Origin: Flavobacterium sp. CS20
Lineage (GTDB): Bacteria; Bacteroidota; Bacteroidia; Flavobacteriales; Flavobacteriaceae
DNA: 64,000 nucleotides
Assembly (NCBI RefSeq): GCF_018080005.1
Contig: NZ_CP073015.1
Coordinates: 1,946,001-2,010,000 of the forward strand
Direction of reading: 5' to 3'
The position numbers were made by a program, and so were the translations under genes. Positions 1-64,000 of the stretch are shown here, piece after piece. Each line of letters starts with the position of its first letter. Positions within the stretch are counted from its first letter, which is position 1. The notes beneath the pieces were generated by a model that saw only the letters and a program-made list of their open reading frames with translations, ran no database searches and was not told the origin of the DNA.

Positions 1-690
1 TTGACCTAAAGAGTCTGTAACAGTAAGCTGACCATCTAGATGTGTTCCAGGACCAAAACGAACTAAAGAATGTGTTCTGCCACTAGGTTCTATTACTGTC
101 TTTTGTAGGGGAGCTCCAAAATAATTTACAGGACCTTCAGGCTCTTGCAACCACTGAAAATTGCCTTGGTCATCATATTTAATGATAAACATAGACTTTC
201 TGGCCTCTTCCATACTCCCGTCTAGCATTGCAGGTGTTTTTATAGTATCATTTGAAAAATGTGGTGCTGGTGAACCAAAATTTCTCGTAATTCCTGAAAT
301 ATAAATATTATCATTGGCATCGACTACAATTGAATTAGCTCTATCAATAGATCTTCCGCCTATACTTTTAGACCATCTGAAGTTACCTTGACAATCTGTT
401 GAGAACATGTAGATATCTTGATAAGCACCATTCGAGCTATAGGTAGTTATCAACGTTCCATCATAATCGGTCTGCGAGGCTCCAACTTCGGCTAGAAAAT
501 AGTAGTTATCGTTTTGGTCTATGGCAAGGTCTAATATCCGTTCAACACCCGTACTAAATACTTCAGAGCCTTGTAAATTTACAGTACCTCCACCCCGCTT
601 CGCCCATTGCCAGTCTGGAGTTTGAGCATAGGAAACATTTATATGTAAAGCACATATAAAAATAATTAAAGTTATATTTATGATTTTCAT
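1..690 (-). CDS. Secreted beta-propeller-like protein, N-terminal part (truncated by window edge)
   Basis: This is the first 230 codons of a gene that continues beyond position 1; no stop is present in the window. The ATG at 688-690 is followed by a clear Sec signal peptide (MKIINITLIIFICALHINVS, cleavage likely after YAQ). The mature part has spaced repeats such as ILDLAIDQNDNYYFLAEVG and SIVVDANDNIYISGIT, which resemble SBBP-type beta-propeller blades (aspartate/asparagine turns followed by Y-hydrophobic strands). It lies 26 bp downstream of the large T9SS surface protein on the same strand and is probably co-transcribed with it. A C-terminal T9SS sorting domain would be expected beyond the edge, but this is inference. 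Confidence 0.75.
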   Translation of the reverse strand, partial: MKIINITLIIFICALHINVSYAQTPDWQWAKRGGGTVNLQGSEVFSTGVERILDLAIDQNDNYYFLAEVGASQTDYDGTLITTYSSNGAYQDIYMFSTDCQGNFRWSKSIGGRSIDRANSIVVDANDNIYISGITRNFGSPAPHFSNDTIKTPAMLDGSMEEARKSMFIIKYDDQGNFQWLQEPEGPVNYFGAPLQKTVIEPSGRTHSLVRFGPGTHLDGQLTVTDSLGQ

Positions 691-716
691 TATTTTAGGT
701 TTTGAATTAAACATTC

Positions 717-3700
717 TTATTCTTTGATTAGTATCAATTGATTTAAAATTTTACCACCATGTTTTAGAACTACAATGTATTGTCCTGAATTATAGACTGA
801 TAAGTCTAACAATACCTCATCTTTTAGGTTGTTGATTTTTCTTTGGTCTTTGAGGTAACCTAAAATAGTATAGATTTCTATTTCGGCGTTTTCTACTTTA
901 TCTATGTTTAATAATTCATAAAACAATGTTGTTATATGGGTTACAGGATTTGGTGAAGCTTTGAGTTTGGCATCTATTCTGGGTTGAGAATTATTATAAA
1001 TGATTTCAATTTCATGTATACAGAAAGCATCTCCTGCTTGTTGCCCCATAACTTGCACAAAATCAGAACCTCCAGTAAAGCCAGCATCTGGAATAAAAGT
1101 CAAGAGATTAGAGCTATTAAAACTAACCGATGAATTTGCCGGAATGGTTATTGGATTAGGGCTATAAACGCCATTATAGGAGGTAAGGCTTAAGGTTATT
1201 GCAAAGCTGTTATTGTTGTTAATAGACCCGATGATATCATAGGATATGAAATTGTTATTAGAATTAGCAATGGACTCTAGATTGTATTCAATATTACAGC
1301 TTGCTTCACAACCTCCATCTATATCTATGTCTAAATCTGCTGATGTCGAAACACATCCCAAATCATTTGTAAGGCTGAGATTTAAAAATCCATCAGAGGG
1401 AATTATCACATAATCTGAAACAACACCATTTTGACTGACACTGTTGTCGTTAAAATTCCATGAATAAGGATGAAATTCAGGAATAGGACCAATGATATAA
1501 GGAACTGGTTCAGACCTTATAGTTTCAGTACAAAAATCGATACAACCCTCAGGAAAAATCCATAAAAATTCATCAGGCGATTTGGGGACAAACACGTTGG
1601 CAGTGGTAGAGCGACCTGATTGGGGTTGATAGGTTACACTATAAGCGCCACCTGTATTTACGTTAATATATGTACCTTGCATACCGTTACTCCATGTATA
1701 TAAAGCGTTAGGTTGCGGGTTAGTAATCTTAAGCGTTACAGAATAGGCTTCACACTGGTTTAATTGGATATCAATTTGAGGTTCAATACTCGGTAAAACG
1801 TTAACAGCAATAGTCTCACTTGTCTGACAATTAGTGGTATTGTCTTTAGCTTCTATCAAATACTCAAAAACACCAGCAGTTTGCATGGTTTCAGTATAAG
1901 AAATGTCTGGTCCAGACGTCCAAGCTTGAACGATATTAGGTTGCCCATTTTGTACTATAGATATTTGATATTCAGCATTACTTGGTGAAACTGTTCCCGA
2001 AAACTCGAGTTCTTCACCTTCGCAAAGTAATGTATTCCCATCAATATTAAGGCTAGGATTTGGGAAATTGTTAACATACACGCCAGCCAATTCTTCATAT
2101 AAACAACCGTTGGCATCAGTTAACTTTAGGCTATAAAGTCCTTCGGTTGAAGCGTTAAAAGTCGAGTTGGTTGCACCGTTTATGTTTTGACCGCCTAAAA
2201 CCCATTGATATCCAGAAGGTGTTTCTCCTCCAAAGGGTGGTTCATAAAATAGGTTTACATTTTCACCTTGACATAATAAAGGATTATCAGGTTTTATTTC
2301 CCCTCCAAACTCCGCCTTCAGCACCTCAAGACTTTCAATGCTAAACGTCTTGCTACAACCATAGGGGTTGGTGGCAATGAGAGTTATCTGATTAGTAGGA
2401 TTTGCATCCATTTGAATGACAATATCTTGAAGTGTATTGGTGGCGCCTTGAAATTCCCATTGATAAGTGACATTAGGGTCGGGATTTGTGGGGCTTAGCA
2501 CCACTTGTTCTTCCGTGCAAAAAGGAGAACTATTAGAAATACTAAATGTAGCATCGGGCAAGCTTAAATCTACGTTTTCTACTTTTATATTGCAAGGCGG
2601 AAAACCTTGTTGTTCAATATATAAAGTAAATTCGTAATTGCCAGGTGGTAAAGTGGCTGTAGCTTGGTTAAAATCTTGATTGCTTGGGTCGATGACTATA
2701 GATTGCCCAGTATCAGTATTAGTTATGTCATAATTAGCCTCTAAATTATTAAAGCTAGGCAAAAATGTAGAGTCATTGTGTAGGATAACATCATACCCAT
2801 TACCATTACTATTACAGGTTATTTCAGTATTTAATATAGGATGATAGCCAACATCTACACTTGCAAGGCTATCTGTAAAACAATCATTATAATTAGCTTG
2901 TGCTTTAAATTTAAAACTTCCACTTGTATTAACATTAAATATATAGGTAACTTGACCAGGGCTAGACTGAGCGCTATCAAAAGTTGCATTGGCATCAGAA
3001 AAACTATCTGAAGTTTCTATAACCACAGAAACAGGATTATTAGAAAACGTTGCAGTGACTTCAACTTGATTGCAATTAATCCAATTTGCGTCAACACTAA
3101 TGGTTTCGTCTTCACATTCTAGTTTGTCTTCACAGTTCTTAAAAATTTCATAAACACTTGTTGTGGTTATACATCCATTAGTTCCAGTAACTTGAACAGT
3201 ATAGGTTCCAAAGCCGTTATTATTATTGCTTAAGTCTATGGTATTAGAGGTTTCGCCCTGTATAATAGTACCATTAAATAGCCACTGAAAAGACTGATTG
3301 CCATTGGGGTCTTGAACATTGACTTGTAACACAGCATCTATATCTTCTGCTTGGCAAAACGTATTACCTCCAGAAAATAATGATATATCAGCTTCAGGAG
3401 CAGGTTTTACTGTTATTGTACCGCTTGCAGTAGCATCATTACAAATATCACTCTGAATAGAAATATTGTAACCAATGGCTATATCGCTATCAACATTGTT
3501 TAAAACAATATCTTGAATGGTATATGAAGTTGTAGAATTTATTGTTGTGTTATTAAAATTATTAAAGTTATTTTCAAAGTTGATATTGACATCTTGAGGA
3601 CTTAAACCCGGTAATTCTATGTCGCTTGTAATGTCTACGTCAAATGGTGTTCCTGCACAAATTTCTGCAGGCATATTTACCGTAAGTGTAGGCGATTCAA

Positions 3701-5749
3701 TCAGCGAAAAATCAAACCTATCAATTTCCTGCATTTGACCGCAGACCTTAGCATTTACTATAATTTGTCCTGTGTTAATATAGTTACCACTACTATCTGT
3801 AAAAGGTTCATTAAATAATATGATAGGATTATTGGTTCCAATTCCATCAGACACTGTTGCTAATTGTGGTGGATCGAATGTCCAAACATAAGTATCAGAA
3901 TCTTGATAGTCCAGCGAAAATTCTGCCAAACTACTGGCACAATAACTTTCAGGTCCAGCAGATGGTGGGGTAGAATTATCTACGATTTGTTCGTCAACTT
4001 GAAAAAGATTAATATCTTTAGTCAAAATACTTGACAAGCAATTTTCTGCATTTGGGTCAAACAATTGGGCTGAAACTTGATAGTTTGTAAATCCCTCGTC
4101 AAAAATTACAGAGACTTCATCTCCTTGATGAGGCCCAATGATTTGACCATTGCTTACAGACCAAATAATATTTCCTTCATTGATAACATTAGATAAACTA
4201 TAACTTAACAATTGGTTAGGACATACGTAATCCTCACCTAAAATTTCAGTATTGCTAGGGAAACTTGGATTGTCAACAATTTCAATAGAAGAAGATGTTT
4301 CACAAAAGCCATCAGCATTTACTGTTATTGTATGTAATCCTGTCTGAGTAAAAGCATAATCAAAACTATTCCCTATTCCAGTGGCAACAGTATTGTTTAA
4401 GTGTTTAATTGACCATTGTGCATTAGTTGCATTAGTATTTACAAGCTGAAAATTAACTACGTTTTCTATACAACTTACAACTGGATGCTGGTCTATTTCT
4501 AAGTTTTCTAAAACTTTTATATCAATTTCAGCCGTGCCGCCACAGCTAATTAAGGTGTTGGTGTAGTTGGCTTTAAGCGTGTAGATACCTGAATCAAGTC
4601 CATCGGTATCAACGGCTATTTCGTTTCTTTGGTCAACAAGAATTGTGCTGTTGGGGTATGCTGTACCAAATTCATCGATTAGTGTCCATTGGAAATCTGT
4701 AGTTGGCTATTGGGGTAGCGAAAAAACGCTTTGTTCACCTTCGCATAATTCGGTATTCCCACCTTGAATTGTGCCTTGTTCTAATACCACAGGAATTCTA
4801 GCGACAAGCACAGCATTGCATTCTACTTCACAATGGCTTTGATCAAAATAAACAGTGCCGAAACCCGACGCATCAACTTCATTCCAAATTACACTTACCC
4901 AATTGCTATCTTGTTCAATTATATTGCCGCCATCAATACTCCAACTGAACCGACTGCAGTTAACTTCTTCCAATTGTGATTCTGGGTTAATTTCAATAAA
5001 ATAGGTTTCTATAGCTCCTTCACATGTTACTGTTGGGCACTCTATTTGATAAGCTGGTGAGGCGATATTAATGGTTTGGGTATATTGATTTGTACAATTA
5101 CATTCGTCTCTAACCGTTAGTGTAACCTCATATTCTCCAGCTTCGTTATAGCTGTAAACAGGATTTTCTTCATTTGAAAAATCGCCGTTTCCAAAATCCC
5201 AGATATGAGAGACTATATTAGACCCATCCGTAGTTGTAGAAAGACTGTTAAAATACAAGTCGGTATCTTCACAAAAAAAATCATTATCTAGACCAGCAAC
5301 TTCAAACAAAGCTTCTGGTTTTGGTTTTGTTTCAACACATAAAGTAGCTTGTATGACTTCGCCATCTGCCATGATTATTTCTACACTAACTTCAGCATCT
5401 TCACCTGCAACTGGCCATTCGACTTGTAATGAATTTTGATTGCTAAATAAGATGTCGCCACCCTGCACATCCCAATTTATTTGATCAACAAACTGTTCTT
5501 CTTCATCATAAAATAAGGTATATCTTACCACACTGCCTTCGCATACTTTTAAACATTTGCCTTCTTCTATATTTTCTAAAGGTGTCCGCTTTTCTACATC
5601 ATCATACTCCAGGCAGGCTACCTGAGAATCCCAAGTTAATACAAATCCATTTTGAGCAGATAAATTGGAAGAAAACATCAATAAAAAGCTTAGTAATAAA
5701 ATCCACTTAGCCGTGTGTGTGTGTGTGTGTGTGTGGTAGAATTTTTCAT
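717..5749 (-). pseudogene. Large T9SS-secreted PKD/Ig-like surface protein, out of frame at the signal peptide and interrupted by an in-frame amber codon
   Basis: Two open stretches (717-4706 and 4710-5681, minus) lie in the same frame and are separated by a single TAG at 4707-4709, so they are one gene of about 1,650 codons. The N-terminal half has a PKD domain (HIWDFGNGDFSNEENP, roughly residues 160-200) and then many Ig/PKD-like repeats with paired cysteines and the recurring pattern LCEGE. The end has a type A T9SS sorting domain (ASPNPV motif, then LDLSVYNSGQYIVVL and a basic end). The best start is the ATG at 5747-5749, which would encode MKNSTTHTHTHT, a hydrophobic core and a SAQ cleavage site, but an (AC)11 tract puts this ATG out of frame with the rest. 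The only in-frame starts are inside the signal peptide (5676-5681). An IS66 element lies 130 bp upstream. Likely role is adhesion or surface matrix; no enzyme domain is visible. Confidence 0.8.
5713..5734. repeat. (GT)11 / (AC)11 microsatellite in the signal-peptide coding region
   Basis: Eleven perfect GT dinucleotides on the plus strand (AC on the coding strand) encode the Thr-His run that starts the large surface protein. Counting codons from the ATG at 5749, eleven copies lead to a TAA after about 18 codons. Nine or twelve copies would join the ATG to the signal peptide and the rest of the protein in frame. This is the layout expected of a contingency locus. Confidence 0.9.
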
Positions 5750-5870
5750 AACAAATGGTTTTTTAAAAAATTAAAATGATGGATAAACTTAATAAAATTT
5801 TATGAAAAAATATTTGGAGGTTGGTATTTTAACAGTTTTTACTTTCAACATAAATGAATAACTTTTATTA

Positions 5871-5878
5871 AATTATAC
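5871..5878. repeat. Left copy of the 8-bp IS66 target-site duplication
   Basis: AATTATAC directly abuts the left inverted repeat and is repeated exactly at 7480-7487 next to the right one. Confidence 0.9.
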
Positions 5879-7479
5879 GTAACTAATCAGTCCGCAAATT
5901 AGCAATAATATTTAGTGTAGATAAAACTGATTGCTGATTTTTTAAACAAGAATCTGTTACAGATCTAAGTATGGCAAAGTTATCACAGCCCTGTTCTGAT
6001 CTAAATTGTCCAGAGATTTTCTGTTTTACTTTTATATTTCTTATTGCTCTTTCAGAGGCGTTGTTATCTGGAGGTACATCCAGATGATAGAGGAATGTAA
6101 AGATATAGTTCCTGTATTTTATAAGTCTTTTTTTAAAAGTTATTAATTCTTTATGTTCTTTTGGCGGATCATGATTTAAGATGATATCCATTCTTTTTTC
6201 TATACTTTTCTTTATTGGACAATCCTTGTTAAAGGCTATATCTTTTATATTTTTCTTAAAGTTGATGGCTTTTAAAAATAAGTTTTTGCAAGCTCTACTC
6301 CATTTATGATCGTGCTTTTTCAGTTAGATAGTTTAAATCCCGAAGTAAATGTGCCATGCAAATTTGGTGTGATTGAGCGTTGGTATTGAAATGACTCTTC
6401 CAACAATCGTGCACTAACACAGCATTTTCAAAACCATTTTCAAAGGTTTGTTCTATACTTTTTTGTCCTCTATTATCAGTTATGGTAATAAAGGTTGCTT
6501 TTTCATTTTGCCATGTCCACGCCCAGTTTTTGTCTCCTGATACTTTTACTCTGTTTCATCGCTACCGATAGGTGATTTTGAGTTTGCTATTTCTTGTTTT
6601 ATCAGATTATATGCAGGTTCAGCTTTAGTGACAAGTTTGTTTAATAAATAGTGTATTCCTCCTTCACTTATAGGAATATTAAAAACCGTATTGAACATTT
6701 CTTGCATTCTCTTAAAAGGCAAGTATTGTCTGGTATGAAAATATCCTATTAAACTTTCAATATTATTCCCATAGCTTACGGGTGCATTTGCTTGTGATGG
6801 ATAGTCGCTTTTTGTTTCACAACCGCAAGGACAAACTTTTTATAAACCTTGTGGTTCTGTGACTTTTATTTTTATTTCAGGGATGTCAAATACCTGTCGA
6901 CTTCCTGCATATTGATGTGGAAGTGATGAAAGGTCGTTTCCACAACAGTTACAATAATCTGGTATGTGTTCTTCTGTAACATCAGGTATCTCAACCATCT
7001 TCAAAGTATTGCCTTTTCTTCTGTTTGCCCACCTGGCTTACGCCCTGTCTTTATTCTTAGGCTTTTCCTCTTTGGTCTATTTTCATCCTTTGAGGGTGGT
7101 ATGGAGCTATTATTACTGTTTTTTGGAGTTTCATATTTGGTAAGTCGTGCTTTAAGTTGACTATTTTCTAATTCTAAAGCAATTAGCTTTTTAGAAAGTT
7201 CTTCTACCTTCTGCAAGAGTGATTCTATAAGCTTATCCTTTTCCAACTTTTTTTCTTACAAATGTAGGGTGGTATGTTTGTAACAAACAAATTATTAACC
7301 AATTAGTTATCAATCCAAAAAGTTAAAAATGTTGATAAAGGTCTGATTTTTAAAATCAAGCTCTAATGAGTGGCTTATTTGAAATTTTTTTTAAAAAATT
7401 GAAATAAGCACAAAGAAAATATATGCTCAGTTTGTATTATCCAAAATTTATAGTCTTATTTTTGACACTGATTAGTTAC
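5879..7479. mobile_element. Decayed IS66-family insertion sequence with 13-bp terminal inverted repeats
   Basis: The left end (5879-5891) reads GTAACTAATCAGT and the right end (7467-7479) is its exact reverse complement. Directly outside both ends is the same octamer AATTATAC (5871-5878 and 7480-7487), the 8-bp target duplication typical of IS66. The only gene inside is a broken transposase. The perfect duplication shows that this was a real single insertion, and the transposase has decayed since then or was mobilised in trans. It sits between aspS and the large surface protein, in the place where the surface gene's promoter would be expected. Confidence 0.92.
5883..7246 (-). pseudogene. IS66-family transposase (TnpC-like), multiply frameshifted
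   Basis: Read on the minus strand, the pieces follow the order of an IS66 DDE transposase. An N-terminal coiled-coil/leucine zipper and GRKPGGQ region lies at 7001-7246. A zinc-finger-like CNCCG and an HTH/central region lie at about 6560-6990. The central DDE core (VLVHDCWKSHF, HQICMAHLLRDLNYL) lies at about 6320-6550. The C-terminal domain with PPDNNASERAIRN lies at 5883-6191. Joining these needs frameshifts near 7015, 6553 and 6320 and passing a TAA near 6841. The intact protein would have about 450-500 residues. The stop codon lies inside the left inverted repeat. The gene cannot make an active enzyme as written. Confidence 0.9.
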
Positions 7480-7487
7480 AATTATAC
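7480..7487. repeat. Right copy of the 8-bp IS66 target-site duplication
   Basis: AATTATAC directly abuts the right inverted repeat, identical to 5871-5878. Confidence 0.9.
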
Positions 7488-7585
7488 ATTTAAAGTTTGA
7501 AAAATCTGTATTATTTATTCAATTGTTATCTTAAGAATATCTTGCTTTTCATCTATTATTTAGAGTTTAATTCTCTCATCTTCCT

Positions 7586-7593
7586 TATTTTTG
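7586..7593 (+). promoter_or_regulatory. Probable -7 promoter element for aspS
   Basis: TATTTTTG matches the Bacteroidota TAnnTTTG element 26 bp before the aspS ATG. A -33 TTG at the ideal distance is not clear. Confidence 0.5.
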
Positions 7594-7618
7594 CAAAAGT
7601 TTTAAAAAATCAATCCAA

Positions 7619-9376
7619 ATGTATAGAACGCATAACAACGGCGAATTAAATATCAATCACCTTAACCAAAAGGTCAAACTTTCGGGTTGGGTTCAGAAAA
7701 TTAGAGACAAAGGTTTTATCGTTTGGGTAGATTTGAGAGACCGCTACGGCATCACGCAATTGGTTTTTGATACTGAAAGAACGCCAAAATCTATTCTTGA
7801 TAAAGCCACTGAATTGTCGCGTGAATGTGTGATTCAAATTGAAGGTCAAGTTATTGAACGCGAATCGAAAAATAAAGACATTTCAACCGGTGAAATCGAG
7901 ATTTTAGTTCAAGATTTAGTGGTTTTAAATACGTCTAAATTACCACCATTTACCATAGAAGACAAAACCGATGGCGGTGAAGAGTTGCGTATGAAATATC
8001 GCTATCTCGACATCAGACGAAATCCCGTCAAACAAAAATTGATTTTTAGAAGTCAAGTCAGTATGGCGGTAAGAAATTATTTAGCACAACAAGACTTTAT
8101 AGAAGTGGAAACTCCGTATTTAATTAAATCTACTCCTGAAGGCGCGAGAGATTTTGTGGTGCCAAGTCGAATGAACCAAGGACAGTTTTACGCCCTTCCG
8201 CAATCGCCCCAAACTTTTAAACAATTGCTGATGGTTGGTGGTTTAGAAAAGTATTTTCAAATCGTAAAGTGCTTTCGCGATGAAGATTTAAGAGCAGATA
8301 GACAGCCTGAATTTACACAAATAGACTGCGAAATGTCTTTTGTTACACAAGAAGATATTCTCAATACATTTGAAGGTTTGACCAAACATCTCATCAAAAC
8401 TACACATGGCATTACAGTTGAAAACTTCCCACGGCTAACTTATGATGAAGCTATGTCAACCTATGGTAATGACAAGCCAGACATCAGATTTGGAATGAAA
8501 TTTGGTGAACTCAACGCGATAGCTCAACACAAAGATTTTAAAATTTTTAACGAAGCAGAATTGGTTGTTGGCATAGCTATTCCCGGTGGGGCAAGCTATT
8601 CCAGAAAAGAGATTGACAAACTCATCGATTGGGTCAAACGCCCTCAAGTTGGGGCAAAGGGAATGGTTTATGTCAAATGTAATGAAGACGGTAGTTTTAA
8701 ATCATCAGTTGATAAATTTTATGATAATGACGATTTTAAACAATGGGCTGAAAAAACCAATGCTCAACCTGGAGATTTGATAGCGGTTTTATCTGGAGAT
8801 ATCAACCCAACACGCACTCAACTCAGTGCTTTACGCATGGAAATGGGTAATCGATTAGGCCTGAGAAAACCTGATGAATTTGCTCCGCTTTGGGTTGTTG
8901 ATTTTCCGCTATTAGAATGGGATGAAGATACTCAAGCTTATCACGCGATGCACCATCCCTTTACTTCGCCTAAAGCAGAAGATGTAGAATTACTGGAAAC
9001 ATCTCCAGGCGAAGTTCGTGCCAATGCTTATGATTTGGTCTTAAATGGTAATGAAATTGGTGGTGGCTCTATAAGAATTCACGATAAAAACTTGCAAAGC
9101 AAAATGTTTAACGTGCTTGGTTTTACCAAAGAAGAAGCTCAAAAACAATTTGGGTTTTTAATGGATGCTTTTGAATACGGTGCACCTCCACACGGTGGCA
9201 TTGCTTTTGGCCTTGACCGTTTAGTCGCTATTCTTGGCGGACAGGAAAGTATTAGAGATTTTATTGCTTTCCCAAAAAACAATATGGGCTGAGATGTGAT
9301 GATTGATGCCCCAGCAACCTTGGATCAAGAACAATTGAAAGAATTAGGCATAGAATTGAATAAGAGTAAAAAATAA
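7619..9376 (+). CDS. aspS: Aspartyl-tRNA synthetase with an in-frame UGA near the C-terminus
   Basis: This enzyme charges tRNA-Asp with aspartate. An N-terminal OB-fold anticodon-binding domain (residues 1-110) is followed by the class II catalytic core with motif 2 ([17 protein letters not shown], about residue 219), the bacterial insertion domain, and motif 3 ([14 protein letters not shown], about residue 527). The reading frame meets TGA at 9290-9292 after FPKNNMG. The same frame then continues with [20 protein letters not shown] and ends at a TAA at 9374-9376, which is the normal C-terminus of this family. The TGA sits where an arginine codon (CGA) is expected, so a single C-to-T change or a base-call error explains it. 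Translation to the TGA gives 557 residues; the full length would be 585. Catalytic motifs are upstream of the stop, so the short form might still function. Confidence 0.9.
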
Positions 9377-9503
9377 TTGACTTGATAAATCAAAGTGGTT
9401 ATGGCTGATTTGTATAGTTGATTTATTTGAAACATTAAGACTTAATAAAAACAAAGACGACCATAATAATGATTTAAATAAATACGGCTAAAAATTAAAA
9501 TGA

Positions 9504-10031
9504 TTACAGCTTTTTGAAAAAACTGCTCTTTAAAGTGTCAGCAATTTCTTTTACACTCATTTTTGAAACATCTAAAGTTTGCTTGGCTTGTCTATAAAAA
9601 TACTCTCTTTCAAACAAATGCTTTCTAATAAAATCTTTAAGTTGATTTACATCATCAATCTGAGCAATTAAAGGTCTTTGCTGTCTTTGTTCAAAAAGTC
9701 TATAGGTTAAAGTCAGGAGGTCAACTTTCAGATAAATGCTAGTTATTTCTTTTTTTGCATTAATCATCTCCATATTATCTGCATAACAAGGTGTTCCTCC
9801 GCCAAGAGACACAACATCAAATTGATTTTGCTTTAAAATAGATTTCAGATATTGATGTTCAATTTTCCTAAAATAAATTTCGCCTTTTATATCAAAAATT
9901 CTTTTAATACTTAAACGCTCTTTTTTTTCGATATAAGCATCTAAGTCACAATATTCTAACTTATATTTCTCACTCAAATAACGACCAACTGAAGATTTGC
10001 CACAACCCATATAACCTAATAAAACAATCAT
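9504..10031 (-). CDS. aroK: Shikimate kinase
   Basis: The product phosphorylates shikimate to shikimate 3-phosphate in the chorismate pathway, using ATP. The 175-residue length is normal. A Walker A loop (GYMGCGKSS) is at residues 6-14, the DLD substrate region at 29-31, a shikimate-binding arginine in YFRKIE near 55, and the GGGTP loop at 77-81. An RPL lid motif (QQRPLIAQ) follows near 120. The gene faces aspS convergently, with 127 bp between them and no clear terminator hairpin. It begins at an ATG about 130 bp before the divergent tRNA-Lys. Confidence 0.95.
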   Translation of the reverse strand: MIVLLGYMGCGKSSVGRYLSEKYKLEYCDLDAYIEKKERLSIKRIFDIKGEIYFRKIEHQYLKSILKQNQFDVVSLGGGTPCYADNMEMINAKKEITSIYLKVDLLTLTYRLFEQRQQRPLIAQIDDVNQLKDFIRKHLFEREYFYRQAKQTLDVSKMSVKEIADTLKSSFFKKL

Positions 10032-10088
10032 TCTTTTCTATTTAGAATGACAAAATTAAAATTCCTTTAAAATAAAGAACCCTTAAAC

Positions 10089-10118
10089 TTGATAAATAAA
10101 TTATAGATAGTATATTTG
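10089..10118 (+). promoter_or_regulatory. Promoter for the first tRNA-Lys
   Basis: TTG at 10089-10091 and TATATTTG at 10111-10118 are separated by exactly 19 bp, matching the Bacteroidota housekeeping promoter (TTG-N19-TAnnTTTG). Transcription would begin about 35 bp before the tRNA. Confidence 0.75.
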
Positions 10119-10160
10119 CACCCTGAAAATTTTAAGGCTGTTATAAGTTTTTAAATTAAA

Positions 10161-10233
10161 GATCTGGTAGCTCAGTTGGTAGAGCATCTCCCTTTTAAGG
10201 AGAGGGTCATGGGTTCGAGCCCCATCCAGATCA
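10161..10233 (+). tRNA. tRNA-Lys (TTT), copy 1
   Basis: A full cloverleaf is visible: acceptor GATCTGG pairs with CCAGATC, D loop GCTCAGTTGGTAGAG, anticodon stem TCTCC/GGAGA around loop CTTTTAA (anticodon TTT), and T loop GGGTTCGAGCCCC. The discriminator base is A and CCA is not encoded. Its 3' end is the start of a 65-bp tandem array. Confidence 0.97.
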
Positions 10234-10470
10234 CATAGTGAGCTGGATGTGGTGAGAAGTTTATGCTGAGCTTGTCGAAGTAAGCCCCATCCAGATCACA
10301 TAGTGAGCTGGATGGTGTGAGAAGTTTATGCTGAGCTTGTCGAAGTAAGCCCCATCCAGATCACATAGTGAGCTGGATGGTGTGAGAAGTTTATGCTGAG
10401 CTTGTCGAAGTAAGCCCCATCCAGATCACATAGTGAGCTGGATTTAGTGAGAAGTTTATGCTGAGCAGTG
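10218..10470 (+). repeat. Tandem 65-bp array, four units, built on the 3' end of tRNA-Lys copy 1
   Basis: AGCCCCATCCAGATCA, the 3' end of the tRNA, recurs at 10218, 10283, 10348 and 10413, exactly 65 bp apart. Each copy is followed by CATAGTGAGCTGGAT and by GCTGAGCTTGTCGAAG, a separate repeat element. The last unit diverges after GCTGAGC. The extra copies lack the rest of the tRNA and cannot be functional tRNAs. The stretch from 10471 to the second tRNA-Lys is AT-rich with nothing else recognisable. Confidence 0.93.
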
Positions 10471-10599
10471 CTGAAATATTTAAGTTGGATTTATCAAATG
10501 TTAAGATTGTTTTGAAAGGAGTTAAAGAGTTTTAAATTCAACTAATACTAATTAATTAGTTAACGTTCTCTGTTGTTATTATAAAATTTTATTTATTCA

Positions 10600-10672
10600 G
10601 ATCTGGTAGCTCAGTTGGTAGAGCATCTCCCTTTTAAGGAGAGGGTCATGGGTTCGAGCCCCATCCAGATCA
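10600..10672 (+). tRNA. tRNA-Lys (TTT), copy 2
   Basis: The sequence is identical to the tRNA-Lys at 10161-10233, with the same TTT anticodon and no encoded CCA. It has its own 65-bp array downstream, so the tRNA and array appear to have been duplicated together or converted to match. Confidence 0.97.
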
Positions 10673-10906
10673 CATAGTGAGCTGGATGGTGTGAGAAGTT
10701 TATGCTGAGCTTGTCGAAGTAAGCCCCATCCAGATCACATAGTGAGCTGGATGGTGTGAGAAGTTTATGCTGAGCTTGTCGAAGTAAGCCCCATCCAGAT
10801 CACATAGTGAGCTGAATGGGGTGAGAAGTTTATGCTGAGCTTGTCGAAGTAAGCCCCATCCAGATCACATAGTGAGCTGGATGGTGTGAGAAGTTTATGC
10901 TGAGCT
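10657..10906 (+). repeat. Tandem 65-bp array, four units, built on the 3' end of tRNA-Lys copy 2
   Basis: The tRNA 3' end recurs at 10657, 10722, 10787 and 10852, again every 65 bp and with the same intervening sequence as the first array apart from a few point differences (for example GCTGAATGGG in the third unit). The last unit breaks off at GCTGAGCTT. Confidence 0.93.
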
Positions 10907-11046
10907 TTATCTCTGCTCAAGACAGGCTTGTGGAAACTTCACCAAGCATAAAGTATGTTATGAAGTGGAGACAAATTAGACTGAACAGTTATGTGCTAAA
11001 CTCAATCCAATTTCATTAAGATTTCCAGTTATGTTTTAAATGTATT

Positions 11047-11130
11047 GCCCAGGTGCTGGAACTGGTAGACAGGCATGGTTGAGGGCCATGTGTCCGTTAG
11101 GGCGTGCGGGTTCGACTCCCGCTCTGGGCA
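11047..11130 (+). tRNA. tRNA-Leu (GAG)
   Basis: This is an 84-nt class II tRNA with a long variable arm. Acceptor GCCCAGG... pairs with ...CTGGGC, the anticodon stem CATGG/CCATG encloses loop TTGAGGG (anticodon GAG), the variable arm is TGTCCGTTAGGGCG, and the T arm is GCGGGTTCGACTCCCGC. CCA is not encoded. Confidence 0.95.
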
Positions 11131-11194
11131 CTTTTAGGTTATGGTTACTTGCGGTTCATTTATAAATTTCATTTTTATTTGATATCTTTCTTTG

Positions 11195-11968
11195 ATGAAC
11201 ACCGTTTTTAAATTTTTATTAAATCTATTTCCTAGAACTTTTCTGATTAAAATAAGTTTTTGTTTCAAACCCATATTAAAATACATTTATAAGGGATCAA
11301 AATATCAAGATCCAATTGATGGTTCTACTTTTAGAAAATTTTTATCCTACGGTTACCAAAAACAAAGACCCAATGTGCTTTCACCTTCTACTCTGTCTCT
11401 AGAACGACATCGGTTATTATGGTTGTTTCTAAAGCATGAAACTGATTTGTTTAGTAAACCTCAAAAATTACTTCACTTTGCTCCTGAACAAGCCTTTTAT
11501 AAACGTTTTAAAAGTTTAAACAACTTAGATTATACAACAACTGACCTAAATTCGCCACTTGCAGATGTTAGAGCTGATATTTGTAACTTACCATTCGATG
11601 ACGAAAGTTTTGATGTTGTGCTTTGTAATCATGTTTTGGAACACATTAAAGATGATACCAAAGCTATGACGGAGATTTATCGTATTCTTAAAAAAGGAGG
11701 TTGGACCATTTTGCAAATTCCTCAGGACTTAAATAGAGAAAAAACTTTTGAGGATAACAGCATCACCGACCCCAAAGAGCGTAGTAAAATTTTTGGGCAA
11801 TACGACCATGTGCGGATTTATGGTCTTGATTATTTTGACAAACTCAAATCTATTGGCTTTGAAGTTCATCCCATAGAATATACAAATTCTTTTTCTGAAC
11901 AAGATAAAGATTATTATCGCTTAGCTCAACGTGAGATAATTCCTTATGTTATAAAGCCAAAAACTTAA
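11195..11968 (+). CDS. Class I SAM-dependent methyltransferase (Methyltransf_11 type)
   Basis: The product is a soluble methyltransferase of unknown substrate. The Rossmann core shows motif I in degenerate form (LLHFAPEQAF near residue 95), an acidic residue after strand 2 (YTTTDLNS), the SAM-adenine region DICNLPFDDESFDVV, and motif IV/V CNHVLEHIKDD and LKKGGWTILQIP. The missing GxGxG loop in motif I is seen in some glycan or lipid methyltransferases of this group. The ATG at 11195 follows an in-frame TTG and is the better start. The 3' end overlaps the convergent threonine aldolase gene by 4 bp. Confidence 0.8.
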   Translation: MNTVFKFLLNLFPRTFLIKISFCFKPILKYIYKGSKYQDPIDGSTFRKFLSYGYQKQRPNVLSPSTLSLERHRLLWLFLKHETDLFSKPQKLLHFAPEQAFYKRFKSLNNLDYTTTDLNSPLADVRADICNLPFDDESFDVVLCNHVLEHIKDDTKAMTEIYRILKKGGWTILQIPQDLNREKTFEDNSITDPKERSKIFGQYDHVRIYGLDYFDKLKSIGFEVHPIEYTNSFSEQDKDYYRLAQREIIPYVIKPKT

Positions 11969-12987
11969 TTTTCAAATTTATTGAGTATTTCCAAAAACGC
12001 TTCATGCATTTCGTCTGAATAGTCTAAATGCGTAACAATACGCCACTTACCTTCACCCATATTACTAATTTTCACATTTTTTTCTGCTAAATACTTTTCA
12101 AAGTGTGAAGGCTTTATCTCATCGTTTAAATAAAATATAACAATATTGGTTTCTGTAGGCTCAACTTTTTTAATGTGATCTAATTTTTCTAATGTATTAC
12201 TGATTTCCTTTGCTTTATCATGGTCAACCTGAAGTCTGTTGACATTATTTTTTAAGGCAAAAAGACCACAGCCCGCCATATATCCAATTTGACGCATACC
12301 ACCACCAAGCACTTTTCTGACTCGCATAGCTTTTTGCATGAGTTTTTGTTTTCCAACTAAAACAGTTCCCATCGGTGCACCTAATCCTTTGGATAGACAT
12401 ATGCTGATGCTATCAAATATTTGACCTAAATCTCTTGGTGTATAATCTTGAGCAGTAAAAGCATTAAACACTCTTGCTCCATCTAAGTGCAAACCCAAAT
12501 CCTGATCATCACAAACTGTTTTAATGGCTTTCATGGTTTCAAAATCATAACAAGCACCACCGCCTTTGTTGGTAGTATTTTCTAAGCAAACCAAACTCGT
12601 TAAAGGACTGTGATAAAAATCAGGTGGATTTATAGCATTCTTTACTTGTGTTGCTGTTATCATACCTTTGTCACCGTCAATCAACTTGCAAGAGACACCA
12701 GAATTAAATGATGCTCCACCACCTTCGTAATTATAAACATGTGCCCATTTATCACATATCAATTGTTCACCTGGTTGGGTATGTAGTTTTATTGCGGCTT
12801 GATTAGCCATACTTCCCGTTGGGAAATATAATGCCGAGTCCATTCCAAACAGGTCTGACACATATTTTTCTAAAGCATTTACCGTTGGATCTTCTTTATA
12901 CACATCATCACCAACCGCACAACTCAACATAAAGTCAAGCATTTCTTTTGTTGGTTGGGTTACAGTATCACTTCTTAAATCTATCAT
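11965..12987 (-). CDS. ltaE: Low-specificity L-threonine aldolase
   Basis: This PLP enzyme of fold type I cleaves L-threonine or L-allo-threonine to glycine and acetaldehyde. The start MIDLRSDTVTQPT is characteristic of the family. PLP ligands are visible: the HLDGAR aspartate near residue 169 and the Schiff-base lysine in SICLSKGLGAP (residue 200). The 340-residue length is normal. The gene converges on the methyltransferase gene with a 4-bp overlap, so the two mRNAs are antisense at their ends. The 243 bp between it and trhO contain nothing I recognise. Confidence 0.95.
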   Translation of the reverse strand: MIDLRSDTVTQPTKEMLDFMLSCAVGDDVYKEDPTVNALEKYVSDLFGMDSALYFPTGSMANQAAIKLHTQPGEQLICDKWAHVYNYEGGGASFNSGVSCKLIDGDKGMITATQVKNAINPPDFYHSPLTSLVCLENTTNKGGGACYDFETMKAIKTVCDDQDLGLHLDGARVFNAFTAQDYTPRDLGQIFDSISICLSKGLGAPMGTVLVGKQKLMQKAMRVRKVLGGGMRQIGYMAGCGLFALKNNVNRLQVDHDKAKEISNTLEKLDHIKKVEPTETNIVIFYLNDEIKPSHFEKYLAEKNVKISNMGEGKWRIVTHLDYSDEMHEAFLEILNKFEN

Positions 12988-13230
12988 ACTACAATATTTA
13001 GGAGCTAAAATTTAATAACAAATGATTAGGCTAAAATAATTTGTTCTAACAAAGATATGAACTCTTGAGATGATATTATATTTATTGATGTTTTTAATCA
13101 ACTTTCATCAATATGACATCAAATGTGCTACATAAAAAAATTAGGGTATGTAGCCGTCAGATTAATATCGTTTTCATGAATAGAATTTTTAAGGATTTAT
13201 TTAAGACTTAAAGACTTTCTATTGCTTACG

Positions 13231-14262
13231 TTAAGCTTTAAATTTAAGCACAGGTGAACGACCTTTTTTAAAAATTTTATTGCTATTTTTTTTACCAGCT
13301 CTAAGTCGCTTTTGCTCTTCGTAAGGTAATTTTATAACATTTTGACAATTTTCAGAACAACAATTATCCATTTTTTGAGCACAAGCTTCACACTGTATAA
13401 ATAAAAGATGACAGGCTTCATTAGCACAATTAACATGTGTATCACATGGCTCACCACATTGATGACAACGTGCTATAATTTTATTTGAAATTTGCTCACT
13501 CCTGCGGTGGTCAAATACAAAATTTTTACCTAAAAACTTATTATCAAGACCTTGTGCTTTTACTTGTCTCGCGTATTCAATAATTCCACCTTCTAATTGG
13601 TAAACTTGTTTAAATCCTTTGTGTTTATAGTAAGCACTGGCTTTTTCACAGCGAATTCCGCCTGTGCAATACATGACTAACTTTTTATTGTCTTTATAAT
13701 CTTTCAGATCTTTTTCTATAATGTCTAAAGAATCTCTAAAAGTATCTACATCTGGTGTTATGGCATTTTTAAAATGACCTATTTCACTTTCGTAGTGATT
13801 ACGCATATCAACCAAAACTGTATTTGGGTCTTCTATAAGCTGATTAAATTCCTCTGCATTTACGTGTTTACCTTTGTTGGTAACGTCAAAAGTTTTATCA
13901 TTCAAGCCATCGGCTAAAATTTTTGGACGGACTTTGATTTTAAGTTTTAAAAATGATTTATTGTCTTGTTCAATGGCAATGTTTAGCCTGACATTTTTCA
14001 AAAAATAAATCTCATCTATAAACGTCTTAAACTCAGTAAACTGTTTGGCTGGAATAGATAGTTGAGCATTTATGCCTTCATGTGCGACGTAGATTCTGCC
14101 AAGAACATCCATTGCATCCCAAGCCACAAATAAATGGTTCCTAAACAATTCGGGGTTGCCAATGTGGGCGTATTTGTAAAAGGAAAGCGTAAGCCGTTCT
14201 TCTCCAGCTTGTTCAATTAGTGCTTCTCTTTCCTTTGCGCTTAAAGTGTTGTACAGTTGCAT
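13231..14262 (-). CDS. trhO: tRNA uridine-34 hydroxylase of the rhodanese family
   Basis: TrhO (YceA) hydroxylates uridine 34 of tRNAs to 5-hydroxyuridine. The protein has an N-terminal ferredoxin-like domain with the family signature HIGNPELFRNHL and EGINAQLS, a rhodanese domain with the active-site loop CTGGIRCEKA (Cys199), and a cysteine-rich C-terminal part with several CxxC pairs (residues about 265-315) that could bind zinc. The 343-residue length fits the family. It is divergent from the DUF456 gene with a 99-bp gap. Confidence 0.92.
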   Translation of the reverse strand: MQLYNTLSAKEREALIEQAGEERLTLSFYKYAHIGNPELFRNHLFVAWDAMDVLGRIYVAHEGINAQLSIPAKQFTEFKTFIDEIYFLKNVRLNIAIEQDNKSFLKLKIKVRPKILADGLNDKTFDVTNKGKHVNAEEFNQLIEDPNTVLVDMRNHYESEIGHFKNAITPDVDTFRDSLDIIEKDLKDYKDNKKLVMYCTGGIRCEKASAYYKHKGFKQVYQLEGGIIEYARQVKAQGLDNKFLGKNFVFDHRRSEQISNKIIARCHQCGEPCDTHVNCANEACHLLFIQCEACAQKMDNCCSENCQNVIKLPYEEQKRLRAGKKNSNKIFKKGRSPVLKFKA

Positions 14263-14361
14263 GCTATACGTGTTTTTGAGTTAAAAGAAATGAATGACAA
14301 AAGTAAATTAAAAAAATCAATTTAATTTAGTCATTTTTGTAAATCTAAATAATGCTTTAAA

Positions 14362-16553
<2,192 letters not shown>

Positions 16554-16632
16554 TCATAAAGATATAAGCTTTTAACGATGACTTAACAACGAGCTAAAAA
16601 TCATCACTCTATATTTGTTTTAAATACAGTGT

Positions 16633-18045
16633 ATGAAAAGTGCAGTAATTTGTTTCATTAGTGTTTTATGCTTGGCTTGTTCACGAAACCAAAACGACTT
16701 AACCTATTTTGGCGGTGGCATTGTCAATCCAAAAGATGATTATGTTATACTGATGAAACAAAACGACATTATAGATAGTATTCCATTGGATAAAAATGGA
16801 CACTTTTCAGCAAAATTAAATATTGACAAACCTGGGCTGTTTACTTTTAAGCATGCATTTGAGTATCAGTTGGTTTACATCGAACCCAAAGATAGTATAA
16901 AGTTAAGATTAAACACTTTAGATTTTGATGAATCCTTAGTTTTTGGGGGTTCAAGTGCAATAGAAAATAATTTTTTAATTGAAAACTATTTACTCAACGA
17001 AAAAAATTCTGAATTGATTTTTTCATATTATAAAATTTCGCCACAAGATTTCCAATACAAAACAGATTCGATAAGAACTTCAAGAGAAAACAAACTGCAA
17101 CAAATAAAAGAAAAACATAATTTAAGTGAAGCTTTTGTGGACATCGCTCAAAAAAGCATTGACTTTGAATTTTATGATATGCGTGAACGCTATGCCTTTT
17201 TGATGAACAAATACAATCAAAAAAAAGCCAAAAACATCAATGCAGATTTTTACAGTTATAGAAACAAAATTGATTTAAAAGACGATAACATTCCTAATCT
17301 TTTTGGATACTTTAGATTTTTAGATAATTACTTAAAAAATTTATCAATCGAGATATGTCAAAAAGAACATTCTTACAAAGACTGTTTTGACTTAAACACT
17401 TACAATAATTTAGATCACAGAATAAGCCTTGTAGATAGTTTAATCAAAAACAAACATTTAAGAAAACGGTTTTTAGAGCGTTTTATTCAAGAAGAAATTA
17501 TTTATGCCCAAAACACAAAACACTTAAAACATACAACATCTCTGATAGACAAATTCAACTTTTCTGAAGTAGAGAAAAAACGTTTAAAATCGTTAGTTGA
17601 TTTTCAAAGCTCAATGATTGTTGGTGCTAATTTAAACGATATAAAAATCAAGTCACAAGATTTTATAAATCACAAGTTAGAAGATGTAATAAAGAAAGAC
17701 TTAAGTGTGATTTATTTTTGGTCTGTACAATCGCCAAGTCATCATAAATTAAGAATCAAAAAAATAAAAGAGCTGAAATTAAAATATCCAGAAATTCAAT
17801 TCATCGGCATAAATATTGATTATAAATTTCCTGACGTATGGCTTGATGCTGTTAAAAACTACAACTATAATTCAAAAAATGAATTTATGATTATAGCTGA
17901 AGAGCATTCACCTTTTTATCGCAACTATCTCAACAAAGTTTTTTTTATCAGTAAAGATTGCGTCATTAAAAAAAGTGAAATTATTCTCTCAAATGTTGAT
18001 TTTGATAAACACATTAAAGATTTCATTGCCACAAAAAATCTTTAG
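16633..18045 (+). CDS. Lipoprotein with a cysteine-less thioredoxin-like C-terminal domain
   Basis: The start MKSAVICFISVLCLAC is a lipoprotein signal with Cys16 as the lipidated residue. Residues 20-100 look like a DUF4369-type beta domain (IPLDKNGHFSAKLN, KPGLFTFKH). A long helical middle follows, and residues about 340-465 look like a TlpA/AhpC thioredoxin fold (VIYFWS...IKKIKELKLKYPEIQFIGINID). The usual WCxxC is replaced by WSVQSPSHHK, so a redox function is unlikely. The 470-residue length matches Bacteroidota TlpA-family lipoproteins. Likely at the outer or inner membrane facing the periplasm; partner unknown. Confidence 0.72.
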   Translation: MKSAVICFISVLCLACSRNQNDLTYFGGGIVNPKDDYVILMKQNDIIDSIPLDKNGHFSAKLNIDKPGLFTFKHAFEYQLVYIEPKDSIKLRLNTLDFDESLVFGGSSAIENNFLIENYLLNEKNSELIFSYYKISPQDFQYKTDSIRTSRENKLQQIKEKHNLSEAFVDIAQKSIDFEFYDMRERYAFLMNKYNQKKAKNINADFYSYRNKIDLKDDNIPNLFGYFRFLDNYLKNLSIEICQKEHSYKDCFDLNTYNNLDHRISLVDSLIKNKHLRKRFLERFIQEEIIYAQNTKHLKHTTSLIDKFNFSEVEKKRLKSLVDFQSSMIVGANLNDIKIKSQDFINHKLEDVIKKDLSVIYFWSVQSPSHHKLRIKKIKELKLKYPEIQFIGINIDYKFPDVWLDAVKNYNYNSKNEFMIIAEEHSPFYRNYLNKVFFISKDCVIKKSEIILSNVDFDKHIKDFIATKNL

Positions 18046-18054
18046 TTTCTTAAC

Positions 18055-18468
18055 TCATTTCAATTTTACAAATCTCAAATACCGATTCCGCCCAAAAGTT
18101 ATGAAGTATAAAAAATACAGTCCAAAAGGTAAAATGGCAAAAAAGTAAAATTGGTAAGTTAGACCTAATTCTTCATCGAAAGCATAATATAAAGCTGTGA
18201 TTAACAAGACCATTGGAAAAAGCCAGTTTGAATACATAAAACTTGATAACTTTACTTCATAAGTTTCATTATCTTCAATTTCAAAATTTATATTTTCACT
18301 ACTACACCAGTCAATTTTAGCTTGAAGTTTATGAGAACCTGGTTCAATTTCAATGACTTCAGTTTCACCATTACCAATTTTACCAATTTTTTTATCGTTT
18401 AAATAAAGGCGATAGTTTCTTGCTCCATTTGCCCATTCTTTTGCTCTTTTGATAACTAATTTCGACAT
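18055..18468 (-). CDS. Small membrane protein with an N-terminal PEGA-like beta domain
   Basis: The first 75 residues (YRLYLNDKKIGKIGNGETEV, EPGSHKLQAKIDWC) look like the beta-sandwich of PEGA-type or DUF2846-like proteins. Two transmembrane segments follow (WLFPMVLLITALYYAF and FYFFAILPFGLYFLYF), and the end is basic. The ATG at 18468 is preferred to a TTG 21 bp earlier. It lies 30 bp downstream of polA on the same strand and may be co-transcribed. Function is unknown. Confidence 0.7.
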   Translation of the reverse strand: MSKLVIKRAKEWANGARNYRLYLNDKKIGKIGNGETEVIEIEPGSHKLQAKIDWCSSENINFEIEDNETYEVKLSSFMYSNWLFPMVLLITALYYAFDEELGLTYQFYFFAILPFGLYFLYFITFGRNRYLRFVKLK

Positions 18469-18498
18469 TGTTTTATTTTTTAGAATCAATCATTTTTT

Positions 18499-21327
18499 CT
18501 AATGTGCCTCCAACCAATTAGCTCCTACGCCAACCTCAACATCCAAAGGCACTTTTAGCTCATAAGCACTTTCCATTTCGGATTTAATCAGTGGTTGAAG
18601 TTCATCTAATTCAGACTTGTGGATATCAAAAATCAGTTCGTCATGAATTTGAAGTAACATCTTAGACTTATATTGACCTTCCTCTAACTTTTTGTGAATA
18701 TTGATCATCGCGACTTTGATGATGTCTGCCGCACTGCCTTGAATTGGGGCGTTAACAGCGTTGCGTTCTGCACCACTGCGTACCATACGGTTTGAAGCAT
18801 TGATATCTTTAAGGTAACGTCGTCTGCCCATTACGGTTTTGACATACTCATTTTCTCGTGCAAATTCAACTTGTTTATCTATATAATCTCTCAGCTTAGG
18901 ATAGGTTTTATAATAGGTTTCAATCAACTCTTTAGACTCTGAACGGCTCAAATTGGTCTGATTGCTCAAGCCAAAAGCCGAAACACCGTAAATAATTCCA
19001 AAATTCACGGTTTTAGCTTGGCTTCGCTGCTCGCGAGTAACTTCATCAAGTTTGACATTGAATATTTTTGCGACAGTTGATGCGTGAATATCTTCGCCAT
19101 CTAGAAAAGCTTTTATCATTGTTTCTTCTTGGCTCAAGGTAGCAATAATCCGCAACTCTATTTGAGAATAGTCTCTTGCTAACAAAGTGTAATTATCATC
19201 TCTTGGCACAAAAGCCTTTCTAACCATTCGTCCACGCTCTGTTCTAATCGGGATGTTTTGAAGATTAGGATTAGTAGAACTCAAACGACCTGTTGCTGCC
19301 ACGGTTTGCATAAATTCAGTATGAACACGACCTGTTTTCTTATGAATTTGTTTGGGCAGTGCATCAACATAGGTGTTTTTTAATTTTGTTAAACCACGCC
19401 AATCTAAAACATCTTGTACAATTTTATGCTCTTTGGCGTGATAAGACAACACATCTTCTGCCGTTGAGTATTGACCTGATTTTGTTTTCTTAGGTTTTTT
19501 GGAGATTTTTAGTTTTCCAAATAAAATTTCACTGAGTTGTTTTGGCGAACCAATATTAAATTCTTCGTCGGCTTGTTTGTAAATACTTTGTTCTAATTCT
19601 TTAATATCTTTATCTAATGACTTTGAAATATCTTTCAACACATTTTTATCTACCTTGATGCCTTCAATTTCCATATCAGCTAACACACGTACTAATGGAA
19701 TTTCTAATTTATGAAATAAAGGTTCGTTGTGAGCTTCTTTGAGTTCTTCTTCAAAAAACTGTTTGAGTTGTAAAGTAATATCGGCATCTTCAACGGCGTA
19801 TTCTGTGATTTTTTCGAGTTCTACATCACGCATTGAACCTTGGTTTTTACCTTTCTTACCTATTAAGTCTTCTATAGGTCTGGGAGAATAATTCAAGTAA
19901 GTTTCTGCCAAAACATCCATATTATGTCGCATATCAGGGTTGATGATATAATGTGCCAACATCGTGTCAAATAATTTACCCTTGACTTCTGTGCCGTGAT
20001 TTTTTAGAACCTTTAAATCGTATTTTAAATTTTGACCAACTTTTTCAATCTTTTCATTTTCAAAAAATGCTTTAAGTTTTTCTAAGCGATTGTCTTTTTC
20101 GGTTTCGTCTTCTGGAATTGGGACATAAAATCCGGTGTGGCTTTGCCAAGAAAATGCAATACCAACCAATTTGGCATCTAAGGTGTTGAGACTTGTGGTT
20201 TCGGTATCAAAACAAACCGAATCTTGTTGGCACATTTTTTCAATCAAAAGATCAATCGCTTTGTCAGTATCTGCATATTGGTAATGGTGATCCGTATTGT
20301 CTAAGGATTGATAGCCTTGAAAATCTTCTGCTTTCACGTCTTTTTTATCCGTATCATTGCCAAACAACGAGTATTGACCTGAACCTGGCGTTTGTTTAAC
20401 ATCTTTGTCAGTTGAAGTTGTTTTGGTTTTTTCTTCAACACCTTCATTGAACATTTTTAAAAACTGCTCCGTCAATCGGCGAAATTCTAAACCTTTAAAT
20501 ATGTCGATAACTTTTTCAACATCGGGTTTGCTCAGCTCGTATTGTTCAGCATTAAATTGCACATCACAATCCGTAAAAATAGTCGCTAACTTTTTAGACA
20601 TTCGTCCTTGCTCGGCGTGTTCTTCTACTTTTTCTTTCATTTTGCCTTTCAGTTGATCGGTGTTATCCAAGAGTGCTTCCATACTGCCAAATTGTTTGAT
20701 AAACTTCTTGGCCGTCTTGTCGCCCACACCTGGCAAACCTGGAATGTTATCTGACGCATCGCCCATCATACCGAGATAGTCAATGACTTGTTCAGGTCGT
20801 TCAACGCCGAAGCGTTTTTGCACTTCGGGAATTCCCCAAATTTCAATCGCGTTGCCCATTCTGGCGGGACGATACATAAAAATATTTTCGCTGACCAATT
20901 GTCCAAAATCTTTATCGGGTGTAACCATATAGGTTTTGTAATTTTCTTTTTCGGCTTGTTTGGCCAACGTGCCAATGATATCATCAGCTTCCATTCCTGA
21001 AATTTCAATTATTGGAATGTGCATAGCCTTAAGAATATCCTTTATAATTGGTATAGATTGTCTGATAACATCTGGCGTTTCATCGCGGTTGGCTTTATAA
21101 TCTTCGTAAATCTCTTTGCGTTCTGCACTGCCATCTTTATCAAAACAAACGGCCAAATGATCTGGGTTTTCACGCTTAATCACGTCAAACAGGGAATTAG
21201 TAAACCCCATAATAGCTGAAGTATCTTGACCTTTAGAATTGATTCGTGGGTTTTTGATTAAAGCGTAATAACCTCTGAAAATTAAAGCATAAGCATCGAG
21301 AAGGAAAAGTCGTTTTTGATCAGGCAT
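18499..21327 (-). CDS. polA: DNA polymerase I
   Basis: The 942-residue product has all three domains. The 5'-3' exonuclease/flap nuclease (residues 1-300) shows LLDAYALIFRGYYAL and DASDNIPGLPGVGDKTA. The 3'-5' proofreading exonuclease is intact, with VCFDTETTSLN (about 370), GQNLKYDLKVL and YAVEDADITLQL. The family A polymerase domain has RLSSTNPNLQNIP, motif A DYSQIELRIIA (about 720), the O-helix RSQAKTVNFGIIYG and motif C QIHDELIFD (about 897). It would act in Okazaki fragment maturation and gap repair. The start ATG is confirmed by the conserved KRLFLLDAYALIFRGYYAL. Confidence 0.97.
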   Translation of the reverse strand: MPDQKRLFLLDAYALIFRGYYALIKNPRINSKGQDTSAIMGFTNSLFDVIKRENPDHLAVCFDKDGSAERKEIYEDYKANRDETPDVIRQSIPIIKDILKAMHIPIIEISGMEADDIIGTLAKQAEKENYKTYMVTPDKDFGQLVSENIFMYRPARMGNAIEIWGIPEVQKRFGVERPEQVIDYLGMMGDASDNIPGLPGVGDKTAKKFIKQFGSMEALLDNTDQLKGKMKEKVEEHAEQGRMSKKLATIFTDCDVQFNAEQYELSKPDVEKVIDIFKGLEFRRLTEQFLKMFNEGVEEKTKTTSTDKDVKQTPGSGQYSLFGNDTDKKDVKAEDFQGYQSLDNTDHHYQYADTDKAIDLLIEKMCQQDSVCFDTETTSLNTLDAKLVGIAFSWQSHTGFYVPIPEDETEKDNRLEKLKAFFENEKIEKVGQNLKYDLKVLKNHGTEVKGKLFDTMLAHYIINPDMRHNMDVLAETYLNYSPRPIEDLIGKKGKNQGSMRDVELEKITEYAVEDADITLQLKQFFEEELKEAHNEPLFHKLEIPLVRVLADMEIEGIKVDKNVLKDISKSLDKDIKELEQSIYKQADEEFNIGSPKQLSEILFGKLKISKKPKKTKSGQYSTAEDVLSYHAKEHKIVQDVLDWRGLTKLKNTYVDALPKQIHKKTGRVHTEFMQTVAATGRLSSTNPNLQNIPIRTERGRMVRKAFVPRDDNYTLLARDYSQIELRIIATLSQEETMIKAFLDGEDIHASTVAKIFNVKLDEVTREQRSQAKTVNFGIIYGVSAFGLSNQTNLSRSESKELIETYYKTYPKLRDYIDKQVEFARENEYVKTVMGRRRYLKDINASNRMVRSGAERNAVNAPIQGSAADIIKVAMINIHKKLEEGQYKSKMLLQIHDELIFDIHKSELDELQPLIKSEMESAYELKVPLDVEVGVGANWLEAH

Positions 21328-21350
21328 GTTTTTGATTTATAATTTTTGAT

Positions 21351-21626
21351 TTATGAAATTTTATTGAGTATTTTTTTAACGGTTTTTGAGCTTGAAACAA
21401 AAATAGCGACTAACTCATTGGCTTCTTGGATTAATTTTTTGACTTCAAAATTTTTATCTAAAAGATGAAATCCATCATATATTTTGTTGTTTTGAAAATT
21501 TAAAAGCTTGATTGACAAAATATTAAATTTAAAATGTTTCAACATTAGGTAAAATTCAATATGTTTTAACATTGGGTGAAATTCAATATGTTTTAACATC
21601 GAGCGAAATTCAATATGTTTTAACAT
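21351..21626 (-). pseudogene. Remnant of a four-helix-bundle protein fused to 27-bp repeats
   Basis: The last 50 residues (KIYDGFHLLDKNFEVKKLIQEANELVAIFVSSSKTVKKIL) resemble the C-terminal two helices of the four-helix-bundle proteins related to 23S rRNA intervening-sequence proteins. The first 40 residues are only translations of the neighbouring 27-bp repeat (MLKHIEFxx repeated), so the true N-terminal helices are missing. I read this as a truncated gene overrun by the repeat array. It is possible that the repeat-encoded start is used, but nothing supports that. Confidence 0.5.
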
Positions 21627-21730
21627 CGAGCGAAGTCGAGATGTTTTAACATTAGGTAAAATTCAATATGTTTTAACATCGAGCGAAATTCAATATGTTT
21701 TAACATCGAGCGAAGTCGAGATGTGACTGG
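21541..21730. repeat. Tandem array of seven 27-bp repeats with a GAGCGAAGTCGAG core
   Basis: AACAT units start at 21541, 21568, 21595, 21622, 21648, 21675 and 21702. Most are 27 bp of the form AACATCGAGCGAAATTCAAT followed by ATGTTTT; two end in GAGCGAAGTCGAGATG instead, which is palindromic. The array stops near TGGTTCTCGACTACGCTCGA, another copy of the same palindromic idea. The following 21731-21951 is AT-rich with no gene visible. Confidence 0.85.
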
Positions 21731-21951
21731 TTCTCGACTACGCTCGAACCTAAAACAAAAATAAAAATCGCCATTATGTTAAATAAAACCCATAGTCTTG
21801 ACAAATAATAACTGTCATCTCCTTTATCATCAACTATTATGTACATTTTTTATCCAAAACCACAATTAAAATCAGGAGTAAAAATACAAAAATGAAGTTA
21901 ACTTAAAGTTGATAAATTCCTATAAAACTGACTTAGGTAAAATTAAAAAAT

Positions 21952-22263
21952 TCAATTTTTTATTGACAAATATTCTTTTGCACTTAAAACAGGCAACCTT
22001 GAATTTTTAAAATCCTTTTTATTTCTTGTTATGATTATATCTATTTCATTTTCAATAGCTGTATAATATTGAAAACCATCTTCAAAATCATTAAAACTCT
22101 CATCACTTAAAGCAAGTTCAGTAATTTTATCATTTAGCTCCAAAAGTACTACCATAACTTTAAATTTTATCAGTTTTGATAAGCTTGTATTACTTTGTTT
22201 TGAGTATTTTTTTGCCTTTTCAATAACATCCTCATTTAAACTTAATGTGAGTTTTTTATCCAT
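21952..22263 (-). pseudogene. Deletion scar of a toxin-antitoxin pair: DUF6364 antitoxin start joined in frame to a PIN toxin end
   Basis: Residues 1-32 (MDKKLTLSLNEDVIEKAKKY, then SKQSNTSLSKLI) match the ribbon-helix-helix start of DUF6364-type antitoxins. From about residue 33 the sequence changes to the last part of a PIN-domain ribonuclease (KFKVMVVLLELNDKITELAL, DFEDGFQYYTA, IDIIITRNKKDF, PVLSAKEYL). The antitoxin C-terminus and the first two thirds of the toxin, including its DTN catalytic aspartate, are missing. An in-frame internal deletion of an adjacent antitoxin-toxin pair is the simplest explanation. The 103-residue product could still bind DNA through the RHH part but cannot be an active nuclease. 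Confidence 0.75.
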
Positions 22264-22396
22264 AATTATATTTTTACGTGTAACTATATTATTTTTTCAC
22301 GTAATCAAAAATAGTCTTTTAATAAATTTTCATTTAGATTTTTTTATGTCAGTTGTCATCTTAATTTGATATTTTTAAACTTTTTAAAATTCATAT

Positions 22397-23449
22397 ATGA
22401 GAGAAGCTTATTTCAAACCTTACAATCTAATTTTCAAACAAGCCAGTGGCACTTCTCGTGGCGTTTTAAGAGAGAAAAAAACTTATTTTTTAATTCTTGA
22501 AGACGGTCAAAACAAAGGCATCGGCGAATGCGGGCTTTTTAAAGGCTTGAGCTTCGACGACCGACCGGATTATGAAAACCAACTGCAATGGGTTTGTGAG
22601 CATATTGATTTAGGTTTGGATGAATTGCTAAAAAAAACCATTGACTTCCCCTCTATTCAGTTTGGCTTAGAAATGGCGTTTTTATCACTTGAAGCTGATG
22701 ATGGTTTTGATTTATTCCCGTCAAAATTTACGCAAGGTCAAGACAAAATACCTATCAACGGTCTGATTTGGATGGGCGAAAAATCTTTTATGAAATCGCA
22801 GATTGAAGACAAAATCAAACAAGGTTTTCATTGTGTAAAACTCAAAATTGGTGCTATTGATTTTGAAGAAGAACTCAACTTGCTAAAATACATTCGACAA
22901 GAGTTTTCGGCTAAAGATATCGAACTTCGAGTTGATGCCAACGGTGCTTTTGAACCGCATCAAGCCTTAGAAAAACTCAAACGCCTGAGTGAATATGAGT
23001 TGCATAGCATTGAACAGCCCATTAAACAAGGTCATTGGGAAGTTATGGCAAAGCTATGCGAAAAAACACCTTTAGATATTGCTCTGGACGAAGAATTAAT
23101 TGGCATACAAGATGTAACAAAACGGCAAAACCTCTTACAAACTATACAGCCACAATATATCATTTTAAAACCCAGTTTGGTTGGCGGTTTTGAACATTGT
23201 AAAACGTGGATGAAAATAGCAGACCAACATCAAATTGGTTATTGGATAACCAGTGCTTTAGAAAGTAATGTCGGGCTTAATGCCATAGCACAGTTCACTT
23301 ATAGCTTAAGTATAAAACGTCCACAAGGCTTAGGTACAGGTAGTTTATTTACCAATAACATTAAAAGCCCTTTAGAAGTTAAAGGCGAATATTTAACATA
23401 CAATCCCAACAAAAAATGGGACAATTTTAATGAAATTATAACCGTCTAA
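22397..23449 (+). CDS. menC: o-Succinylbenzoate synthase (enolase superfamily)
   Basis: MenC dehydrates SHCHC to o-succinylbenzoate in menaquinone biosynthesis. The muconate-lactonizing-enzyme-type barrel shows the KLKIGA lysine (about 150), metal ligands in RVDANGAF (about 179), HSIEQPI and IALDEEL, and the second lysine in IILKPSLVGG. The 350-residue length and early RGVLREKKTYFLIL are as in Bacteroidota MenC. menE lies 1.1 kb downstream on the same strand with a CPBP protein between, so the assignment to menaquinone synthesis rather than dipeptide epimerization is supported by context. Confidence 0.88.
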   Translation: MREAYFKPYNLIFKQASGTSRGVLREKKTYFLILEDGQNKGIGECGLFKGLSFDDRPDYENQLQWVCEHIDLGLDELLKKTIDFPSIQFGLEMAFLSLEADDGFDLFPSKFTQGQDKIPINGLIWMGEKSFMKSQIEDKIKQGFHCVKLKIGAIDFEEELNLLKYIRQEFSAKDIELRVDANGAFEPHQALEKLKRLSEYELHSIEQPIKQGHWEVMAKLCEKTPLDIALDEELIGIQDVTKRQNLLQTIQPQYIILKPSLVGGFEHCKTWMKIADQHQIGYWITSALESNVGLNAIAQFTYSLSIKRPQGLGTGSLFTNNIKSPLEVKGEYLTYNPNKKWDNFNEIITV

Positions 23450-23480
23450 TAGCTCGTAACTAAAGACAAAAAACTAAAAA

Positions 23481-24440
23481 ATGAAAGGATTTATAGAGCA
23501 AGCGTATAAAGGCTACACCGATTGGTGGCGGTATCTTGTGGGATTTTTTATCATTTTTATCATTTGGCAACTCGGCTCAACTATTCAAGTGTTTTTTGTG
23601 TTTTTAAAACTGCTTAATGATGGCCTGTCTGCTGAGGAAATCCTGATGAAACTCTCAGATGTTAGTGTTTTGATGGGCACATTAGAGTCAAATTTTAATT
23701 TTTTCCTCTTATTACTCGGGTTTGTATTTGGTTTTGCTGGTATTATTTTAGTCATCAAACTTTTGCATCATCTGAAACTAAAACAACTCATCACCTCGAG
23801 AGAAAAAATAGATTGGAATCGTATTGGATTGAGTTTTGGGGTGATTGCTGTGCTGATTTCAGGCTCGATTTTATTAGACTATCAACTATCACCAGAAGAT
23901 TATCAATACAATTTTGAGCTCAATCGATTTTTAATTTTAGCTTTAATTGGCATTACAATGGTGCCTATTCAAACCACTTTTGAAGAACTGTTGTTTCGCG
24001 GCTATTTGCTACAAGGTTTTGGCAGTGTTTTTAAAAGTCGTGCTGTGGCTTTAATCTTAACTTCTGTTTTATTTGGTGGTCTGCACATTGCTAATCCTGA
24101 AGTTGCCAAATTGGGTTATCAAACTTTAATTGTTTATATCGGCACAGGATTTTTCTTAGGCATTATGACTTTAATGGATGAAGGATTAGAGTTGTCCATT
24201 GGATTCCACGCTGGCAACAATCTTTTAACCGCTTTACTTTTAACCGCTGATTGGACGGCTTTTCAAACCCATTCGGTTTTTAGGTATCTTGGCGAGCCCT
24301 CTTTGGTCAGCGATGTTTATATTCCTGTTTTGGTGTTCTATCCCGCTTTGATTTTGATGTATTCTAAGATTTACAAATGGAAAAACTGGAAACAAAAACT
24401 ATTTGGAAAAGTAAAATACGAACCATCAAGTGAAGTTTAA
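23481..24440 (+). CDS. CPBP family intramembrane metalloprotease
   Basis: The 319-residue protein has about seven to eight transmembrane segments and the CPBP (Abi/CAAX-like) motifs FEELLFRGYLLQG (about residue 166), GGLHIANPE (about 199) and IGFHAGNN (about 242), giving the paired glutamates and two histidines used for metal binding. It lies 31 bp after menC and before menE in what may be one operon. Substrate is unknown; the family includes protein prenyl endopeptidases and bacteriocin self-immunity proteins. Confidence 0.9.
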   Translation: MKGFIEQAYKGYTDWWRYLVGFFIIFIIWQLGSTIQVFFVFLKLLNDGLSAEEILMKLSDVSVLMGTLESNFNFFLLLLGFVFGFAGIILVIKLLHHLKLKQLITSREKIDWNRIGLSFGVIAVLISGSILLDYQLSPEDYQYNFELNRFLILALIGITMVPIQTTFEELLFRGYLLQGFGSVFKSRAVALILTSVLFGGLHIANPEVAKLGYQTLIVYIGTGFFLGIMTLMDEGLELSIGFHAGNNLLTALLLTADWTAFQTHSVFRYLGEPSLVSDVYIPVLVFYPALILMYSKIYKWKNWKQKLFGKVKYEPSSEV

Positions 24441-24561
24441 CCCAAATTTAATAAGGGATTTAAGATTTTGGTGAATTAGATATAAGATTTTTATTAAATT
24501 TACATTATGAAACTTTAAAATATCATAACACAAATAATATTTTAGTCAACACATTAAAAAT

Positions 24562-25662
24562 ATGGCAAAGCATAAATTTGAAATTCATCCCAGCTTCAAA
24601 TTAAATGGCACACACTTTTCAAGAATGCATCTGCATAAAGTTGCATACAGCTTTATCAAAGAAGGTCAACCTTTTGAAGAACGTGTAGGCAATTTCCTTT
24701 TAGATTGGCTAAATGAAGACTACGACGATATCAAAGTAAGGACTTCAGGCTCTACTGGCGAACCTAAAGAGTTTTTTATCGATAAGCAAAAAATGGTCAA
24801 TTCAGCCTTAGCTACAGGTAAACATTTTAAGGTCAAAGAAGAAACCAAAGCCTTGATGTGTTTACCACCTAAACATATTGGTGGCATGATGATGTTAGTC
24901 CGTGCTATGACTTTGGGTTGGCATATCGATGTGGTTAAGCCAAGTTCAAACCCATTAGATCAGCTCTACAAAACGTATGATTTTTGTTCTATGACACCTT
25001 TTCAGCTCGACAATTCTTTAAATCGATTACATTTGATAAAAAAACTGATTGTTGGTGGTGGACATATTTCAGAAAACCTGAAACAAATGGTTCAAGGCAT
25101 TCCAACCAAAGTTTACGAAACTTTTGGTATGACCGAAACCATCTCGCATTTTGCCTTAGCCAGAAAAGTCAACAGCAAAAAATCAAACATAAATGAACCA
25201 AAACCGTTTAAAACACTTCCTAATATCTCTGTAGCTTCAGATGAAAACGATAGATTGATCATAAAAGCACCAAAAATATTAGATGAACCTTTATTAACCA
25301 ATGATATTGTTGAGATAGTAACTTATAAAAAATTCTATTGGAAAGGTCGAGCAGACAATGTTATCAATTCAGGTGGTATTAAAATTCATCCCGAAGAAGT
25401 CGAAAAAAAACTTCAAAAAATCATCACTCAACGTTTTTTTCTTAGTTCAATGCCAGATGACGCACTTGGCGAAAAAGTTGTTCTTTTTGTAGAACTACCA
25501 TTTTCTGAGGAAGCCATTAGTGATTTAAGCAAAGCCATTGATAATATGTCAGAATTGACCAAATATGAAAAACCCAAGAAGATTTATTTAGTCGAAAAAT
25601 TTGAAGAAACCCCAAATGGCAAAGTCAATAGAAAACGTACGGTTAGTGCTAAGATGAAATGA
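24562..25662 (+). CDS. menE: o-Succinylbenzoate-CoA ligase (AMP-binding enzyme)
   Basis: MenE activates o-succinylbenzoate with ATP and CoA in menaquinone synthesis. The ANL-family P-loop TSGSTGEPKEF is near residue 60, the A5 motif YETFGMTET near 186, the hinge region WKGRADNVINSGG near 265, and the C-terminal lysine motif PNGKVNRK near 355. At 366 residues it is shorter than the E. coli protein, lacking much of the N-terminal subdomain, which is usual for Bacteroidota MenE. It follows menC and CPBP on the same strand. Confidence 0.88.
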   Translation: MAKHKFEIHPSFKLNGTHFSRMHLHKVAYSFIKEGQPFEERVGNFLLDWLNEDYDDIKVRTSGSTGEPKEFFIDKQKMVNSALATGKHFKVKEETKALMCLPPKHIGGMMMLVRAMTLGWHIDVVKPSSNPLDQLYKTYDFCSMTPFQLDNSLNRLHLIKKLIVGGGHISENLKQMVQGIPTKVYETFGMTETISHFALARKVNSKKSNINEPKPFKTLPNISVASDENDRLIIKAPKILDEPLLTNDIVEIVTYKKFYWKGRADNVINSGGIKIHPEEVEKKLQKIITQRFFLSSMPDDALGEKVVLFVELPFSEEAISDLSKAIDNMSELTKYEKPKKIYLVEKFEETPNGKVNRKRTVSAKMK

Positions 25663-25685
25663 TTTTAGATTTTAGAAAGGTTATT

Positions 25686-27323
25686 TTAGTCAACAAACTT
25701 GATATCAATATAAAATTGTTTATCGTCAATTTCAACAACTTGCTCAGGTTTGATTTTTAAAGTTTTCCAAGTTTCAGATTTAGGGTAAATCCATTTTGAA
25801 GTTTTACCCATTATAAGTTTTACTGGCATATCAAAACCTTCTACATCAACATTCCATTTATACTGAATTTTATTTTTGGATTGATTGGATTTAAAAACCA
25901 ATTCAGGAATATTTTTGTGATATAAATATTGTTTAAAAAACGCGGTCAAATCTTTATTAACTGATCGGTTAAAAAAATTGATGACTTCTTTAGTCGATGT
26001 TGTTTTGTAAGCAAATTCTTCGTTAAAATCTCTTAGCGTTTCCCACCATAATTCATCGTCATCTACAAGCGTTCTTAATGTATTGATAATATTACCACCT
26101 TTGGCATACATATCTGATGAGCCTTCAGAATTAACGCCATAATCACCTATTATTGGGCGATTATTACTTATTCTTTGTCGTTGACCAAAAAGATAATCTA
26201 ATGCGGCTTGTTTGCCATATTGGCATTCTACAAAAATAGACTCGGCATAAGTCGTAAAACCTTCATGAATCCACAAATCTGCAATGTCTTTTGCTGTAAT
26301 ATTGTTGCCAAACCATTCGTGAGCCGATTCGTGGATGATGATGAAATCAAATTTAAGTCCATAGCCCGTACCAGATAAATCTCCACCGAGATAACCATTA
26401 AGATATTTGTTTCCATAAGCCACTGCACTTTGGTGTTCCATACCGAGATATGGCGTTTCCACCAATTTAAAACTGTCATTTTTAAAAGGATATTCACCTA
26501 ATTTGTCATAAAAACAAGCCATCATAGGTTTCACTTGTTTGAAATGTTTTTTAGCTTTATCAAGATTTTCTCGCAGTACATAATAGTCTAAATCTAAATC
26601 TTGAAACTGGTCTGAAAAATGTATATAATCGCCAATATTTAAAGTGATGTTGTAATTGTTGATTGGATTAGTTACTTGCCAGTGGTAGGTTTTTAGATGA
26701 TTATTTTTTTCTATTTCTCGGATTAATCTTCCATTTGAAACAGCCACCAAATCTTTTGGTACAGTGATATTAATTTCGGCTTCATCGGGCTCATCGCTTA
26801 AATGGTCTTTGTTGGGAAACCACAAGCTTGCACCCGTACCTTGCACGGCAACAGCTATCCACGGGTTACCGTTACTATCTTTATCAAATACAAATCCGCC
26901 GTCCCAAGGTGGTCTTTTGGCTATGATAGGTTTGCCGTGATAATAAAACGTTAATTGATGTTGCGAGCCTTTTTTTAATTCTTTTTCAAAATCAATAAAA
27001 ACGGCATTGAATTCTCTTTTGTATTTCAGTTTTTTATGTTGAAAAACAATGGAATCTATTATCATATTTTCAAATAAATCCAATTGTATGATATCTTGAT
27101 TGTCAAGCGCTTCAAAGTTGATTGTATTATAACCTGAAATTGACTTTGACTCTGGGTTGACGCTGATATTGAGATTGTATTTCAGCATATCAAAAGCAGT
27201 GCGTTCAGGTCTTAAACTACCACGTAGCGAATCTGCTCTTGTATAGTTTGATTTGTCAGATAACAATTGTGCGTAAGCAGAAAACCCTATCAATAGGTTA
27301 AAAAAGATGATAATTGATTTCAT
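25686..27323 (-). CDS. M1 family zinc metallopeptidase, secreted
   Basis: A signal peptide (MKSIIIFFNLLIGFSAYAQ) precedes an M1 peptidase. The N-terminal beta domain (residues 40-240) is followed by the exopeptidase-like loop GMEHQSAVAYG, which in this family is a GxMEN variant, and by the zinc motif HESAHEWFGN (about residue 329) with the third ligand in IHEGFTTYAES. The C-terminal ARM-repeat domain of larger M1 enzymes is missing, as in many 530-620 residue Bacteroidota members. It probably acts on peptides in the periplasm or outside the cell. It is divergent from the small lipoprotein gene with a 32-bp gap. Confidence 0.92.
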   Translation of the reverse strand: MKSIIIFFNLLIGFSAYAQLLSDKSNYTRADSLRGSLRPERTAFDMLKYNLNISVNPESKSISGYNTINFEALDNQDIIQLDLFENMIIDSIVFQHKKLKYKREFNAVFIDFEKELKKGSQHQLTFYYHGKPIIAKRPPWDGGFVFDKDSNGNPWIAVAVQGTGASLWFPNKDHLSDEPDEAEINITVPKDLVAVSNGRLIREIEKNNHLKTYHWQVTNPINNYNITLNIGDYIHFSDQFQDLDLDYYVLRENLDKAKKHFKQVKPMMACFYDKLGEYPFKNDSFKLVETPYLGMEHQSAVAYGNKYLNGYLGGDLSGTGYGLKFDFIIIHESAHEWFGNNITAKDIADLWIHEGFTTYAESIFVECQYGKQAALDYLFGQRQRISNNRPIIGDYGVNSEGSSDMYAKGGNIINTLRTLVDDDELWWETLRDFNEEFAYKTTSTKEVINFFNRSVNKDLTAFFKQYLYHKNIPELVFKSNQSKNKIQYKWNVDVEGFDMPVKLIMGKTSKWIYPKSETWKTLKIKPEQVVEIDDKQFYIDIKFVD

Positions 27324-27355
27324 AGCAATATATTTGAAAGTCTAAATTTAATAGA

Positions 27356-27652
27356 ATGCGTTTAATTCAAATAAGTCTTTGCTGTTTTTTTCTGTTTTTA
27401 GCATCTTGTCAAGATACTAATTTAGTTAGTGGAAAAATTTATGACAATCAGAATCAGCCTTTAGACAGTGTAAAAGTACTAGTTAATGGCACAGATATTT
27501 ACACATATTCAGATGAAAAAGGTGATTTTAAAATTAACACCAATGGTTTAGGTGATGAATTGTTGTTTGATAAATCGGGATATGAATTGAAGTTTGAAGA
27601 ATTAAATGACAACTTATCAGATTTAAAAATTCTACTCAAGCAGAAGCAGTAA
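27356..27652 (+). CDS. Small lipoprotein with a carboxypeptidase-regulatory-like domain
   Basis: The 98-residue protein begins with a lipoprotein signal (ISLCCFFLFLASC, lipidated at Cys18). The rest is one CarboxypepD_reg-like beta-sandwich: VSGKIYDNQNQPLDSVKV, then YSDEKGDFKIN and LLFDKSGYELK. Such single-domain lipoproteins are common beside secreted enzymes in Bacteroidota. It is divergent from the M1 peptidase. Function unknown. Confidence 0.75.
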   Translation: MRLIQISLCCFFLFLASCQDTNLVSGKIYDNQNQPLDSVKVLVNGTDIYTYSDEKGDFKINTNGLGDELLFDKSGYELKFEELNDNLSDLKILLKQKQ

Positions 27653-27761
27653 AAATTCAATAAAAATAAGATTGAGTGCTATTATAAATTTATCTTATCA
27701 GGCAATTATTCTTATAAATTTAAGGCTAAAATTTCAACAAATGATTTGCAAGATGTCTATC

Positions 27762-27790
27762 TTGTGGCATCACTAATTCTCTTATATTTG
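27762..27790 (+). promoter_or_regulatory. Promoter for lepA
   Basis: TTG at 27762-27764 and TATATTTG at 27783-27790 are 18 bp apart, close to the Bacteroidota consensus. The -7 element ends 19 bp before the lepA ATG. Confidence 0.65.
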
Positions 27791-27809
27791 CGACCAATTG
27801 CAATAGACT

Positions 27810-29606
27810 ATGAAGCACATTAGAAATTTCTGTATTATCGCCCACATCGACCACGGCAAAAGCACCTTGGCCGACAGGCTTTTAGATTCTACAAACTCGG
27901 TAACAGCTCGTGAAAAACAAGAACAGTTACTTGATAATATGGACTTAGAACGCGAACGCGGCATTACTATAAAAAGTCACGCCATTCAAATGGTTTATAC
28001 ATACGAAGGACAAGAATATGTGCTCAACTTGATTGATACACCAGGTCACGTCGATTTTTCTTATGAAGTGTCGCGTTCTATCGGCGCTTGCGAAGGTGCT
28101 TTATTGGTTGTAGATGCGGCTCAAAGCATTCAAGCACAGACCATTTCTAATTTATATTTGGCCTTAGAAAATGATTTGGAAATTATTCCTGTGCTCAATA
28201 AAATTGATTTACCATCGGCCAATCCAGAAGAAGTAACCGATGATATTGTCGATTTAATTGGTTGTAGTCCAGACGAAATTATTCCAGCCAGTGCCAAAAA
28301 TGGTATAGGCATCAAAGAAATATTAGAAGCTATAATCAAAAGAGTTCCATCTCCAAAAGGCGATGAAAATGCACCGCTAAGAGCTTTGGTTTTTGACTCT
28401 GTTTATAACCCGTTTCGTGGTGTTGAAACTTACTTTAGAGTTTTTGATGGCAGTATTAAAAAAAACCAAAAGATAAAATTTGTGGCTACCAATAAAGCTT
28501 ATAGCGCAGATGAAATTGGCACTTTAAAGTTAGTTCAATTTCCAAAAAATGAAATTAAAGCAGGCGATGTAGGCTATTTAATTACAGGTATTAAAGACGC
28601 CAAAGAAGTCAAAGTTGGTGATACTATAACCGATGCTGAAAATCCTACACAAAAAGCTGTTTCAGGTTTTGAAGATGTCAAACCTATGGTTTTTGCGGGC
28701 ATCTATCCAGTTGATACCGAAGAATATGAAGACTTGAGAGCCGCTATGGAAAAGTCGCAACTCAACGATGCCTCGCTGATCTTTACACCCGAAAGTTCAG
28801 CAACACTTGGGTTCGGCTTTAGATGCGGATTTCTTGGAATGCTGCACCTTGAAATCATCCAAGAACGACTTGAACGCGAATTTGAAATGACGGTAATCAC
28901 CACAGTGCCAAACGTTTCATATCACGCATACACTACTAAAAAACCAGATGAAGCCATCATCGTAAGTAATCCGTCAGATTTGCCTGAGCCATCTACATTA
29001 GATCATGTTGAAGAACCTTACATCAAAGCCAGTATCATCACCAAAGCTGATTTTGTTGGACCCGTAATGTCGCTATGTATTGAAAAACGCGGAGAAATCA
29101 CTAATCAAACCTATCTCACTACAGAACGCGTAGAATTAACGTTTGATATGCCGTTAGCAGAAATTGTATTTGACTTTTACGACCGATTGAAAACCGTCTC
29201 TAAAGGTTATGCATCATTTGACTACTCGCCTATTGGCATGCGGACTTCAAAATTAGTCAAAGTTGATGTTTTGCTCAATGGAAATATTGTTGATGCTTTA
29301 TCTGCACTCATTCATTTTGATAATGCTTACGATATTGGAAAGAAAATGTGTTTAAAACTAAAAGAACTGATTCCGAGGCAACAATTCGACATTCCTATTC
29401 AGGCGGCAATTGGTGCAAAAATCATTGCTCGTGAAACCGTAAAAGCTTTAAGAAAAGACGTTACAGCCAAATGTTATGGCGGTGATATTTCAAGAAAAAG
29501 AAAACTATTAGAAAAGCAGAAAAAAGGGAAAAAACGTATGCGTGCCGTCGGAAATGTAGAAATACCACAAGAAGCCTTTATGGCAGTATTGAAGTTGAAT
29601 GATTAA
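27810..29606 (+). CDS. lepA: Elongation factor 4
   Basis: LepA is a translational GTPase that acts on stalled or mis-translocated ribosomes. G1 is AHIDHGKST (residues 11-19), G2 RGITIKSH, G3 [10 protein letters not shown]4 NKIDLP and G5 SAKNGIG. The EF-G-like domains II, III and V follow, and the LepA-specific C-terminal domain is recognised by [20 protein letters not shown] and [18 protein letters not shown]. The 598-residue length is standard. The stop overlaps the end of the convergent YceI gene by 4 bp. Confidence 0.98.
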
Positions 29607-30172
29607 ATTTTCTCTATTTCAAAATAAACATCAAACTCAATGGTAATGGTTTCATCAACTTTAACTAATCCAAGCATTTTAGTTGGTGGTTTCAGGTCGA
29701 AGTCACAAATATTTAAATCTAAAGATCCTTTGTAAGATCCATTTTTTGAAGCGTTTACAGTAAATTTATATTGCTTTTGGTGTCCAGAGATTGAAATGTT
29801 TGAAGTTATAGAAATACAATCTTTTTCTGGCATAATACTAAGCACTTGAATTTTGATGTTTTCATATTTATCAGCATTTAAAAGCGATTTAAAATCTCTA
29901 TTCATACCTTTATTACCACAGTCAAATGCTTTTGTATTTAATAAAAGCTCAGTATCTTTTAATTTAATTTGATTATCGTCTAAGCTGTAATTTATAATAT
30001 CGTTAGACAAGTTTATGACATTTTCATATTCACAAATAAATTTATTAACATTTGATGATCCATGAATTGCAATTTTGCTATTTTTTAGAATATTAACTTT
30101 TACAGACTTGTAAGATGAAGAGTATAATACAAGGGCAACAAATATAAACTGTAAATAAACTAAAGATTTCAT
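29603..30172 (-). CDS. YceI family lipid-binding protein (periplasmic)
   Basis: A hydrophobic N-terminus ([17 protein letters not shown]) is followed by a YceI-type lipocalin-like barrel: [53 protein letters not shown] and [20 protein letters not shown]. The PPT-GLVKVDE end motif is the same as in the second YceI gene at 31520 (PPTALFGSIKTGE). YceI proteins bind isoprenoid-type lipids; the ligand here is not known. It lies 70 bp downstream of the outer-membrane barrel gene on the same strand. Confidence 0.85.
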
Positions 30173-30242
30173 GATATTGATATTTATTTAAAAGGGTTTG
30201 CTTAAATAATTAAGCAAACCCAATATAATTAAAACTCAAATT

Positions 30243-31508
30243 TTAGAAACTTATTACAGCCTCAAGCATAATTCCGTCAAACTCAGCATCGCCAAATATA
30301 CTTGTAGGGTCAAAATCATTGTAGTTTTGATCAACATATTCTATCTTAGCGAGGATATTTTTGGTCATAAACCATCCTGCACCAAGTTGAAGTCTGTCAA
30401 CACTAACATCTAAATTACCAGGTTGTTCGCCATCAACATAGCTGTAACGAGTGCCTAAGTAAAAATTATTAGTTTTACCAAATCTGTAAATCAACTCACC
30501 AGCAAAGTGATTGTAAGTTCTATCTGAAGTTTCACCAAAATTTCTACCATTAGAATTTTCATAAATTCCAAAGAATTCAAAATCTTTGTAATTTAAAAAG
30601 GTATTAAACATAATTGAAGTCACTTCAGTTGCAAATTGAGGATTGACACGTCCAGATCTGAAATTAGATTCTGTGCTTGCACCAACTTCTTCGACAACTA
30701 AATAGTATCTTGAGCCAGCTCTATCACCGTCGTATAAAAAGTTTTTAGATGATTTTGCAGTATGATACACAGATCCTGTAGCTCTAAATCTAAAATCTTC
30801 AGTGATTTGGTCATCGTAACCGAATTTTGCTAAAAATACAGGATCAGTATCTGTTTTTTCTACATCTTGGTTAAGTTTTCCGTTGGTGATACCAAGCATA
30901 CCTATCCATCCATCTCGTCTATAATAAGCTTCAAAGCCAACTTCTGTTATAAATGCATCCATTAAGTAATTACCTATAAACGGATTATATATAGTGGAAG
31001 CATTATCACTTCTTCTAAAGTGAGCATCACCATAGTTGATTTCCATGTGCCCAATTTTAAATGTTAGGTATTGCATCCAATCTTCTAAGAAACCTTCTTC
31101 TATAAAATCCAGTTTATCTACTTGAAAGTAACCACCTTTAACATAAGGTTCTGGGTGGTGTCTAGAAGATAAATAAGTTCTAAGGTGCATTCTAACACCG
31201 TCATAAAGTTCAACATCAAGATCTAAATTTGCAGTAGCCAAGTTAAAGTTATCTCCAATTTCAATAAGTTCTACATTACCATTATTAGAGTGGTTAATAG
31301 CTTGAAATTGTAGTGTAGAAGCTCCGCCAATTCTTACGTGTACATCTTCAAAAGTGGTTGCAGTGTCTTTAGGAGCCTCAAAGGTTTGAATTCCTCTTTT
31401 GTCTGGAAATCTATAGTTGTCAAGGTCTCTTTTTTGTTTTTGACCTAAAACGCTATGCGAAATCATTATGCTTAAAATTAAAAACAGGCTTATTCTCATC
31501 GTTTTCAT
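30243..31508 (-). CDS. Outer-membrane beta-barrel (porin-like) protein
   Basis: The 421-residue protein begins with a signal peptide (ISLFLILSIMISHSVLGQ). The rest alternates polar and hydrophobic residues in strand-turn pattern with many aromatic residues at strand ends, for example LGTRYSYVDGEQPGNLD and LAKIEYVDQNYNDF, and it ends in a typical beta-signal (FDGIMLEAVISF) with terminal phenylalanine. The N-terminal VRIGGASTLQFQAINH and the helix-free barrel resemble phosphate-selective-porin-like proteins. It sits between two YceI genes, which suggests a shared role in moving a small hydrophobic ligand, but that is inference. Confidence 0.78.
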   Translation of the reverse strand: MKTMRISLFLILSIMISHSVLGQKQKRDLDNYRFPDKRGIQTFEAPKDTATTFEDVHVRIGGASTLQFQAINHSNNGNVELIEIGDNFNLATANLDLDVELYDGVRMHLRTYLSSRHHPEPYVKGGYFQVDKLDFIEEGFLEDWMQYLTFKIGHMEINYGDAHFRRSDNASTIYNPFIGNYLMDAFITEVGFEAYYRRDGWIGMLGITNGKLNQDVEKTDTDPVFLAKFGYDDQITEDFRFRATGSVYHTAKSSKNFLYDGDRAGSRYYLVVEEVGASTESNFRSGRVNPQFATEVTSIMFNTFLNYKDFEFFGIYENSNGRNFGETSDRTYNHFAGELIYRFGKTNNFYLGTRYSYVDGEQPGNLDVSVDRLQLGAGWFMTKNILAKIEYVDQNYNDFDPTSIFGDAEFDGIMLEAVISF

Positions 31509-31519
31509 GATATTAAATT

Positions 31520-32080
31520 TTATTGGTTTCTATATATTAAATTAACTTTTACGGTAACTGTTTCTCCAGTTTTAATAGAGCCAAATAAAGCTGTTGGTGG
31601 CTCTACACCATAATCAACCATATTTATAGTATATTCAGCTTTAATGGTTTTGTTGCCTTCAGTTCCGGTAAATTGTATTGGAATAGACACATTTTCTGTA
31701 TGTCCCGCAATACTTAACTTGCCTAAAGCCACATCGTTATTATCTTTTTTTTCTAGTTTATCTAGTTTAAAAAAGATATTGGGATGTTCTTCTTCTTTAA
31801 GGGCTTCATAAGTATTTTTATTCATGCTTTTTTTGCCACTTTCTAATCCTTTTACAGGGATGTTTAAACTTAAACTTTTGATGTTTTGGTTTTCATCGAG
31901 AAGCATTTTGCCTTCAAGGGTATTAACTTCTATTGTCCAATCATGCAAATTTGAAGTTCCATCAACCAAAATTTCACTGGCTTCTTTATCAATCTCATAA
32001 TTAGATTGTGCTTCAGCATAAAAGAAACCTAAAAAAAATAGGCTTAAAAGGATTATCCTTGGTGTTTTGTAAGTTTTCAT
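31520..32080 (-). CDS. YceI family lipid-binding protein (periplasmic), first gene of the cluster
   Basis: A signal peptide (IILLSLFFLGFFYAEAQ) precedes a complete YceI domain: NYEIDKEASEILVDGTSNLH, DWTIEVNTLEGK, GKKSMNKNTYEALKEEEHPN, LSIAGHTENVSIPIQF and YTINMVDYGVEPPTALFGSI. The 186-residue length is normal. It is 11 bp upstream of the porin gene and starts the three-gene minus-strand cluster. Compared with the other YceI protein it is closer to the family consensus. Confidence 0.92.
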   Translation of the reverse strand: MKTYKTPRIILLSLFFLGFFYAEAQSNYEIDKEASEILVDGTSNLHDWTIEVNTLEGKMLLDENQNIKSLSLNIPVKGLESGKKSMNKNTYEALKEEEHPNIFFKLDKLEKKDNNDVALGKLSIAGHTENVSIPIQFTGTEGNKTIKAEYTINMVDYGVEPPTALFGSIKTGETVTVKVNLIYRNQ

Positions 32081-32688
32081 ATTGACTTTTTTTTTGATTT
32101 AACTTTCACTTTATTCACACTACAAATATCAGCATAGAATTAGCCTTAAATTATGACTAATGTCATATCGAAGCATAATTATCAGAATCTTTATTTTTTC
32201 GAAGATAATAAAAAGTTTTATTTTATTGATTTTTTTTGTTATGTTTTTTTTAATTTACTGTTTCTAAATGCTACATTTAATAACATCAATTTGAATGAAT
32301 AATATCGTTAATAAAAAAGATGAGGATAATAAGACTTCTTTATAAAGAAAAAAATATCTACAAAAAGCCTTTAAAGCTTAGGATGAATGTGTTAAAATTT
32401 ATTCCAATGACTTATAGGGAAGAAATTGAAATCATAGAAAATGGATAAATCCATTCACAATCGAATATATGCAAACCATAGTCCACGGTTTAAACCGTGG
32501 GCTATGGAAAAGCCAATACACAAACCTAAGCGTTTCAACGGTTTTAAATAGTTGGATTGGAGCCATTCTATTTATAACAAATCCGAAATCTATAACTTTA
32601 AATTCTGACTTTCTGAGAAACCCTACTTAAAATCTTTATACCTTTGTGGTTTGGTGTCCTATAGAATAGTGCAACAAAAACCAATCAA
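32081..32688. other. Intergenic region with one doubtful small ORF and one palindrome
   Basis: The YceI cluster starts divergently from the HAD gene across this gap. It is AT-rich. A 42-codon plus-strand frame (32320-32448, starting MRIIRLLYKEK) is open but lacks a clear ribosome-binding site or known family. A 32-bp palindrome lies at 32476-32507. Nothing else is recognisable. Confidence 0.6.
32476..32507. repeat. REP-like 32-bp palindrome
   Basis: The two arms CCATAGTCCACGGTTT and AAACCGTGGGCTATGG are complementary except for one T/G pair, giving a 16-bp stem with no spare loop. There is no T-run after it, so it is more like an interspersed palindromic element than a terminator. Confidence 0.7.
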
Positions 32689-33303
32689 ATGAAACCCATC
32701 AAAAACATCCTTTTCGATTTTGGCGATGTCTTTCTCAATCTTGATAAGTCAGCCACACAACAACATCTTCAAAATTTTGGCATTTCTGAATTTGACCACG
32801 AAACTATTGCCGTCAACAAAAAATACGAAAAAGGCTTAGTGTCAACCGAAGCGTTTATTCAATTTTACACCCAAAAATTTCAATCATTAACCAAAGAGAA
32901 TTTCACTAAAGCGTGGAACAGCATCCTCAAAGATTTTCCGCAACACCGATTAGATTTTCTCAAATCGCTTAAATCACAAAATCAATACCGTTTATTTTTA
33001 TTGAGCAACACCAACGCCCTTCATATTGAATGGGTTAAAAACAATGTTTTATTTTATAAAGATTTTAAATCCTGTTTTGAAGGATTTTATCTTTCTCACG
33101 AAATTCATCTCAGAAAACCAGACGCGTCGGTGTTTGAATTTATTCTTAAACAACAGCATCTAAAAACCGATGAAACCCTATTTATTGATGACACTAAATC
33201 ACATATAGAAACTGCAAATTGCTTAAATTTGCAAACTTGGCATCTCAGTCCAAAAACCGATGATGTTACTCAACTTTTTGAACAAAAACACCTGAACCTG
33301 TGA
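32689..33303 (+). CDS. HAD family hydrolase
   Basis: The 204-residue protein has the HAD motifs: motif I NILFDFGDVFLNLDKS, in which the usual DxD is DFGDV, motif II LFLLSNTN, motif III lysine in HLRKPDASVFEF, and motif IV LFIDDTKSH. The helical cap is small, as in subfamily IA phosphatases such as YihX. The nucleophile position is occupied by Asp in FDFGD. Substrate is unknown. The end overlaps the GTG start of the EamA transporter, so the two are translationally coupled. Confidence 0.88.
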   Translation: MKPIKNILFDFGDVFLNLDKSATQQHLQNFGISEFDHETIAVNKKYEKGLVSTEAFIQFYTQKFQSLTKENFTKAWNSILKDFPQHRLDFLKSLKSQNQYRLFLLSNTNALHIEWVKNNVLFYKDFKSCFEGFYLSHEIHLRKPDASVFEFILKQQHLKTDETLFIDDTKSHIETANCLNLQTWHLSPKTDDVTQLFEQKHLNL

Positions 33304-34181
33304 TAGAACTTATCTTTAGCGTCATTTCATCAACCTTGATTTACGTGGCGTTCAAATTTTTCTCAAAATTTAATATCAATACTTTAAATGCACTTATTGT
33401 TAATTATTTTACAGCCTTTATTCTCGGTTTTAGTATTCAAAGCACATCCATAAAACTAACCGAAATACATCATTTTGAATGGTTTTGGCCAGCCGCATTT
33501 CTCGGCACATTTTTTATTTTGATTTTTTATCTCATGGTAATGACCACTCAAAAACACGGTATGTCCGTGGTGTCCGTTGCCAGTAAAATGAGTTTGAGCA
33601 TTACAGTTATTTTTGTGATTTTATACTATGGCGAAAGTTTATCTATACTCAAAATTTCGGGCATCATCTTGGCATTAGTTTCAGTATATTTGGTATCAGC
33701 CAAAACCAAAGACGGTTTAAAAGTTAACAAATCGGCTTTGATTTTACCCTTTGCCGTTTTTATAGGTAGCGGTATCATCGAGTCCAGTTTAAAAGTCTTG
33801 CAAAACGATTTTGTGCCATCTATTGAAACACCAGTATTTTCTGCTTCAATATTTCTATTTGCGGCTTTAATGGGAATCGTCATATTCGGCATTAGATATT
33901 TTAAACATAAAATTTCATTTAAAACTAAAGACCTCATCGGTGGAATAGCACTTGGCGTACCTAACTATTTTTCTATTTATTTTATCATCCAAGCCTTGCG
34001 AAATCTTAATCTGGACAGTTCCCTTGTGTTTGTTATCAACAATGTTTCTATCGTAGTGTTATCGACCATTGTTGGCATTTTACTCTTTAAAGAACACTTG
34101 TTCAGAAAAAACAAAATCGGTATTGGTTTAGCCCTTTTGAGTATAATTTTAGTAGCTTTGGCTAACTACAATTTAAACTAA
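33300..34181 (+). CDS. EamA/DMT family transporter
   Basis: The 293-residue protein has about ten transmembrane segments in two five-helix halves, with the DMT pattern GSGIIESSLKVLQ at the start of the second half and a final LGIGLALLSIILVALANY-like helix. It starts at a GTG whose last bases form the TGA of the HAD gene. It is followed 1 bp later by the TTG start of the YigZ gene, so HAD, EamA and YigZ form a tight operon. Substrate unknown. Confidence 0.82.
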   Translation: MIELIFSVISSTLIYVAFKFFSKFNINTLNALIVNYFTAFILGFSIQSTSIKLTEIHHFEWFWPAAFLGTFFILIFYLMVMTTQKHGMSVVSVASKMSLSITVIFVILYYGESLSILKISGIILALVSVYLVSAKTKDGLKVNKSALILPFAVFIGSGIIESSLKVLQNDFVPSIETPVFSASIFLFAALMGIVIFGIRYFKHKISFKTKDLIGGIALGVPNYFSIYFIIQALRNLNLDSSLVFVINNVSIVVLSTIVGILLFKEHLFRKNKIGIGLALLSIILVALANYNLN

Positions 34182-34182
34182 T

Positions 34183-34794
34183 TTGCTTAAAAAAGACGAA
34201 TACAAAAGCCTATCTCAACCTTCAAAAGAAGTCTTATTTAAGGACAAAGGCGACAAGTTTTTCGGTTATGCCCTTCCCGTTCAAAACGAAACCGAAATAG
34301 AAAACGCCTTAGAACAACTCAAAACTCAGCACCACAAAGCCCGTCATTTTTGCTACGCCTGGCAACTCGGCAAAACCTACGACACCTACAAAGCCAACGA
34401 CGACGGCGAGCCCAATAATTCTGCAGGAATGCCCATTTTCGGTCAGCTACAATCTTTTGAAATCACCAACTGTCTCGTCGTGGTGGTGCGGTATTTTGGC
34501 GGCACCAAACTCGGTGTCGGCGGTCTGATTTCTGCCTACAAAACCACGGCCAAAATGGCTTTAGAAAACGCCAACATTCAAACCCATACCATAGATACAT
34601 CATTGCAAGTGACCTGCGAATACGATATGATGAACGAGGTGATGCGTTTGGTCAAGGAATTAAACCTCAACATTATAGAACAAGACCTGAAAATCCGTTG
34701 TAAATTTATTATCAGTATTCGGCAACAGGATTTCAATAAAGTCAAATCTCGTTTTGAACAGGTTTACGGTTTAGAACTCAAAACTTTAGAATAA
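34183..34794 (+). CDS. YigZ/IMPACT family protein
   Basis: The 203-residue protein has the UPF0029/IMPACT core (residues 20-130) with the signature AGMPIFGQLQ and VVVRYFGGTKLGVGGLISAY, followed by the DUF1949 ferredoxin-like end. In eukaryotes IMPACT modulates GCN2; in bacteria the role is not established. The start is a TTG one base after the EamA stop. A start inside the gene is less likely because the N-terminal helix is conserved. Confidence 0.9.
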   Translation: MLKKDEYKSLSQPSKEVLFKDKGDKFFGYALPVQNETEIENALEQLKTQHHKARHFCYAWQLGKTYDTYKANDDGEPNNSAGMPIFGQLQSFEITNCLVVVVRYFGGTKLGVGGLISAYKTTAKMALENANIQTHTIDTSLQVTCEYDMMNEVMRLVKELNLNIIEQDLKIRCKFIISIRQQDFNKVKSRFEQVYGLELKTLE

Positions 34795-34807
34795 TATAAT
34801 TTGATCT

Positions 34808-35263
34808 TGTCCTGACAACGCTCTGCCGTTCGTCTGTTGGGCATGTCCTGACAACGCTCTGCCGTTCGTCTGTTGGGCTTGTCCTGACAACGCTCTGCCG
34901 TTCATCTGTTGGGCATGTCCTGACAACGCTCTGCCGTTCGTCTTTTGGGCTTGTCCTGACAACGCTCTGCCGTTCGTCTGTTGGGCATGTCCTGACAACG
35001 CTCTGCGTTCGTCTTTTGGGCATGTCCTGACAACGCTCTGCCGTTCGTCTTTTGGGCTTGTCCTGACAACGCTCTGCGTTCGTCTGTTGGGCATGTCCTG
35101 ACAACGCTCTGCCGTTCGTCTGTTGGGCATGTCCTGACAACGCTCTGCCGTTCGTCTGTTAGGCATGTCCTGACAACGCTCTGCCGTTCGTCTTTTGGTC
35201 TTGTCCTGACAACGCTCTGCCGTTCGTCTGTTGGGCTTGTCCTGACAACGCTCTGCGTTCGTC
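34808..35263. repeat. Thirteen-copy 36-bp minisatellite
   Basis: TGTCCTGACAACGCTCTG starts at about 34808, 34844, 34880, 34916, 34952, 34988, 35023, 35059, 35094, 35130, 35166, 35202 and 35238. Units are 36 bp, or 35 bp where one C of GCCG is missing. Variation is confined to a few positions (TTGGGCA/TTGGGCT, CTGTT/CTTTT). The array has no spacers, so it is not a CRISPR. Long minus-strand frames across it (12-residue AERCQD periods) are by-products of the 36-bp period. Confidence 0.95.
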
Positions 35264-35401
35264 AGGGCTTTCCACTTGCTATCTCTCACGCAAAAAAAAA
35301 TACAAACACAAAAAACCAAATAGTAATTTTTAAATTGCAAACTCAAAGGAACAACAAAAATATTTTAAGAAACCTCAACATATTTTAGCGGTTAAAAGAA
35401 A

Positions 35402-35881
35402 ATGAAAGAACCAACAAAATCATACACTGTAAAAGAAGCATTTCAAGCTTTGTGCAAATACTGCGTTTATCAAGACAGGTGTCATCAAGAAGTGGAGCAA
35501 AAACTCATCAAGATGAACATGATTCCTGATGCCAGAGCACAAATTATTTCAGATTTAATTCAACACGATTTCTTAAATGAAGAACGCTTTGCTATGAATT
35601 ACGCTTTAGGAAAATTCAATCAAAAAGGTTGGGGAAAAATCAGGATACGACAAGAACTCAAAAGGCGAAATATTTCAGACTATTTGCTCAACAAAGCTTT
35701 AAACCAAATAGAAGACAAAACGTATCTCAACACCCTAAACGAATTAGCACAAAAAAAATTTAATCAACTCGGTAAAGATACCAGTTGGAAAAGCAAAACA
35801 AAACTCAAAAACTACTTGATTTACAAAGGTTACGAAACAAATTTAGTCTTTGAAACCATTAACCGTTTAACAAAATTTTAA
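35402..35881 (+). CDS. recX: Regulatory protein RecX
   Basis: RecX is a small helical-repeat protein that inhibits RecA filaments. The three-helix repeats show ALCKYCVYQDRCHQEVEQKL, LIQHDFLNEERFAMNYALGK and the signature GWGKIRIRQELKRRNIS. The 159-residue length and high lysine/arginine content fit. recA is not in the window. The 36-bp array lies directly upstream. Confidence 0.92.
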   Translation: MKEPTKSYTVKEAFQALCKYCVYQDRCHQEVEQKLIKMNMIPDARAQIISDLIQHDFLNEERFAMNYALGKFNQKGWGKIRIRQELKRRNISDYLLNKALNQIEDKTYLNTLNELAQKKFNQLGKDTSWKSKTKLKNYLIYKGYETNLVFETINRLTKF

Positions 35882-35934
35882 AATATTAAAAAAAATTACT
35901 AATTTACACGCTCTAAATCTAAAACTTAAAAATC

Positions 35935-36270
35935 ATGGAAGAGACCAATCAAGTTCAACAGCCAAAGCCTAATAATCATATGGTGATGGCGATTATATCT
36001 ACCATTTTACCGCTCATCACTTGCACTTTTTACGGCATAATCCCTGGAATTGTCAGTATTGTATTTGCTTCTCAAGTCAACTCTAAATACAATAACAAAG
36101 ATTTTGAAAGTGCCCAAAAAAATTCTAAATATGCAAAAATAGCTTGGATTATTGCTATAATAATTACGATTATTACCTTAGCTTACTACGCCTATATGTT
36201 TACAGTCCATGGTGAAGAATTTATGGAAGTATTCAAAAGAGAAATGGAAAAACACCAAAGTATGCAGTAA
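35935..36270 (+). CDS. CD225/dispanin-like small membrane protein, first copy
   Basis: The 111-residue protein has two transmembrane segments, the first with MVMAIISTILPLITCTFYGI and the loop FASQVNSKYNNKDFESAQKN that marks the CD225/dispanin family (the group containing eukaryotic IFITM proteins). The double-helix hairpin is followed by a lysine- and glutamate-rich tail. It is the first of a five-gene run of small membrane proteins on the plus strand. Function in bacteria is unknown. Confidence 0.82.
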   Translation: MEETNQVQQPKPNNHMVMAIISTILPLITCTFYGIIPGIVSIVFASQVNSKYNNKDFESAQKNSKYAKIAWIIAIIITIITLAYYAYMFTVHGEEFMEVFKREMEKHQSMQ

Positions 36271-36297
36271 CCGATTAATAATTATAGAGACTTAAAA

Positions 36298-36678
36298 ATG
36301 GGCATATTTTCTTCACTTATAGGTAATGCAGGATCAGTTGAAAAGGTCAAATTAGAAAAAGATTATGGACAACTTTTAACAGATAATGAGCAAATAGAAA
36401 TTGGTTTTAAACTGATTAGAGATACTTTTATATTCACAAACAAAAGATTGATCCTTATCAACAAACAAGGCATTACAGGTAAAAAAATTGAAATTTTGTC
36501 TGTAACCTATAAAAGTGTTTCAAGATTTAGTATAGAAACAGCAGGCAATTTTGATTTAGATGCTGAATTAAAGATATGGGTCTCAAGTGAATTAAAACCC
36601 AGCATAGAAAAAAAGTTTAACAAAAGCGTTAATGTATATGATGTTCAAAAGGTTCTTGCTAAGTATGTATTAAAATAA
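36298..36678 (+). CDS. Bacterial PH-domain protein
   Basis: The 126-residue soluble protein matches the bacterial pleckstrin-homology fold (bPH type): LLTDNEQIEIGFKLIRDTFI, FTNKRLILINKQGITGKKIE and YKSVSRFSIETAGNFDLDAE. It ends in a helix (VYDVQKVLAKYVL). The start MGIFSSLIG is 27 bp after the first CD225 gene. Probably cytoplasmic and membrane-associated; function unknown. Confidence 0.85.
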   Translation: MGIFSSLIGNAGSVEKVKLEKDYGQLLTDNEQIEIGFKLIRDTFIFTNKRLILINKQGITGKKIEILSVTYKSVSRFSIETAGNFDLDAELKIWVSSELKPSIEKKFNKSVNVYDVQKVLAKYVLK

Positions 36679-36829
36679 CAGGTAAAACAAAATGACAAAT
36701 ACTATAAATCAACTAATTCAAGCTTAAAAGTTAAAATAAACATTATTGAAAAGTGGAGTTCAGATACCACAAAAAAAAACGAGGCGAAACCGAAAAGCCA
36801 GACGAGTAGGAAATTTAAATAATAAAATA

Positions 36830-37201
36830 ATGAATTGGTATGTAAAAGTTTTAAAACAGTATGCTGATTTCAGCGGAAGAGCAAGAAGAAAAGAGTATTG
36901 GATGTTTTTCTTATTCAATATGATATTTGCAACAATAGCAGTTTTAATAGACAACTTAATTGGGACAGCTAGTCCAGAGCTAGGATACGGGGTTTTCTAC
37001 GGAATTTACATCCTTGGCATTTTAATTCCTAGTATAGCAGTTGGTGCGAGAAGACTACACGACATTGGTAAAAGCGGATGGATGTTATTAGTTGGTTTGA
37101 TTCCTATAATTGGGACAATTTGGCTTTTGGTTTTATTTGTAACAGACAGTCAACAAGGTTCAAACAAATGGGGTAATAATCCGAAAGAATTATCAGCCTA
37201 A
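36830..37201 (+). CDS. DUF805 membrane protein
   Basis: The 123-residue protein starts at the ATG at 36830 (MNWYVKVLKQYADFSGRARR). This is the canonical start of DUF805 proteins; an upstream in-frame GTG at 36746 would add an unlikely basic leader. Three to four transmembrane segments follow, with the signature GARRLHDIGKSGWMLLVGLIP and the ending GSNKWGNNP. Function is unknown. It lies inside the run of small membrane proteins. Confidence 0.9.
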   Translation: MNWYVKVLKQYADFSGRARRKEYWMFFLFNMIFATIAVLIDNLIGTASPELGYGVFYGIYILGILIPSIAVGARRLHDIGKSGWMLLVGLIPIIGTIWLLVLFVTDSQQGSNKWGNNPKELSA

Positions 37202-37285
37202 ATTTGTAACAAAAAAATCCACGAATAAGAACTTATGAATGTATTTTAAATGGAAAAATAATGAAATTTATATGAATAAAAAGAT

Positions 37286-37561
37286 ATGGAAAACAAACCT
37301 AAACCACCACAAAATTATTTAGCTCTATCTATAATTTCAACTCTATTTTGTTGTCAAATTTTTGGAATCATCGCTATCATATATGCTTCTCAAGTCAATT
37401 CAAAATATATTGCAGGAGATTATCAAGGAGCACAAAGCGCTTCAAATAATGCTAAAATATGGAGTTTTTTATCTGTGGGTATTGGATTACTTATGATTAT
37501 TTTATTTTTTATATTTTACGGTACTATTGCATTAACAGCTCTCTCTGAAGCGGAATTTTAA
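37286..37561 (+). CDS. CD225/dispanin-like small membrane protein, second copy
   Basis: The 91-residue protein is a shorter paralogue of the one at 35935, with the same loop IYASQVNSKYIAGDYQGAQS and a cysteine pair in the first helix (STLFCCQIFGI) that is typical of this family. It has two transmembrane segments and a short polar N-terminus. It precedes a DUF2752 protein by 9 bp. Confidence 0.82.
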   Translation: MENKPKPPQNYLALSIISTLFCCQIFGIIAIIYASQVNSKYIAGDYQGAQSASNNAKIWSFLSVGIGLLMIILFFIFYGTIALTALSEAEF

Positions 37562-37570
37562 TTACAACTC

Positions 37571-37984
37571 ATGAACCTAACCAAACCCATTAAAATATTG
37601 ATGATTTCCGTCGGTATTTTAGTGGGTTTGTTCTTATTATGGCTATATTATAATATCAATCCAAGTGGACAATCATTTATACCGCAATGCCCGTTTCATA
37701 GCATTACAGGATTGCATTGTCCTGGCTGTGGCAGTCAACGGGCTTTACACGATTTTCTTCACGGTAGAATTCTTGAGGGTTTTCAACACAACTTCCTGAT
37801 TGGCTTAGGTTTGTTGGTGATGCTTTATAAAATCTTTTTATGGATTCAATCTTATTTTTATCCTAAAAAGACCAAAAATTTACTTTACAATCCAAAAACA
37901 GCTTGGATTATTCTTATCTTGGTTATAGGCTTTTGGATCTTGCGAAATATTCCTGTTTTTCCTTTTAATATTTTAGCACCCTAA
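37571..37984 (+). CDS. DUF2752 membrane protein
   Basis: The 137-residue protein has the DUF2752 signature CPFHSITGLHCPGCGSQRAL in which three or four cysteines could bind a metal, followed by HDFLHGRILEGFQHN. Three transmembrane segments flank it. It is commonly found next to CD225-like genes, as here. Function is unknown. Confidence 0.9.
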   Translation: MNLTKPIKILMISVGILVGLFLLWLYYNINPSGQSFIPQCPFHSITGLHCPGCGSQRALHDFLHGRILEGFQHNFLIGLGLLVMLYKIFLWIQSYFYPKKTKNLLYNPKTAWIILILVIGFWILRNIPVFPFNILAP

Positions 37985-38031
37985 GGGTTTATAACTTTAA
38001 GATTTCTTAGCTTTGGGCTAAAATTAAAACC

Positions 38032-39486
38032 ATGTTACAAAATATAGAACCAAAAATTATTTGGAAACATTTTAGTCAACTCAATGCCGTTCCTCGACCG
38101 TCTAAAAAAGAAGAACGCGTCATTCAATTTATGATGGATTTTGGTCAAGATTTGGGCTTAGAAACCTTAAAAGACAAGGCTGGAAACGTTATTATCAAAA
38201 AGCCAGCAACAAAAGGTCATGAAAATAAAAAAGCTGTTGTTCTTCAGTCACATCTCGATATGGTGCATCAAAAAAATGAAGATACTGACTTTGACTTTAG
38301 CACACAAGGCATTGAAATGTATGTCGATGGCGATTGGGTCAAAGCCAAAGGCACAACACTTGGGGCTGACAATGGTCTTGGCGTAGCCGCTATTATGTCC
38401 ATTCTTGCTTCAGACGACATTGAACATCCAGCACTTGAAGCCCTATTTACCATAGATGAAGAAACGGGAATGACAGGTGCTAAAAATCTTGACCCTAATA
38501 TATTAAACGGCGAAATTTTACTCAACCTCGATACTGAAGAAGATGACGAAATTGGCATTGGTTGTGCAGGTGGCGTGGATATCACGGCTACACGATTTTA
38601 TATAGAAGAATCTATTCCTGACAACACTTCTGCTTTTCAAATTGTTGTCAAAGGCTTGCAAGGTGGACATTCTGGTATGGATATTATCAAAGGTTTAGCT
38701 AATGCTAATAAGATTTTAACACGTTTATTATTTCATACCCATAAAAATTATAATATGCGTTTATCAACTTTTGTTGGTGGTGGTTTACGCAATGCTATTC
38801 CTCGTGAAAGCAAAGCCACATTTGTGATTTTAAACCAGGATGTTGACGCCTTAAAAACTTCGTTTCAAAACTTGGTCAAAGACATTCAATCAGAATATCA
38901 ATCGCTTGAGCCGCAAATGTCAATTCAGCTTGAAAGTTGTGATAAACCAAAATCCGTTTTGAGTAGCGATGTGCAAGACTTGATCATCAAATCACTACAA
39001 ACGGCTCATAATGGCGTTTACAGAATGAGCCCAGATATTGAGGGATTAGTTGAAACTTCTAATAATCTTGCTAAAGTTCATATTGAAAAAGGAAAGATAG
39101 AAATTTCTTGTCTCACCCGTTCTTCTGTTGATTCTGGCAAATGGGATTTGGCACACAGCCTTGAAAGTGCATTTGATTTGGCAGGTTGTCAAGTGAAGTT
39201 TTCTGGAGATTATCCAGGTTGGACACCAAACCCAAATTCTGAAATTTTGAAAGTCATTGATAAATTATACCAAAAACAATTTGGCAACAAAGCCAATATT
39301 GCGACTTGCCACGCAGGTTTAGAATGTGGTATTCTGGGAAGTCATTATCCTGAAATGGATATGGTATCTTTTGGACCAACCATCAAAGGTGCACATTCGC
39401 CAGATGAACGTGCCAGCATTTCATCAACACAAAAGTTTTGGGCATTTTTAAAAGATATTCTTAAAAATATTCCTGAGAAGAGTTGA
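38032..39486 (+). CDS. pepD: Aminoacyl-histidine dipeptidase (M20 family)
   Basis: PepD is a cytosolic zinc peptidase of broad dipeptide specificity. Metal ligands are visible in QSHLDMVHQKN (about residue 74), LGADNGLGVAA (about 114), TIDEETGMTGA (about 147) and near the end FGPTIKGAHSPDE (about 454). The lid domain (GLQGGHSGMDI) lies at about residue 220. The 484-residue length is standard. Confidence 0.95.
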   Translation: MLQNIEPKIIWKHFSQLNAVPRPSKKEERVIQFMMDFGQDLGLETLKDKAGNVIIKKPATKGHENKKAVVLQSHLDMVHQKNEDTDFDFSTQGIEMYVDGDWVKAKGTTLGADNGLGVAAIMSILASDDIEHPALEALFTIDEETGMTGAKNLDPNILNGEILLNLDTEEDDEIGIGCAGGVDITATRFYIEESIPDNTSAFQIVVKGLQGGHSGMDIIKGLANANKILTRLLFHTHKNYNMRLSTFVGGGLRNAIPRESKATFVILNQDVDALKTSFQNLVKDIQSEYQSLEPQMSIQLESCDKPKSVLSSDVQDLIIKSLQTAHNGVYRMSPDIEGLVETSNNLAKVHIEKGKIEISCLTRSSVDSGKWDLAHSLESAFDLAGCQVKFSGDYPGWTPNPNSEILKVIDKLYQKQFGNKANIATCHAGLECGILGSHYPEMDMVSFGPTIKGAHSPDERASISSTQKFWAFLKDILKNIPEKS

Positions 39487-39503
39487 TTTTATTAACAGAT
39501 TCA

Positions 39504-39541
39504 AGACCTCACAGCCCCGAAGTTTCGGGACTGTGAGGTCT
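39504..39541 (+). terminator. Long near-perfect hairpin after pepD
   Basis: AGACCTCACAG at 39504-39514 pairs with CTGTGAGGTCT at 39531-39541, and CCCCGAAG with TTTCGGGA between them, giving about 17 base pairs. It is followed by A-rich rather than T-rich sequence on the plus strand, so it may be a repeat element rather than a true terminator. The CCCGAAGTTTCGGGA core recurs in the tRNA-Asp repeats. Confidence 0.55.
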
Positions 39542-39565
39542 AAAAATTCTTAAACCCAAATTTAA

Positions 39566-40330
39566 ATGACAATTTTATCTTACAACGTCAATGGTATTCG
39601 TGCAGCTATGCGAAAAGGTTTGACTAATTGGCTAAAAACTACTGATGCTGATATCGTTTGTTTTCAGGAAACCAAGGCAAAAGGAAAACAAATTGAAGAA
39701 GAAGCGTTTAAACAGTTAGGCTATGAATATTGCTATTGGTTTTCTGCTCAAAAAAAAGGCTATAGTGGTGTTGGCATTATTTCAAAAGTAAAACCTCAGC
39801 ATGTTGAAATGGGCTGTGGTATTGATTATATGGACAATGAAGGGCGAATCTTAAGAGTTGATTTTGAGAATTTTTCTCTGATGAGTTTATATCTGCCTTC
39901 AGGAACCAACGACGCCAGACTTAATCTGAAATTTGATTTTATGGCTGATTTTTATAACTATATCGACAAGCTAAAAGCCGAAAAACCTAACTTAGTGATT
40001 TGTGGCGATTACAATATTTGTCATGAACCTATTGATATTCACGACCCGGTAAGACTTAAAACGGTATCAGGATTTTTGCCCGAAGAACGCGATTGGCTGA
40101 GTCAATTTTTAAATAATGGTTTTATCGACTCGTTTAGATTTAAAAATCCCGAAGTTGAGCAATATTCTTGGTGGAGTTATCGTGCCAACGCCAGAACAAA
40201 TAACAAAGGTTGGCGATTGGATTACCATTTGGTTTCTGAACCCCTAAAACAAAACATCAAAAGAGCCGTTATATTATCAGAAGCAAAACACAGCGACCAT
40301 TGTCCTGTTTTACTTCAATTGGAATTTTAA
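39566..40330 (+). CDS. xthA: Exodeoxyribonuclease III
   Basis: This enzyme of the AP endonuclease family repairs abasic sites and 3' ends. It shows SYNVNGIRAAMRKGL, the metal ligand in CFQETKAK (Glu near residue 34), SGVGIISK, VICGDYNICHEPIDIHDP, the catalytic loop WWSYRANARTNNKGWRLDYH and the final SDHCPVLLQL. The 254-residue length is normal and all catalytic residues are present. Confidence 0.96.
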   Translation: MTILSYNVNGIRAAMRKGLTNWLKTTDADIVCFQETKAKGKQIEEEAFKQLGYEYCYWFSAQKKGYSGVGIISKVKPQHVEMGCGIDYMDNEGRILRVDFENFSLMSLYLPSGTNDARLNLKFDFMADFYNYIDKLKAEKPNLVICGDYNICHEPIDIHDPVRLKTVSGFLPEERDWLSQFLNNGFIDSFRFKNPEVEQYSWWSYRANARTNNKGWRLDYHLVSEPLKQNIKRAVILSEAKHSDHCPVLLQLEF

Positions 40331-40340
40331 AGAAAAAATC

Positions 40341-41297
40341 ATGAAAACTAAATATTTGCTTTTACTTCTTTCAGTTGGTTTACTCGGGGCTTGCGTGCCT
40401 AAAAAAGATTTCGTCAACCTCCAAACCCGTTATGACAATTTGCAGTCACAAAACGACTTATTAACCGAAAAATTAAAAGCTTGCCAAAAAAGTAAAAGCG
40501 AATTGACTTCCGATTTTGAAAAAAGTCAGAATAGATTAGAAGCTTTGCAAAAGGATTATGATGCTTTATCTGATGACTACGATAAACAAAGTTCAAAACT
40601 CAAAAATCTTGAAACCTCTTATGAAGCTTTAGAACAAAACAGCAGTGAATTGCTTCAAGCTAACGCCAAACGAAATCGAGATTTACTCAAACAACTTGAA
40701 GATAAAGAAAAAGCCCTCGCCGAAGAGCAAAAACGGCTTGAACAACTGCAAAAAGACTTGGGCAAACGTTCCTACAGAATTGAGCAGTTAGAAAATTTAA
40801 TTGCTTCAAAAGATGCCAAGCTCAACAATCTTAAAAACAAACTCAGCGAAGCTTTAGTCGATTTTGAAGGACGTGGTTTAAGTGTGGAGCAACGCGATGG
40901 CAAAGTTTATGTTTCTATGGAAAATAAGCTCCTTTTCGCTTCTGGAAGTTGGAATGTCGGAACAGAAGGTAAAAAGGCTATTAAGGAATTGGCTAATGTA
41001 TTAGCTCAAAATCCTGATATTTCAGTGTTAATTGAAGGTCATACCGACAATGTGCCTTATGGCGGTAATGGACCGCTTAAAGACAATTGGGATTTATCGA
41101 CAAAACGTGCTACAGAAGTTTTAAAACTTTTACTAAAAAACAACAACATCAATCCGAAAAATCTAACCGCTGCTGGTCGTGGCAAATATGCACCCGTCGC
41201 AAGCAACGAGACTCCAGCTGGAAAAGCCAAAAACCGAAGAATAGAAGTTGTTTTAGAACCACAACTCGACCAAATCAATAAGCTTCTGGAAGAGTAA
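40341..41297 (+). CDS. OmpA family lipoprotein with coiled-coil stalk
   Basis: The signal LLLLLSVGLLGAC places the lipid on Cys18. Residues 20-185 form a long coiled coil. The C-terminal OmpA-like peptidoglycan-binding domain (about 195-312) has LLFASGSWNVGTEGKKAIKEL, LIEGHTDNVPYGG, NWDLSTKRATEVL and GRGKYAPVASN with the final NRRIEVVLEP. It would link the outer membrane to peptidoglycan. It follows xthA by 10 bp. GldF/GldI-type or Pal-type function cannot be separated by eye. Confidence 0.88.
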   Translation: MKTKYLLLLLSVGLLGACVPKKDFVNLQTRYDNLQSQNDLLTEKLKACQKSKSELTSDFEKSQNRLEALQKDYDALSDDYDKQSSKLKNLETSYEALEQNSSELLQANAKRNRDLLKQLEDKEKALAEEQKRLEQLQKDLGKRSYRIEQLENLIASKDAKLNNLKNKLSEALVDFEGRGLSVEQRDGKVYVSMENKLLFASGSWNVGTEGKKAIKELANVLAQNPDISVLIEGHTDNVPYGGNGPLKDNWDLSTKRATEVLKLLLKNNNINPKNLTAAGRGKYAPVASNETPAGKAKNRRIEVVLEPQLDQINKLLEE

Positions 41298-41538
41298 AAA
41301 GTTTTTGCTCCCTTGCCTTTGCGTTTTTGCGTTTTAGCGAGATACATTTTTTAGCCTAGTTTCTTTTAAAACCTAAGCCTAAATATCACATTAGGTGTAA
41401 AACATCATTGGTTTTGTTAACTTTATTAAAAGAAAGATAGACATATTTTAACCAACACTAAGCAATAGTTAATATTTTTAACATATTTTACTTTTAGATG
41501 TTCCAGTGCGAAAGTCAGAAAAAATTTAAAAAAGAAAT

Positions 41539-41735
41539 GTTCTATCAGCCACGAATACATGAATGAATGCAAAATGATTAGTGCATTAGTGGCAATAAAA
41601 AGGAATGTTATATCAGCCACGAATACATGAATGAATGCAAAATGATTAGTGCATTAGTGGCAATAAAAAGGAATGTTATATCAGCCACGAATGCACGAAT
41701 GAATGCAAAATGATTAGTGCATTAGTGGCAAAAAA
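41539..41735. repeat. Three 68-bp tandem repeats
   Basis: TATCAGCCACGAATACATGA begins at 41543, 41611 and 41679. Each unit runs through GAATGCAAAATGATTAGTGC and ATTAGTGGCAATAAAAAGG. CCACGAATGCA and TGCATTAGTGG within a unit are partly inverted, which suggests a hairpin. The preceding stretch 41298-41538 holds no gene and no other clear structure. Confidence 0.88.
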
Positions 41736-41823
41736 AAAGTATTTTATAATGATTAAAAAAACTTAACGTCTTTGCACCTGAGCGAGAAACATAAACCTTA
41801 AATTTGCGTTCAAAACTTCTCAA

Positions 41824-42963
41824 TTGGCCAGTATCTACATTCATATTCCGTTTTGCAAACAAGCCTGCCATTATTGTGATTTTCATTTTTCAACTTCACT
41901 TAAACATAAAGACCAACTCATCAATGCCATTGGTCAAGAATTAATACTTAGAAAAGAAGAATTAAAGCAACCTGTTGAAAATATATATTTTGGTGGTGGA
42001 ACACCGAGTTTATTGTCCGAACAAGATTTAGACTCTATTTTTAATACGATTTACAAACATTTTAAAGTCGATAAGCATCCAGAAATTACCTTAGAAGCTA
42101 ATCCCGATGACATTTCAATACAACTTTTAAAAACTTTAAAACAACAAGGTATCAACCGATTGAGTTTGGGCGTGCAATCTTTTTTTGAAAAAGACCTTAA
42201 ACAGATGAATCGTGCTCATAATGCCAATGAAGCTAAAACAAGTATCAAATTGATGAAAGATTATTTTGACAACTATTCCATCGATTTGATTTACGGCATG
42301 CCAGAAATGAGTTTACAAAATTGGCAAGCAAACCTACAAACTGCTTTAGATTTTGATGTGCCACATTTATCTTGTTATGCCTTGACAGTTGAGCCTGACA
42401 CCGCTTTACAAAAATTTATTGAAAAAAAAATCATTCCACCCGTAGATGATGAGCAATCAGCAACGCATTTTGATGAACTTTATCAAACCTTAACTTCTCG
42501 TGGCTACGAACATTACGAATTTTCAAATTTCGGAAAACCTGGTTATTTTTCACAAAATAATTTAGCTTATTGGACAGGCAAAGCTTATCTCGGAGTTGGT
42601 CCATCAGCTCACAGTTATAACGGTTACGACAAGCGATTTTGGAACATCAAAAACAACATTAAATACATCAAAGCTATTGAAAAAGGTGAATTACCTATCA
42701 CTTCAGAACACTTGAGTAAGACCGACCGATATAACGAATACATCATGACGAGATTACGCACACAATCAGGTGTTGATTTAGATGAAATTCAATCTTTTTT
42801 TGGGCTAAATTATTTGGACTATTTAATGCTTCAAGCACAACCACATCTCATTGAAAATAATATAGATATTTTTGATAACAAACTCAAAATCACCTCAAAA
42901 GCCAAATTCCTTTCCGATGGCATTGTCGCAGATTTGTTTAAAATTGAATTTGAAAAAACTTAG
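41824..42963 (+). CDS. hemW: Radical SAM protein HemW
   Basis: HemW is a heme-binding radical SAM protein related to HemN; its role is thought to be heme insertion rather than coproporphyrinogen oxidation. The cluster ligands are Cys11, Cys15 and Cys18 in CKQACHYC; GGGTPSLL, EANPDD and GVQSF follow, and the C-terminal HemN_C domain starts near residue 290. At 379 residues with CxxxCxxC and no additional cysteine right after, it fits HemW rather than HemN. The start is TTG at 41824; no ATG is available in frame. Confidence 0.9.
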   Translation: MASIYIHIPFCKQACHYCDFHFSTSLKHKDQLINAIGQELILRKEELKQPVENIYFGGGTPSLLSEQDLDSIFNTIYKHFKVDKHPEITLEANPDDISIQLLKTLKQQGINRLSLGVQSFFEKDLKQMNRAHNANEAKTSIKLMKDYFDNYSIDLIYGMPEMSLQNWQANLQTALDFDVPHLSCYALTVEPDTALQKFIEKKIIPPVDDEQSATHFDELYQTLTSRGYEHYEFSNFGKPGYFSQNNLAYWTGKAYLGVGPSAHSYNGYDKRFWNIKNNIKYIKAIEKGELPITSEHLSKTDRYNEYIMTRLRTQSGVDLDEIQSFFGLNYLDYLMLQAQPHLIENNIDIFDNKLKITSKAKFLSDGIVADLFKIEFEKT

Positions 42964-43074
42964 AGATTATTCAAGGTAAAAAACCTAAGCTTAAGTCTAT
43001 GATTTATAAGTTTCAAGGCTATGATTTAATAAGATAATTAGTTTTAGACTATTTTTATAGACAAATTCAAAGTC

Positions 43075-44151
43075 ATGAAATACCTAATGTATTTGCTATT
43101 TCTTATAAGCATTTCAACCATTAATGGTCAGGAGATAAAATCGTCGATCTATTTTCCTCCAAATAATTCTGATGATTGGACGAAAACAAATTTTGAAGCA
43201 GAAAGATGGAAAGTCAATTTAAAAGATAGTCTATCTAACTTTCTTAAACAAGGGAATACAAGAGCTTTTATAGTTTTAAAAGACGGTAAGATTTTAATAG
43301 AAAAATATTGGGGAAAAAATTTAAGAGGTCGCGATTTTGATAAAGGTTCTTATTGGTATTGGGCTTCAGCTGGTAAAACACTAACTGCCTGCTTAGTCGG
43401 TATAGCTCAAGAGCAAGGCTTTTTAAATATTGAAAACTCTACTAATCAATATTTAGGGTCATGGACATCAATGCCAAAGAAACAGGAAGATGCAATTAAG
43501 ATCAAGCACCAATTAACAATGACTACGGGTCTTGATTATACAGTAAAAAATAAAAATTGTATAAAACCAAAATGTTTAACCTATAAAGCTAAACCTGGCG
43601 AGCAATGGTATTATCACAATGCACCTTATACTTTACTCAGTCAGGTTATAGAAAATGCTACTGGTCAAAAATTTAATCAATTTACCCGACGCCATTTAGC
43701 GTCCAAAATTGGGATGAAAGGCAGGTGGATATCATTTAAAGAGAATATCAATTTATACCTTAGCACACCTCGAAGTGCGACTCGACTTGGGTTACTTATT
43801 TTAAATCAAGGCGTTTGGAATAATCAAATAATTTTGAAAGACAAAACATATTTTGAAAACATGACAACAAGCTCTCAAACTCTAAATCCATCTTATGGCT
43901 ATTTGTGGTGGCTCAATGGGAAAGACAAAGTGATATTACCAACAATGTCAAGCTCAATTCAACAGAGCCTTGTGCCTTCTGCACCAGAAGATATGATTTC
44001 AGCCCTTGGTAAAAACGGTCAAATTATTGATGTTGTGCCAAGCAAAAAACTCGTTATTGTTAGGATGGGCAAAAAACCAGATGATGGTATGTTGTCTTTA
44101 AATTTTCATGAAAAATTTTGGAATATTTTAAATGAAATGATGCCAAATTAA
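43075..44151 (+). CDS. Serine hydrolase, beta-lactamase class C / penicillin-binding-protein-like, secreted
   Basis: A signal peptide (MKYLMYLLFLISISTINGQ) is followed by a serine beta-lactamase fold. The SxxK nucleophile motif is SAGK (Ser98-Lys101), the YxN motif is YYHNAPY (about residue 180) and a C-terminal KTG-like triad is ambiguous (ALGKNGQ). Members of this group are usually esterases or peptidases, so a beta-lactamase role should not be assumed. The 358-residue length is typical. Confidence 0.85.
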   Translation: MKYLMYLLFLISISTINGQEIKSSIYFPPNNSDDWTKTNFEAERWKVNLKDSLSNFLKQGNTRAFIVLKDGKILIEKYWGKNLRGRDFDKGSYWYWASAGKTLTACLVGIAQEQGFLNIENSTNQYLGSWTSMPKKQEDAIKIKHQLTMTTGLDYTVKNKNCIKPKCLTYKAKPGEQWYYHNAPYTLLSQVIENATGQKFNQFTRRHLASKIGMKGRWISFKENINLYLSTPRSATRLGLLILNQGVWNNQIILKDKTYFENMTTSSQTLNPSYGYLWWLNGKDKVILPTMSSSIQQSLVPSAPEDMISALGKNGQIIDVVPSKKLVIVRMGKKPDDGMLSLNFHEKFWNILNEMMPN

Positions 44152-44175
44152 GCTTTTTGAAAAAGACATTAATTG

Positions 44176-44183
44176 TATATTTG
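44176..44183 (+). promoter_or_regulatory. Probable -7 element for the HMG-CoA lyase gene
   Basis: TATATTTG lies 4 bp before the ATG at 44188, which would give a nearly leaderless mRNA. No well-placed TTG is seen at -33, so confidence is limited. Confidence 0.4.
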
Positions 44184-44187
44184 AGCC

Positions 44188-45048
44188 ATGTCTCAAGTAA
44201 AACTAATCGAATGCCCAAGAGATGCCATGCAAGGCATCAAGCCTTTTATCTCAACAAAAGATAAAGTTAAATACATTCAGAGTCTTTTAGCCTGTGGATT
44301 TGACACGATAGATTTTGGCAGTTTTGTCTCGCCAAAAGCTATTCCACAAATGAAAGATACCGCTGAAGTGTTACAACATCTTGACTTATCAGAAACGCAA
44401 TCCAAACTTTTGGCTATTGTAGCTAATTTGAGAGGAGCTCAAGATGCTTGTCAATTTAATGAAATTGATTATTTAGGTTATCCATTTTCTATTTCAGAGA
44501 ATTTTCAAATGCGAAACACCCACAAAACCATTGCAGAATCTATAGATATTCTAAAATCAATAATCGATTTGGCCAACAAATATAACAAAGAGGTTGTGGC
44601 TTATTTGTCTATGGGCTTTGGCAATCCTTACGGCGATCCTTATAATTCAGATATTGTTGCCGAGTGGACAGAAAAACTTTCTGGTTTTGGAATTAAAATA
44701 CTTTCATTATCCGATACAATTGGCGACTCAAACCAAAAAATTATTAATCAATTATTTTCAGAGCTTATCCCAAAATACCCTAACATAGAGTTTGGTGCAC
44801 ATTTGCATACCACACCCAATTCATGGCATGAAAAAGTAGATGCCGCCTACCAATCAGGTTGCAAAAGATTTGACGGTGCAATTCAAGGTTTTGGCGGTTG
44901 CCCTATGGCTAAAGATGATTTAACAGGTAATATGCCCACAGAAAAACTTTTATCATATTTCAATACTCATAAAGTTAGTCACGGTGTAAAAATGACACGT
45001 TTTGAAACGGCTTACAATAAAGCTTTAGATGTTTTCAGTGATATTTAA
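44188..45048 (+). CDS. Hydroxymethylglutaryl-CoA lyase
   Basis: This TIM-barrel lyase splits HMG-CoA into acetyl-CoA and acetoacetate in leucine degradation. The N-terminal LIECPRDAMQG has the catalytic Arg11 and Asp12 (the family's PRDGLQ). LSLSDTIGDS, the metal histidines in GAHLHTTPNSWH and the catalytic cysteine loop GGCPMAKDDLTGNMPTE (about 235-250) are all present. The 286-residue length is normal. Confidence 0.92.
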   Translation: MSQVKLIECPRDAMQGIKPFISTKDKVKYIQSLLACGFDTIDFGSFVSPKAIPQMKDTAEVLQHLDLSETQSKLLAIVANLRGAQDACQFNEIDYLGYPFSISENFQMRNTHKTIAESIDILKSIIDLANKYNKEVVAYLSMGFGNPYGDPYNSDIVAEWTEKLSGFGIKILSLSDTIGDSNQKIINQLFSELIPKYPNIEFGAHLHTTPNSWHEKVDAAYQSGCKRFDGAIQGFGGCPMAKDDLTGNMPTEKLLSYFNTHKVSHGVKMTRFETAYNKALDVFSDI

Positions 45049-45140
45049 GTATTTTTTATTGTTAAAATGGTTAAGGATTTAAGAATATTTCGACGTATTT
45101 AAGAATAATTTTTAACTTAGGGTTTTAAAATAACATAATT

Positions 45141-45578
45141 ATGAAAAAATTCCTTTTACCATTACGTTTTGGAATTGCTATAAGTGGTTCATTAATAGGC
45201 TATTTTTTATTGTTATCATTATTTGGTTTACACACCAATCCGTTTTATAGTTTTTTTAATGCAGTCATTCTTGGTTTTGGTATTTTTGAAGCTATTCGTA
45301 TCAAACGTTTAGAACACGGACCAAACTACACTTACTCTACTGGTTTTTCTTGTGGTCTAATAGCTGGATTTATCGCTACAATAATTTTTTCCATATTTAT
45401 GGCTATTTATGCCACAGAATTAAATCCTGATTTTATCAATAGCTTATTGACCAGTTGGGATAATCATTTTAAAGTCACTATCGGAACTTTTATTTTTGTA
45501 GTAGCACTTATGGGATTTGCCACTTCAGTAGTGTCAACACTTACTATTATGCAATTGTATAAAAACCCTAAAAAATAA
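45141..45578 (+). CDS. DUF4199 membrane protein
   Basis: The 145-residue protein has four transmembrane segments (GIAISGSLIGYFLLLSLFGL, then FYSFFNAVILGFGIFEAIRI, AGFIATIIFSIFMAIYA and TFIFVVALMGFATSVVSTL). The layout and the loop TYSTGFSCGLIAG fit the DUF4199 family of Bacteroidota. Function is unknown. It is followed by rplU. Confidence 0.75.
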   Translation: MKKFLLPLRFGIAISGSLIGYFLLLSLFGLHTNPFYSFFNAVILGFGIFEAIRIKRLEHGPNYTYSTGFSCGLIAGFIATIIFSIFMAIYATELNPDFINSLLTSWDNHFKVTIGTFIFVVALMGFATSVVSTLTIMQLYKNPKK

Positions 45579-45580
45579 GT

Positions 45581-45611
45581 TTGTATATTTTAAAAACTTA
45601 CTCTACATTTG
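45581..45611 (+). promoter_or_regulatory. Promoter for rplU-rpmA
   Basis: TTG at 45581-45583 and TACATTTG at 45604-45611 are 20 bp apart, matching the Bacteroidota consensus within one base of spacing. The rplU ATG is 33 bp further on. Confidence 0.65.
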
Positions 45612-45644
45612 CAATCCTTAAAAATTGAACAAAATCATTAAGCT

Positions 45645-46196
45645 ATGTATGCAATTGTAGAGATAGCAGGGCAGCAATTTAAAGTTGCAAAAGACCAAAA
45701 AGTTTTTGTTCATCGTTTACAAGACAAAGAAGGTGCAAAGGTTGACTTTGATAACGTTCTTCTCTTAGACAACGATGGTCAAGTTCAAGTTGGCGCCCCA
45801 GCTATAGAAGGTGCTCAAGTCAGTGCTAAAATTTTAAGACACCTTAAAGGTGACAAAGTCATTGTCTTTAAAAAGAAAAGACGAAAAGGCTACAAAAAGA
45901 AAAACGGACACCGACAATATTTGTCTGAAATCCAAATTGAAAGTATTGTAGCTTCAGGAGCTAAAAAAGCGGAGAAAAAAACTGAAGCCAAAACTGAGAC
46001 TAAATCAGTAAAGAAAACTGAAGCCAAATCAGCAACAAAAAAAGAACAAACCACTAAACCTGCTGAAAGTGATGTTAAACTTTCAGATATGACCGTAGCC
46101 GAATTAAAAGCTATGGCTAAAGACAAAGGTTTAGAAGGTTACTCAAGCCTTAAGAAAGCAGAATTAATCGAAGCAATAGAAAACTTTAAATCATAA
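45645..46196 (+). CDS. rplU: Ribosomal protein bL21 with C-terminal SAP/Rho-N-like extension
   Basis: Residues 1-103 are a normal bL21 core ([40 protein letters not shown]). The protein then continues for 80 residues. There is a lysine/threonine/alanine/glutamate linker (about 104-143) and then a compact helical module, [20 protein letters not shown] followed by [15 protein letters not shown]. This matches the helix-extension-helix pattern of SAP/Rho-N domains, which bind nucleic acids. The usual length of bL21 is about 103 residues. rpmA follows 4 bp after the stop, the standard order. Confidence 0.95.
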
Positions 46197-46200
46197 AACC

Positions 46201-46461
46201 ATGGCACACAAGAAAGGCGTTGGAAGTTCAAAGAACGGAAGAGAGTCAGAATCAAAACGACTCGGTGTAAAAATATTTGGTGGTCAACCTGCTGTTGCTG
46301 GTAACATTATTGTTAGACAACGTGGCACAGCTCACAGACCTGGTGAAAATGTTTACGCCAGTAAAGATCATACACTACATGCCAAAGTTGATGGCATTGT
46401 AAAGTTTCAAAAATCTAAAGGTGATAAATCTTATGTTTCAATAGAACCTTTTGAAGCATAA
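46201..46461 (+). CDS. rpmA: Ribosomal protein bL27
   Basis: The 86-residue protein starts [20 protein letters not shown] and has [20 protein letters not shown] and [15 protein letters not shown], all conserved bL27 features near the peptidyl-transferase centre. The N-terminus begins directly with AHKKG, so there is no cleavable Firmicutes-type leader. It forms an operon with rplU and ends at a clear terminator. Confidence 0.97.
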
Positions 46462-46486
46462 ATGACTTTTTAATCTTAATAATTAG

Positions 46487-46520
46487 AAAAGGATATTCAA
46501 TGCGAATATCCTTTTTTTTT
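46487..46520 (+). terminator. Rho-independent terminator of rplU-rpmA
   Basis: AAAAGGATATTC pairs with GAATATCCTTTT around a 5-base loop and is followed by a run of T. The stretch from 46521 to 46786 contains no gene I can support. Confidence 0.9.
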
Positions 46521-46786
46521 ATATAAAATAAATTCTTATACCAATTTAAATTAATGATGTCGATAATAAAAAGATGAAGGTGTAATACCGACGTGTCCAA
46601 GTATTTTTCGGTATTATTTTCTGGTGCTGGTTGACTTTCAATTGTAATAATATTTGAATCCAATAAAGTAATATCAAAATTGGTTAGGTTGTTAAAAGTG
46701 CCAAAATTTTCAATTTAATTAACTTCCATAAACTTCATAATTATATCATTTTTTATATATTCGACTATAAATCAAAATATTTTAAT

Positions 46787-47527
46787 ATGTATAAATTATT
46801 CATCATTTTAGCTGGTTTTTGTTTTCTCACACCATCACAAGCACAGATTAGTGAAATGATGGGGTTTAGAGATTATAGAGATATTTCAGATGCCTATTTC
46901 ATGCGGTTTAAAGAAAATTCAAAGTTTGACATCAATGATATTGAAGGTTCTCCATTTTTAACAGAAGATTTTCAGTTTGGATATATCATCGATAGCAAAT
47001 CTAAAAATAAAGCCCAAGCATATCTTAGATACGATGTCTATAATGACGTTTTTGAAATAAAGTTAGAGCCAAATTCAAAATCTTTAAAAACTTTGAAAAG
47101 GACTCCAAGGTATAAATACAATTTGGGTGGTGAAACTTTTGTTTTGATTAAATCACCTCAAGTTATTAATGAGGAACACTATAATTCTGGAAATGGATAT
47201 GTTGTTGAATTGACATCACCAAAAGCTGAAGCAGTGCTTTATAAACGATATTTTAAAGAACTCATCCCTGGTTCAAAAGCTTTAACATCTTATCAGCAAG
47301 ATATTCCTCCAAGCATTAAAAGTGATACCAGATACATCATCAAGTTTGGAGATACTTATGTAAGAGCCGAAGATCATAAAAAGAAAATCTTAGATGCTTT
47401 TTCTGATCATAAAAAAGACATTAAAAATTACATAAAAGATAAAGGTTTTAAATTTAGAGGAGACGATAAAGAAATCCAAAACCAAATGATACAAGTTGTT
47501 CGTTATTATAACAGCTTGAAAAACTAA
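46787..47527 (+). CDS. Hypothetical secreted protein
   Basis: The 246-residue protein has a signal peptide (MYKLFIILAGFCFLTPSQAQ) and no family I recognise. The mature part is mostly beta at first (FGYIIDSKSKNKAQAYLRYD, LGGETFVLIKSPQV) and ends in a lysine- and aspartate-rich helix (KKKILDAFSDHKKDIKNYIK). It has no cysteine in the mature part and no sorting domain. It converges with tsaB with a 4-bp overlap. Confidence 0.7.
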   Translation: MYKLFIILAGFCFLTPSQAQISEMMGFRDYRDISDAYFMRFKENSKFDINDIEGSPFLTEDFQFGYIIDSKSKNKAQAYLRYDVYNDVFEIKLEPNSKSLKTLKRTPRYKYNLGGETFVLIKSPQVINEEHYNSGNGYVVELTSPKAEAVLYKRYFKELIPGSKALTSYQQDIPPSIKSDTRYIIKFGDTYVRAEDHKKKILDAFSDHKKDIKNYIKDKGFKFRGDDKEIQNQMIQVVRYYNSLKN

Positions 47528-48195
47528 CCACCAACAAAATCTTTTAAATAGTAAGGTTCAAAATAAGCCACATCTTCAAAGTTTTTATTCAGAAACAGTT
47601 CATCAGCCAACTTACACATCTGCTTTGCTGAGGGGTTTTTGTTTTCTATAAAAAATCCTTTTTTGACATTGTCACAAATTTCTTTAAACTTGCTTACACC
47701 ATTGCCAATAAAATATATTTTTTCATTTACATCAAAATAATCCTGAAAGCTATCAGATTTTAAAATTTTAGCTTCAACTTTTGACAAAGTTTTGAATTTA
47801 GAATTAAAAACGGAGGTGTAAACTTCCATCCGCCGTGCATCAATCATAGGAATGATAGGGAATTGAGTTTGATGTTGTTCAACTTGTTTAGCTAATATTT
47901 TTAAAGTTGAGATACTAATTAAAGGAATCTCAAGTGCATAGCAAAGACCTTTGGCTGTTGAAACTCCAATTCTTAATCCAGTGTAAGACCCTGGACCTTT
48001 ACTGATAGCAATTGCATTAAGGTCAGTGATTTTAAGGTCAGATTGCTTAATCACTTTGTCAATAAACAGATGAAGTTGTTCGCCGTGAGAATATTGCTTT
48101 TTGTCATCTTCTTCCATAGCAATCAGCTGTCCATTCTTTGCTAAAGCTACTGAACAGTTGGTTGTAGAAGTTTCAATGGATAAAATATAAGCCAA
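47524..48195 (-). CDS. tsaB: tRNA threonylcarbamoyladenosine biosynthesis protein TsaB
   Basis: TsaB is the inactive paralogue that dimerizes with TsaD in making the t6A37 modification of tRNAs. It has the ASKHA-fold start YILSIETSTTNCSVALAK, SHGEQLHLFID and KGPGSYTGLRIGVSTAKGL. The 223-residue length is normal. The start is a TTG. It lies 16 bp after the TolC gene at the end of the efflux operon. Confidence 0.93.
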   Translation of the reverse strand: MAYILSIETSTTNCSVALAKNGQLIAMEEDDKKQYSHGEQLHLFIDKVIKQSDLKITDLNAIAISKGPGSYTGLRIGVSTAKGLCYALEIPLISISTLKILAKQVEQHQTQFPIIPMIDARRMEVYTSVFNSKFKTLSKVEAKILKSDSFQDYFDVNEKIYFIGNGVSKFKEICDNVKKGFFIENKNPSAKQMCKLADELFLNKNFEDVAYFEPYYLKDFVGG

Positions 48196-48211
48196 AATAA
48201 AAATGATTTAA

Positions 48212-49648
48212 TTAATCAACTGGGCGTTCTCCAAAAAATAATTCTAAGACTTTAATTCTAAAAATATAATCGTATTTGGCTTGAATCATTTGGTTTTGAG
48301 CATTGGTTAGTCTTGTTTTAGATTGGCTTAAATCAAAAGCATTGCTCATGCCAACATCAAAACGTTCCTTGGCAAAATCGTAGGCATTTTGCTGAGCTTC
48401 AACAGACTTCATGGTCGCTTCATAAGCTTTGGCGACACCTTGAGCATCTACGTAGGCTTGATATACATCAGCTTCAAGATCAAGCTCTGTTTGTTGAAGT
48501 TGATTTTTAGACCGTTCTAAATTAATTTGACTTCGTTTAACATTATTACGGGTAGCAAAGCCATTAAAAACAGGAATATTAAGCTGAATTCCATAAGAAA
48601 TACCATCGTTTCTCCACAACTGATCTATAAAATCTCTTGGTCCAATGGCTTCGATCAAAAAGTTAGGAGCAACAACAGTAGCACCAGTATCTTCTACAAA
48701 ACCTATTTGTTGAGTAGGATTATCTGGATCTATTCCACCTGAGGCAAATCTATCTCTATTTGATTCACGTGTGTTGTAGTTAAAAAAACCACGTAAAGTT
48801 GGATAGTAAGCACTTTTGGCAATTTCAATGTTTTTTTGGGCAATTTCCACGTTTTTTTCAGCAATTTTCACTTCATAACGCTCTTGTTTGGCTTCTTCTA
48901 TAATGTCGTTAACATTTCGGTTTATAATATCTGTTATAGGAATATCATATGACTCGTCAGCAATATCAAAGTTTTCATAATCATCTATTAGAAGTGATTG
49001 AGCAAGACTGATAAGGGAGATTTTAATATCATTTTCTGCCACTATAATTTGTTGTTGCTCATTAGCATTGGTAGCTTGTAGTTCTAAAATATCGCCTTGC
49101 GGTACTGTTCCTGCTTTAATTAAAGCATTGGTTTGCTCAATTTGTTGTTGGGTGATTCGATTTTGTTCTTCTAAAACAGCTAGGGTTTGTTTACTCACTA
49201 AAACTTGCAGGTAAGCATTGGCTATAAACAAAGCGATATCATCTTCCATTTGCTCTAAGGAATATTGACTGGCTAATTGAGACAGCTTTGCACGTTGTAG
49301 AGTTCGCCAATTTTGCAGTCCACTAAAAATATTAATGCCAACAGTTGCTCCTGCAGAGAAGTTTCTTGTAACTTGATTTTCAAGGACACCAGTTGTAACG
49401 TTTTGAGTAAGACCTGAGTTCCAACTATTACTCGCATTGAGATTTAAAGAAGGTAGAAAATTACCAACAGCGTCACTTTTATTGATATCAGCATCCTCAA
49501 TATCGAGTTGAGATTGTTTGATACTTATATTGTTGTCAAATGCGTATTTAATACAAGCCTCTAAGGTCCATTTGGTTTTGGCTTCATTCTCTTGGCTAAA
49601 GCCTTGAGCAAAGTAAAAACAAAATATTATTAAAACTAATTTTTTCAT
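48212..49648 (-). CDS. TolC family outer-membrane efflux protein
   Basis: The 478-residue protein has a signal peptide (IIFCFYFAQGFSQ) and the two TolC repeats of long alpha-helical hairpins (LEACIKYAFDNNISIKQSQL, IAQKNIEIAKSAYYPTLRGF). It would form the trimeric outer-membrane channel of the efflux system encoded by the four genes upstream in the same operon. No lipoprotein cysteine is seen. Confidence 0.92.
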   Translation of the reverse strand: MKKLVLIIFCFYFAQGFSQENEAKTKWTLEACIKYAFDNNISIKQSQLDIEDADINKSDAVGNFLPSLNLNASNSWNSGLTQNVTTGVLENQVTRNFSAGATVGINIFSGLQNWRTLQRAKLSQLASQYSLEQMEDDIALFIANAYLQVLVSKQTLAVLEEQNRITQQQIEQTNALIKAGTVPQGDILELQATNANEQQQIIVAENDIKISLISLAQSLLIDDYENFDIADESYDIPITDIINRNVNDIIEEAKQERYEVKIAEKNVEIAQKNIEIAKSAYYPTLRGFFNYNTRESNRDRFASGGIDPDNPTQQIGFVEDTGATVVAPNFLIEAIGPRDFIDQLWRNDGISYGIQLNIPVFNGFATRNNVKRSQINLERSKNQLQQTELDLEADVYQAYVDAQGVAKAYEATMKSVEAQQNAYDFAKERFDVGMSNAFDLSQSKTRLTNAQNQMIQAKYDYIFRIKVLELFFGERPVD

Positions 49649-49708
49649 AAACTGTATTATTTTTTTAAAGATGTTTGAAATCGTTTTGAAATGTATGTGT
49701 ATAAAAAA

Positions 49709-50833
49709 TTATCCACCGAAACCACTTGGTTTTTTCTCTTTTACTTTATTCCAAACTTTTATTTTGTCATCCTTAGATAGCCCTTTTTTAATTTCAACAT
49801 TAATACCATCACTAATGCCAAGTTCAATATCTCGTCGTTCAAATTTTTGATTGCCAACCATAACTTCTACGTATGGTTTTTTGGTTTCTTTATCAAATTG
49901 TATCAAAGCTTCTTTAATGGCTAAAACATCTTCAGCTTTTTCTAAAATAATAGAAGCATTAGCACTGAGTCCAGCTCTTATAAAAACATCGTCTTTCAGC
50001 TCAGATAAAGTTCCTTCAATTTCAAATTGAACAGCACCATTTTCTTCAACACCTTGAGGTGCGATATAATCTAAAGTTGCATTAAACACGACATCTTCAA
50101 GGGCTCCGATTGTAATTTCAAGAGGTAAACCTTCTTTGATTTTACCGACTTCAGACTCATCAACTTTTCCTTTAAAAATCATATCGTTGGTATTTGCAAT
50201 AGTTGCAATTGTAGTTCCTTCATTAAAGTTGTTAGCTTCTATAACTTGGTTACCGACTTTGACAGGTACATCTAAAACCATCCCAGAAATCGTCGCTTTT
50301 ATTTCTGTTGTAGTTGCATCACCAATACCTGCAGTAGTTCCTGTATTGATAATTTCAAAAGTTTCTTTTGCTGATTCTAAATTTTGCTTAGCAATATCAA
50401 AAGAACGCTGTGCTTGGTCAAAATCATTGGCTGAAATTACGCCTTTCTCAAAGAGTTCTTTTTGACGGTTATATATTTTTCTTTCGTTATCTAAATTAAT
50501 TCTCGCTGTCATGATCTGATTTTTAGCGTTGTTTAAATTAGATACATTTGGCACAACCTTTAGTTTGGCTATTAGTTCTCCAGCCTGTACAGTATCGCCA
50601 GGTTTAACCAATATTTTTTCAATAATACCAGATATATTAGGTTTTACAGGTACTTCTTCTCTTGGTGTAATGGTGCCTGTAGCAATAGTTTCTCTAACTA
50701 TAGTTTCAGTTGTTGGTGTTTCTGTTTGGTAAGTCACTGGTGGTTCTTGGTCTTTTTGATACAAATAGTACACAGCGCCTACAAAAAGAAAAGCAAGAAG
50801 GACTAAAACGATAATGGTGATTGCTTTTTTCAT
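49709..50833 (-). CDS. Periplasmic adaptor (membrane fusion) protein of a MacAB-type efflux system
   Basis: The 374-residue protein has an N-terminal membrane anchor (IIVLVLLAFLFVGAVYYLY), a lipoyl half (ISGIIEKILVKPGDTVQAGE), a coiled-coil hairpin (ARINLDNERKIYNRQKELFE, FDQAQRSFDIAKQNLESAKE) and the second lipoyl half (ATISGMVLDVPVKVGNQVIE). The barrel and proximal domain follow (AKLKVV..., DKIKVWNKVKEKK). It lies between the two permease genes and TolC, so it bridges the inner-membrane permeases to TolC. Confidence 0.92.
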   Translation of the reverse strand: MKKAITIIVLVLLAFLFVGAVYYLYQKDQEPPVTYQTETPTTETIVRETIATGTITPREEVPVKPNISGIIEKILVKPGDTVQAGELIAKLKVVPNVSNLNNAKNQIMTARINLDNERKIYNRQKELFEKGVISANDFDQAQRSFDIAKQNLESAKETFEIINTGTTAGIGDATTTEIKATISGMVLDVPVKVGNQVIEANNFNEGTTIATIANTNDMIFKGKVDESEVGKIKEGLPLEITIGALEDVVFNATLDYIAPQGVEENGAVQFEIEGTLSELKDDVFIRAGLSANASIILEKAEDVLAIKEALIQFDKETKKPYVEVMVGNQKFERRDIELGISDGINVEIKKGLSKDDKIKVWNKVKEKKPSGFGG

Positions 50834-50858
50834 TTATTTTTGGTTTGATTTTATTTTT

Positions 50859-52127
50859 TTATTCATTTCTTAAAGCTTCAACGGGTTTTACACGAATGGC
50901 ATTTTGTGCAGGTATAAATCCTGCTAATAGCCCAGAAAAGATTAATATTCCTAATGCAACGAGCACAGTAACATAATCTACGCTTGGATTGACAAACATA
51001 CTATCAGGAGAGGCTGAAGCCCCAAAGAAAAATTTATTTAAAATAAATATGACAAAAGTTGCGAATATAATTCCTGCCATTCCTGCGATAATGGTTAAGA
51101 ATACAGATTCAGATAAAATCTGACCTCTAATCTGCCATGGTGTAGCTCCGAGTGCACGTCTCACTCCGATTTCTTTTGTGCGTTCTTTGACGACGATAAG
51201 CATGATATTACTAATTCCGATAACTCCAGAAAATAGCACTAAAATACCAACTAAATAAGCCACAGCATTAAGTGCTAAAAACAATCCGCTTATTTTAGAA
51301 AATTGCTCATATAAGTCAAAATTTCCAACGGCACTTTCATCTTCGGGATTGATACGATGTCTTTTTTTTATCACATCAATTATCTCTGATTTTAAATTAG
51401 TAATTGAGTAGCCATCTTTAGCAGTAATAGCCATCCAGCCGACAACATTGCCCATATTGAAAGCTTGTGAATAGGCAGAAAACGGAACAAATATTTGTTT
51501 TTGAGCCTCTTCTAAATCTCCACGGGTTGAACTGGTTTTTTCGTATATACCAATTACCATAAAGTTGACGCCTTGTATTTTTATGTAACTGCCTAAAATT
51601 TCTTCTCCAATATCATACAAACCTTTTTGAACACCTGTGCCAATTACTGCAACTTTACGTTTTTGCTCAATATCATTTTGGTTGATAAATCGACCTTTAA
51701 CAATATCCATTGGCTCTTGTTTGATGATTTCAGGATAGTCGCCGTAAACATTGTAAGCTCCAGATTTCAGACCTTTTGTAACATTATTGCCACCTCCAAA
51801 ACCGCCAAGTTGATTGCGTGGAGAGATGTATTCTAAACCATCAACATTATTTTTTAAGGCTTCAACATCTCCAATTTTAAAGTTAAATCGTCTGCCTTTT
51901 GGAAAGCTATCATAAGCTTTTGTTGTTGGCATAGTCCACATAAACATGGAGTTTGTAGCTATACCCGAGAATGCTTGTCTTACACCATTTTCAAGCCCGT
52001 TACTGGCGGCTAATAATACGACGAGAATAAAAATTCCCCAAAACACACCAAAGACCGTCAATAATGTCCGAAAGACATTTGATGTCAGTGATTCTAATAT
52101 TTCGTTCCATTTGTCTTTACTAAACAT
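50859..52127 (-). CDS. ABC transporter permease (MacB family), second subunit
   Basis: The 422-residue protein has one N-terminal transmembrane helix (TVFGVFWGIFILVVLLAAS), a large periplasmic MacB-PCD domain (residues 45-250) and three C-terminal helices in an FtsX-like domain (SGVIGISNIMLIVVKERTKE, GVRRALGATPWQIRGQIL). It starts 1 bp after the first permease stop and is closely related to it, so the two may form a heterodimer with the ATPase. Confidence 0.92.
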   Translation of the reverse strand: MFSKDKWNEILESLTSNVFRTLLTVFGVFWGIFILVVLLAASNGLENGVRQAFSGIATNSMFMWTMPTTKAYDSFPKGRRFNFKIGDVEALKNNVDGLEYISPRNQLGGFGGGNNVTKGLKSGAYNVYGDYPEIIKQEPMDIVKGRFINQNDIEQKRKVAVIGTGVQKGLYDIGEEILGSYIKIQGVNFMVIGIYEKTSSTRGDLEEAQKQIFVPFSAYSQAFNMGNVVGWMAITAKDGYSITNLKSEIIDVIKKRHRINPEDESAVGNFDLYEQFSKISGLFLALNAVAYLVGILVLFSGVIGISNIMLIVVKERTKEIGVRRALGATPWQIRGQILSESVFLTIIAGMAGIIFATFVIFILNKFFFGASASPDSMFVNPSVDYVTVLVALGILIFSGLLAGFIPAQNAIRVKPVEALRNE

Positions 52128-52128
52128 A

Positions 52129-53373
52129 CTATTCTTCTCTTAGAGCATTAATAGGTTTGATTTTAGCACCTCGCCATGCGGGAAAAAATCCAGCTATAGC
52201 ACCAGCAAGAACTAATACAATAACCGTAGATATAGCGATGTTAAAACTCACTTCAGGGTTTGAAATAAACTCAGTATTAATCATAGGACCAACAAATTCA
52301 AGCAAAACTAAACCAACAATAAGCCCCATAAAGCCTGAAACGGCGGTAACAAAAATAGATTCATGTAAAACCATACCGACAATACTTATAGGTTTTGCTC
52401 CAAGGGCTTTTCTAATGCCAATTTCTTTTGTGCGTTCTTTAACAATGATAAGCATAATGTTGCTCACTCCAATAATTCCAGCAAGCAGACTTGCTAAACC
52501 AATCAACCAAAAAAACAATTTTATATTGGCTGTTAACTCGTAAATGCGTTTTGAGGTTTCAATAGAATTACTGATATTAATGGCAGAGTTATCCAACGGT
52601 GAAACTGTATGCTTAGCTTTGAGAATAGCTTCAAGTTGGCTTATCAGTTGATTAGATTTTTCTAAAGCCACATCAAAAGACTTTTCTTTTGGCATAGTAA
52701 AGCTCATATTACGAATATCTTGACCAGCACCAAACACTTTTTGCATAGTTGATATTGCCATATATACTCTGGACTCTTCTCTATCGCCACCAGGGTCTTG
52801 AAAAACCCCAACCACTTTAAAGTTGATATCTTTAATTTCAATCAGCTTACCTAATGGATTTTTGTCTTCAAAAAGTTCGTCTCTGACTTTTTTTCCAATG
52901 ACTACTTCTTTGGTAGATGTTGATTGGTCTTTATGATTAATAAACCGTCCTTGTATAATCTCAGCGTTTTCTAAAAATTGATAATCAGGCAAAACCCCTT
53001 CAATTCTATAGCTCCCTGATTTATCTTTGTAGCTTGTCAGCCCGATCCATATTCTGTAAACTGAAGATTTATATTCTAACTCATCTCCAAAATTTTTGAC
53101 TAACAGATCATAATCATTATTCTTAAATTGAATTCTTCGTCCAGGATTTAGACCTTTGTATTCAACTCCAGTAACACCAGTATAAACAGAAATCTGATTT
53201 GTAGCGTCTCTTTGAAATTGCTCTTCTACGCCATTTTTCATACCTTCACCTATACCAAGAAGTAGCACCAAAATCAAAATACCTGTTGCCACAGAAAATC
53301 CAGTTAAAAACGTGCGTAGTTTATTTTTGCTGATAGCTTCAAAAACTTCTAACCAGCGCTCGAGACTAAGCAT
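52129..53373 (-). CDS. ABC transporter permease (MacB family), first subunit
   Basis: The protein has the same architecture as its neighbour: N-terminal helix (TGFSVATGILILVLLLGIG), periplasmic MacB-PCD domain and C-terminal FtsX-type helices (AGIIGVSNIMLIIVKERTKE, GIRKALGAKPISIVGMVL). The ATG at 53373 is preferred over an in-frame TTG at 53379; it overlaps the end of the ATPase gene by 8 bp. Confidence 0.92.
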   Translation of the reverse strand: MLSLERWLEVFEAISKNKLRTFLTGFSVATGILILVLLLGIGEGMKNGVEEQFQRDATNQISVYTGVTGVEYKGLNPGRRIQFKNNDYDLLVKNFGDELEYKSSVYRIWIGLTSYKDKSGSYRIEGVLPDYQFLENAEIIQGRFINHKDQSTSTKEVVIGKKVRDELFEDKNPLGKLIEIKDINFKVVGVFQDPGGDREESRVYMAISTMQKVFGAGQDIRNMSFTMPKEKSFDVALEKSNQLISQLEAILKAKHTVSPLDNSAINISNSIETSKRIYELTANIKLFFWLIGLASLLAGIIGVSNIMLIIVKERTKEIGIRKALGAKPISIVGMVLHESIFVTAVSGFMGLIVGLVLLEFVGPMINTEFISNPEVSFNIAISTVIVLVLAGAIAGFFPAWRGAKIKPINALREE

Positions 53374-54067
53374 TAGCAAGGGCTTTAACTTGTTCTATTT
53401 TTCGGTCATCTATAATTATACCATCTTTTAGATTGACAATACGTTTAGTCATATGAGCAATATCTTCTTCGTGGGTTACTACAAGTATGGTTTTCCCCTC
53501 GTCATTAATTTCTTGAATAAGATGCATAATTTCATAAGATGTTTTAGAATCTAATGCACCTGTGAGCTCATCGGCTAAAATAACTTTAGGTTGACCTGCT
53601 AAGGCTCTCGCAATAGCCACACGTTGTTTTTGACCACCAGATAATTCATTGGGTAAATGATTTGCCCAATCGGCAAGACCTACTTTTTCTAAGTATGACA
53701 TTGCTTTTTCCATACGTATTGTACGTTTAATATTTTGGTAATATAAAGGTAAAGCTACATTATCTAATGCGGATTTATAATTAATCAAATTAAAAGATTG
53801 AAAAATGAAGCCGAGAAATTTATTGCGATAATGAGTCGCTGTTTTTTCGGTAAGATTTTTGATTTCAACGCCGTCGAGATGATAAGAACCTGAATCTGCT
53901 TCATCAAGCATACCAAGGATATTGAGTAAAGTAGATTTTCCAGAACCTGAAGATCCCATGATTGAAACGAGCTCGCCTTCTTCAACTGAGAAGTTAATAC
54001 CTTTTAAAACATGTAAAGAGTTTTTGCCGATTTTGTAAGATTTGTGTAAATCTTTAATTTCAATCAT
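53366..54067 (-). CDS. ABC transporter ATPase of the MacB/LolD type
   Basis: The 233-residue ATPase has Walker A MGSSGSGKST (residues 37-46), Q-loop IFQSFNLINY, signature NELSGGQKQRVAIARALAG, Walker B VILADELTGALD and the H-loop VVTHEED. Glutamate-for-proline in ADELTG is a common variant in this group. It is the first gene of a five-gene export operon: ATPase, two MacB-like permeases, adaptor and TolC, followed by tsaB. The mechanism would be mechanotransmission from the periplasm to TolC; substrate unknown. Confidence 0.94.
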   Translation of the reverse strand: MIEIKDLHKSYKIGKNSLHVLKGINFSVEEGELVSIMGSSGSGKSTLLNILGMLDEADSGSYHLDGVEIKNLTEKTATHYRNKFLGFIFQSFNLINYKSALDNVALPLYYQNIKRTIRMEKAMSYLEKVGLADWANHLPNELSGGQKQRVAIARALAGQPKVILADELTGALDSKTSYEIMHLIQEINDEGKTILVVTHEEDIAHMTKRIVNLKDGIIIDDRKIEQVKALANA

Positions 54068-54270
54068 TTTTATGACTTTAATAATTAGACTACTAACTAA
54101 AAGAAATGTTACAAATTAGTTTGTTAGGACATTGTTAAAATAATCTAATTTATTTAGAATGAGTATAATGAAGCGACACCCGATTCATCCTAAAATGGGT
54201 ATAACTTGATTAATTTGCATCATTGAGTTTTAATTTATAAGGCATAAAAATTATTTTAAACAAAAAAGCT

Positions 54271-54278
54271 TAATTTTG
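54271..54278 (+). promoter_or_regulatory. Probable -7 element for rbfA
   Basis: TAATTTTG matches TAnnTTTG and ends only 4 bp before the rbfA ATG, implying an almost leaderless mRNA. Confidence 0.45.
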
Positions 54279-54282
54279 CCCT

Positions 54283-54675
54283 ATGGAAACACAAAGACAA
54301 CAAAAAATAAGTCAAATTATTCAAAAAGATTTGGCAGAAATCATTCAAGATAGTTTGAGAAAGTATGGTCAAAAAAATCTCATTGTAAGCGTAACTAAAT
54401 TAAAAGTAACAGCAGACTTGTTAGAAGCTAAGGCATACTTAAGTGTGTTCCCAGAAGATAAAACACAGGCTGTATTAAAGGAAATTAAACAAATTTCAAA
54501 TAGCATAAAACATCAACTTGCTTTGCGGACAAAAAACCAATTGCGTCGAGTTCCGGAAGTGAAATTTTTTAACGACGACACAATAGCCTATGTGAATGAA
54601 TTGAAAGAGGCTTTTAAAGGGAAAAACAACCCTATTAAAGATCCAGATTTATTAGACAAACGACGAAAATCTTGA
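54283..54675 (+). CDS. rbfA: Ribosome-binding factor A
   Basis: RbfA is a KH-fold protein needed for 16S rRNA 5' end maturation. The protein shows RQQKISQIIQKDLAEIIQDS, VTADLLEAKAYLSVFPED and LALRTKNQLRRVPEVKFFND. At 130 residues it is of normal length. The TGA overlaps the TTG start of the following permease (TTGA), so both are coupled. Confidence 0.93.
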   Translation: METQRQQKISQIIQKDLAEIIQDSLRKYGQKNLIVSVTKLKVTADLLEAKAYLSVFPEDKTQAVLKEIKQISNSIKHQLALRTKNQLRRVPEVKFFNDDTIAYVNELKEAFKGKNNPIKDPDLLDKRRKS

Positions 54676-55871
54676 ATTTTTCACTTTACATTGCCAAACG
54701 TTATTTACTAAGCAAAAGCAAAAATAATGCTGTCAATATTATAAGTTATCTTGCGTTATTTGGAATATTTGGCACTTCTTTAGCTTTATTTGTTGTCTTG
54801 TCAGCATTTAGTGGTTTAAAAGATTTTAGCTTAAGTTTTGCAAACAAGTATGACCCAGATTTAAAAGTCTTACCCGTTGAAAGCAAACGCCTGAATGTAA
54901 ACAAAGACATCAAAGATGCTATTCTAGCTCTTGAAGGAGTAAATCAAATTTCAAGTATAATTGAAGAAAAGACCTTATTAAATTATAAAGACAAAAATAT
55001 TCCTGCCATTTTAAAGTCAGTAGATAGTAATTTTGTTAAAGTTAACAACATAAAATCATCTGTATTTTTAGGGCAATGGCTCAATTCTAATTATCCTTAC
55101 CAAGTCGTAATCGGCAATGGATTAAGTCAAAAACTGTCTGTAGGTATTTTAGACCAATCAGCTTTTTTAAATTTTATAGTTCCTAAGCCTGGCAAAGGGC
55201 AGGTTGTCGATCCAAATGATGCATTTAAAAAGGTTAATACTTTTGTGAGAGGTATTTTTGGAGTATCAGAAGAATATAATAATACTTATGTTTTTGGATC
55301 GCTAAAATTAGGGAGAGATTTACTAGGGTATGAACCTAATGAATACTCTGCAATAGAAATTTCGATAAATGAAAATGCCAATGTTCCTGATTTAAAAACT
55401 CAAATAAAAAATATTTTTGAACAAAATGTAAATGTCAAAACACGAATTCAACTCAATGACCAGCTGTATAAAATGCTAAATACGGAAAACTTGATGGTTT
55501 ACCTTATCAGTACATTGGTTCTTATTATAGCACTATTCAACCTTATAGGTTCAGTGATAATGGCTATAATAGATAAAAATGATGATATAAAAACATTTTC
55601 TCATTTAGGTGCTTATAAATCTCAAATCAATACAATTTTTTTCTTTCAAGGATTCCTAACAACGCTAATCGGCTCAATGTTGGGTATAGCCTGTGGTGTA
55701 GTTATTGTTTTACTTCAATTAGAATATAGCTTAGTAAATATAACAACTTCTCTACCCTATCCAGTAAAACTCAATTTTGGTAATATACTTATTGTGCTGT
55801 TAACTACAATTTTACTGGGATATGTAGCTTCAAAAATAGCCTCATCTAGAGCCAATAATAAGTTATTGTAA
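54672..55871 (+). CDS. LolC/E-like FtsX-family ABC permease
   Basis: The 399-residue protein begins FSLYIAKRYLLSKSKNNAVN, the usual start of LolC/LolE-type permeases. It has an N-terminal helix, a periplasmic domain and three C-terminal helices (STLVLIIALFNLIGSVIMAI, IFFFQGFLTTLIGSMLGIAC). LolC/E with LolD move lipoproteins to the outer membrane; the ATPase is not adjacent. The TTG start overlapping rbfA is chosen because it begins this conserved sequence. Confidence 0.87.
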   Translation: MNFSLYIAKRYLLSKSKNNAVNIISYLALFGIFGTSLALFVVLSAFSGLKDFSLSFANKYDPDLKVLPVESKRLNVNKDIKDAILALEGVNQISSIIEEKTLLNYKDKNIPAILKSVDSNFVKVNNIKSSVFLGQWLNSNYPYQVVIGNGLSQKLSVGILDQSAFLNFIVPKPGKGQVVDPNDAFKKVNTFVRGIFGVSEEYNNTYVFGSLKLGRDLLGYEPNEYSAIEISINENANVPDLKTQIKNIFEQNVNVKTRIQLNDQLYKMLNTENLMVYLISTLVLIIALFNLIGSVIMAIIDKNDDIKTFSHLGAYKSQINTIFFFQGFLTTLIGSMLGIACGVVIVLLQLEYSLVNITTSLPYPVKLNFGNILIVLLTTILLGYVASKIASSRANNKLL

Positions 55872-55898
55872 ATCAACATTAGCTATAAAAGAATTTAA

Positions 55899-55936
55899 AA
55901 AACCTTCAAAATATCAGGTATCTTGAAGGTTTTTAC
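55899..55936. terminator. Bidirectional terminator between the LolC/E-like gene and the E2 gene
   Basis: AAAACCTTCAA at 55899-55909 pairs with TTGAAGGTTTTT at 55923-55934. The A run on the left and the T run on the right serve both converging transcripts. Confidence 0.85.
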
Positions 55937-55957
55937 TTTATTGAAAGATATTGAAAA

Positions 55958-57561
55958 TTAAGCCAACATCGTGACTGGATTTTCAATATAGGTTTTTAAA
56001 GTCTGTAAAAACTTGGCTCCTGTAGCACCGTCAACTGTTCTGTGATCGCAGGCCAAAGTTAGTTTCATGGTATGTCCCACAACAATTTCTCCGTTTTTAA
56101 CCACAGGTTTTTCAACTATTGCACCAACTGATAAAATAGCTGAGTTGGGCTGATTGATAATACTTGTAAATTCGATGATGCCAAACATACCTAAATTAGA
56201 GACAGTAAAAGTTGAGCCTTCCATTTCGTCTGGTTGCAACTTTTTATCTCTAGCTTTGGTGGCGAGAGATTTTACATTTTGCCCAATTTGTGTGAGTGAT
56301 TGTTGGTCAGTAAATTTTAAAACAGGCACGACCAAACCTTCGTCAACCGCCACAGCTACACCTATGTGGATGTGCTTAGCAATTTTAGTCACATCGCCTT
56401 GCCATTGTGAGTTGACTCGTGGATGCTTTCTCAACGCCATTGCTGAAGCTTTGATAACTAAATCGTTGAATGATATTTTGGTATCTGGTATTTCGTTGAT
56501 TTGCTTACGTGAAGCTATGGCATTATCCATATCGACTTCAATGTCAAGATAGTAATGCGGTGCGTTAAACTTAGATTCAGCCAATCGCTTGGCAATGGTT
56601 TTACGCATTTGAGAGTTTTTAACTTCTTCAAATTGCTCTTCGCCAACTGGTTTATAGACTTCTATTGGTTTAGACTCTGCTTTTGTTTCCGCAGATTTTG
56701 ATGCTTCAGCAGTTGCAGAATCTTGTGGTTTATAATTTTCAATATCTTTTTTAACCACTCGACCATTTTCGCCACTGCCTTTGATTTGAGCTAAATTGTA
56801 GCCTTTTTCTTCAGCCATTTTACGAGCTAATGGCGACGCAAATATACGTTTGCCATCAGCCGTTTGTGAAGCTTCACTTGGAGTTGTTTCGGTTTTATCA
56901 CTTGAGGATGAATCTTCTGATGTTTTTTGTGATTTTTTAGAAGATTTATCTGAAGAGGAAGAACCACCGCTTTTTATACTTTTAAGCACAGCATCAACGT
57001 CTGTGCCTTCAGGACCAATAATGGCAAAACATAATCAACTGGGGCAGAGTCGCCTTCTTCAATACCTATATATAATAACGTTCCTTCATAAAACATCAAA
57101 TTCTGGGCAGAGTTTGTCGGTTTCAATTTCTATATATAATAACGGCCTTCATAAAACGGATTCAAATTCCATTGCCTTCTTTGTCGGTTTCAACTTTGTC
57201 TCCTTTCTTTTTGAGCCAAGTTGCGCCTTCTTCAACTTTGTCTCCTTTCTTTTTGAGCGGTTTCAATTTCGGCAAGGATTTCGCCTTCTTCAGCTTGTTT
57301 GATTAAATCAGAAATATCTTCACCTTCTTCGCCAATAATAGCAAGAAGTGAATCTACGGGAGCACCATCGCCTTCTTCAACACCAATATGCAAAAGAGTT
57401 CCTTCATAAAAAGATTCAAACTCCATGGTGGCTTTATCGGTTTCTATTTCGGCAAGGATATCACCTTCTTCAACTTTATCACCTTTCTTTTTGAGCCACT
57501 TAGCAACAACACCTTCTTCCATAGTGTCGCTTAGTCGTGGCATATTAACTACTTCTGCCAT
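55958..57561 (-). pseudogene. pdhC: Pyruvate dehydrogenase E2 (dihydrolipoamide acetyltransferase), disrupted at the second lipoyl domain
   Basis: The 5' part (57300-57561) encodes one lipoyl domain with MPRLSDTMEEGVVAKWLKKK and the lipoyl lysine in EIETDKATMEFES. The 3' part (55958-56989) encodes the peripheral-subunit-binding domain (RIFASPLARKMAEEKGYNLA) and the catalytic domain ending with DHRTVDGATGAKFL. Between them (about 57000-57290) the second lipoyl domain is scrambled. Pieces such as TTCAACTTTGTCTCC, TATATATAATAACG and TGTCGGTTTCAA appear twice in jumbled order, and the frame is lost. The two outer parts are in different frames. It follows pdhA by 6 bp. Confidence 0.85.
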
Positions 57562-57567
57562 AATATT

Positions 57568-58566
57568 TTATAATTTGTGAGGTATAAATGGATAATCATC
57601 TTGCTCGTAAACGACATCATACATAACATTTTTGTCAGGAAAATCTGACTCGTCAGCAAACTTTTCACACTCTTTAACTTTTTCTTTTACACGTTTATCA
57701 ATGTCTTTGATGTCGTCTTCGCTAGCGTATTTTTTATCTAAAATAATATCCTTAACATAATTGATAGGGTCAATTTTTTGGTATTCTTCAACCTCTTCTT
57801 TTGTTCTATATTTTTGAGCATCGCTCATAGAGTGTCCTCTATATCTGTATGTTTTTAAATCTAAAAAAGTTGGTCCATCTCCAGAACGGGCACGATGAAT
57901 GGCTTCATCTAAAGCTTCGGCTACTTTTTCGGGCTTCATGGCATCAACAGGAGCACAAGGCATTTCGTAGCCTAGACCAAGTTTCCAAATGTCTTCTTGA
58001 TTAGAAGCTCTTTTTACGGATGTTCCCATAGCATAGCCGTTGTTTTCTACACAAAAGACTACAGGCAATTTCATTGTCATTGCTATATTGAGAGTTTCGT
58101 GTAAAGAGCCTTGTCTTACTGCTCCATCGCCAAGGAATGTTAAAACAACACCACCACGATTGAAATATTTTTCTGAAAATGCTAGACCAGCACCAAGTGG
58201 AATTTGACCACCAACAATACCATGTCCGCCGTAAAAGTTGTGCTCTGGCGAAAAAATATGCATCGATCCACCTAGACCTTGAGATGTTCCCGTAGCTTTT
58301 CCATACAATTCGGCCATTACTCTTTTTGGATCAACACCCAAACCAATAGGTTGAACATGGTTGCGATATGCAGTAATCATTTTGTCTTTTTCATGATCCA
58401 TCACATGTAAAGCACCAGCCAATATAGCTTCTTGTCCATTATATAAATGTAAAAATCCTCTTACTTTTTGTTGGATATAGACTTGTGCTAATTTGTCTTC
58501 AAACTTTCTCCAAAACATCATGTTTTCATACCAATCAAGATATGTACTTTTGGTTATTTTTTTCAT
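57568..58566 (-). CDS. pdhA: Pyruvate dehydrogenase E1 component, alpha subunit
   Basis: E1 alpha binds thiamine diphosphate and starts decarboxylation of pyruvate. TPP-binding motif GDGAVRQGSLHE...ENNGYAMG is at about residues 157-190. The phosphorylation-loop region YRYRGHSMSDAQKYRTKEEV lies near residue 240. The 332-residue length is normal. E1 beta is not in the window. A minus-strand TATTTTTG lies at 58601-58608, upstream. Confidence 0.96.
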   Translation of the reverse strand: MKKITKSTYLDWYENMMFWRKFEDKLAQVYIQQKVRGFLHLYNGQEAILAGALHVMDHEKDKMITAYRNHVQPIGLGVDPKRVMAELYGKATGTSQGLGGSMHIFSPEHNFYGGHGIVGGQIPLGAGLAFSEKYFNRGGVVLTFLGDGAVRQGSLHETLNIAMTMKLPVVFCVENNGYAMGTSVKRASNQEDIWKLGLGYEMPCAPVDAMKPEKVAEALDEAIHRARSGDGPTFLDLKTYRYRGHSMSDAQKYRTKEEVEEYQKIDPINYVKDIILDKKYASEDDIKDIDKRVKEKVKECEKFADESDFPDKNVMYDVVYEQDDYPFIPHKL

Positions 58567-58880
58567 AGGATTAAAAATATAAATCTATTAGATATGAATA
58601 CAAAAATAGAATAATAATCATGAAATGAAAACACTTTAAGTTTATTTAAAATTTTTTAAATTTTTGTTGAAAGAGATAATTTTCTAAAAAATTAGTATTG
58701 AGGAAATGCTTTTTTTTATCATTAATAAAGCAGAAAGACAAAACTTTTAGTTTGATATCAAATTATTAAACATAATGCTATAACTAATTTTAAAAAAAAT
58801 GCAGAATTACTCTTTCATTATTTAGTTTTGTTGCTTACCAAGATTTTTAACCCGATAATGCAGTAAACATCTCAATTAAA
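58567..58880. other. Intergenic region between pdhA and truA
   Basis: This 314-bp stretch separates two divergent genes and is AT-rich. The only recognisable element is a TATTTTTG on the minus strand (58601-58608), a plausible -7 box for pdhA. I saw no ORF, hairpin or repeat in it. Confidence 0.6.
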
Positions 58881-59660
58881 ATGAATTTTAAACGTTACTA
58901 TTACCTGATTAGTTTGCAATACTTAGGGTTTCGATTTCACGGTTGGCAAATTCAACCCAATGTGCCTACTGTTGAGTTGATGATTAAAAAAACTTTGAGA
59001 TTTATATTGCCTGATGCCAAAACCAAAATCATGGCTTGTGGTAGAACAGATGCTATGGTGTCTGCAGAGCAAACTTATGTAGAGTTATTTTCAGATCAAA
59101 AATTACCAAATTTAGATGTTTTTTTAGGCACTTTCAATTACAATCTACCTGCTGATATCAAAGCTCTAAATATAAAAGAAGTCGATAACACTTTTAACAT
59201 CATTCAAGATTCAAAAGTTAAGGAATACCATTATTATTTTGCTTTTGGCGGTAAATTTCATCCGTTTAGTGCGACTTTAATGTGTCACGTTAAAGCAAAT
59301 TTAGATATAGAAATTATGACCAAAGCGACAAAGGCATTTAAGGGCAAAAAAGATTTTTACTCTTATACATTTAGACCCAAAACCCAAACCCAAACCACAG
59401 CTGAAATTCTATCTTGCCAACTTAGGTTAAACAATGAATTGACAGCGAGTTTTTTTCCAAAACAATCTTATGTATTAAAAGTCAAAGGCACAGGATTTAA
59501 ACGCAACCAAATTCGATTGATGATGGGAATGTTGTTTGATTTGGGTCAACATAAAGTCAACTATGACTTCTTTTTAAAAACCCTTGACGGTTATAATAAA
59601 ATAAAGCTGGAACATATTGCTCCAGCTTCAGGTCTAATTTTACACAAAGTTGAATTTTAA
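58881..59660 (+). CDS. truA: tRNA pseudouridine synthase (TruA family)
   Basis: The 259-residue protein has the family's start (YYLISLQYLGFRFHGWQIQP) and the catalytic motif CGRTDAMVSAEQTY with Asp57. LNYNLPADIKALN and the C-terminal GTGFKRNQIRLMMG match TruA. The DAMVSA following the catalytic Asp differs from the usual DAGVHA, as in several Bacteroidota TruA-like paralogues, so it may be a second copy with other targets. Confidence 0.85.
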   Translation: MNFKRYYYLISLQYLGFRFHGWQIQPNVPTVELMIKKTLRFILPDAKTKIMACGRTDAMVSAEQTYVELFSDQKLPNLDVFLGTFNYNLPADIKALNIKEVDNTFNIIQDSKVKEYHYYFAFGGKFHPFSATLMCHVKANLDIEIMTKATKAFKGKKDFYSYTFRPKTQTQTTAEILSCQLRLNNELTASFFPKQSYVLKVKGTGFKRNQIRLMMGMLFDLGQHKVNYDFFLKTLDGYNKIKLEHIAPASGLILHKVEF

Positions 59661-60178
59661 TTTTGTGCTGTCGTATCTTCTTCAACAGGTATATTTAACC
59701 GCTTCATCACTTTAATAGTAATATCGTATTCAGGTGCAATATATATTAATGAATTGGTTTCATTAAAAATATGAGTAAAACCATCTTCTTTAACAATTTT
59801 GTCAACTTGATCACCAATTTTATTATACAACGGTCTTAATAATTCATCTTGTCTAACTTGAAGTAGTTTACTTGAATTGGTTCTTAATTTTTGGATATCT
59901 TCTTCAAGTTTTATAATGTCTTTTTGTTTTAATTTTTTTAAAGCTTCGGTGTAAGTTGCTTCTTTTTCGGTATAGTTTTTGACTTTCTCTTGATATTCAT
60001 CATACTTGGTTTTTAAACCGTCATCTAAAGTTTTACCGTAAGTTTCTAATTTTTTTTGAACATCTTTAAATTCTGGCATTTTTGAAATAATGTACTCAGT
60101 GTTTATCGTTCCTACCTTGGTTTGTGCAAACGACATTGATGTTAAAATAAAAGTCGCAATTAAAAATTTAATTTTCAT
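59657..60178 (-). CDS. OmpH/Skp family periplasmic chaperone
   Basis: A signal peptide (FLIATFILTSMSFAQ) precedes KVGTINTEYIISKMPEFKDV and a long central coiled coil rich in lysine and glutamate, then VDKIVKEDGFTHIFNETNSL. Skp-type trimers hold outer-membrane proteins in the periplasm. The ATG at 60178 is preferred; an earlier TTG would add an unlikely leader. The stop overlaps truA's end by 4 bp. Confidence 0.9.
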   Translation of the reverse strand: MKIKFLIATFILTSMSFAQTKVGTINTEYIISKMPEFKDVQKKLETYGKTLDDGLKTKYDEYQEKVKNYTEKEATYTEALKKLKQKDIIKLEEDIQKLRTNSSKLLQVRQDELLRPLYNKIGDQVDKIVKEDGFTHIFNETNSLIYIAPEYDITIKVMKRLNIPVEEDTTAQN

Positions 60179-60244
60179 AATGATATGTTTTTTACAAATA
60201 AAAAACAAAAATACAGCTTATATCTTATTTTAGTATTTTTTTAA

Positions 60245-62820
<2,576 letters not shown>

Positions 62821-62822
<2 letters not shown>

Positions 62823-63512
62823 AAAAGCCTCCCAAACGGAAAGCTTCTCTTCGGCTTTACAAACCTGACACAACTATGTGTCTCAACACAACTTCTTTTT
62901 CAACTTATTACCTATTTACTCATTTAGGCTACTGAAATAAGTCGAAGTAGCGGTCTGAACGATCCCGAAGTTTCGGGAGAACTCGCGACCCTCCCGCACG
63001 TGCGGGACAAGTATTCTAACCAACTATATTGAATTTAGGGTTATTAAAGAATTTTTCATAAAATAAAAAAGCCTCCCAAACGGAAAGCTTCTCTTCGGCT
63101 TTACAAACCTGACACAACTATGTGTCTCAACACAACTTCTTTTTCAACTTATTACCTATTTACTCATTTAGGCTACTGAAATAAGTCGAAGTAGCGGTCT
63201 GGACAATCCCGAAGTTTCGGGAGAACTCGCGACCCTCCCGCACGTGCGGGACAAGTATTCTAACCAACTATATTGAATTTAGGGTTATTAAAGAATTTTT
63301 CATAAAATAAAAAAGCCTCCCAAACGGAAAGCTTCTCTTCGGCTTTACAAACCTGACACAACTATGTGTCTCAACACAACTTCTTTTTCAACTTATTACC
63401 TATTTACTCATTTAGGCTACTGAACTAAGTCGAAGTAGCGGTCTGGACGAGACTCGAACTCGCGACCCCCTGCGTGACAGGCAGGTATTCTAACCAACTG
63501 AACTACCAGACC
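62821..63512. repeat. Three tandem 244-bp units ending in tRNA-Asp
   Basis: GCCTCCCAAACGGAAAGCTT recurs at 62827, 63071 and 63315. Each unit has, on the minus strand, a wobble hairpin terminator, CCCGAAGTTTCGGGA in the first two units, and tRNA-like pieces: GCGGTCTG, CTCGCGACC and GTATTCTAACCAACT. Only the third unit carries an intact tRNA-Asp. In the first two the anticodon arm is replaced by the palindrome CCCGCACGTGCGGG, so they are tRNA pseudogenes. A shorter degenerate copy is seen at about 63572-63612. Confidence 0.92.
63439..63512 (-). tRNA. tRNA-Asp (GTC)
   Basis: The minus strand folds as a cloverleaf: acceptor GGTCTGG with CCAGACC, D loop GTTCAGTTGGTTAGAA, anticodon stem CCTGC/GCAGG around loop CTGTCAC (anticodon GTC), and T arm CGCGAGTTCGAGTCTCG. 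The discriminator is G; CCA is not encoded. Confidence 0.95.
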
Positions 63513-63679
63513 AAAATTTTATTTATAAAGAACTTTATTATAAATGCTAATTACCAAATCATAATAAACTCCCAACGCTCCCACACGTGCAGAACAAGTG
63601 TTCTAACTACCTAAACAATTAGCGGATGCAAATATAAACTGAAATTTAATTCTAACAAGTAAAAACAAAAAAATATTAA

Positions 63680-64000
63680 TCAAAAGTTTTGCTTTTCTAA
63701 TAGGTAGGTCAAAATTACTTTTTCAAAGCCTTTATTGATATCAGCATCAACATATTTTATTTGATATTGCCTACACTTTTGCAATAATTCCGACTTAAAA
63801 GATTTGGCTAAACTTTGATAATCTTCTTTAACTTGTTCAGGATACAAGTCGATTTTTCTTTGACTTTCTACATCTACAAATCGCCTTGGAATCTCTGAAA
63901 AATCAAAATCAATTTCTTTATTAAAATCAGTTGTATGAAACAATATAACTTGGTGTTTATTATATTTTAAATGTCTTAATGCCTCAAAAACATTTTTTGA
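63680..64000 (-). CDS. DUF58 family protein, C-terminal part (truncated by window edge)
   Basis: The last 106 codons are open to the right edge with no start in the window. The sequence VILFHTTDFNKEIDFDFSEI and VDVESQRKIDLYPEQVKEDY matches the end of the von Willebrand-like DUF58 domain, whose MoxR-ATPase partner is normally the next gene upstream (beyond the edge). No membrane segment is present in the visible part. Confidence 0.75.
   Translation of the reverse strand, partial: SKNVFEALRHLKYNKHQVILFHTTDFNKEIDFDFSEIPRRFVDVESQRKIDLYPEQVKEDYQSLAKSFKSELLQKCRQYQIKYVDADINKGFEKVILTYLLEKQNF

Follow-up and report, generated by a model that had tools for sequence, protein, structure and literature searches.

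The window, a stretch of 64,000 nucleotides from the genome of Flavobacterium sp. CS20 (a 3.06-Mb assembly in a single contig, estimated 96% complete), carries on its minus strand a gene for a giant T9SS protein, whose ATG start codon lies at 5747–5749. On the minus strand, (AC)11 runs from 5734 to 5713 (GT on the plus strand), 12 bases 3' of the ATG at 5749–5747, and begins at codon 6 in the n-region of the predicted signal peptide. The order there is ATG AAA AAT TCT ACC, (AC)11 and GGCTAAGTGG; the stretch directly before the tract, ATGAAAAATTCTACC, contains the ATG. TRF called 5713–5735 as 11.5 copies of GT with 100% matches, which confirmed the (AC)11 close to the ATG described in the initial annotation.

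Our frame reading also confirmed that eleven copies put the ATG out of frame. With n=11, reading from the ATG yields 19 codons (MKNSTTHTHTHTRLSGFYY) before a TAA at 5690–5692 on the minus strand; the early stop claimed before exists, but after 19 codons and not 18. When the lengths from n=7 to n=14 were computed, n=7, 10 and 13 joined the ATG to the long coding frame, and n=8, 9, 11, 12 and 14 led to a stop after 12–21 codons (12 at n=9, 14 at n=12). The in-frame counts of nine or twelve given previously were wrong by one unit, and the in-frame peptide quoted with them exists but belongs to n=10. Two marks of a contingency locus are present: a tandem repeat in the 5' coding region whose unit length is not a multiple of three, and a length dependence by which the main frame yields either the full product or an early stop.

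Read in frame, the long frame consists of 346–348 codons and 1329 codons, split by a TAG at 4707–4709 (minus strand), which breaks the open frame of 1,650 codons initially reported. The first open segment after the tract (4710–5711, minus strand, 334 aa) contains one PKD domain (PF18911, PF00801), and the second (720–4706, minus strand, 1329 aa) contains PKD-like domains and stops with TAA at 717–719. A T9SS type A sorting domain was detected at the C-terminus (726–956, minus strand) by TIGR04183 with 25.5 bits against a cut-off of 23, which bore out the earlier description as a T9SS protein; the Pfam model PF18962 stayed under its cut-off (23.8 versus 27, E 5.4e-5). Among the relatives, TIGR04183 scored 25.8 bits in P0002, 25.1 in P0005 and 19.3 in P0003, the last under the cut-off. 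The h- and c-region of the signal peptide (AKWILLLSFLLMFSSNLSAQ, 5652–5711, minus strand) lies in the long frame, with a peak Kyte-Doolittle value of 2.67 over 11 residues. Judged by hydropathy and by eye, a Sec signal peptide is present only in the in-frame reading. The sorting domain and this signal peptide mark the protein as a predicted T9SS substrate.

Searched as an exact pattern on both strands, the 3.06-Mb assembly contained no AC run of at least 8 units other than this tract. Markov models of order 1 and order 2, trained on the window, gave an expected (AC)11 count of 8e-8 and 3e-8, respectively, for 3.06 Mb on both strands, and a chance origin of the tract was therefore ruled out.

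Upstream of the gene lies an IS66-like element (5879–7479) with matching ends GTAACTAATCAGT at 5879–5891 and 7467–7479 and a PF03050 fragment; its transposase frames look broken by eye. Behind each of two tRNA-Lys(ttt) genes (10161–10234 and 10600–10673, within 10161–10907), a 65-bp unit that starts with the tRNA 3' end is repeated in tandem about four times. A 36-bp tandem array of 12.8 copies with 94% matches occupies 34808–35263.

Orthologues and the start of the gene

A protein search with the 1164 residues of the second segment as query returned 30 proteins, one of which was the window's own. Seven of them (P0002–P0008) were 51–83% identical across the whole query. P0003 (77% identical) begins MNNSTTHTHTHTAKWILLLSFLLMFSSNLSAQ, the in-frame version of the window start, with a start similar to the window's at MNNSTTHTHTHTAKW. 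The 20 residues from AKW to SAQ in the window's long frame were all identical to P0003, and the next 300 residues aligned gap-free with 245/300 identities; at that rate, 20/20 identity has a probability of 0.017. This comparison indicated that the out-of-frame DNA of the window encodes the signal peptide. Together with the start of P0003, it makes the ATG and the signal peptide of the window look native, thrown out of frame by the repeat count.

The states among the relatives were read from protein sequences: the window is off, and P0003 is on at the protein level. Its tract may be something other than a pure AC run, as its in-frame state was read from the protein alone. P0002 (83% identical) is annotated from MFCSNLSAQ, within the hydrophobic core. 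A gene finder would be expected to make such a call if the start were out of frame, which suggests from the protein sequence that the start of P0002 is perhaps out of frame too and its gene call truncated. Comparing the repeat across orthologues gave a divided answer, with the repeat-like in-frame start in P0003 but no repeat in P0004 or in G020 and G014, the only further genus members that have an orthologue, all with ordinary signal peptides. The switch proposed below would thus be confined to one branch.

N-termini starting in or after the signal peptide were counted in 5/7 of the closest orthologues versus 2/16 of distant relatives (Fisher p 0.011), a comparison by eye with the distant ones hand-picked from 59 N-termini, to which we give little weight; P0005 and P0008 start with Leu, and contig ends may account for their short N-termini. 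The orthologue is patchy within the genus, being found at E <=1e-30 in 3/27 genomes, the window's own counted. A search of GTDB-based contigs, which may omit records of very near genomes, gave eight loci whose best segments were 24–43% identical to P0003. Among viral contigs, no relatives of the giant protein were found.

The proposed switch and its alternatives

We read the tract, with a probability of about 0.58, as a translational contingency locus of the H. pylori oipA kind on a PKD-containing T9SS protein. Slipped-strand mispairing during replication would gain or lose AC units just 3' of the start codon. At a count of 1 modulo 3 (10, 13), the product would begin with a His-Thr repeat as n-region, and a hydrophobic core would then lead to a cleavage site with SAQ at its end. 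This would be a PKD protein of ~1,675 residues, with the TAG counted as sense, and it would probably be exported by Sec and then by the T9SS across the outer membrane. At other counts, including the eleven of this assembly, translation would stop after 12–21 codons and no surface protein would be made. The loss of the protein would presumably matter to the cell, and our guess is that an exposed phage target or an adhesin is varied in this way. The position of the tract speaks for the switch, as a change of its length there would settle whether or not the product is formed.

The likeness to oipA lies in a dinucleotide tract within the signal-peptide coding region, whose unit number sets the frame and turns the gene on or off, as described in the excerpted text of PMC10564699. 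The unit is AC here and CT in oipA. A T9SS-type PKD protein from a member of Bacteroidota is encoded here, in contrast to an OipA-type outer-membrane protein there, and the switching of the present gene is a prediction from its sequence.

Only one assembly supplied the repeat count, and it contains suspect stops both in this gene and in aspS. The count is open to the same doubt, and the eleven out-of-frame units might reflect an assembly error. It is conceivable, though rather unlikely, that the true tract is in frame (e.g. 10 units) with the gene on, and that the count, the TAG at 4707–4709 and the TGA of aspS are consensus errors. In 7/7 aligned orthologues, Trp occupies the place of the TAG (SLPQWPTTDF, column W347). 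Likewise, aspS (7619–9292) ends in TGA at 9290–9292, where 24/25 loci of relatives have Arg; the 25th (L134) matched only spuriously, and aspS had no match in one additional genome. Among 13 same-frame stops listed, these two (at 4709 and 9290) interrupt a gene and the others are ordinary gene ends, as judged by eye. Both suspect stops fall at would-be GGCC sites (in aspS assuming an Arg codon). M.HaeIII acts on GGCC. The genome contains seven long C5-methyltransferase frames, one of which is very close to M.HaeIII in sequence (1dct, E 1.1e-133). Methylation-linked miscalls in nanopore assemblies have been described (PMC12506013, PMC10687267), and in Neisseria almost all were at 5mC according to the available part of PMC12506013. 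The IS66-like remnant upstream also seems frameshifted by eye. GGCC was found 20 times in the window versus 102.6 expected (0.19), and the ratio was 0.33–0.86 in 12 stretches of relatives. Genome-wide, TGGCCA occurred 160 times here versus 313–851 times in 25/26 genus members; the 26th, a partial genome of 1.3 Mb, had 77, per base about as low as the window's genome. However, low GGCC may be restriction avoidance, as CCGG, GCGC, CTAG, GATC and GTAC are low as well, and the control ACCGGT was also low genome-wide (90, with lower counts in only 3/26 relatives). The scarcity of GGCC and TGGCCA suits miscalls and restriction avoidance alike. Moreover, a tract of 10 units could still switch, and this explanation takes away the off state while leaving the potential switch in place.

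If the TAG at 4707–4709 were real, the gene would be dead in this strain, whatever the tract does. An explanation by decay takes both the TAG and the out-of-frame repeat as real pseudogene marks beside an IS66 remnant, with no switching. Two lesions within one gene would fit this, as would the IS66-like element (PF03050 fragment) ending ~130 bp upstream of the ATG. However, 334 codons before and 1329 codons after the TAG remain open in one frame, and past the TAG the identity to the two closest orthologues is 83% and 77%, where more damage would be expected in a 5-kb gene that had long been dead. Since aspS has the same kind of stop, the sequence appears to be at fault rather than the gene, and the TAG is more likely a base-call error than a real lesion. 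We consider decay unlikely. It is more improbable still that the His-Thr repeat is a mere n-region with drifting AC codons, translated from a downstream start or constant in length in practice. An in-frame TTG (5681) and ATG (5678) do exist, and P0002 is annotated from a Met corresponding to a downstream start. Nevertheless, starting at TTG 5681 or ATG 5678 would remove most of the hydrophobic core and the whole n-region, and the export of such a product would not be expected; complete signal peptides are kept in P0003, P0004 and, by eye, 14/16 of the hand-picked distant relatives.

AC tracts and lipoprotein leaders in the genus

Returning to the contingency-locus reading, we searched for AC tracts in 27 genomes of the genus, including the window's genome; we take the genus to be Psychroflexus. 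AC runs of at least 8 units were found in 8/27 of them versus 6/122 other genomes of the family and order (Fisher p 6e-4), and the excess was retained when the window's genome was left out (7/26, Fisher p 2e-3). Besides the window, there were 11 such tracts across seven genus genomes. Nine of the 11 lie 103–147 bp upstream of an ATG opening a same-strand frame of at least 80 residues with a signal-like N-terminus, and eight of these nine genes are lipoprotein-like, the N-termini and the lipoprotein look being judged by eye. The tracts are 8–14 units long, several in a shared leader (L072, L073, L074, L075, L076, L077, L078, L079). The remaining ones were a second tract of G021, in a like leader before a frame stopping after few codons, and a G023 tract inside a membrane-protein-like frame. 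As background, 2,660/160,016 strand positions (~1.7%) of the stretches retrieved around these tracts lie 90–160 bp upstream of a frame of at least 100 residues with a hydrophobic N-terminus; against this rate, 9/11 has a binomial probability of 5e-15, the related loci not being independent. For six tracts of other genera (one per genome, the second G052 tract left out), no same-strand frame of at least 100 residues started within 379 bp downstream, although the L046 locus ends too soon to tell. The genus tracts other than the window's are promoter-side and thus support the use of AC tracts generally, not the start-codon mechanism. The anatomy of the tract, the in-frame start of P0003 and the AC-tract excess in the genus all favour the slipped-strand switching originally proposed, but it is unproven, and the repeat count derives from a single assembly.

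A lipoprotein family with 14 matches in 9/27 genus genomes, the G004 member having an M23 peptidase domain, provided a second set of candidates. Upstream (AC)/(CA) runs of 5 to 14 units were found in seven members (G001 twice, G004 twice, G011, G015, G021). By TRF, each of the two G026 members is preceded by 8.4 perfect copies of the octamer GAGCTACA, the G023 member by 8.0 copies of the heptamer CTTGAAA, which reads CAAGTTT on the gene strand, and the member in the window's genome by a worn array with 2.9 octamer copies. These octamer or heptamer arrays, including the worn octamer, are at L144:1265-1331, L151:1265-1331, L147:2072-2127 and L145:1295-1317. One G008 member had neither an AC run nor an octamer or heptamer array in its upstream stretch; this reading of repeats covers the leaders with a proper start, leaving out L150 and L152. 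Long AC tracts in like leaders also precede lipoprotein genes outside the 14 matches, for example at G001:C1 and G015:C1. Across the 27 genomes, a tandem of three exact octamer copies occurred nowhere but in the two leaders of G026, and a tandem of three exact heptamer copies only in the leader of the G023 member and at a further site in G026; the reversed pattern, used as heptamer control, gave 5 matches in G026. Most leaders contain a block CTTAG, often TTTACTTAG or TTTCCTTAG, 3' of the repeat, and several contain palindrome-like elements, e.g. TACGGTCGAACCGTA, 5' of it. Between species, the repeat differs in length. Separately, exact copies of ACGGTCGAACCGT number 4–9 per genome in four members of the genus and 0 in the other 23 (L081–L104); some copies lie upstream of these lipoprotein genes, and it is a possible regulator site.

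In Neisseria meningitidis nadA, a promoter repeat changes operator spacing, as stated in the excerpt of PMC2791445. The lipoprotein leaders resemble this layout, as palindromes stand upstream of the repeat and a conserved block lies between it and the gene, and they may represent promoter-type phase variation in which repeat units have been exchanged. Unlike nadA, the window locus is coding and not promoter-type, and the leaders are known from their nucleotide sequences. Tentatively, we suggest that Psychroflexus may possess a two-tier surface switching, in which a coding AC tract would act on the giant T9SS protein and promoter-type tracts on the lipoproteins, with the units AC, GAGCTACA and CAAGTTT swapped between species and their place kept.

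Possible repeat-driven switching in Flavobacteriaceae

In Bacteroides, surface genes are switched by DNA-inversion promoters, a different mechanism from the repeat slippage proposed for the window tract. For Flavobacterium psychrophilum, rough/smooth colony phase variation is mentioned in the available part of PMC4322650, with no mechanism named there. No report of repeat-driven switching in Flavobacteriaceae was present among the literature matches listed, as given by titles and the starts of abstracts, and none of the papers retrieved that combine T9SS or Psychroflexus with phase variation was on repeat switching by the same measure. As far as these searches reach, Flavobacteriaceae are not known to have simple-sequence contingency loci of the kinds proposed here.

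In Haemophilus, Neisseria, Campylobacter, Helicobacter and Moraxella, phase-variable simple-sequence repeat loci likewise have short hypermutable repeats in or before surface genes, according to partial texts. Those loci belong to host-adapted bacteria of other phyla, whereas here a member of Flavobacteriaceae has a single long AC tract in its genome. Work on repeat-driven switching has mostly concerned pathogens adapted to a host, in which it is accounted for by immune escape. If it were clearly established for a T9SS surface protein in an environmental flavobacterium, other pressures would be suggested, for example phages or grazers.
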